Assembly: GCA_002238665.1 (NCBI GenBank)
Contig: MPMU01000021.1
Location: 1-33,611 of the forward strand
Source: Gammaproteobacteria bacterium bin55
GTDB taxonomy: Bacteria > Pseudomonadota > Gammaproteobacteria > Pseudomonadales > Azotimanducaceae
DNA length: 33,611 nucleotides
Direction: 5' to 3'
Shown: one piece after another, positions 1 through 33,611 of the stretch
Position numbering within the stretch: the first letter of the stretch is position 1
Layout: each line of letters starts with the position of its first letter
The notes under the pieces: model-generated
The model's input: the letters and a program-made list of their open reading frames with translations, nothing else
Database searches by the model: none
Told to the model about the DNA's origin: nothing
Position numbers and translations under genes: made by a program

Positions 1-366
1 TGTGCTTCGGACCACACGGCCGGATAGCGGTAAGTTTTCCAGCATCTTTTCTGCATGCCGGATGGCGCTACGATAGTTAAGTACTTCAATGAAATCTTCG
101 AGTCGTGCAGGGATCTCTGGTTTTCTGCCTGCATCAAACTCTAGAGCTTCTTCCACAGTAGTTTGAATACCTTCAATTTTCGTGGAAAGCACCGCTTCTT
201 GCGTAGTCACGAGTGATAGTAAGACCTCTGGATTAGGAATAGCAGCAAGCATTCCGTCGTATCGTGCAATTGTTGCAGAGGCTGGACCAATAAATGGAAC
301 CAGTTGTGTCCAATCAAGGAGTTCGTCAGCAGGGATTTTTCAATTGCGGTAGAAAACTGGAGCCAT
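1..366 (-). pseudogene. Fic family protein, N-terminal part, 5' end disrupted and cut by the window edge
   Basis: Reading leftward from 339 to 1, an uninterrupted frame encodes a Fic_N-type domain: ARYDGMLAAIPNPEVLL, then the inhibitory-helix motif STKIEG (the [S/T]xxxE[G/N] signature of self-inhibited Fic proteins), then the linker EVLNYRSAIRHAEKML and LPLSGRVVRST that precedes a Fic core. The HPFx catalytic loop would lie beyond position 1. The family transfers AMP or related groups to target proteins. The 5' end is odd. The only nearby ATG in this frame (364-366) is followed after eight codons by a TGA at 340-342. A neighbouring frame gives SSFLPQLK, which looks like the missing N-terminus and would join in frame if the AAAAA run at 336-340 had one base fewer. 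It may be a frameshifted pseudogene, a sequencing error, or a gene using an unusual downstream start. Family assignment is solid; functional state is unknown. Confidence 0.65.
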
Positions 367-513
367 CAATGACACAAATATCTAAATAGCGTTAGTGCTA
401 CCGTTGTCAGTACTCTTTGACTAGCCTTAGTCATAAATTAAGGGCAAATTGCGATTTAATTAAGTTTTTACGCAAGCCCTTGTGGAGGTGTCAACCACCA
501 TGGGAGAATTCAA
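367..513. other. Gap between tmRNA and the fic-like gene
   Basis: This gap is AT-rich and holds no gene. Read on the minus strand, just past the tmRNA 3' end, the sequence ATGGTGG (rc of 495-501) can pair with the CCACCAT formed by the mature CCA end and the next base (513-519), making a 7-bp stem around the 3' end. A shorter alternative GGTG-GTTGA-CACC lies beyond. Neither is followed by a T-run, so no standard terminator is seen. Confidence 0.4.
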
Positions 514-864
514 TGGTGGAGGCGGCGGGAATTGAACCCGCGTCCGCAGGCTTTCCAACTTTGGATCTACATGCTTAGATTCACTTTTCAATTTAGACTT
601 GCGCTGATCCAATGAACGGGATAGCACAAGCCGAGACATCTAATTTTTAGCATCCTGTTCCAATGTCAAGAACACAACGCGATCCTATTAATCGATCCCC
701 ACCAGCCTACATAGGCAATCGGTTGGCAGAGACTAGCTTTAAGCCGCTAGGGCGTAGTTGTCGTCGTTGGCAACTAAATTTAAAGCAGTAATTTTTTACG
801 AGGTTTACTACAGCCTCGGCATGCACCTAGGTCTTATTTCCTCCGTCGAATCCGGGTCGCCCCC
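514..864 (-). ncRNA. ssrA: Transfer-messenger RNA (tmRNA), one-piece
   Basis: tmRNA rescues ribosomes stalled on broken mRNAs and tags the peptide for degradation, working with SmpB (not in this window). On the minus strand the 5' end is GGGGGCGACC followed by GGATTCGACGG, and the 3' end is GGGTTCAATTCCCGCCGCC then TCCACCA. The ends pair as a tRNA-Ala-like acceptor stem, GGGGGCG with CGCCUCC, keeping the G3-U wobble that alanyl-tRNA synthetase recognises. CCA is encoded. The tag reading frame lies at 739-771: resume codon GCC, then NDDNYALAA and stop TAA, giving the tag A-ANDDNYALAA, typical of gammaproteobacteria. Length is 351 nt, close to the usual 350-365. A possible -10 (TAAGAT, 884-889) with a weak -35 17 bp further upstream lies before it and overlaps an inverted repeat. 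tmRNA 3' ends are common integration sites for genomic islands. Confidence 0.97.
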
Positions 865-876
865 ATTGAAGTGTGA

Positions 877-896
877 AACATCTTACTCAAGATGTT
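877..896. promoter_or_regulatory. Perfect 8-bp inverted repeat upstream of tmRNA
   Basis: AACATCTT (877-884), a 4-base spacer ACTC, and its exact complement AAGATGTT (889-896). It sits 13 bp upstream of the tmRNA 5' end and 45 bp before the plus-strand gene at 942, overlapping where the tmRNA promoter should be. It could be an operator for either gene or a stem-loop in a transcript. No regulator is recognised. Confidence 0.45.
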
Positions 897-941
897 AGAG
901 CAAAGTAATTTTAGAAAGTTCCTAGTCGATCTTCTGAACTA

Positions 942-1307
942 GTGATCACCAACCTAACCCTAGTAACTCAACTTTATAATTCAAAGTTCACATCCCTCAA
1001 GGTAATACCGGATTTTCTGTTGAGCGAAGCACGACGCCAAACACGCATCGTCTATGAGGCTTTTATGGAAATCGTGGCGGAAGGAAAAACTGAACTACGA
1101 CAAGGCGATGTGATTGCATTACTAAGAGCAAGAGATCATCCATTAGGCATTTGGAAGGTGACAGGTGAGTTTTCAACACTGGAGAAACTCAACCTTATCA
1201 CACGAGATGTCAATACTGGTCTTTGGTCACCCGTTCCAGATGCTGATTTCGATTCAGCCGTAGTGAAATACAACGGAAACTGGGAATCCCTTCCAACCGG
1301 TCGTTAG
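942..1307 (+). CDS. Conserved-looking hypothetical protein, possible winged-helix fold
   Basis: This is a 121-residue soluble protein with no signal peptide and no membrane segment, of a family I do not recognise. From residue 30 it reads RRQTRIVYEAFMEIVAEGKT, then LRQGDVIALLR, then GIWKVTGEFSTLEKLNLITRD. That alternation of helices ending in a short amphipathic strand pair resembles a small winged-helix domain, so nucleic-acid binding is possible but only inferred. The start is uncertain: GTG at 942 has no good ribosome-binding site, and a TTG at 1020 (before SEARRQT) is an alternative. It converges on ispA with only 4 bp between the stop codons, and its 5' end faces the tmRNA gene across an inverted repeat. 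It is the only plus-strand protein gene in the left 14 kb. Coding status is supported by length and composition, not by homology that I can name. Confidence 0.6.
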   Translation: MITNLTLVTQLYNSKFTSLKVIPDFLLSEARRQTRIVYEAFMEIVAEGKTELRQGDVIALLRARDHPLGIWKVTGEFSTLEKLNLITRDVNTGLWSPVPDADFDSAVVKYNGNWESLPTGR

Positions 1308-1311
1308 CGAA

Positions 1312-2190
1312 CTAGGCTACACGATCGATACATCGCCAAACCAGATCGTCGAGTAACGAATTCTCTAAATCTTTCTCTTTGAGGAATTGCTTTAGCTCTT
1401 TGCGGGCGCATTCGATTCTCTCTAAGGTGCCTTCCATCCCTAGAAGCTGAGGATAGGTAATCTTCCCAAGTTTGTCGTCGTGGAGAGCTGGTTTGCCTGT
1501 TGTGTCGGATGACTGGGTCACGTCAATGACATCATCAACCATCTGAAAGACCCACCCAAGTTTCATGCCGAATTTTTCACCCCATTCAAGAGTGTCTGGA
1601 TCTAAATCCTGATCACCAACAATCAACCCAAGGAGGATTGCTGCTTTAAAAATCTCTCCGGTTTTAGCTTGATGTAGTTGGCTTAACTCCGATTCACTAC
1701 CCACGGGTTGCTCATCCGAGATGTCCCAAGCCTGACCGCCAACCATACCCCGCCAACCAGACGCGACGGCAAGTACTTTGCAACCGCGTGCGATTTGGGA
1801 GCTTGATAGGTACTTTGAGTTAGCAATTACGTCAAACGCTAGTGCCTGCAATGCATCACCGGCAAGAGTTGCCATGGCCGCGCCAAATTTCTTGTGAGTA
1901 CTTGGCTTCCCTCGGCGAAGATCCGCATCATCCATTGATGGCAGATCATCATGAATTAATGAATAGGAGTGCATTAACTCAATAGCAACCGCAAAATCTA
2001 GTGCACCTGCTATGTTGCTTGTGGAGAATCCCTCAGACACAGTGTAGACCAATGTTCCGCGTAGACGCTTACCACCACCCAGCACACCCCATGCTATAGC
2101 CCGGACTAGCTGTTCAGAGTGCTCAGAATTTTTCGGCAGATGATCTGCGAGTGCATTACCGATCTGTTCCCGAATGCCATCCAGCGTCAA
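1312..2190 (-). CDS. ispA: Farnesyl diphosphate synthase (geranyltranstransferase)
   Basis: It condenses isopentenyl diphosphate with DMAPP and GPP to give farnesyl diphosphate, the precursor of quinone side chains and undecaprenyl carriers, in the cytoplasm. The first aspartate-rich motif is HDDLPSMDDADLRRGKP (residues 80-96) and the second is MVDDVIDV (217-224). The GGKRLRG substrate loop is at 39-45. All catalytic aspartates are present, and 292 residues is the usual length. The start is a TTG at 2188-2190, six bases after a good AAGGAG ribosome-binding site; no ATG fits. It is the last gene of the run ribD, nusB-thiL, pgpA, xseB, ispA, 32 bp after xseB. In E. coli the order is xseB-ispA-dxs; here dxs is absent and a convergent gene follows instead. 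Confidence 0.95.
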   Translation of the reverse strand: MTLDGIREQIGNALADHLPKNSEHSEQLVRAIAWGVLGGGKRLRGTLVYTVSEGFSTSNIAGALDFAVAIELMHSYSLIHDDLPSMDDADLRRGKPSTHKKFGAAMATLAGDALQALAFDVIANSKYLSSSQIARGCKVLAVASGWRGMVGGQAWDISDEQPVGSESELSQLHQAKTGEIFKAAILLGLIVGDQDLDPDTLEWGEKFGMKLGWVFQMVDDVIDVTQSSDTTGKPALHDDKLGKITYPQLLGMEGTLERIECARKELKQFLKEKDLENSLLDDLVWRCIDRVA

Positions 2191-2222
2191 TTCAATCTCC
2201 TTTTAAGTCACTGTTTTAGTGC

Positions 2223-2447
2223 TTAAAAAGGGTCATCTTCAACCTCTTCGTCTGGCATATCAGGTTGTTGTAACTTCTCAATCCGTTCCTTCGCTTCTTC
2301 CAATGCCGCCCTACATTGATTGGTTAGTTGTATGCCTTGTTCGTAGGCTTGGAGTGACTCTTCCAGAGTTAAACCTTCGTCTGACATCTTGGTTACCAAT
2401 TTCTCAAGTTCTTTGAGCGATGCCTCGAAATCGATTTTTTCAGCCAT
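2223..2447 (-). CDS. xseB: Exodeoxyribonuclease VII small subunit
   Basis: This is the small subunit of ExoVII, which binds several copies to the XseA large subunit and helps degrade single-stranded DNA to short oligonucleotides. The 74-residue sequence is almost entirely helical and carries the family pattern FEASLKELEKLV (residues 7-18), LTLEESLQAYEQG (26-38) and CRAALEEAKERIEKL (45-59). The C-terminus is a short acidic tail, DEEVEDDPF. It sits between pgpA (46 bp upstream) and ispA (32 bp downstream) on the same strand; the xseB-ispA pairing is common in proteobacteria. xseA is not in the window. Confidence 0.95.
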   Translation of the reverse strand: MAEKIDFEASLKELEKLVTKMSDEGLTLEESLQAYEQGIQLTNQCRAALEEAKERIEKLQQPDMPDEEVEDDPF

Positions 2448-2493
2448 AAATTAACAACTCCCTTCTTGTGAATCAACTTTAGGAGGACTGATT

Positions 2494-3006
2494 CTAAAAC
2501 GGCACAATCTCCAAGGAGGCGATTTGCATCCATAGCCAGTAGATAAGGTAGGCAACTAGCCCTGCTAGGATCCCAGCAAACAAATCATCCCCTAATACAC
2601 CTGCTGGATTTTTGAATCGGGTATCTACGTATCCGACTATTCCAGGCTTCCAGATATCGAACAGTCGAAAAAGTGCGAACGTAATGACGAATGTCCATGC
2701 GACATTCGGTGCGATCTGCAAGGCAACCAGTTGGCCAAGGACTTCGTCAATGGTGATTTCAGAAGCATCTCCAGCTCCGTACTTCGCAACCATGGCGATT
2801 GACCAGAATCCTGTAATGCCAACTACTAGCACGATCCCCCATTTCAGGAAATAGTCAAGCTCTGATAACAGTAACCACCAAAGAATCAGAGTAAGGAATG
2901 AAGCAAATGTGCCAGGCGCTTTTGGAAAAAAGCCTGACCCTAGACCGGTCGAAACCATGATTGCTGGATTCTTCCAGAAATCAGATCTCAACCTCAAATC
3001 CGTCAT
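2494..3006 (-). CDS. pgpA: Phosphatidylglycerophosphatase A
   Basis: It removes the phosphate from phosphatidylglycerol phosphate to give phosphatidylglycerol, an inner-membrane step of phospholipid synthesis. The 170-residue protein shows the family signatures GLGSGFFPKAPGTFAS (residues 21-36), the TIDEVLGQ segment (near 86-93) and NPAGVLGDDLFAGILAG near 133-149, with several hydrophobic stretches that fit membrane helices. The acidic residues expected for metal binding (DE in IDEVLGQ and DD in GDDL) are present. It starts 30 bp after the nusB-thiL stop. In E. coli the order is nusB-thiL-pgpA, so this is the canonical neighbour and supports the identity of the fused gene upstream. Confidence 0.95.
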   Translation of the reverse strand: MTDLRLRSDFWKNPAIMVSTGLGSGFFPKAPGTFASFLTLILWWLLLSELDYFLKWGIVLVVGITGFWSIAMVAKYGAGDASEITIDEVLGQLVALQIAPNVAWTFVITFALFRLFDIWKPGIVGYVDTRFKNPAGVLGDDLFAGILAGLVAYLIYWLWMQIASLEIVPF

Positions 3007-3036
3007 CCCTTCGAATCTAGCATCCTCAATGAGACA

Positions 3037-4410
3037 CTAGAAATGTCTGTATCCTTGGGGTAGATCAATTGATTTTCCGTCTTTGGTCACCTGCACTTCC
3101 GATCCTTCGACCATATGTCCAATTCTTGAAACCGGAGTACCCACCTCCTCGGACACCGCCTGAATGGTCGCTCGTGCATAGGTGGGTGCCGTAAATAACA
3201 ACTCATAGCTGTCGTCAGCACCATAGGCAGCTGGCAAAGGTGCTTCTGACCAGACAGGCACATCTTCAATTTGAATTCTCGCCCCACAGCCGCTCTTCTG
3301 CGCCAGATGATTGAGGTCTGATAGCAATCCATCGCTAATGTCAATCGCAGAGTGTGCAATATGTCTCAATCTCGAAGCGATTTCAACTCTAGGTCTCGGC
3401 ATGAAGTAACTAAGGCTCGCACTTTCTGATCGCCTCTGCCTCAATTGAAAAATGGGTAAATCGGGAAGAGGGTCAGCACTCTCCAGAAAAGCGTTCGTCG
3501 CCCCAATCTTTCCAGTTAGCCATAAATCGTCACCAACCACAGCGCCATCTCGGGAAATAGCCTGCCCGAAAGGCACCAATCCGTGTGCCGTCACAGAGAT
3601 ACTCAGTAGACCTTTATTCAGATTCCCACCAAGTACCACTGAACCAAATTCCTTGGATGCCAGAGCAACGCCTTGAGCGAATCCTCTTAACCAAGCAGGA
3701 TCGCTATTATCAATGGTTAGCGCAATCGTAGTGAAGTATGGGATCGCACACATCGCCGCCAAATCCGAGAAATTCGCCGCCATCGCTCGATAGCCTATCA
3801 GATCAGGTCGAGTGCCCTTCGGAAAGTGTGTTCCCTCCTGTAATACATCCGTGGTGACCACCAAATCTTGTCCTTCTGGAATCTGGATCACCCCGGCATC
3901 GTCACCAGTTTCCACACTGATCATTGGATGCGAGATGCAGTCCCTTAGCTCTTCCAAAATCACATCTATCAGCTCAAACTCGCCAAGCGGTTCGCTGCGT
4001 ACTGATTCTGCCACGTTATGTAGTACTCCGTTTATGTACTTAAAACTATCTGTTGCTCCAAACTGCTTCGTCAGCTCAATCCATTCGTTGATGACAATCG
4101 AAGTAGCGATTTCCCGATGTTGATACAGCTCAAAGGAACCAGCACGTAATACCGCGAGCTCGACGCCATCCAATGCCGAGATATCTCGATCTAGAAAGCG
4201 CTCGAAGACTGCGTCCCACTTGGAAGGTACTTGAGTAATAGTATTCAGGGCAGACACGAAAAAATCTCGGTCAGCATTATTTAGACTGCCTTCGCTATCC
4301 AGCCAGCGGATAGTCAAGGGGAGATCTGCAGTTCTGTCCTGCCATTGCCAGGAGGATAAAGCCTGAAGTAAGACTCTTCTGGCTTGACGCCGTTTTCTAC
4401 GTGTGGCCAT
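3037..4410 (-). CDS. nusB-thiL: Fused NusB antitermination factor and thiamine-monophosphate kinase ThiL
   Basis: One 457-residue reading frame holds two proteins that are normally separate. Residues 1-140 are NusB: basic start TRRKRRQARRVLLQAL, then DRDFFVSAL, ELAVLRAGSFEL and INEWIELTKQFGATDSFKYING. NusB binds boxA RNA in rRNA antitermination. Residues 143-457 are ThiL, which phosphorylates thiamine phosphate to thiamine diphosphate: GEFELID, GDDAG (169-173), TTDVLQEGTHF (186-196), NFSDLAAM (213-220), DISDGLLSDL (357-366), DDSYELLF (399-406). Both are full length with essentially no linker, and no internal start is obvious. One oddity is that the usual ThiL GGDT motif reads GGNL (261-264), with Asn263 where a metal-binding Asp is normal. 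The gene overlaps ribD by 14 bp and precedes pgpA, matching the E. coli order. The fusion could in principle come from a lost stop codon or an indel error at the junction. Confidence 0.92.
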   Translation of the reverse strand: MATRRKRRQARRVLLQALSSWQWQDRTADLPLTIRWLDSEGSLNNADRDFFVSALNTITQVPSKWDAVFERFLDRDISALDGVELAVLRAGSFELYQHREIATSIVINEWIELTKQFGATDSFKYINGVLHNVAESVRSEPLGEFELIDVILEELRDCISHPMISVETGDDAGVIQIPEGQDLVVTTDVLQEGTHFPKGTRPDLIGYRAMAANFSDLAAMCAIPYFTTIALTIDNSDPAWLRGFAQGVALASKEFGSVVLGGNLNKGLLSISVTAHGLVPFGQAISRDGAVVGDDLWLTGKIGATNAFLESADPLPDLPIFQLRQRRSESASLSYFMPRPRVEIASRLRHIAHSAIDISDGLLSDLNHLAQKSGCGARIQIEDVPVWSEAPLPAAYGADDSYELLFTAPTYARATIQAVSEEVGTPVSRIGHMVEGSEVQVTKDGKSIDLPQGYRHF

Positions 4411-5491
4411 CTGATTTCCGAATCAGTACGCGAAGATCTTCACCTATCTGGTCCACCGACACCACACGTCCGTTTCGACATTGAGCGAGCCTTTCGAGAG
4501 CTAACTCTCCGACTGGTGAGGCCGTTGAGCCAAGTAACTTCGGAGCAATATACACTAGCCACTCATCCCACAATTCTTGCTGGAACAGTCTACCTGTTAG
4601 TTTGGGTCCTGCTTCCACTAAGAGCTCGTTCACGCCTTTAATAGCCAACTCTGACATCAGAGCAAGTAGATCCACATCGGAGCCTCCACAGTGGCTCCAA
4701 GAAATATGAGATGCTTCAATAGTAGGTTGAATCCCTTTTTTAGTGGCAATGTGAAGGGAAGCTACATCTTCGAGTATTTTTGCATCCAATGGCAATCGGG
4801 CGTTTGAGTCGCAGATTACGCGAATTGGCCTACTTTCGGTAAATCTTTCATCCCTTACTGTCAGTTGTGGGTCGTCCGCTAGAACGGTCCCAATACCAGT
4901 CAAAATTGCACCACTTCGCGCGCGCCAAACTTGCACGTCTCGGCGAGCTTCTGGACCCGTGATCCATTGACTTTCACCTGAAGCCATACCGGTTCTACCG
5001 TCCATCGAAATTGCACTCTTAATGCGGATCCACGGGCGATTTGACTGAACTCTAGATACTTGACCAGGATTGAGAGACTCCAATTCGGGAAGACTGAGAA
5101 CTTCCGTAGGTATCCCAGCTTCTTTAAGTACTTGAATACCTCGTCCTTGCACCTTAGGATGTGGGTCCTCCCTGCCGACCACAACCCTATTCAGCTTGGC
5201 ATTGATTAACTGTTCTGTGCACGCGGCAGTACGACCTTCCCAACAGCATGGTTCGAGTGTCACGTAAGCAGTCGATCCCTTGGGACTGACACCGTCTTGA
5301 AGAGATCGAAGAGCGGCAACTTCGGCATGAGCTTCTCCATCTTTAGCGTGCCATCCGCGGCCAATGACTTTCCCGTTCTTTACGAGCAGACACCCTACCC
5401 GTGGATTGTTTCGAGTTACTGTGTACAACCCGCGCTCGGCCAAAGCAACGGCAGCCCTCATATATAACCGATCTACGTCGGTTATAGACAT
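4397..5491 (-). CDS. ribD: Bifunctional riboflavin deaminase/reductase RibD
   Basis: It catalyses two steps of riboflavin synthesis: deamination of the diaminopyrimidine product of GTP cyclohydrolase II, then NADPH-dependent reduction of the ribose side chain. The N-terminal deaminase (about 1-145) has zinc motif HAEVAAL and PCCWEGRTAAC. The C-terminal reductase (about 150-364) begins RPWIRIKSAISMDGRTGMA and has GESQWITGPEARRDVQ, LTGIGTVLADDPQLTVR and ELLVEAGPKLTGRLFQ. Length (364) is normal. Its 3' end overlaps the nusB-thiL start by 14 bp, indicating translational coupling. It follows glyA by 60 bp. ribE, ribBA and ribH, which often lie between ribD and nusB, are not here. Confidence 0.95.
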   Translation of the reverse strand: MSITDVDRLYMRAAVALAERGLYTVTRNNPRVGCLLVKNGKVIGRGWHAKDGEAHAEVAALRSLQDGVSPKGSTAYVTLEPCCWEGRTAACTEQLINAKLNRVVVGREDPHPKVQGRGIQVLKEAGIPTEVLSLPELESLNPGQVSRVQSNRPWIRIKSAISMDGRTGMASGESQWITGPEARRDVQVWRARSGAILTGIGTVLADDPQLTVRDERFTESRPIRVICDSNARLPLDAKILEDVASLHIATKKGIQPTIEASHISWSHCGGSDVDLLALMSELAIKGVNELLVEAGPKLTGRLFQQELWDEWLVYIAPKLLGSTASPVGELALERLAQCRNGRVVSVDQIGEDLRVLIRKSDGHT

Positions 5492-5551
5492 TTCACGATC
5501 TCACTCGACCTTGCGAACATCTGAGTGCGCAATCGGCGAGATTGTCGCGCG

Positions 5552-6808
5552 TTATGACTGATAGACTGGAAACGTTCGACAAAGCTCTAATACCTTCAGC
5601 TTCACCGAAGCGATCATATTTTCGTTTTTGATATCGTCCAGCACGTCACATATCCAGCCTGTGACGACATTACACTCCCGTTGTTTAAGACCCCGTCGAG
5701 TCACTGCTGGTGTTCCGAGTCTGAGCCCGCTGGTTACAAATGGTGATCGAGGATCATTCGGTACCGCATTCTTATTGACGGTAATGTTTGAAAGATTAAG
5801 CGCAGCATCTGCGGCTTTACCGGTGATGTTCTTGTCGATAAGATCGACTAGGAACAGATGGTTGTCCGTACCATTAGAGATAATCCGATATCCGCGATCT
5901 TGGAAGCCTTTGGCCATCACCCTTGCGTTCTCGACCACCTGTTTCTGATAGTCGACAAATTCGGGTGACTGAGCTTCTTTGAAGCAAACCGCCTTGGCGG
6001 CGATTACGTGCATCAATGGACCACCCTGACAACCCGGAAACAGCGCAGAATTAAGCTTTTTCTCGATTTCTGGATTTGCACGCGCAAGAATCAATCCTCC
6101 CCTCGGACCGGCAAGTGTCTTGTGGGTAGTGGAGGTGGTCACATCTGCGATTGGCACAGGATTCGGGTACAAGCCCGCCGCCACAAGACCTGCAATGTGG
6201 GCCATATCCACCATAAAGTACGCTCCAACCTCATCCGCGATGTCGCGAAACTTCTGCCAATCAAGGATTCGACTGTAGGCGGAAAAACCTGCGACGATCA
6301 GTTTAGGTTTGTGCTCCTGAGCAAGTGCGCGGACCACATCAAAGTCAACTTCGCCGGTATCGGGACTGATGCCGTACTGTATTGCGTTATACAGCTTTCC
6401 GGAAAAATTCACCGGAGAACCATGCGTCAGGTGCCCTCCCTCGGACAAACTCATCCCAAGAATCGTGTCTCCGGGATTGCATAACGCCATATAGGCAGCG
6501 GAGTTTGCCTGTGACCCTGAATGAGGTTGAACATTGGCATAGGCTGCTGAAAAGAGCGCTTTGGCACGTTCAATCGCTAGCGATTCAACGACATCGACAT
6601 TCTCACAACCACCGTAATACCGTTTAGCAGGATAGCCTTCTGCGTATTTATTGGTCATCACGCACCCTTGCGCTTCCATTACGCGAGGACTCACGTAATT
6701 TTCCGAAGCGATCAGCTCCAGGTGTTCTTCTTGTCGCCTATTCTCAGCTTGAATCGCACCCCATACCTCGTCATCAAAGCCTTGAATCTGAGTATTTACT
6801 AAGTCCAT
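5552..6808 (-). CDS. glyA: Serine hydroxymethyltransferase
   Basis: This PLP enzyme converts serine plus tetrahydrofolate to glycine plus methylene-tetrahydrofolate, the main one-carbon source for purines, thymidylate and methionine. The 418 residues match the family length. Visible motifs are [20 protein letters not shown] (31-50), [13 protein letters not shown] (55-67), the [10 protein letters not shown] segment near 203-212, the PLP-lysine motif [14 protein letters not shown] with Lys230, and [12 protein letters not shown] near the C-terminus. The ATG at 6808 follows a GGAAGAGG ribosome-binding site. It lies 31 bp after radA and 60 bp before ribD. A neighbouring glyA and ribD is common, but nrdR, which often stands between them, is missing. 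Confidence 0.97.
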
Positions 6809-6839
6809 CCTCTTCCGCTCTTGAACGTAGCGCGCAATT

Positions 6840-8234
6840 TTAATTGGAGATGGGTAATTGAGTGAGAGTCTCTAGTGCGTCACCGAGGGTTTTAACGGGA
6901 TAAGTTTCGATCCCTTTGATCGGCTTTTTAGGTTGGTTGGCGAAAGGAATGATTGCTTGTGTGAAGCCATGTTTCTGTGCCTCTCGAAGGCGTTCTTGAC
7001 CATTCGGTACCGGTCGAATCTCTCCAGTAAGACCGAGTTCCCCAAAAACTACAAGCTCTCTTGGACTAGGTCGACTCCGAAAGCTGGAGTAGACCGCCAT
7101 TATCGTCGCAAGGTCCGTCGCGGTTTCATTCGTTCTTACACCACCAGTGACATTTGCGAAGACATCTTGGTCGTTTAAGGTAATTCCACAGTGCCGATGC
7201 ATGATCGCCAATTGCATAGATAAGCGCTGACTATCCAGACCGACAGCAACGCGCCGTGGATACCCACTCTGCACTTCATCTACCAAAGCTTGTATCTCCA
7301 CCAGTAAAGGTCGAGTGCCTTCCCATAAAACAGTAACGACGCTACCCGGACCTGACTCTTCCGAACGTTCCAGGAAAATCGCAGACGGGTTTTTGACTTC
7401 ACGAAGACCTTGATCAGTCATGGCAAAAACTCCAAGCTCATTGACAGCACCAAAGCGATTTTTCACACTTCGTAATGTACGGAAGCGACTTCCAGCAGGT
7501 GAATCCAGCATGATGAAGCAATCGATGATGTGTTCGAGTACTTTCGGACCTGCCAGATTGCCTTCTTTCGTCACATGACCTACAAAAATAACCGCCGTTT
7601 GTGTCTGCTTGGCTAGATGAGTGAGCCTAGTTGCGGACTCTCGTACTTGTGTCACTGACCCCGGCATGTTGTCTAGATCATCGGTATGCATCACTTGGAT
7701 GGAGTCGACCACGACAATGCCGGGATTTTCTTTAACCACAAGCTCAGCAATCTGCTCTACAGAAGTCAACGAAGCCAACAATATCTGTTCAGCATCCAAT
7801 CGAAGACGACGAGCTCTATTAGCAATCTGTTGCAACGATTCTTCGCCGCTGACATAAAGTGTTTTTTCCTGATGGCACAGTGCCGCAGCTATTTGTAGCA
7901 ATAAGGTCGACTTGCCCGCCCCAGGATCGCCTGCCAGGAGAATGACCGAACCTTTTACCAGTCCACCGCCAAGTACCCGATCAAATTCCGCAAAATTGGT
8001 GGAAGTTCGGATGCCAACCACATCTTTGACATCGCCTAGCTGTACTACAGAATCTTCCGTACCACTGTAGCCAAGAGATGATTTTCGGCCTGATCCGGTA
8101 ACATCATGGCCAGGATTAAATTCCTTCAACGTATTCCACGCGCCGCAACTATTGCACCTGCCTTGCCACTTCGTGAATTCGGAACCACATTCAGTACAAA
8201 CAAATACGGTAGCAGTGCGTTTAGCTTTAGGCAT
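6840..8234 (-). CDS. radA: DNA repair protein RadA (RecA-like branch-migration ATPase)
   Basis: RadA promotes branch migration of recombination intermediates. The 464-residue protein has the three expected parts: an N-terminal zinc finger CTEC-CNSC (Cys13, 16, 27, 30), a RecA-like ATPase with Walker [10 protein letters not shown] (102-110) and the diagnostic KNRFG motif (in [15 protein letters not shown]), and a C-terminal Lon-protease-like domain starting near [11 protein letters not shown] and containing [13 protein letters not shown]. It lies 54 bp after dnaB and 31 bp before glyA, so probably in one transcription unit with them. Confidence 0.97.
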
Positions 8235-8288
8235 ATCTCTGCTTCACAAAGCTAGCACAATAAAAGAATCTGAAGTTCGTCATCCGTC

Positions 8289-9779
8289 TTAAATTGGCGG
8301 ATCCTCACTTATTTCTTCCGACTCGACGTCGTCAGCGTAATCGCTATCCGATGATTCACTACTTCTGCTAGGATCGTAGATCGATTCAAATCTCGTCAAT
8401 GCACCAGTGAATTTCAAGGGCACGACACCAAGTGACCCATGTCGATTCTTAGCGATAATCAATTCGGCTTCACCGTCAGGCTGTGCTTTAGCTAGAGCAA
8501 TATCGGGGCGATGCAACATCATAACGACGTCTGCGTCTTGCTCAATTGCACCACTATCTCTTAAGTCAGCTAATCTCGGCCTCTTATCGGTTCGTCCTTC
8601 GGATTCTCTATTTAGCTGAGATAATGCGATGACTGGAATATTAAAGTCCCGAGCCAAACCTTTGAGTCCTGCAGTAATTCGCGCAAGCTCACGGGTTCTG
8701 GAATCTTCTCGGTTTTGAACAGATGACTGCATAAGCTGCAGATAGTCAACAACGATGAGACCCACCTTACCGCTTTCCCGCAAGACTGCCCTCGCCTGTT
8801 TTCGAATGTCAGTGACTGACAGACTACTACGATCATCGATGAGCAACCGTTGATGCCATTCTTCTGAACGGAGAAGGGTGATCGAGCTATTCACTTGGCG
8901 CTTTTCCTGCTCGTCCAATCGCTGGCGAGTCATTTTGCCTTGGTCAACATTCGACAATGACGATATCAATCTGACGAGTAATTCCTGAGCAGGTTGCTCC
9001 ATCGAAAAGAACAGAATAGGGGTCGCGTCTTCGTTCATCATCAGTTTTTCGGCAAGATTGATAGCCATGGCTGTTTTACCAACACCTGGTCTCGCTGCGA
9101 TGATGTTAAGTGACGATTTCAGGAATCCATTGGTTTTAGCATCTAAGCCAATGTAACCTGTCTGAACTCCTCTTCGAGCCTGATTGTGTTGTTCAATGTA
9201 ATCTAGCTCTTCTACCACCTCACGCAGGTGTTGGTCCATTCCGATACGGTCCAAGTCGTAGTTGGTAGTTTGAGTGAGATTCGTGATCCTTTCTTCTACT
9301 TCTGTTAAGACTTCGTCGGTTTCGCGTGTGAGGCTTTTTTGTATCAGCGTGCAGATTCGATTGCTCTCGTCAAAGACTTTGCGAAGCAAAGATTTATTGC
9401 GAATTTCTTCAACAGAGCTCTGAATGCTCGAACTAAGGTTCAGATTGGATGAGAAAGAAAGCTGCTCAAGGTATTCGACGCCACCAGCCAAGTGCAGTTT
9501 GTTCAAGTTTTGGAGCTGAAGACCGACTTCAGCGAGACCGTATTTCCGACCTTCTACTGCCAATCCTTCAATGCATTCAAATATCAGCGCATGTCGTACG
9601 TCAAAAAAATCCGCTGCCTTCAGATCCCCAGCGATTAAGTCCCATAAGCTCTGTTCTCGCATGACAGAGGAAAGCACTTCTTCCTCGGCAAGTTGATTGT
9701 GCGGCAACTGATTACGAGAAAAACTTGGGGTGGAAAGAGGAATTGGCGTGCTATCGCCGTGATCAAATTGTCTAGACAT
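8289..9779 (-). CDS. dnaB: Replicative DNA helicase DnaB
   Basis: DnaB is the hexameric helicase that unwinds DNA at replication forks. The N-terminal domain begins LPHNQLAEEEVLSSVM (25-40) and is followed by a linker helix and the RecA-like motor: Walker A ARPGVGKTA (229-237), LIVVDYLQLM for Walker B, then ALSQLNRE and RLADLRDSGAIEQDADVVMM. The 496-residue length fits, with an acidic C-terminal tail. The ATG at 9779 has only a weak ribosome-binding site. The upstream 277-bp gap carries four DnaA-box sequences, which suggests that its expression is tied to the initiator protein. In related genomes dnaB directly follows rplI; here an alkB-like gene is inserted between them. Confidence 0.97.
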   Translation of the reverse strand: MSRQFDHGDSTPIPLSTPSFSRNQLPHNQLAEEEVLSSVMREQSLWDLIAGDLKAADFFDVRHALIFECIEGLAVEGRKYGLAEVGLQLQNLNKLHLAGGVEYLEQLSFSSNLNLSSSIQSSVEEIRNKSLLRKVFDESNRICTLIQKSLTRETDEVLTEVEERITNLTQTTNYDLDRIGMDQHLREVVEELDYIEQHNQARRGVQTGYIGLDAKTNGFLKSSLNIIAARPGVGKTAMAINLAEKLMMNEDATPILFFSMEQPAQELLVRLISSLSNVDQGKMTRQRLDEQEKRQVNSSITLLRSEEWHQRLLIDDRSSLSVTDIRKQARAVLRESGKVGLIVVDYLQLMQSSVQNREDSRTRELARITAGLKGLARDFNIPVIALSQLNRESEGRTDKRPRLADLRDSGAIEQDADVVMMLHRPDIALAKAQPDGEAELIIAKNRHGSLGVVPLKFTGALTRFESIYDPSRSSESSDSDYADDVESEEISEDPPI

Positions 9780-9898
9780 AAATTACTTGGTGAAATCGTC
9801 TTTTAGTTTACTGCTATTCGATTTCAGAAAACGCTTCTTTTGCAGATTTACTTCGCGGAAATCTGACGCTCAAATCTATGTCCCACCCGCCACGTCAG

Positions 9899-9954
9899 TT
9901 ATCCACAGACAGAGTGGAAAACTTCGTGGAAAAGTTTCAAAATCCTGTGTAAAA
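9899..9954. promoter_or_regulatory. Cluster of four DnaA boxes upstream of dnaB
   Basis: Within 56 bp lie TTATCCACA (9899-9907, plus strand, the exact E. coli consensus) and, on the minus strand, TTTTCCACT (9913-9921), TTTTCCACG (9925-9933) and TTTTACACA (9946-9954). The last fits the TTWTNCACA consensus; the two middle ones differ from it at the last base. The cluster is 120 to 175 bp upstream of the dnaB start. There is no clear AT-rich unwinding element next to it, so a role in controlling dnaB is more likely than a replication origin. Confidence 0.6.
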
Positions 9955-10056
9955 CTCCGGCATAGCTCAAGGATTCAGAAATCCTCCGTGTCCTCTTGTT
10001 GAGGATGAACGGTCAAAGACTTGAGCTAATCGTTATCAGTTAAAACGCTCGATAAT

Positions 10057-12462
10057 TCAAGCACTGGCACTCGAACTCAGAGTCTGGATCCGGTCAAACG
10101 AGTCAGTCATATCGCTTAGGAGTGCTTTCTGTAGGGCCTGAAAATCCTCCTGGCCACAAGCTCTTGCCAATGTTTCTTTGACATTCTCGGGAGCATCTTT
10201 CAGCTTGTCATCTGATTGAAGCAGGAGGCTACGTATACCTCGAAAGTCACGCCATAGTTTTGCAGACTTTAGTAAAGCATCTGAGTTAGCGGGATCAAGC
10301 AATTGCACATTTTGTGCTCGTTCAATGATCGCAACGGAATCGGTAGCATCGAGATTCACGAATTCTCTGGCATTTTCAATAAGAAGCTTGCGGGTGAAGT
10401 TTTCTAGATTGTCGCTAGCGTGCTTCAATGCTTCATCAGTCACAGGTTCACTGTCACCGTTGATGTTCTGTGGATGCGACAATCTTTCTACAAGTGCACG
10501 ACCAGCATAGCTATTCATCAAGGTCTGATGGATCAAGATTTTTACACGGCTCACAAATCCTTGTGACCCTGAGCTATCGATGACATGAGAAGAAGTCAGC
10601 CTAAGTAACTCCTCCGGAGTTTCATTGGGTGTGTGAAATGCCTCGAATTCAGCTAATGAGTGCATATTGACCAGTTCAGAGTTTTTCTGCACCTCCGCAA
10701 ATAGCAGATTATTTCGACTGAGACGTCGAATCAACTTGATGAAGCGAGCTCCGATTTTCCGGCTCAATGCCGCAGAATCGTTATCGTATAAGTACGTTAG
10801 TTCTAGCTGGATGCCTGGAACAACCTCGCGCTTACCCAATTCACCAAAAGTCAGCACTACCGCACTCCCATAGGCCGGTTTTCCGAAATCCAGCACGATA
10901 TTGTCAAGTACGAATGAAATAGCGGCATCAGCGACATTAGTCAGCACAATCTGCGATTCGGAAACCGATAAGCTCTCCCGCATCACGTGAATACCGACTT
11001 GAAAGACCTTCTCGTTGATCCATTGACGGGCAATGTCGATTGCTTCCGCGGTATTTTGGTGTGGGTATTCGTCCAACTGCAACTTCATTTCTTCAACTGT
11101 CATTTCGTAAAGCCAGTAGACCACAGCAAGACCCTTTCGAGCAATCTTTTCAAACTCGTCGTCCGGACCAAATCCAGCAGGTAGATCTAGATTCTTGAAT
11201 TCATTGCTTTCCAGACTTCGAATCAAAGAGTGGGAATCTTCCATCCACTCAGCGGCTCGCGGTGACTTGGCATAAATCTCTTCAATGATCTGAAACGCAT
11301 CTGGAAGTGCCATCGTCACTTTGCTGTCGTATGGTCGCCAGTCCTCAATGTCCGGATGGTTCTTGCTTCGCCACGCATCGACTATTGGATCGAGCCAAGC
11401 AAACCATTTTTTCGGGAAAAGAGTGGTTCCTGCCAAACGCAGATAGTGGCTAGGAAGTGCAGGAGATTTGTCATCATCAAAGTGTTGCAGCATTGCAAAG
11501 TGCCGAGTAACGACCGAATGATGATCTGCATGCCGCTGTATGTTGAAGGAGGTTTTGTCTGTAAGACGATAACTACTGCTCCAGGAATGTTGGGGACCTA
11601 CCCTTTCATATCTTCCATTGGGTAGATGGACTCGTCTCAAGCCATAGTGCTGCACGTAATTGATCACTTTCGCATAAACCAAGGAGCAGAAACACAACAC
11701 CAGATAGAGTAGGAGTGCCCACCAACCTCCCAGATAGAACACGATGGCATACCAAACTGCCAATTGAATGGCAAACCGCCAGAACGGGTTTGTGTAGTGC
11801 AGGAACGACCTGCGGCGGATGGCTAGATTATCTCGGATTACTCGGTACACTCCGATTAATCCATCCTTGAGCTCACGAGGCAAATAGCTCCAAAAGCTCA
11901 GACCCTTGGGCGCGGACCCAGAGTCCGCAGGTGTGCCTACTTTTGCATGGTGAATATATAGGTGTTCCACGGAGTAGTGTGGATAGGAAACGGACGCGAA
12001 AAGAAACTCACCAAGTCGGCGTTCCCAAAGCGAACGACGATGGATCAGTTCATGACCGGCGACGTAGGTCAATCTACCTACGCAGACCAATGCAATTGCG
12101 ATCAATACAGATTCCCAGAGAGCTAGATGGCCAGAAACAAATATTTCGTATAGAACCACGACCAATGTGATCATCCACGCAACTGCCCAGATAAATAGTG
12201 CAGCTGAGTACAGGAATAACTTAGATTCTGGAGTGTAACGAGCGTCGAGGTTACGTTTGTCGTTGCCGAAGAAGCGATCCCAGAACCCGGTGACAAGCAA
12301 GTAAGTTAGAGGTAACGCGATCCACTCGCCCCCATAAACAGAAGCGAGAATCAGACACGGGAATGCAAGAAGTGGAATGAAATACGGAAACGCGTGACCA
12401 ATCGAGGGATTAATCGTTGGAGACGATGTCGAATTTACATTGCCATCTGTGGGTGCTTGCAT
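10057..12462 (-). CDS. Fusion of AlkB-type alkane hydroxylase with a degenerate GlnE-like adenylyltransferase domain
   Basis: The 801-residue protein has two parts. Residues 1-370 form an integral-membrane di-iron hydroxylase of the alkane 1-monooxygenase/desaturase family: about six hydrophobic helices and all four histidine motifs, HELIH (137-141), EHLYIHH (166-172), NYVQHYG (268-274) and QRHADHH (309-315). Such enzymes hydroxylate terminal carbons of alkanes or related chains and need rubredoxin, which is not seen here. After a linker, residues about 480-780 resemble one half of GlnE: VADAAISFVL (510-519), VVLTFGELGKREV (535-547), IQLELTYLYD (551-560), FIKLIRRLS and LAEFEAFH (603-610). In active GlnE the corresponding motifs are GMGKLGGREL, SDIDLIFLYD and VDMRLRP. 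Here the metal-binding DxD and the RLRP motif are lost, so nucleotidyl transfer is unlikely and a regulatory or binding role is inferred. It has its own upstream gap and is inserted between rplI and dnaB. Confidence 0.85.
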   Translation of the reverse strand: MQAPTDGNVNSTSSPTINPSIGHAFPYFIPLLAFPCLILASVYGGEWIALPLTYLLVTGFWDRFFGNDKRNLDARYTPESKLFLYSAALFIWAVAWMITLVVVLYEIFVSGHLALWESVLIAIALVCVGRLTYVAGHELIHRRSLWERRLGEFLFASVSYPHYSVEHLYIHHAKVGTPADSGSAPKGLSFWSYLPRELKDGLIGVYRVIRDNLAIRRRSFLHYTNPFWRFAIQLAVWYAIVFYLGGWWALLLYLVLCFCSLVYAKVINYVQHYGLRRVHLPNGRYERVGPQHSWSSSYRLTDKTSFNIQRHADHHSVVTRHFAMLQHFDDDKSPALPSHYLRLAGTTLFPKKWFAWLDPIVDAWRSKNHPDIEDWRPYDSKVTMALPDAFQIIEEIYAKSPRAAEWMEDSHSLIRSLESNEFKNLDLPAGFGPDDEFEKIARKGLAVVYWLYEMTVEEMKLQLDEYPHQNTAEAIDIARQWINEKVFQVGIHVMRESLSVSESQIVLTNVADAAISFVLDNIVLDFGKPAYGSAVVLTFGELGKREVVPGIQLELTYLYDNDSAALSRKIGARFIKLIRRLSRNNLLFAEVQKNSELVNMHSLAEFEAFHTPNETPEELLRLTSSHVIDSSGSQGFVSRVKILIHQTLMNSYAGRALVERLSHPQNINGDSEPVTDEALKHASDNLENFTRKLLIENAREFVNLDATDSVAIIERAQNVQLLDPANSDALLKSAKLWRDFRGIRSLLLQSDDKLKDAPENVKETLARACGQEDFQALQKALLSDMTDSFDRIQTLSSSASA

Positions 12463-12937
12463 AGAACTAGATTTATCAGATTAGAGTATTGGGATCGTTT
12501 CCAACTTCCCACACGACATGTGCGCGCTTACTTTAAAGACGCGGGAACTTGCATTTCACGTTAAAGCATACCAGTCTCTCGTTAGATCACCTACTCTTAA
12601 CACGCTCACACCGACAAGATACTTGGAATTCAGTTGGTTTTGTGTCACTGAGCAAACCAACAAAGCGGACTTAGCGAGTCGTATCAGTAAAACACTACTG
12701 TTAAGCATAGGACTTACATGTTCTCTTAGACCTTGGTGCTAATCTCCCAGCCACTCTCGTGCCTAGCAGACGTGGTTTAGCTCAAATGGGTCTGCCGGAA
12801 CGCTACCAAATCGCTTAGCAAAACAAACTCAAAAGGAAGTCTTCCGTTAGAAAACTCGCAACAATCCACCAATATCCCTAGTCTGAGACTGGTGACCGCG
12901 TTGATCCGAGGACGTCCTCAAATCGCATTGTGCGCGG
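12463..12937. other. 475-bp gap between the alkB-like gene and rplI
   Basis: No convincing gene or tRNA is seen. A 74-codon plus-strand frame at 12518-12742 has no family resemblance or ribosome-binding site and is treated as chance. Inverted repeats present: GCAGAC/GTCTGC (12766-12771 and 12790-12795), and, just after the rplI stop on the minus strand, CCGCG/CGCGG (12933-12937 with 12896-12900) enclosing the perfect palindrome GAGGACGTCCTC (12908-12919). The latter may form the operon's 3' stem but lacks a T-run. The promoter of the alkB-like gene must be near 12465-12520; no strong box is seen. Confidence 0.4.
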
Positions 12938-13381
12938 TTAGTCAGCTTCGACGTAAACCGTGATGGTCTTGACAAGGTCAGCAAATATGTGGATATTGAC
13001 CTCGTATTCTCCTAACTCACGAATCGGCTCAGCCAAAAGCACTTCCTGTCTTCGGACCTCGATACCTAGAGCGCTCAGTTCTCGTGCGATCTCGATCGAT
13101 CCCACAGAACCATACAGGCGGTTACCGTCACCAGCCCTCGCAAGGATCGTAACATTGAAGTCGTCTAATTGAGCGGCACGCTTTTCAGCACCTTTGAGCT
13201 TTTCAAGCTCAGCGGCTTCCAAGTCAGCTCGACGACCCTCAAAAACCGTACGGTTCTCGTCAGTTGCTCTCAAGGCCTTTTGGTTGGGTAATAGAAAATT
13301 CCGTGCATAACCTCTTTTGACGTTTACCTCATCTCCAAGGTCCCCGAGGTTTTGAATTTTTTCTAGCAATATAACCTGCAT
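12938..13381 (-). CDS. rplI: 50S ribosomal protein bL9
   Basis: bL9 binds 23S rRNA near the L1 stalk through its N-terminal domain and extends a long helix to a C-terminal domain. The start MQVILLEKIQNLGDLGDEVNVKRGYARNFLLP carries the family signature (G-x-x-x-V-x-V-K-x-G-Y-x-R-N-x-L-x-P), followed by the connecting helix LEAAELEKLKGAEKRAAQL and the C-terminal domain. The 147-residue length is normal. It is the last gene of the ribosomal operon, 5 bp after rpsR. Confidence 0.98.
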   Translation of the reverse strand: MQVILLEKIQNLGDLGDEVNVKRGYARNFLLPNQKALRATDENRTVFEGRRADLEAAELEKLKGAEKRAAQLDDFNVTILARAGDGNRLYGSVGSIEIARELSALGIEVRRQEVLLAEPIRELGEYEVNIHIFADLVKTITVYVEAD

Positions 13382-13386
13382 AGCAA

Positions 13387-13620
13387 TTACGCCATCTTGT
13401 GTTGGTCAGTGTACGGTATCAAAGAAAGATAACGTGCTCGTTTAATGGCTCTTGCTAACTGTCGTTGATATTTGGCTGATGTTCCTGTAATCCGAGCTGG
13501 GACGATTTTGCCTGTCTCGGTTAGAAAATCTTCAAGTAGATCAATGTCCTTGTAATCTACTTCCTTAATGCCTTCAGCGGTAAATCGACAATACCGTTTG
13601 CGTTGAAAATTCCTTGCCAT
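13387..13620 (-). CDS. rpsR: 30S ribosomal protein bS18
   Basis: bS18 forms a heterodimer with bS6 on the 30S platform. The 77-residue protein has the family pattern [18 protein letters not shown] near the start, then [20 protein letters not shown] and the basic motif [20 protein letters not shown]. The gap from rpsF is 9 bp. In E. coli priB lies between rpsF and rpsR; it is absent here, as in many other gammaproteobacteria. Confidence 0.98.
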
Positions 13621-13629
13621 ATTGATTCC

Positions 13630-14088
13630 TTATTCCGCTTCCACTGGTTCTTTCGATTCTTCAGAACCCTCAGTCTTCTCTGTTGAAGTAGCTTCCCGTG
13701 CTCGCCTACGCGCCTCCAGATCTGCTTCGCGCTTGCGGTCTCGTTCGCGTTCCTTCTCTTGATCTTCTAGTTCTTTCGCATAGATCTTTGACAATCCAGT
13801 TTCTGCCTCTTTTCGAGAAAGAACCATGGTTCGGATGATTGCATCATTAAATCTGAAGCCTTGCTCAATCTCGTCCAGTGTTTCTTGATTGACTTCAATG
13901 TTCATAAGCACATAATGTGCCTTGACGATCTTCTTGATTGGATACGCTAATTGTCGTCGTCCCCAATCTTCGATGCGGTGGAGTACGCCGCCGTTACGTT
14001 CGATCGTAGCACGATATCGAGATATCATGCCGCCAACTTGCTCAGACTGATCCGGATGGATCAGTATCACAATTTCATAGTGTCGCAT
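13630..14088 (-). CDS. rpsF: 30S ribosomal protein bS6
   Basis: bS6 partners bS18 on the 30S platform. The N-terminal 95 residues give the canonical fold, [18 protein letters not shown] and [26 protein letters not shown]. The protein is 152 residues because of a highly charged C-terminal extension (from about residue 107) rich in Glu, Lys and Arg, of the kind that in E. coli is extended by glutamylation by RimK. It is the first gene of the rpsF-rpsR-rplI operon. ATG at 14088 follows GGGAGCATCCT, a reasonable ribosome-binding site. Confidence 0.98.
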
Positions 14089-14434
14089 AGGATGCTCCCT
14101 CAGGGTTTGCTACCGTCCAAGAATGTAATAAGACGTGTAACAAGGAGTGAATGGATTCTGGACCGAAGTCCTGATTCAATTTTAGAAAGATTAATCCCGA
14201 TCCGCAGAATACGTGATCCAAACATCTCAAGGTGAAATAAAAAAATCAAGTAAAGTCGCTTTTCAAGCCGAATAAACGACCTCTGGAGACTACACATTTG
14301 GCAACGAATAACAGTGCAGTCGTGCCATTCTAAACCCTTTGAGACAAACGGACTGTACCTTCTAGAATTCAGAGACTCTTGATCAATTAGCACACGAATT
14401 TCGAACGCTGATTACATGTGTTCAGGTTACCGAG
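14089..14434. other. 346-bp divergent region between rpsF and sorA-like gene
   Basis: No gene is supported here. On the minus strand, in what should be the rpsF leader, lies a UUCG-tetraloop hairpin GGAC-UUCG-GUCC (14160-14171, extended by a few pairs), a candidate for the bS6:bS18 autoregulatory structure known upstream of rpsF in many bacteria, though I cannot confirm the full motif. A T-rich stretch on the same strand, TTGAAA followed 17 bp later by TTTTTA, is a possible rpsF promoter. On the plus strand no strong promoter for the sulfite dehydrogenase pair is evident. Confidence 0.35.
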
Positions 14435-15739
14435 ATGACTCAAAAAGACAGACACCTTGGATCATCCGATTCGACAGACCTAGAGAAAGTAGACCAGGAA
14501 AATCGGGACAGAGTCAATCAGGGACTTAGTCGAAGAGGCTTTGTGAAAGGACTGGCATCGGCCACGGCTACTTTAGGAGCATCGGTCGTATATTCCAACC
14601 AGGGTGCCAATCAATCCGCTCCAGCTCTCTCCACCACCCCTACCGAAACCTTCACAATAGAAGGAAAAGACGGGTTACGACTGTTGAGCGACCATCCAAT
14701 CAATGCGGAAACACCTCCTCATCTCCTAAACGACGACATTACGCCGATCAATCGAATGTTCGTCCGAAATAATGGCATTCCACCACAGTCTGTTAACTTC
14801 GATACTTGGACACTAACAGTTGATGGCGAGTCAGTTCAATCCTCCAAGACCTACTTGATAAGCGATCTGAAAAGTCGTTTTAAGAACATCAGCCGGCAGC
14901 TGATTGTGGAGTGCGGCGGAAACGGGCGAGCTGAATTTGATCCACGAGTGTCTGGAAATCAATGGACACTAGGCGCGGTAGGTTGCCCAATCTGGGACGG
15001 TATACGGTTGAAGGATGTTCTTGAAGATTGTGGTTATTCCGATGATGCCGTATACGTTGCCTATCACAGCGCAGACACACACCTTAGTGGTGACAAAACT
15101 CGCGAGCCAATTTCAAGAGGTGTTCCGATTTCAAAGGCGTTAGAAGAAGAATCCATGATCTCCTGGGGGATGAACGGTGAGGATCTACATCCACTGAATG
15201 GGCATCCTTTGAGATTAGTTATCGGAGGATGGCCAGGGTCAGTTTCGGGTAAGTGGATAAATCGAATTTCTATCCGCGACAGGGTCCACGACGGTGCAAA
15301 GATGGCAAGTCCGTCGTACCGTGTACCTTGCGAACCCGTAGCTCCTGGCGCTGAAGTGAGCGTCGATAACATGTGCATTATTCATGCGATGCCAGTGAAG
15401 TCTCTGATCACCCAGCCAAGAAGCGGTACTCAACATTTAAAAGAAGAACCACTACATTTGCATGGACACGCTTGGTCTGGACATTCGGTTGTTCAAGATT
15501 TACGGCTGTCTATCGACTTTGGACAGACTTGGCACTCCGCTGAACTGCAACCGCCAGTCAACAGACTAGCATGGCAAAACTGGGACTACGATATCGAGTT
15601 TCCTTCTGAAGGGTATTTCGAGGTTTGGGCACGAGCCATTGATGCGAGTGGCGTAGCCCAACCAATGGTTTTACCAGGATGGAATCCAAAAGGCTATCTA
15701 AACAATGCGTGCCACCGAATTGCTGTCTACGTCAGCTAG
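14435..15739 (+). CDS. sorA: Sulfite dehydrogenase molybdopterin subunit (SorA/SoxC family), Tat-exported
   Basis: This family oxidises sulfite to sulfate at a molybdenum cofactor and passes electrons to a cytochrome c in the periplasm. Residues 32-38 are SRRGFVK, a twin-arginine export signal, followed by a hydrophobic alanine-rich stretch, fitting export of a folded cofactor protein. The molybdenum-domain core reads FVRNNGIP (109-116), LIVECGGNGRAEFDPRVSG (156-174) with the Mo-ligand Cys160, and GAVGCPIWDGIRLKDVL (180-196). A C-terminal dimerisation domain follows, with HLHGHAWSGHSVVQDLRLSIDFG. Length 434 is normal. The downstream cytochrome gene overlaps by 35 bp, as expected for a SorAB-type enzyme. 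The pair sits between rlmB and rpsF, where related genomes have nothing. SoxC is the alternative name, but no other sox genes are present. Confidence 0.88.
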   Translation: MTQKDRHLGSSDSTDLEKVDQENRDRVNQGLSRRGFVKGLASATATLGASVVYSNQGANQSAPALSTTPTETFTIEGKDGLRLLSDHPINAETPPHLLNDDITPINRMFVRNNGIPPQSVNFDTWTLTVDGESVQSSKTYLISDLKSRFKNISRQLIVECGGNGRAEFDPRVSGNQWTLGAVGCPIWDGIRLKDVLEDCGYSDDAVYVAYHSADTHLSGDKTREPISRGVPISKALEEESMISWGMNGEDLHPLNGHPLRLVIGGWPGSVSGKWINRISIRDRVHDGAKMASPSYRVPCEPVAPGAEVSVDNMCIIHAMPVKSLITQPRSGTQHLKEEPLHLHGHAWSGHSVVQDLRLSIDFGQTWHSAELQPPVNRLAWQNWDYDIEFPSEGYFEVWARAIDASGVAQPMVLPGWNPKGYLNNACHRIAVYVS

Positions 15740-16094
15740 CTTCTTGATAATTGCGCTATCTACAGTTTGCTTTGCGCAAGAAGCAGAAGTCATAAAAACT
15801 GATCCCCTTACTGGCTTATTCAAAGATGCCGAAGAGAACTGGATACAGGTCAGAAACAATTGTGTGGCATGTCATTCTGCGCGAATGCTGACACAGCAAC
15901 AACTTAGCAAAGATCAGTGGTTACAAGCCATACGGCGTATGCAGGCTAAGGAAAAACTGTGGGATCTTGGCCAAGCAGAAGAGCGAATCCTTGACTACCT
16001 CAGCACATACTACGGTGATACAGGCGATAAAGAAGGACAGAGAAAACGAAGAGCACCGTTGTCACAACCCCCACTCCCTGTCGAAGACAGCTAG
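15705..16094 (+). CDS. sorB: Small c-type cytochrome, probable SorB-like electron acceptor
   Basis: This 129-residue exported monoheme cytochrome has a signal peptide at residues 1-24 (hydrophobic ASFLIIALSTVCFA) followed by a single heme-attachment site CVACH (53-57) in a segment reading RNNCVACHSARMLTQQQLS. Met79 (in RRMQAK) or another Met may be the distal ligand. It ends with a polar proline-rich tail. Its start lies inside the end of the sulfite dehydrogenase gene (35-bp overlap, different frame), so the two are co-translated, and the obvious role is to accept electrons from sulfite oxidation. It converges on rlmB with about 100 bp between. Confidence 0.85.
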   Translation: MRATELLSTSASFLIIALSTVCFAQEAEVIKTDPLTGLFKDAEENWIQVRNNCVACHSARMLTQQQLSKDQWLQAIRRMQAKEKLWDLGQAEERILDYLSTYYGDTGDKEGQRKRRAPLSQPPLPVEDS

Positions 16095-16195
16095 CAGACA
16101 ATCGGACATCCCTCTCAATTCTTTAGATCTCAACTATCCAAACACCTAGCTCGACATGTTGCTTGAGTGCCAGGTGCGCTAGTTGAGTAGCGGCT

Positions 16196-16930
16196 CTACT
16201 TTGAATTTCTCTGCCTTAGTGCTTCGTACAACATTACCCCTGTTGCCACTGACACGTTCAGACTGCCGACAGATTCCTTAACAGGAATTTGCACCAGGTA
16301 GTCACAAACATCTTTCGTTAATTTGCGTAGTCCACTTTCCTCATTGCCCATAACAATGGCAATGGAACCTGCATAGTCGACATCCAAATACGACTGGTTG
16401 GCTGAACCCGTTGTACCAACGACCCACACACCTTGTTCTTTCATCCACGTCATGAGTCGCACTAGATTCGATACTTGTGCGATAAACAGATCTTTCGTCG
16501 TACCGCTGGAAGTCTTCAGGACCGTGGCATTTAACGTCCCTGAGCGATTCTTTGGCAGAATCACCGCATCTATCCCAACCGCACTAGCAGTGCGACAACA
16601 TGCACCCACGTTTCCTGGATCTTGCAGATCTTCTAATACGAGCAGAAGAGGAAATTGCAATCCTTCAATCTTCTGTTTCAGTTCCTGTTCAGTCCGCAGT
16701 CTGATATCGTGAATCTCTATCAACAATCCCTGATGGTTGTCCCCCTTACACAATCGGTCGAGAGCCTGACGTGTTACGTACTGGACACGGATCGAATGAG
16801 ACTTTGCGAGTGATACTAACTCTGAACGCCTTCGATCATGCGACCCTTGCAGAACCACTAATCGATGTACCTGGTTTGCAGCGTTGAGTAGTTGCTCTTT
16901 GACAGAGTGATAGCCATAAACGGAAGACAT
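16196..16930 (-). CDS. rlmB: 23S rRNA (guanosine-2251-2'-O)-methyltransferase RlmB
   Basis: This SPOUT-class methyltransferase modifies G2251 in the 23S peptidyl-transferase P-loop. The N-terminal substrate-binding domain starts YGYHSVKEQLL; the catalytic knot domain shows LEDLQDPGNVGACCRTASAVGIDAVIL in pieces matching motif 1, VMGNEESGLRKL (motif 2) and VGSLNVSVATGVMLYEALRQ (motif 3). The 244-residue length is normal. It stands 29 bp after the second RNB-family gene; rnr-rlmB is a conserved gammaproteobacterial pair. Confidence 0.95.
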   Translation of the reverse strand: MSSVYGYHSVKEQLLNAANQVHRLVVLQGSHDRRRSELVSLAKSHSIRVQYVTRQALDRLCKGDNHQGLLIEIHDIRLRTEQELKQKIEGLQFPLLLVLEDLQDPGNVGACCRTASAVGIDAVILPKNRSGTLNATVLKTSSGTTKDLFIAQVSNLVRLMTWMKEQGVWVVGTTGSANQSYLDVDYAGSIAIVMGNEESGLRKLTKDVCDYLVQIPVKESVGSLNVSVATGVMLYEALRQRNSK

Positions 16931-16959
16931 TAGGTACTCTGTATTGACTCTAGATGGAG

Positions 16960-18726
16960 TTAGTTTGTCGCGTGACCTAGCAGCGCTAGATCGACGAGGA
17001 GTTCACTAGTATTCACGTTTTTCACCATCGCGCTGACCTGATCTCCTATACGGAACGCAACTTGTGTTGCCTCACCGACAAGCCCATCTTCACCTAACAC
17101 GTAGCGATCCTCGGGATGTAAATCACCTACATAGATGCGACCTTGAACTGCATACCGATCAAAGTCCACGTACACACCATCTTCAGTTAAGTTGACAATG
17201 ACACCAGTGTATTTCTTGTTCTGAATTAGTTGTGCCCGGCTACACATGAGCCAATTACTTAAAAAGTGGGTGATTTGCTGTCCCTTCAACGCATTCTTGG
17301 ACTGGTGATTCGCAAACTCGTCGCCTGACAGAAAGGAATCTGCTGAATTCTCATCGCGCAGTAATTTCTTCACTACTCGTTGGTTATGGAGATCTGAATA
17401 CCTTCTCAACGGAGAGGTGAAATGCATGTAAACGTCCAATGCCAATCCAAAATGCCAGTTCGGCGTGGTTGAATACTCTGCTCTCAGAACCTTTGTCACT
17501 TCTCGTAGGTCTCTGAGCCACATTCGAGATGTCCTACAGGAATCAACGATGTCAGCAAAAACGCGCCGTATGTTTCGGTCACCACTCTTGTAGAACATGT
17601 CGTCTAGTTCTTTGTACGAGACAGCCCGAACTAGATCTCTGAGACATTCTCTGGTAGGGGCGGCTTGAACGCGGAACAACGGCGGCAGACTTTTCGAACT
17701 TCCTTGGCATCGATTCTCGACCCAGTTAGCGACGGCGTAATTCGTAAAAATCATCAACTCCGCAATCGCCTTGAGTGCTAAATTGTCGCTAGATACATCC
17801 CTCTCTGTTGTTCGGGCATACTCATTCTCGTATAGGCTCTCACCGTCTGCAAATTCCAATCCGCCTCGTCGAATCCGGTTTATCTTCAGTTTGTTAGTCA
17901 GGTGCTGTAGTTCCTGCAATGAGGTCTTAACTTCCTCATCTTCAATATTCTCTAGTGCACCATGGATAAAGAATCCTTCAACGCTGTCGTAGTCAAGTTG
18001 CATTCGTGACCGGACGCTGGCTTCGTACATCTCAACATTGACCAAGGTACCTTCGGAACTCACTTCCAGACTACATACGATTGCCGGACGTTTCTGTGTT
18101 GGTAGCAACGAGCAAAAGTCCTCAATCATCGCCATGGGGTATAGAGGAACTACGCAACCTGGCAGATAGACTGAGGTACCTAACTGAGCGGCTTCTTGAT
18201 CAATCGAATCTCCTGCATAGACATACTCTGCTACATCTGCGATTGCAACCACAGCCTTCCATCCGCCAGTTGCTAAGCGTTTCACAAAAACTGCATCATC
18301 GAGCACAATCGAAGTGGGGCCGTCTATCGTGACGAATGGCAGGTCACAAAGATCTGTTCTAGCCCTTGCTCTCAAAGGCGTCAACGACGAACCTATGTAA
18401 TGTCCAAGTAAATCTTCTGCAACTAAAGGATCTCGACCGAACAAAACTCGCGCGAAACGAAGCAGCTTCTTTTTCTCGTATCCACTAAGATTTTCTTCAA
18501 TGACGCCCACTAGTTTCTGTTTCGTATGTGCGTGCTCCCGGATGGACCCTACCATCACGAGCATCCCTTCCTCAAACCCGTGTTCGTCCTGTACATCTAC
18601 CTTCTGTTTATAACCATCAGGGATGCACTGAATTTCAGGAAGTACCAGCTCAACATAAGGCCTTTTACCAGACTTCTTCAGGGTCCCAACTAAATATTGA
18701 GGCACATTAGGACTGTCTACTGTCAT
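16960..18726 (-). CDS. RNase R-like paralog with altered active site
   Basis: This 588-residue RNB-family protein is adjacent to and clearly related to the RNase R gene upstream. Order: cold-shock-like domain (1-85), RNB domain (about 125-470) and S1 domain (from about 510, GVIVNLTEDGVYVDFD). The usual active-site run has four aspartates, as in DGxxxxDFDD. Here it reads TIDGPTSIVLDDAV: Asp135, Asp143 and Asp144 remain but the second aspartate is Val141. The ALSN motif is also changed (MIEDFCSLL), while the RNA-binding TSPLRRYSDLHNQR is kept. In RNase II the four aspartates hold the catalytic metals, so lowered or absent exonuclease activity is inferred; RNA binding is likely intact. ATG at 18726 follows GGATAAGG. 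It lies 29 bp before rlmB, in the position normally held by the end of rnr. Confidence 0.88.
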   Translation of the reverse strand: MTVDSPNVPQYLVGTLKKSGKRPYVELVLPEIQCIPDGYKQKVDVQDEHGFEEGMLVMVGSIREHAHTKQKLVGVIEENLSGYEKKKLLRFARVLFGRDPLVAEDLLGHYIGSSLTPLRARARTDLCDLPFVTIDGPTSIVLDDAVFVKRLATGGWKAVVAIADVAEYVYAGDSIDQEAAQLGTSVYLPGCVVPLYPMAMIEDFCSLLPTQKRPAIVCSLEVSSEGTLVNVEMYEASVRSRMQLDYDSVEGFFIHGALENIEDEEVKTSLQELQHLTNKLKINRIRRGGLEFADGESLYENEYARTTERDVSSDNLALKAIAELMIFTNYAVANWVENRCQGSSKSLPPLFRVQAAPTRECLRDLVRAVSYKELDDMFYKSGDRNIRRVFADIVDSCRTSRMWLRDLREVTKVLRAEYSTTPNWHFGLALDVYMHFTSPLRRYSDLHNQRVVKKLLRDENSADSFLSGDEFANHQSKNALKGQQITHFLSNWLMCSRAQLIQNKKYTGVIVNLTEDGVYVDFDRYAVQGRIYVGDLHPEDRYVLGEDGLVGEATQVAFRIGDQVSAMVKNVNTSELLVDLALLGHATN

Positions 18727-18811
18727 CCTTATCCGGAGCGTGGTTTGCCAAGTTGAAATGAGTGTATATCATATTGACATTAAGCGAATTTCTTACAAAT
18801 TGGCAAATTAA

Positions 18812-18847
18812 GTTCGGTAAGCCGATCTCGGCTATTCATCCCCGAAC
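18812..18847. repeat. Nested stem-loop between the two RNB genes
   Basis: Outer arms GTTCGG (18812-18817) and CCGAAC (18842-18847) enclose a second perfect hairpin AGCCGA-TC-TCGGCT (18820-18833). Read on the minus strand the structure is followed by TTAATTTG, only weakly T-rich. It lies in the 204-bp gap between rnr and its paralog and could be an RNA-processing or attenuation site. A weak -10-like TATGAT for the paralog lies about 50 bp further downstream. Confidence 0.4.
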
Positions 18848-18930
18848 TGTGCCAAAAGGTAAATCCACAATGTTAGTTCCGACTAGCAGAATCCAAATTG
18901 AGTGAACTGTCGATAGACCCGCTCAGAACT

Positions 18931-20733
18931 CTATCTTCGTGTCGACGCGGTTTCTTCGTGTTCCCTACGCAATCCCAAGTCAACGTACCCTAGTATCGGA
19001 TCAACAGACTTAATCCACACTTTGAGCTTGTCCCCAAGTGAGTATGTAGCACCACTCCACTCTGCCACTAACTTCTCGTTTTCAAGTTCGTAGTACTCAT
19101 GCCCAAGTTTGGATATATGGATTAACCCAGACGTCAAGTGTTTGTCCAAATCGACAAATAGACCAAAGCTAGTCACACCACTCACTATCCCTGTATCAGT
19201 CGTACCAATACGTCTTTCAACCCATTTGCAAGTTAGCCACCGGTCGACGTATCTACTCATTTCGTCAATCTCGCGTTCGAGGTTGGATTGGCGTTCCGAG
19301 TATGAGGTTAACTCCTCCTCATCTTGCTCGATAGGTCGTTGGTGAATGACATCCTTAAGTAGCCTATGGTTGTACAAATCTGAATAGCGTCTTATCGGCG
19401 AGGTGAAGTGCAAGTATTGATCCAACGCGAGACCGAAGTGCCCTTGATTCGTAAAGGAATATCGTGCTGGCGGTAGATTCTTAACCAACTGAAAGTTCCA
19501 AAACGGTGAATTTCCTTTCTTCTTTGCTAAATCCTTGAAGAACATTTGGAGTGGTCCCTCACGGTATTCTTCGATTTTGCTAGGCAGATTTTTCATACCG
19601 AATTGATTTCCCACTCGATACAAAGATTCTTCATCCGGTGGCTCATGCACTCGATACATGGGTTTACAGTGTTGAGCCAATTTCTCAGCTACCACCTGAT
19701 TAGTAAGCACCATCGCTTCTTCAATCATTTGATGTGCAAAGTTTCGCTCCGTGAGATAGACACCTGTCGGCTCGTTATTCTCAATTTGAACCGATGCCTC
19801 TGGAATGTCAAAATCAAGACCGCCGCGCTCGCTTCTTAGCTCTAATCGTTTCTCACAAAAGCTCTTTAGAGAATACAGTGAATCTCGGATAGAAGCATCT
19901 TGAACTTTGTTTTCATCTCCGGTCTGCAGAAGTCGATTGACCTCACCGTAGGTAAGACGAGCATGCGACCTAATCACCGCCTCTTGGAAGCTCACCTGCT
20001 TTACTACCCCAGATTCATCAATGACCATTTCCGTAGTCATTGCAAGACGGTCCTCTCCTGGCACCAGGGAGCAAATACCGTTGGAGAGCTGCTCGGGGAG
20101 CATTGGTATCACGCGAGTTGGAAAATACACTGAAAATCCGCGACTCTTTGCCTCCTGATCAAGCTCTGAATTGAGCTTGACGTAGTGTGCAACATCGGCT
20201 ATGGCAACAACCAGCTTCCAGCCTCCTGTTGGAAGGCTTTCCGCATAGACTGCATCATCAAAATCTTTGGCAAAGCGCCCGTCAATCGTGACCAGAGGTA
20301 ATGACCGCAGATCGACTCGACCCTTAATATCTTCCTGATCAACAGTGCTAGGAAACTTCTGTTCCTCAATTGCACTTAACCACGTACGAGAACGCTTCTT
20401 AGCCAGCAAGGCCGTATTGACGGCAAGATCAAGCGTATTTGCACCTGAAATTTTTTGACTGACTTTCCCCCGATAAGCGCCGCTCTTTCGGATTATTCCA
20501 TCGACTATCACCACGTCACCATGTTGGAAACGATGAGCGTCTTGAACCAGAACTTCCTCCTTAATTTCGGACAGAATCGGTTTGGCATATGGACGTCCAC
20601 GGTCCATAAACAATAATCCCACAATACCGTTTTGCACCCGCCGCGGATACTTCTTCTTAACTGCCCGCGCATCAGAATTCTGCTGTTGCTTTCTAGCTGT
20701 CTTGCTTCTAATTGACTTAGATTCTCTACTCAT
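18931..20733 (-). CDS. rnr: Ribonuclease R (3'-5' exoribonuclease)
   Basis: RNase R degrades structured RNA from the 3' end and takes part in RNA quality control and trans-translation. The 600-residue protein has a lysine/arginine-rich N-terminus (SKSIRSKTARKQQQ), one recognisable cold-shock-like domain (about 34-100), the RNB catalytic domain and a C-terminal S1 domain (GIVSGVTSFGLFVDLDKHL). The active-site run is intact: TIDGRFAKDFDDAV with Asp151, 157, 159 and 160. VIPMLPEQLSNGICSLVPGEDR and FTSPIRRYSDLYNHR are also present. It is shorter than E. coli RNase R (813 residues), lacking the N-terminal helix-turn-helix and the lysine-rich tail. It has no good ribosome-binding site, and a -10-like TATACA lies six bases before the ATG. 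The tRNA-Leu / rnr / rlmB order matches many gammaproteobacteria. Confidence 0.93.
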   Translation of the reverse strand: MSRESKSIRSKTARKQQQNSDARAVKKKYPRRVQNGIVGLLFMDRGRPYAKPILSEIKEEVLVQDAHRFQHGDVVIVDGIIRKSGAYRGKVSQKISGANTLDLAVNTALLAKKRSRTWLSAIEEQKFPSTVDQEDIKGRVDLRSLPLVTIDGRFAKDFDDAVYAESLPTGGWKLVVAIADVAHYVKLNSELDQEAKSRGFSVYFPTRVIPMLPEQLSNGICSLVPGEDRLAMTTEMVIDESGVVKQVSFQEAVIRSHARLTYGEVNRLLQTGDENKVQDASIRDSLYSLKSFCEKRLELRSERGGLDFDIPEASVQIENNEPTGVYLTERNFAHQMIEEAMVLTNQVVAEKLAQHCKPMYRVHEPPDEESLYRVGNQFGMKNLPSKIEEYREGPLQMFFKDLAKKKGNSPFWNFQLVKNLPPARYSFTNQGHFGLALDQYLHFTSPIRRYSDLYNHRLLKDVIHQRPIEQDEEELTSYSERQSNLEREIDEMSRYVDRWLTCKWVERRIGTTDTGIVSGVTSFGLFVDLDKHLTSGLIHISKLGHEYYELENEKLVAEWSGATYSLGDKLKVWIKSVDPILGYVDLGLRREHEETASTRR

Positions 20734-21097
20734 GTTTTATGTATACCCGTATATATGAATACTTGATGTTCTAATTTTAATGTTTTTTTATACACATTTT
20801 AAAATCCTTCAATGTAGTCCCATATCGGGTTCTATCGTGAAAGAATGTAAGTGGGTCTTTATCATCCAAATTTTGAGCTGATTATCAGTAGGCGCGGGAT
20901 TGCAGAGAAGTAGAGAGGTCCTCGAACCACCATCCACTTTTCTTGACTGGCTGAGATAATGCATCGCCGCGAAGTCAAGTACACAACTTCCTAGTGTTGC
21001 ATCACATGCAAGCATTGGTGAATCGGTCGCTTCATTAAAATTGCATCCTCTGAACCCTCACCATTGATTTCGTCGATCCGGAGACGAATTTCAGTAT
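20734..21097. other. 364-bp gap between rnr and tRNA-Leu
   Basis: The part next to rnr is AT-rich and should hold its promoter; TATACA (minus strand, 20740-20745) ends six bases before the ATG. The rest holds no supported gene: a 68-codon minus-strand frame at 20809-21015 has no recognisable features. Next to the tRNA lies an inverted repeat TTCGTC (21069-21074) / GACGAA (21083-21088) with an 8-base loop. Confidence 0.4.
20740..20745 (-). promoter_or_regulatory. Possible -10 element of rnr, close to the start codon
   Basis: Minus strand TATACA, followed by TAAAAC and the rnr ATG. With a start point six to seven bases downstream the transcript would begin at or next to the ATG, that is, be leaderless. 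No clear -35 is seen. Confidence 0.3.
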
Positions 21098-21183
21098 GCC
21101 GAGGTGGCGAAAAGGTAGACGCGCTAGTTTCAGGTACTAGTGGGGATTTCCCCGTGGAGGTTCGAGTCCTCTTCTCGGCACCA
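21098..21183 (+). tRNA. leuT: tRNA-Leu(CAG)
   Basis: Class II tRNA of 86 nt with encoded CCA. Acceptor stem GCCGAGG pairs with TCTCGGC. The D-arm has GGTGGCGAAAAGGTAGACGC, the anticodon loop TTCAGGT carries anticodon CAG (21131-21133), there is a long variable arm (TGGGGATTTCCCCGT) and a T-arm GGAGGTTCGAGTCCTCT. It reads CUG codons. It is the only RNA gene on the plus strand and converges on folE2. The gene symbol is only nominal. Confidence 0.97.
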
Positions 21184-21206
21184 ATACTTATTCGGTTGTT
21201 AGATCG

Positions 21207-22157
21207 TCAAGGAATAGCTGAAAAACCATCGGTAATACCTTTTGTGGCGATGGCTACCGCATTATGTGCGTGCAAACTCTCATAGTGTTCCACGCGCACT
21301 AGGAAGTCCAGGATTCGTTCTTCTCGGTCCAAACAATCTTTGAGTCTACGAACTGCATCCTCACAAAACATTGGATTCTGACCGTTACGGATGGCGAATT
21401 CCTGCTCATCCTTGCGACGGACTGCGGTTTGAACGGGTGTGCCCAGTGCATTCTCTACCGAGTCGATGAACGAGGTGATCGGAAAGTACTCCAATCGCTC
21501 ATCCAGCTTCGTGTGTATTTTAGCAACACTTCTTTGACCATGGGGTGTAGCGACAATTCCATGGGAACTTCCCAGCCAGTCAAAGACTTGCGCCTTGTCA
21601 ATTAATCCATCTGAGTCAAAATCAACATCAAACTGGTGTTGTATTGCCTGACGCGACAATGCCGCAGAAGCCGGACAGGTACTCGAATAGTGCACCCAAA
21701 ACTCAAGATCAATCACGATTTTGGATCCTTCTCTCGAACCCCGAATGTAAACCGGGTACTTATTCCAACCCGAATGGTCCGTGACCAACGCAGATCGTTT
21801 AAGGACGTAATCGAATCGAAACTCAATGTAGGATTTCGTAGACACGTCGTTGTGAGATGCTTGTAGGTCGTCTAGAAGGTGTGCGAGTCGGACGGGAGTT
21901 AGTGCTTGATCAGTTTCGTATGTCCCAATGGTTCGATAAAGTCTCGACATATGAATGCCTTTCGCATGGGCATCCGTCAAGTTGACATAAACCTGAATCG
22001 CACACTGCTGATCTGTGACTTTGTCTTCATCACGAAAACGAAGTGGAGCTGAGATTTCGCTCATCCCTACCCAATCGATGGTACCTTGCGGCTCCTCGTG
22101 GTGGTCCATAGCCACATCAGGCATAGGACTACGTATATTGATCGCAGATTTATTCAT
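21207..22157 (-). CDS. folE2: GTP cyclohydrolase FolE2 (type IB)
   Basis: It converts GTP to 7,8-dihydroneopterin triphosphate, the first step of folate (and queuosine) synthesis. It belongs to the FolE2/MptA family, which can work with metals other than zinc. Motifs seen: VGMSEISAPLRF, NLTDAHAKGIHMSRLY, HYSSTCPASAALSRQ (conserved Cys), HGQRSVAKI, ENALGTPVQTAVRRKDEQEF, and NGQNPMFCEDA then HYESLHAHNAVA. About 316 residues. I chose ATG 22157 (before NKSAINIRSPMPDV, with GGA a few bases upstream). A GTG at 22181 is possible, but the AGGAA before it is too close to act as a ribosome-binding site. It follows the Trm112-like gene on the same strand. Confidence 0.93.
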   Translation of the reverse strand: MNKSAINIRSPMPDVAMDHHEEPQGTIDWVGMSEISAPLRFRDEDKVTDQQCAIQVYVNLTDAHAKGIHMSRLYRTIGTYETDQALTPVRLAHLLDDLQASHNDVSTKSYIEFRFDYVLKRSALVTDHSGWNKYPVYIRGSREGSKIVIDLEFWVHYSSTCPASAALSRQAIQHQFDVDFDSDGLIDKAQVFDWLGSSHGIVATPHGQRSVAKIHTKLDERLEYFPITSFIDSVENALGTPVQTAVRRKDEQEFAIRNGQNPMFCEDAVRRLKDCLDREERILDFLVRVEHYESLHAHNAVAIATKGITDGFSAIP

Positions 22158-22213
22158 TGATTCCGGTGGACAGTACGACACTTCCTAGAACAGAAGTGAG
22201 CAATGTCTCTATT

Positions 22214-22405
22214 TTAGGTGAGCTCCTCTATTTCCTGGTCGGAGAGCGAACGCGCTTCGCTCTCAATCATGACAGGTATCCCATCTCGAATTGGATAGGC
22301 AAGACGTGCCTGAACGGACCACAGCTCACCTTGCGCCTTCTGATAAATCAATTCCGTTTTCGTCTTTGGACAAACAAGAATATCCAGAAGGTCTTGAGTC
22401 AGCAT
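22214..22405 (-). CDS. Trm112/YcaR-like small protein
   Basis: This 63-residue protein of the Trm112p-like family (E. coli YcaR) has the pattern [16 protein letters not shown] (6-21) and [19 protein letters not shown] (34-52). Family members act as small partners of methyltransferases in eukaryotes and archaea; the bacterial role is unclear. The zinc-type CPxC is reduced to CPKT and the other cysteines are absent, so it probably binds no zinc, as in several proteobacterial relatives. A TATAGA -10-like element (22414-22419) lies eight bases before the ATG. It is likely co-transcribed with folE2. Confidence 0.88.
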
Positions 22406-22557
22406 AGCTCAATTCTATAGTGAAATGAACCGATGGCTACTTTCGAGGATGTCCTGAAACAACACCGAAGATCGTCGCTTATTCCACCGAAACTCATTGA
22501 TTTTCAAACACTTTTCAGAACAAACAAAAGCTAAATGGTCAAACTATCGCCGGAAAA

Positions 22558-23841
<1,284 letters not shown>

Positions 23842-23898
23842 CTACAGACTATTGTTGTTGAAAAAAGGTTTTAGAGGAATAGGGCCGTCAAGGCATCA

Positions 23899-23929
23899 GG
23901 AGAGCGTGGCTGGCACGCTCTCCGTTTTT
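23899..23929 (+). terminator. Strong hairpin with T-run facing the plus strand
   Basis: A perfect 10-bp stem GGAGAGCGTG / CACGCTCTCC (23899-23908, 23914-23923) with a 5-base loop is followed by GTTTTT on the plus strand. On the minus strand, along which hflC and purA are transcribed, the stem is preceded by AAAAAC but followed by TGATGCC. So it looks like an intrinsic terminator for antisense transcription; on the sense strand it is a stable hairpin without a U-tract. Confidence 0.55.
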
Positions 23930-23943
23930 GACAAGCCGTTAAT

Positions 23944-24816
23944 CTACTTTTTTTCTGTCAGGTACTTAAAGAACTCGCTGGAGGGGTCAATCACCCATAA
24001 CGAGCCACTCGACGGGTCGAATACAGACTGATAGGCGTTCAAACTTCGGTAAAAGTCGTAAAACTCTTCGTCTTGACCGTACGCACTTGCGTAGATGCTG
24101 GTTGCCAGAGCATCTCCGTCTCCTCGAATCTGTTCAGCTTCGCGATACGCCTCAGCTTCGATGACAATTGACTCGCGTTCAGCATCCGCTCGAATTCCTT
24201 GTGCGACTTCGCTTCCTTCTGCGCGATATTGCTTAGCTTCGATTTCCCGTTCAGAATTCATTCGTTGAAATACAGCTGAGGATACCTCTTCAGGTAGGTC
24301 GATTCGCTTGACTCTGACATCAATGACGTTTACGCCAAACTCCGTGATCATTACTGTGTTTAACGATTCTGTCAGTTCTTGCATTAGTTGGTCACGTTCA
24401 CCGGAAATCACTTCGTGCATCGTACGTCTACCGATTTGGTTCCGTAGGCCCTCGTTCACACGATCAGATAGTGCGTTGTTCGCCCGTAGCTCATCTCCAG
24501 AAGTGGACTCATAGTATTTCTGAACATCATCGCTGATCCGCCACTTCACGAAAGAATCCACAATCAATGGCTTCTTTTCTATCGTGAAGTATCTTTGCGC
24601 TGGTGAGTCCAAGGTCAGAATGCGTCCATCGAATCGCTTTACTTCTTCCGCGATTGGAATCTTCATATGCAAGTTAGGTTGTACATCTTCGCGTTGGACT
24701 TTACCGAATTGGAGCACCAGTGCTCTTTCCCATTCGTTAACGACGTAGAAGCTATCTAATGCCAGTGCACCCAAGATAACGACTAGAACGACTACAACAA
24801 TTGATTTAACACCCAT
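23944..24816 (-). CDS. hflC: HflC, SPFH-domain subunit of the HflKC membrane complex
   Basis: HflC and HflK form a large inner-membrane cage around the FtsH protease and modulate its activity. One N-terminal membrane helix (VVVVLVVILGALALDSFYVV, 6-25) is followed by the SPFH domain (ERALVLQFGKVQ, LHMKIPIAEEVKRFDGRILTLD) and a helical stretch rich in Glu/Ala (ADAERESIVIEAEAYREAEQIRGD in shorter pieces). Length 290 is normal. It starts 17 bp after hflK. Confidence 0.96.
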   Translation of the reverse strand: MGVKSIVVVVLVVILGALALDSFYVVNEWERALVLQFGKVQREDVQPNLHMKIPIAEEVKRFDGRILTLDSPAQRYFTIEKKPLIVDSFVKWRISDDVQKYYESTSGDELRANNALSDRVNEGLRNQIGRRTMHEVISGERDQLMQELTESLNTVMITEFGVNVIDVRVKRIDLPEEVSSAVFQRMNSEREIEAKQYRAEGSEVAQGIRADAERESIVIEAEAYREAEQIRGDGDALATSIYASAYGQDEEFYDFYRSLNAYQSVFDPSSGSLWVIDPSSEFFKYLTEKK

Positions 24817-24833
24817 GTTTTATCTCCTTCGCT

Positions 24834-25982
24834 CTAGCGTCCCACGGACGAACCGGTTCGTCCCGTCTGACTTGAATTGTTAAGAGTATTTGACGACGTT
24901 CTCGAAGCATCCGTCAGCGCCGTACTCCCACTGAGTACCGGTTGTTGCCTACGTAATTGATCCAATGGCAAGTAAAGCAAGTTATTGCCTTCGTCAACAT
25001 CGACCATTATCAAGCCGACGTTCGACAGTACCTCTTCGAGTGTTTCAATATAGAGACGCACCCGAGTAATGTCTGGCGCGGCAGAGTATTCTTTTAGGAG
25101 CTTGTTGAAGCGCTCAGCCTCACCTTCTGCTCTTGCAACAGCGCGATCTCGATAAGCGTTGGCTTCTTCAATTGCCATCTGTGCAGCACCGCGTGCTTCA
25201 GGCACGACTTGCTCTGCATAAGCATTAGCCTGGTTAATAATCCTGACTTCATCCTCTTTTGCTTTTTGTACATCGTCAAACGCGTCTTGTACTTCTGCTG
25301 GAGGCCCAACACTGTCAATGTTGACTTTGACAATTCTGTAACCAGTCTCGTAGCGATTCACGTATGTTTGTAAACGATCCTGGACTTCTATACCGAGGAT
25401 TGCTCGCCCTTCGGTAATCACCGCATCCATTGTCGAACTTCCTACCACATGCCGCAACGCACTTTCCGTAGCGTGTCGAAGACTCTCTTCTGGAGAACGA
25501 ATATCGACCAAGTGTTTGACCGGGTCATTGACCACATACTGTACGACCAAATTAATGCCTACGATGTTTTCATCTTCGGTCAGCATTTGCCCTTCATGCG
25601 AACTGGATCGAACCTGTGTGACGTTCACTATCGAGACTTTATCCATGATGGGTGGATTCCAGTGTAAACCAGGGCCAACTGTTTCATCAAGTACCTTTCC
25701 AAACCGGAAAACCACACCTCTTTCCTGTGCGTCTACCTGATAGATTCCAAATGCCGCGTACACCAGGACTATCACGCCTAGCGCGATCAGAATCAAAGGA
25801 GTTGACAAAAACTTCTTGCCGCCGCCACCACCTGAAGAACCGCTCCCGCCGCGTCCGCCTCCACCAAACCAAGAATTGATGGTTTGCTGGAATTTCCGGA
25901 AGGTATCGTCTAGATCAGGCGGACCCTGATCTCCTCGCTGAGACCAAGGGTCTCTTTTATTGTTATCGTCGTTCCACGCCAT
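24834..25982 (-). CDS. hflK: HflK, SPFH-domain subunit of the HflKC membrane complex
   Basis: Partner of HflC around FtsH. The N-terminus is polar and glycine-rich (WSQRGDQGPPDLDD, then a run of Gly/Ser at about 40-55), then one membrane helix (LILIALGVIVLVYAAFGIY), then the SPFH domain beginning VDAQERGVVFRFGKVLDETVG and GLHWNPPIMDKV. A helical region with ANAYAEQVVPEARGAAQ and YRDRAVARAEGEAERF follows. The C-terminus is low-complexity Ser/Thr-rich. Length 382 is typical. It lies 42 bp after hflX. Confidence 0.96.
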   Translation of the reverse strand: MAWNDDNNKRDPWSQRGDQGPPDLDDTFRKFQQTINSWFGGGGRGGSGSSGGGGGKKFLSTPLILIALGVIVLVYAAFGIYQVDAQERGVVFRFGKVLDETVGPGLHWNPPIMDKVSIVNVTQVRSSSHEGQMLTEDENIVGINLVVQYVVNDPVKHLVDIRSPEESLRHATESALRHVVGSSTMDAVITEGRAILGIEVQDRLQTYVNRYETGYRIVKVNIDSVGPPAEVQDAFDDVQKAKEDEVRIINQANAYAEQVVPEARGAAQMAIEEANAYRDRAVARAEGEAERFNKLLKEYSAAPDITRVRLYIETLEEVLSNVGLIMVDVDEGNNLLYLPLDQLRRQQPVLSGSTALTDASRTSSNTLNNSSQTGRTGSSVGR

Positions 25983-26024
25983 GTGTAAATCTCAACATAT
26001 TCAAACCTATTTTATGAACAGGAC

Positions 26025-27305
26025 CTATGCCTGCACCGAAACGCCTTCTATCCTCAGCAATTCCGATATTCGGTTGGGTTCGAGGATGACTTTTAGCTTC
26101 ACACTGCCATCTTCCTCATAAGTTTCTGAAGTTACTACCTTGTCATCGAAAAGTCTTGACCTTATCCGGTTCGCCTGAGGTTGAATTTGTAATACGACCT
26201 CCTGCCGGTACTTCTTAAAAAATTCTCGGACGTTATCCAACAGCTCGTCCAGTCCAGTTCCTTCAATCGCGCTCACATACACGCCATCGAGCTCAATGTC
26301 CGTCCCCTTTGGCAACTTATCCACTTTGTTGAACACCTTGATCACAGGCACTTGATCCGCACCAATTTCGCTGAGTACATCTCTTACATCTTCTTCCAAG
26401 CGAGAGTGATCTGTGCTACTCACATCAATGATGTGAAGAATCAAATCCGCCTTACGCACTTCTTCCAAAGTAGCTTGAAACGCGGCAACCAATGAATGCG
26501 GCAAATCGCGTACGAAACCTACAGTATCTGCCAATACCAACTGACCAGTGCCTTTGAGGTTAATTCGACGCATGGTAGGATCTAACGTGGCGAATAAACG
26601 ATCATCGGCGTAGACATCGGCCTGACACAATCGATTGAACAACGTCGACTTCCCAGCATTGGTGTATCCCGCTAGTGCAACCGTTGGGATTCCATTCGAT
26701 TCGCGACGGTTTCTTTGCTGTTGTCTTTGTTTCGACACTTTATCCAGCCGTTTCTTGACAGCTTGAATTCGATCCTGAATAAGCCCTTTGTCAATGTTGC
26801 GCTGTGATTCACCAGCACCACGTAAATTCACTCCGCCTCTCTGTCGGTCCAGATGGCTCCACCCGCGCACCACATGAGTGCGTGCGAACTCCCAACATGC
26901 TAGTTCTACCTGTAACTTGCCTTCATAGCTCCGGGCTCGAGAAGCGAACACATTTACGATCAATTCGGTGCGAGTGAGTACTCTCACTTCCCACTTTGCC
27001 TCAAGATTTTTTTGTTGCGTCGCCGTCAGTTCATGATCCACAATAACCAGACCCACCGCTTCTGACTCAATGAAGCCATTCAACTCGGTGACCTTGCCCT
27101 GACCTATACAAAGGCCTGGATCAGGTTGAGGGCGATTGACCTCTATAGATAGAACCGGAATCAGTTCAGCAGAGACGGCCAGTTCAGATAACTCATCAAG
27201 GTCGTGATCTCTCACCGAACGATGAAATCGGACTGACAGCAAGAGTGCTCGTTCTCCCGCATCTGGGCGATCGAAGAATATGCCCGTATTAGGTTCAGCG
27301 GCCAA
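26025..27305 (-). CDS. hflX: Ribosome-associated GTPase HflX
   Basis: HflX is a GTPase that splits or rescues stalled ribosomes under stress. The N-terminal HflX domain begins FFDRPDAGERALLLSV, has IGQGKVTEL and VIVDHELTATQQKNLE, and the glycine-rich RQRGGVNLRGAGESQ loop. The G domain has G1 GYTNAGKST (about 213-221), LADTVGFVRDLPHSLVAAF (G3) and NKVDKLP (G4). I chose TTG 27305, six bases after GAGG; a TTG at 27311 is too close to it. The gap to miaA is where hfq normally lies. Confidence 0.95.
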   Translation of the reverse strand: MAAEPNTGIFFDRPDAGERALLLSVRFHRSVRDHDLDELSELAVSAELIPVLSIEVNRPQPDPGLCIGQGKVTELNGFIESEAVGLVIVDHELTATQQKNLEAKWEVRVLTRTELIVNVFASRARSYEGKLQVELACWEFARTHVVRGWSHLDRQRGGVNLRGAGESQRNIDKGLIQDRIQAVKKRLDKVSKQRQQQRNRRESNGIPTVALAGYTNAGKSTLFNRLCQADVYADDRLFATLDPTMRRINLKGTGQLVLADTVGFVRDLPHSLVAAFQATLEEVRKADLILHIIDVSSTDHSRLEEDVRDVLSEIGADQVPVIKVFNKVDKLPKGTDIELDGVYVSAIEGTGLDELLDNVREFFKKYRQEVVLQIQPQANRIRSRLFDDKVVTSETYEEDGSVKLKVILEPNRISELLRIEGVSVQA

Positions 27306-27488
27306 GGCCAACCTCGTTGGGTGGTATGACTAGAGAGTTATTGAGGGTGCGAAACGTAATTAGTTCCGAGTAATCACAGAGAAGAATTCTCGTTAATGTT
27401 ACTGGCTGGCTGTTTTTGCTGATGAAAAGAAATCCAGAGCTTAAATAGCGCTCAATCAAGCTGAATATAAGGTGATTATAGGCACAGA
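27306..27488. other. miaA-hflX gap, where hfq normally lies
   Basis: In E. coli, Pseudomonas and most relatives hfq stands here. This gap is only about 180 bp. A single 66-codon minus-strand frame, starting with GTG at 27495 (overlapping the miaA stop) and ending at 27295, spans it, but its sequence (LIERYLSSGFLFISKNSQ and CDYSELITFRTLNN) shows neither the Hfq Sm1 pattern nor the KHAIST motif. I cannot call it a gene. Confidence 0.4.
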
Positions 27489-28445
27489 TCAGCACCGTTC
27501 AATGGCTCGCATGACCTTTTCTACTGGCGGATCACAAGGCAATCGATGTTCTTCCGAAATACCTTCCCACTTTCGTAGCCATATCAGTTGCCGTCTAGCG
27601 ATTTGGCGTGTTGCTACCAATATTCTGTAGCGTGCTTCGTCCGATATTTCAAAAAGCTCTTCTTTGTTCAAAAACTCCCAAGCTTGTTTGTAACCAACTG
27701 CTTGCATCGAAAGATTTGTAGCTGCTAGCTCAGGTCGACGTCGGAGCGACCTAATCTCTTCCCAGATACCATCTGCCACCATCTGGTTGAGTCTCGTTTC
27801 GATTCGCTCATGGAGTAGCTCTCGAGGAATTTCTGTCAGTACAAACTCGAAGTGTTTGCACCCATGCCTGGAAACTGCGCTCGTCCTTGGTTGTTTTTGC
27901 CATAACTCGGAAATAGGTTTTCCTGTGATCTGATATACCTCAAGAGCTCGTTCTACCCGGACCCAGTTCTGGGGATGTATCTGTTCTGCAGCTGTAGGAT
28001 CAATCTTTGCCAATTTCGCATGCATGTAATCCAACCCACACCGGTTCCGTTGGTCTACCAACGCTCGTCTAACGTCTGGCTGATGTCCAGGCAGTTCCGT
28101 CAGACCATTTTTAAACGCATTGAAGTACATCATCGTACCACCGACAAGCACGGGTATTTTGCCGTCATTGAATGATCGTGCCACCTGTTCATCGGCATCG
28201 TCACAAAACTCTCGAACCGAATAATCGTCTTCGGGTTCTCGAATATCGACGAGTTCGTGTGGGTACTTCCTCAACAGCTCTGCAGAAGGTTTGGCGGTCC
28301 CAATGTTCATTCCTCGGTAAACCATGGCCGAGTCCACACTGATCAGTCGAACATCAAGCTGATCCGCGAGATTCATTGCTAGTTGAGTTTTGCCGCTAGC
28401 CGTGGGACCCATCAACGAGATGAGTATCCGTCGGTCCTTTAACAT
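27489..28445 (-). CDS. miaA: tRNA dimethylallyltransferase
   Basis: It adds a dimethylallyl group to A37 of tRNAs reading U-initial codons. Motifs: P-loop MGPTASGKTQLA (13-24), SVDSAMVYRGMNIGTAKPS (38-56), HELVDIREPEDDYSV, LVGGTMMYFNAFKNGL, and near the C-terminus AVGYKQAWEFL and TRQIARRQLIWLRKW. Length 318 is normal. It lies 33 bp after mutL. Confidence 0.97.
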   Translation of the reverse strand: MLKDRRILISLMGPTASGKTQLAMNLADQLDVRLISVDSAMVYRGMNIGTAKPSAELLRKYPHELVDIREPEDDYSVREFCDDADEQVARSFNDGKIPVLVGGTMMYFNAFKNGLTELPGHQPDVRRALVDQRNRCGLDYMHAKLAKIDPTAAEQIHPQNWVRVERALEVYQITGKPISELWQKQPRTSAVSRHGCKHFEFVLTEIPRELLHERIETRLNQMVADGIWEEIRSLRRRPELAATNLSMQAVGYKQAWEFLNKEELFEISDEARYRILVATRQIARRQLIWLRKWEGISEEHRLPCDPPVEKVMRAIERC

Positions 28446-28478
28446 ATCTGAGCGAGACTTTGCTATAGCGTTGGACAG

Positions 28479-30275
28479 CTATTGGCCTCTCAAGAATATT
28501 CGATCCAAATCCTTGAGACTTTGTGTGCGGTAAGTAGGACGCCCGTGGTTGCAGTAACCGGCATTCTCTGTCTGCTCCATCTCTCTAAGCAATGCATTCA
28601 TCTCGTCGATCGACAAATGTTCGTTATATCGAATAGCGCTATGACATGCCATTGTTCCAAGTAGCTTATCTTCTCTCACGGTAATGGCGTCGGAAGTGGC
28701 AAATTCCTTCAGATCTTCAATGACATCGACCGCGAGCTGTTCCACATCGGTGTTCGTCAGCAAAGCTGGTACCTCTCTAACTATTACACTTGAGGGTCCA
28801 CTACGCTCCATCATGATTCCGATTTCAGCTAAAACCTCACTCGACTCTTCTACTAGAGCTGCATCTTCAGGCGGAACGTGGACACTGACTGGAATGAGTA
28901 GACGCTGAGTACCAAGATGGTGCTGATTTCGGTCGCGTTTCATTCTTTCATATAGCACACGTTCATGAGCAGCGTGCATATCGACAACTACCAACCCATC
29001 GGCATTCTCTGCCAATATATAGGCGCGATGTAATTGGGCAATCGCAAAACCTAAAGCCGGAATTTCCTCCCGATTAGCAGTTGGTACTCTAACTTCACTC
29101 TGTTCCGCGGCCGGCGAGTTGTCCGTACTGACATCATGCGATCTATGCGTCGAATGGGTTTGTACGGTCGTACGATTCGGTAACGGCAAGTTCAAGCTAG
29201 ACACATAGGACGACTCAAGTTCCGTATTGCTAGGTGGCGTTTCCAAAGTCACGAATTCGGCAGGGACGTCATGGTCACCTCCAGGTCGAGGCGAACGCAA
29301 CTGATGATGAATCCCACTCATAAGGAAGTCATGCACGCTACGGGCGTCTCGAAATCGCACTTCTCGTTTGGTGGGGTGCACGTTCACGTCCACTTCATGA
29401 GGATTTAAGGTCAGATTCAACACAAACATCGGGTGCCTGCCGTGGAATAGCACATCTCTGTATGCTTGGCGAACCGCATGAGCGATCAGATGGTCCTGAA
29501 CATGCCTGCCATTGACATAAAAGAACTGGCGCGAAGTATTGCTTCTAGTGAAATTAGGACTTCCTACCCAACCGAACAAATGCATCTCGTGCCGCGCGAC
29601 ATCCAATTCAATGGCGTCTTCAACAAATGAATCGCCGAGTATCTTGTTAACCCGAAGTCCAGGTTCTTCCACCGCAACGAGATTTTCAACCTCTCGCTTG
29701 TTATGCGTCAATCGAAAGCTGACTCCAGGATTAGCAATTGCAAGGATTCGCACCATGTCAGCTATGAACCGAAACTCGGTCGATGGTTTCTTTAGGAACT
29801 TTCTCCGCGCCGGTGTATTGAAGAACAGGTCAAGCACCTGAACTGTGGTACCGATATGCCTGGCTTTTGGACCAAACCGAACCTCCAATCCTCCTTCTAT
29901 CTGTAATTCCCAAGCAGCATCCGATTCCGCCACCCGAGAATTAATGGAAAGCCTGGAGATCGCGGAAACGCTCGCCAACGCTTCACCACGAAATCCCATG
30001 GTCCCAATAGAAAACAAGTCATCTGGATTTTGTAATTTGCTCGTCGCGTGACGTTGTACTGCTAATCGAAGATCGTCTGGGTAGATACCGACACCGTCGT
30101 CTTCGATTTGGACGCGCTTAATCCCACCTTCGTCGACTGAGATATGAATTTGAGTGGCGTGAGCATCCAGACTATTTTCTACCAGCTCCTTGACAATCGA
30201 GGCCGGCCGCTCAACTACTTCACCTGCTGCTATTTTGTCGGCAACGGTCTGGTCCAGTGTGTGGATGCGACCCAT
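28479..30275 (-). CDS. mutL: DNA mismatch repair protein MutL
   Basis: MutL couples mismatch recognition by MutS to strand removal. The N-terminal GHKL ATPase (1-330) has KIAAGEVVERPASIVKELVE, EDDGVGI, ATSK and MGFRGEALASVSAIS. A variable, Ser/Thr-rich linker (about 335-405) leads to the C-terminal dimerisation domain. That domain carries DMHAAHERVLYE (432-443), matching the endonuclease motif DQHAxxExxxxE except for Met433, together with ACHSAIR (543-549) and CNHGRP (575-580). These are hallmarks of the endonuclease type of MutL found where MutH is absent. Length 598. The gene lies 8 bp after amiB. Confidence 0.96.
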   Translation of the reverse strand: MGRIHTLDQTVADKIAAGEVVERPASIVKELVENSLDAHATQIHISVDEGGIKRVQIEDDGVGIYPDDLRLAVQRHATSKLQNPDDLFSIGTMGFRGEALASVSAISRLSINSRVAESDAAWELQIEGGLEVRFGPKARHIGTTVQVLDLFFNTPARRKFLKKPSTEFRFIADMVRILAIANPGVSFRLTHNKREVENLVAVEEPGLRVNKILGDSFVEDAIELDVARHEMHLFGWVGSPNFTRSNTSRQFFYVNGRHVQDHLIAHAVRQAYRDVLFHGRHPMFVLNLTLNPHEVDVNVHPTKREVRFRDARSVHDFLMSGIHHQLRSPRPGGDHDVPAEFVTLETPPSNTELESSYVSSLNLPLPNRTTVQTHSTHRSHDVSTDNSPAAEQSEVRVPTANREEIPALGFAIAQLHRAYILAENADGLVVVDMHAAHERVLYERMKRDRNQHHLGTQRLLIPVSVHVPPEDAALVEESSEVLAEIGIMMERSGPSSVIVREVPALLTNTDVEQLAVDVIEDLKEFATSDAITVREDKLLGTMACHSAIRYNEHLSIDEMNALLREMEQTENAGYCNHGRPTYRTQSLKDLDRIFLRGQ

Positions 30276-30283
30276 GAATCAGG

Positions 30284-31639
30284 CTACCTGATGGGTATGG
30301 TTAATTTTTGCCCAATGCGAATCATGTCGCGGCGCAGGTTGTTTATTCGTCGCAGTGTCGCCACCGAAGTTTTGTTTTGCAGAGCAATTTCGGAAAGTGT
30401 ATCCCCCTTCCGAACCACGTAAGTCATAGTGCCAGCTGGACACCGTTTTACTCCTGTTTGTAGGTCTGTGTGCCATGGTGGTTTCGCGCAGAAATACCTG
30501 ACAATCCCGTTAACTATAGCCTTTGCGACTTCCTTTTGGTAGGATGTTGTAGACAACAGCCGACCTTCCTGTGGATTCGAGAGAAATCCCGCCTCCACGA
30601 GAATAGATGGTACCGAAGTAGCTTTAAGCACAGCAAATCCAGCATCTGACACGACATATTGACCTGTTTTTCGATCAATGCCTTTTGGATGGATATTTCC
30701 AAGCACATCTAGAGATTCTAAGATCGTTTTGCCAATGTCGACGCCTTCGACCAACATCTCCTGCTGGGTCTTTTCGTTAAGAATGAGTAACGCATTTGAC
30801 CCACTGAAACAATCGGTGTTCAACCAGTTCGACACACCACCTACCCAGTCTGACTTATTCTCATTTTTCTCCAACCATCTAGTCAGCTCGGTTTTAGCTC
30901 TACCCTTAGAAAGTACGAATACAGACGCTCCTTTTGGTTTAGAAGTCTTGAACGCATCCGCATGGATAGAAACAAACAGATGAGCTTTTTCCTGCTCCGC
31001 CCGCCGCCGTCTACTCTCGAGCGGCACCTCATAGTCACCAGTTCGACTCAGAATTCCTTTGAAACCGGGATACTCCTCCAAGTACTGTTTCATGTACTTG
31101 GCAACTGACAGCACGATTTTCTTCTCGTGAACACCGTTCACCGCCGTCGCGCCAGGATCTTCTCCACCATGACCTGGATCAATGACAATCAAGACATCCT
31201 TTGGCCGTTCGTTCGGGCACTCACGTTGTGTATGATCTCGAGGTATGTCAATAATGATCCGGTAACCCACAGAACCGTACGGTCCCAACGTGCTGACCTT
31301 CGGTTTGTTATCAGTCTTGAGATCTAAAACTACCCTCAAAATGCCGGAACCTTGATTGCCGACACGAATTCTTGATACGAGATCACTTTTTAGTCTCGGG
31401 GAGGTGTAGCTTCGCGCCTGGCGCGCATCCACCAAATCTAAGTAAAACCTAGGAGGATTATCCAGACTTTCAGTGGTTCTAATGGCCGTGCGTTCGGTCA
31501 TATCTAGAACAACTCGGCTGTATGTGGGTCCGTCATTCCACCGAATTTTCAGCAATTCACCGCCAACCGCGGTCAGCGTTAGAAAGGTAGTTAGCGACGC
31601 TACTACCCAGCGTACTATTCGACGGAATATAGACGACAT
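30284..31639 (-). CDS. amiB: N-acetylmuramoyl-L-alanine amidase AmiB/AmiC type
   Basis: It cleaves peptide side chains from peptidoglycan for daughter-cell separation, in the periplasm. About 451 residues: a signal peptide (RRIVRWVVASLTTFLTLT), an AMIN domain that directs it to the septum or outer membrane (roughly 27-130), the zinc amidase_3 domain with VIDPGHGGEDPGA (His157 as a zinc ligand), FVSIHADAF and SILVEAGFLSNP, and a C-terminal LysM domain (TYVVRKGDTLSEIALQ to IGQKLTIPI). I chose ATG 31639: it gives a normal signal peptide and starts 4 bp after the tsaE stop. A longer frame to 31681 would overlap tsaE and add a non-signal N-terminus. Confidence 0.95.
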   Translation of the reverse strand: MSSIFRRIVRWVVASLTTFLTLTAVGGELLKIRWNDGPTYSRVVLDMTERTAIRTTESLDNPPRFYLDLVDARQARSYTSPRLKSDLVSRIRVGNQGSGILRVVLDLKTDNKPKVSTLGPYGSVGYRIIIDIPRDHTQRECPNERPKDVLIVIDPGHGGEDPGATAVNGVHEKKIVLSVAKYMKQYLEEYPGFKGILSRTGDYEVPLESRRRRAEQEKAHLFVSIHADAFKTSKPKGASVFVLSKGRAKTELTRWLEKNENKSDWVGGVSNWLNTDCFSGSNALLILNEKTQQEMLVEGVDIGKTILESLDVLGNIHPKGIDRKTGQYVVSDAGFAVLKATSVPSILVEAGFLSNPQEGRLLSTTSYQKEVAKAIVNGIVRYFCAKPPWHTDLQTGVKRCPAGTMTYVVRKGDTLSEIALQNKTSVATLRRINNLRRDMIRIGQKLTIPIR

Positions 31640-31643
31640 GCGA

Positions 31644-32075
31644 TTACTGGTCGCACGTTGCCAATCGGCCTCCATGCACAAATTCCAACTTTATCTTGTA
31701 GTCTGGGGTAGGAATGACCCCCTCTCCATGAGCTGGCCACTCAACAAATACCAATTCACTCATTGCTATCTGCTCTACCAGTCCTATGAATTCTAACTCG
31801 ACGGGATCATTAATCCTGTACAAATCAATATGTAATATGGATTTTCCATCCAGTTCGTAAGGCTCGACAATGGTATACGTTGGGCTTCTAACAGTTCCAC
31901 CATAACCAAGATCCTGCAACCATCCTTTAACTACGGTTGTTTTTCCCGCGCCTAACAAACCTTCTAGATAAACCACACCACTATCAATAGAACGCGATAA
32001 CTTTACACCGAACTCACGGGTTGCGTGTTCAGATTTCAGGATTAACGATTGAGTTGAGACGGTTTTTATGACCAT
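31644..32075 (-). CDS. tsaE: TsaE, tRNA threonylcarbamoyladenosine (t6A) ATPase
   Basis: TsaE is the ATPase partner of TsaB-TsaD in forming t6A37 in tRNAs that read ANN codons. The 143-residue protein shows the Walker A EGLLGAGKTTVVKGWLQDLG, the SPTYTIVEPYE segment, HIDLYRI and FVEWPAHGEG. The start ATG overlaps the end of nnr by 10 bp and its stop is followed 4 bp later by amiB, a tight operon. The usual order nnr-tsaE-amiB-mutL is preserved. Confidence 0.96.
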   Translation of the reverse strand: MVIKTVSTQSLILKSEHATREFGVKLSRSIDSGVVYLEGLLGAGKTTVVKGWLQDLGYGGTVRSPTYTIVEPYELDGKSILHIDLYRINDPVELEFIGLVEQIAMSELVFVEWPAHGEGVIPTPDYKIKLEFVHGGRLATCDQ

Positions 32076-33535
32076 GGTTGAATAGCTGCTGCTATATCGG
32101 ACGCGGTGACGACCTTCGGATGATTGGCGGCATATGCAGTCTTGCCAGCCTTTGCGTGAAGGTAAACCGCAATTTCTGCTGCATCTCTATGGTCAGTTTG
32201 CAACGCTAGGCTTGTTGCTGTGATTCCTGTCAGCACATCGCCGCTACCTCCGGTAGCCAGCGCTGGAACGGCCTCTGCCAAAATCGATACGTGACCTTCA
32301 GGGTCAGAGACAAGGCTACCTGCTCCTTTTAAGACTACTTGACAGCCAAATTTTCGACTCAGTGCTTTGACAGCGCTTACTCTGTCATTTTCAATATCGG
32401 CATTAGAGCACTGCAGTAGGCGTGCCGCTTCTCCTGGATGTGGAGTCAAGATACAGTTATGAAGTTTTCTTGCTTCACGAGTCGCAAGAATGTTCAGTGC
32501 ATCGGCATCTATGACTTTTGGTTTATTCGATTCAAGTATTTGGTCTAGAAGTGTTTCTCCCCATCTCCGCTGACCTAAACCGGGTCCGACTGCAATGACA
32601 TCCGCCGATTCAATATAGCTCTGTATTGGTTCTCCAGTCCTAACACCACGAACCATCAGTTCTGGGAGTCTACTGAGAAATGCTCCGACGTGTTCTGGTC
32701 GAGTGATTACCGAAATCAGACCCGCTCCAGTTCTCAATGCCGATTCAGCCGTCAGCAGTGCAGCGCCACCTGTTCCCAAGTCCCCGCCTACGACCAGTAT
32801 GGATCCTGATTGATTCTTGTAACTCCCCGGCAGACGTTTTGGCAGACTTGAGAGCGATACAGATCGGGGAATCTGCGGAATCCCAAAATCAGTCTCAAAG
32901 ACCTTGTCCGGAACACCCAATGTCGAAAGTAATACCTGTCCCACAAAATTCACACCTTTGCCCGTGACCAGGCACATTTTCATGCCGATAAAAGTCGTGG
33001 TAACCGTTGCTTGCACAGGAGGAGCCGCAAGCACCTGGCCGGTATCGGGGTCCAATCCACTAGGCAGATCTATAGCTAGAACGGGACAATTTGAAGCATT
33101 GATTTCGTCAATGGCAATCTGATAGTTCTCTCGTATCGATCCACTAACACCAGTGCCCAAGAGTGCATCCACGACAACATCTGGTTCGATTTCATTAGCT
33201 CTAACCGGTACGGAATCGCATTGGTCCTTATACCATTCAAAAGCGGTTTTAGCATCACCCCTGAGGTTACGAGACTCTCCAATTTCCTCGACGGTGACGA
33301 AATGACCGGCGTTGATCGCTATCCCGGCGACGATATAGCCGTCCCCGGCGTTATTACCGCTACCGCAGTAGACTTTGATGTGTTTTGAATCAGGCCAATG
33401 TCTTTGAATGGTTTGCCAAGCAAACTGTCCGGCGCGACGCATGAGTGTAATTCCAGGAATTTGGAATTCATCTATCGCTCTTTGATCGAGTTTACGGCAT
33501 TCAGCGCCTGTAAACACTCGTTGAGGGCTGTTCAT
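32066..33535 (-). CDS. nnr: Bifunctional NAD(P)HX epimerase/dehydratase
   Basis: It repairs hydrated NADH and NADPH. The N-terminal YjeF epimerase domain (about 1-210) has CRKLDQRAI, GITLMRRAG, VYCGSGNNAGDGYIVA and the DALLGTGVSG and IDLPSGLDPDTG motifs. The C-terminal ADP/ATP-dependent dehydratase (about 225-489, ribokinase-like) has GSYKNQSGSILVVGGDLGTG, AVGPGLGQ, LTPHPGEAARLL and ALATGGSGDVLTGITA. Length 489. Upstream a TATAAT -10 stands six bases before the ATG with no ribosome-binding site. It is the first gene of the tsaE-amiB-mutL-miaA run. Confidence 0.96.
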   Translation of the reverse strand: MNSPQRVFTGAECRKLDQRAIDEFQIPGITLMRRAGQFAWQTIQRHWPDSKHIKVYCGSGNNAGDGYIVAGIAINAGHFVTVEEIGESRNLRGDAKTAFEWYKDQCDSVPVRANEIEPDVVVDALLGTGVSGSIRENYQIAIDEINASNCPVLAIDLPSGLDPDTGQVLAAPPVQATVTTTFIGMKMCLVTGKGVNFVGQVLLSTLGVPDKVFETDFGIPQIPRSVSLSSLPKRLPGSYKNQSGSILVVGGDLGTGGAALLTAESALRTGAGLISVITRPEHVGAFLSRLPELMVRGVRTGEPIQSYIESADVIAVGPGLGQRRWGETLLDQILESNKPKVIDADALNILATREARKLHNCILTPHPGEAARLLQCSNADIENDRVSAVKALSRKFGCQVVLKGAGSLVSDPEGHVSILAEAVPALATGGSGDVLTGITATSLALQTDHRDAAEIAVYLHAKAGKTAYAANHPKVVTASDIAAAIQPWS

Positions 33536-33541
33536 ATCTAC

Positions 33542-33547
33542 ATTATA
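33542..33547 (-). promoter_or_regulatory. Consensus -10 box of nnr, six bases before the ATG
   Basis: Minus strand TATAAT, then GTAGAT, then ATG. A start six to seven bases after the box would be at the ATG itself, giving a leaderless transcript. The -35 region is weak. A near-palindrome TTGGACTCGAATCCAA (33570-33585) lies just upstream. Confidence 0.4.
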
Positions 33548-33569
33548 AAGTGATTGACTTCTCTACTAT

Positions 33570-33585
33570 TTGGACTCGAATCCAA
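33570..33585. repeat. Near-perfect palindrome upstream of nnr
   Basis: TTGGACTCGAATCCAA, with arms TTGGA and TCCAA, symmetric at 14 of 16 positions. It lies about 35 bp upstream of the start codon, where an operator could be. The divergent neighbour (queG in many relatives) is outside the window. Confidence 0.3.
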
Positions 33586-33611
33586 TCCTGGGCTTCGGAC
33601 CTTGGCTTTCA

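Follow-up and report, generated by a model that had tools for sequence, protein, structure and literature searches.

An AlkB-type membrane oxygenase fused to a catalytically dead GlnE half, with relatives in the srp proteusin gene cluster

The fusion gene between rplI and dnaB

The window (the whole 33.6 kb stretch of DNA analysed) carries a gene for an 801-aa AlkB-GlnE-like fusion protein on the minus strand (10057..12462), located between rplI and dnaB. All features of this protein given below lie on the same strand. The open reading frame is an intact AlkB-type di-iron oxygenase joined to a catalytically dead GlnE half. Four lines of evidence (profiles, PDB sequences, model fold and trees) concur on this, and the fusion proposed in a preliminary description of the locus is real.

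The AlkB-type part covers residues 41–362 (11377..12342) and was recognised by Pfam and by the PDB sequences of AlkB (8f6t and 8sbb). The predicted model showed the AlkB fold when compared with the PDB. The model was poor in the region of the iron site (pLDDT <50 at residues 272–357), and hydropathy resolved the AlkB helices poorly. Sequence and alignment placed the histidine motifs at GHELIHRR (residues 136–143, 12034..12057), EHLYIHH (residues 166–172, 11947..11967), NYVQHYG (residues 268–274, 11641..11661; alignment) and RHADHH (residues 310–315, 11518..11535). The window protein has all nine histidines of the four motifs, as the preliminary description had claimed for it, and 46 distinct aligned fusions keep them at 100%. 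When the motifs were searched as patterns in 80 fusion frames, 7, 4, 6 and 0 frames were missed for motifs 1–4, respectively. In four of the frames concerned, the contig ends before the motifs are reached; three more (L112, L151 and L154) keep the histidines in the alignment of 46, and L100 was also among the misses.

The third motif differs from that of the solved enzymes. Gln271 replaces the Glu of NYxEHYG in all 46 fusions, whereas 8f6t and 8sbb have Glu. As we take this Glu to be defining for AlkB and the fusions carry Gln271, the protein is filed as an AlkB-type oxygenase and not as a proven alkane hydroxylase. The AlkB alkane 1-monooxygenase of Fontimonas thermophila (8f6t, in complex with AlkG; 8sbb) also differs in having no C-terminal GlnE half, and the relatives of the fusion, unlike that enzyme, sit in a peptide gene cluster (see the following section). 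AlkB-AlkG fusions carry rubredoxin at the C-terminus, the place taken here by the GlnE half.

The GlnE-like domain covers residues 386–801 (10060..11307) and was identified by Pfam, profile, tree and model-fold matches. It comprises lead-in helices (residues 386–470, 11053..11307), delimited by conservation across fusions, and a degenerate nucleotidyltransferase palm (residues 531–600, 10663..10872), delimited by alignment and conservation. The preliminary description had expected a profile match to GlnE and a resemblance to the GlnE structure, and both were obtained: the model has the fold of one GlnE half, and its match to 1v4a begins at residue 372, lead-in included. Only a single half is present, with AlkB in place of the other. 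The palm was modelled with confidence (pLDDT 85–93); parts of the lead-in (residues 420–427 and 443–449) were modelled poorly.

Where canonical GlnE has the metal motif GSDxD, the aligned window protein reads G-I-Q-L-E, with Q552-L553-E554 at the site of the lost DxD (10801..10809), and the third aspartate (of EVDxRLRP) is replaced by valine (V591). Hence the metal motif is lost, as first read by eye, and all three catalytic aspartates are missing. This sets the protein apart from the two-halved GlnE adenylyltransferase/removase (1v4a, 3k7d), in which they are present.

Assembly artefact was rejected as an explanation of the fusion: the same genome contains a second copy on contig C165 (797 aa, 38.6% identity over 777 columns), and relatives have the same architecture. 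In one other locus (L048), an NHLM exporter frame runs into AlkB; this looks like an assembly join artefact and was discarded as an architecture.

The idea that the window contig is contamination was not supported either, with composition and marker distances counting as support and not as proof. The tetranucleotide correlation between the window and C165 was 0.91, compared with 0.69–0.82 for other contigs of the genome (3–5 kb each) and 0.71–0.88 for the loci of congeners, which is a weak separation. The genus is deep: the genome's own RpoB (C17) is 55–62% (roughly 60%) identical to those of congeners, and its PurA (C60) is 50–58% identical. The GC content of the fusion gene (0.475; third position 0.481) fits its surroundings (window 0.475).

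Several side observations were made on the same genome and genus. The RpoB frame (L239:1785-7625) has 1946 aa, compared with 1364–1473 aa for the stop-to-stop frames of most congeners, and by eye the extra length lies within the N-terminal 900 residues. The DnaB proteins of this one genus (L198–L214) form groups that are only ~30–40% identical to each other, and the window DnaB is 31–36% identical to all 17 congener DnaBs. Two adjacent genes for RNB-domain exonucleases lie at 16960-18726 and 18931-20733 of the window.

Relatives of the fusion and their gene neighbourhood

The same architecture had been suggested as something to look for elsewhere, and it was found widely. Fusions were present in 29 of 150 genomes of the family, in 27 as a single frame (one of them contig-cut) and in two as pieces. 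A profile scan of named genomes gave 170 confirmed loci, of which 80 were kept; a pattern scan of contigs with the C-terminal half of the window protein gave 44 matches and zero confirmed relatives. In total, 74 of the 80 frames were at least 775 aa long, and five were truncated where their contig ends. The remaining frame, L084, has 403 aa and stops before the GlnE half. A match on a Tistrella plasmid was rejected as a relative, being a canonical GlnE with both DxD motifs. Nearly all named genomes with a fusion are MAGs. They belong to Pseudomonadota, Myxococcota, Nitrospirota, Nitrospinota, Latescibacterota, Gemmatimonadota, Acidobacteriota and Binatota, and, as read from isolate names, most of the carriers come from sponges and are probably symbionts.

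The neighbourhood was described from a first set of 24 loci. Apart from the window copy, fusions are present in 22 of them; in L065, the fusion frame runs into N and was therefore removed by the filter. The usual gene row starts with a HlyD-like protein, two NHLM exporter genes (ABC1 and ABC2), an NHLP leader-cyclase-like fusion, AlkB-GlnE and a YcaO. It continues with a 372-aa protein, the precursor (opposite strand), a LolA-like protein, a DUF1302-like protein and a tryptophan halogenase. Some of the 24 loci are cut or rearranged relative to this row.

Among the 80 named loci, many of them contig-cut, YcaO was found in 78, the 372-aa protein in 68, the cyclase-like gene in 62, ABC2 in 56 and the halogenase in 33. 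In the 46 loci flanked on either side by 6.5 kb or more, the numbers were 45 for YcaO, 43 each for the 372-aa protein and the cyclase-like gene, 39 each for ABC1 and ABC2, 38 or 39 (two methods) for the precursor and 27 for the halogenase. YcaO is the nearest neighbour of the fusion, and in 77 of 80 loci it follows the fusion directly downstream in the same orientation.

The precursor matches the leader_NHLP family (E 5.7e-20). A short precursor frame was found in 56 of the 80 named loci, ending in GLCCCW in 54, GLSCCW in one and LCCCGW in one. In a wider locus set with duplicates removed, the GLCCCW end occurred in 62 of 66 matching frames, one frame ended in GLCCCL and one was not a precursor.

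According to two reports on marine sponge microbiomes, the core of SrpE is LCCCW, which SrpC modifies by cyclodehydration and SrpI by bromination (PMC10858898, PMC10286304). Similar clusters are reported from two of three sponge species (PMC9426513). The relatives of the fusion belong to this srp proteusin cluster, because the NHLP precursor with its LCCCW core, the YcaO and the tryptophan halogenase match SrpE, SrpC and SrpI. The features of the cluster are also present at contig C165 of the own genome (L047), and the window copy lies outside the cluster.

Two further members of the gene row are of interest. The 372-aa protein (L055:13754-14869 and relatives) has no family match by sequence; its model has an ABBA/DMATS prenyltransferase fold, and this partner, which lies outside the window, is accordingly a predicted prenyltransferase. 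The cyclase-like gene (L055:7613-8938, L047:9794-11095) encodes a squalene-cyclase-like enzyme to which an NHLP leader domain is joined, a case of a leader serving as an enzyme part.

Neither the putative prenyltransferase nor YcaO is an invariant partner of the fusion, since the former was not detected in three of the 46 full-flank loci (L146, L156 and L158) and one cluster is without the latter. This smaller second cluster adjoins the srp cluster of genome G122 (L240:1-11303, contig C180). It contains HlyD, ABC1, ABC2, AlkB-GlnE, the prenyltransferase and a precursor ending in GLCCCL; YcaO, halogenase and cyclase were not found in its 19 kb.

The window copy has another setting. A search of its 33.6 kb detected no precursor, YcaO, halogenase, prenyltransferase, cyclase or other cluster gene. 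Conservation next to dnaB, a point that the preliminary description had proposed to check, was refuted. The 103 relative-bearing loci (some are the same contig twice) yielded no dnaB and no rplI, and among 17 dnaB loci from congeners, rplI is present at 16 and a fusion at none. Sixteen of the 18 genomes of the genus carry at least one fusion, and the own genome is the only one with two. In the trees, the window copy sits on a long branch, and its position among the fusions is unsure. Judged by sequence, it is an isolated paralog that diverges fast from the C165 cluster copy. We infer that it is functional, because its frame is open and its histidines are intact.

Decay and conservation of the GlnE-like domain

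The catalytic aspartates were counted by alignment in the 79 of 80 named fusions that hold the palm in frame (L084 does not). The first aspartate is kept in one of them (L151), the third in none. The second is D in 42 and E in 20. As this second aspartate persists and L151 keeps its DxD, catalytic decay is incomplete across the fusion family. The 19 best-matching GlnE proteins outside the own genome, taken from a phylum sample, retain both DxD motifs. L151 itself (L151:404-2824, a Deltaproteobacteria record) has kept both aspartates of the DxD (GADLD) and lost the third, and perhaps represents an early state of decay.

A similar dead GlnE domain ends RND permeases in relatives within the family (frames of 1167–1708 aa, the shortest contig-cut or broken). 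These RND efflux permeases with a C-terminal dead GlnE half (L035–L041, L044–L046, L049, L051 and L054) often adjoin a gene that by eye resembles a membrane-fusion subunit, and they do not lie in a peptide cluster. They were found in 13 of the 150 family genomes, and all 13 also have AlkB-GlnE (p 3.7e-11 for the co-occurrence, which is confounded by kinship and habitat).

Seven further proteins are half-dead GlnE (L162, L163, L167, L168, L169, L170 and L171; frames of 930–1002 aa). Their first half carries SSDIDLI, and their second half is without the first aspartate of the DxD; the second halves of L163 and L170 retain the second aspartate. Genome G080 has L163 together with a canonical GlnE (L164). 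Five other GlnE proteins examined alongside keep both DxD motifs.

In the tree, the AlkB domains, the RND domains and the half-dead GlnE halves each formed one group. AlkB and RND domains together were one clade with full support (100), and all three groups together had a support of 86 (SH-aLRT) and lay inside canonical GlnE. Another tree gave 100/99 for the AlkB group and 100/100 for the RND group. The GlnE-like domain descends from the GlnE adenylyltransferase half.

The lead-in is the best conserved part of the GlnE-like domain in the AlkB fusions. The mean top-residue frequency in 16 AlkB fusions was 0.72 for the lead-in and 0.56 for the palm. This was reversed in 24 canonical GlnE proteins (0.35 and 0.65), a soft control given that the sets differ in breadth, and unlike the AlkB fusions, 14 RND fusions showed no shift (0.64 and 0.66). 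Among 46 AlkB fusions, the lead-in (0.81) was as conserved as the AlkB part (0.81); the palm reached 0.59, with 3 of 70 columns at 95%.

Ten lead-in residues are common to AlkB and RND fusions: W406, E421, L425, G432, R442, G444, L445, R447, E453 and M459. The window protein retains nine of them, with V447 as the exception. They are nearly absent from the 24 canonical GlnE proteins (0.00; E421 0.04) and from the seven half-dead ones (0.00), values that, like the low canonical lead-in frequency, may partly be due to alignment, because the canonical lead-in aligns weakly (most canonical profile matches start at about position 70–94 of 408 or later). The conservation of the lead-in and of these ten residues speaks for a binding surface rather than for catalysis. 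Partner binding, one of the roles suggested earlier, would accordingly be the best role for the dead domain.

Possible function of the fusion

Because the relatives sit in a gene cluster for a modified peptide, the fusion probably tailors peptides and carries a domain for docking. Stated in full, it would be an AlkB-family membrane di-iron oxygenase that tailors a ribosomal peptide, with the non-catalytic GlnE half as a cytosolic dock; we give this reading a probability of about one half, and the GlnE half taken by itself is an equally even candidate for a cytosolic docking module. The domain would lie on the cytosolic side beside the AlkB active site and hold the precursor peptide, via its structured leader, or a partner enzyme. 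The docked AlkB part would then act as an oxidase on the peptide itself or on an attached chain. Several points weigh against this reading: the window copy lies outside the cluster, the aspartates are incompletely lost in the family, and RND fusions show no shift of conservation. RND fusions also carry the domain away from the cluster, so the peptide may not be what it binds. The window copy would probably catalyse an oxidation of this type in trans, or act on a related substrate, and its substrate may have changed, because its branch is long.

The most economical chemistry would be meroterpenoid-like and act on a prenyl chain, a proposal we make tentatively. The 372-aa partner would prenylate the peptide, AlkB would epoxidise or hydroxylate the prenyl chain within the membrane, and cyclisation of that chain would fall to the leader-fused squalene-cyclase-like protein. 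A more speculative extension is that the dead half of a nitrogen regulator is a portable dock, placed on two unrelated membrane proteins (AlkB and RND). In srp it would serve a ribosomal meroterpenoid route in which YcaO makes thiazolines and the cyclase brings a leader-like docking tag of its own. Among the matches listed, the literature on RiPP prenylation and meroterpenoids was mostly fungal.

It is somewhat doubtful, and still worth considering, that AlkB oxidises the peptide core itself, for example at the YcaO-derived thiazolines or at a carbon of a side chain, with the GlnE-like domain docking on YcaO. The position of YcaO next to the fusion in nearly all loci fits this, as do L153 and L156, which have YcaO and in which no prenyltransferase was detected. 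No azoline oxidase match was found among nine cluster proteins scanned. Moreover, a missing partner could explain why recombinant SrpC is reported to have performed poorly and to have left SrpE partly modified (PMC10286304). Against this, the second cluster of G122 combines AlkB-GlnE, prenyltransferase and precursor with no YcaO in its 19 kb, although the srp YcaO on the same contig (L052) could serve it. We also know of no AlkB-type enzyme that oxidises azolines.

A conventional hydroxylase of alkanes, fatty acids or lipids, in which the GlnE half only stabilises or localises the enzyme and the window copy works in lipid metabolism, is unlikely. It would agree with the AlkB fold, the complete set of nine histidines, the place of the window copy outside any peptide cluster and the rubredoxin gene in 17 of the 18 genus genomes, own genome included. 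However, most loci tie the relatives to the peptide cluster, and a mere tail would have no need of a lead-in as conserved as the AlkB part.

GlnE is a nitrogen regulator, and the descent of the domain is what speaks for a sensor role, in which it would tie oxygenase activity to the nitrogen or nucleotide state of the cell. This idea, also put forward in the preliminary description, was not supported and is now quite improbable. Canonical GlnE was not found with PF03710 (E 0.001) in 18 genus genomes, 15 of them at least 90% complete and three below 90%. The matches were AlkB-fusion frames of 799–808 aa; seven genomes had no match at all. A further frame of 916 aa scored 19.3 bits, under the cut-off, and is, at a guess, GlnD. 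With no canonical GlnE found by this search, a canonical adenylylation circuit is not evident in the genus. The cluster context is one of peptide modification, and the lead-in residues common to AlkB and RND fusions are nearly absent from canonical GlnE. Transfer of a nucleotide or other group via remaining or relocated acidic residues is hardly credible: the confidently modelled palm, the frequent D or E at the second position and the intact DxD of L151 would allow it, but the third aspartate is lost in 79 of 79 fusions and the first in 78, the window protein keeps none and the palm is poorly conserved.

No description of an AlkB-GlnE fusion was found among the titles and abstract openings listed from the open-licence literature, which is a weak negative. 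The words alkane, hydroxylase, GlnE and desaturase do not occur in the main text of PMC10858898, nor does alkane in PMC9426513. In the portions of the srp literature that were covered, the YcaO and the brominase are the only characterised enzymes of the srp cluster. The present analysis names three further conserved srp enzymes, namely AlkB-GlnE, the putative ABBA-fold prenyltransferase and the leader-fused squalene-cyclase-like protein, and offers a testable order of steps for the pathway. It also points to the re-use of a dead GlnE half on membrane proteins, with the half-dead GlnE proteins and the DxD-keeping L151 as possible steps of its decay.
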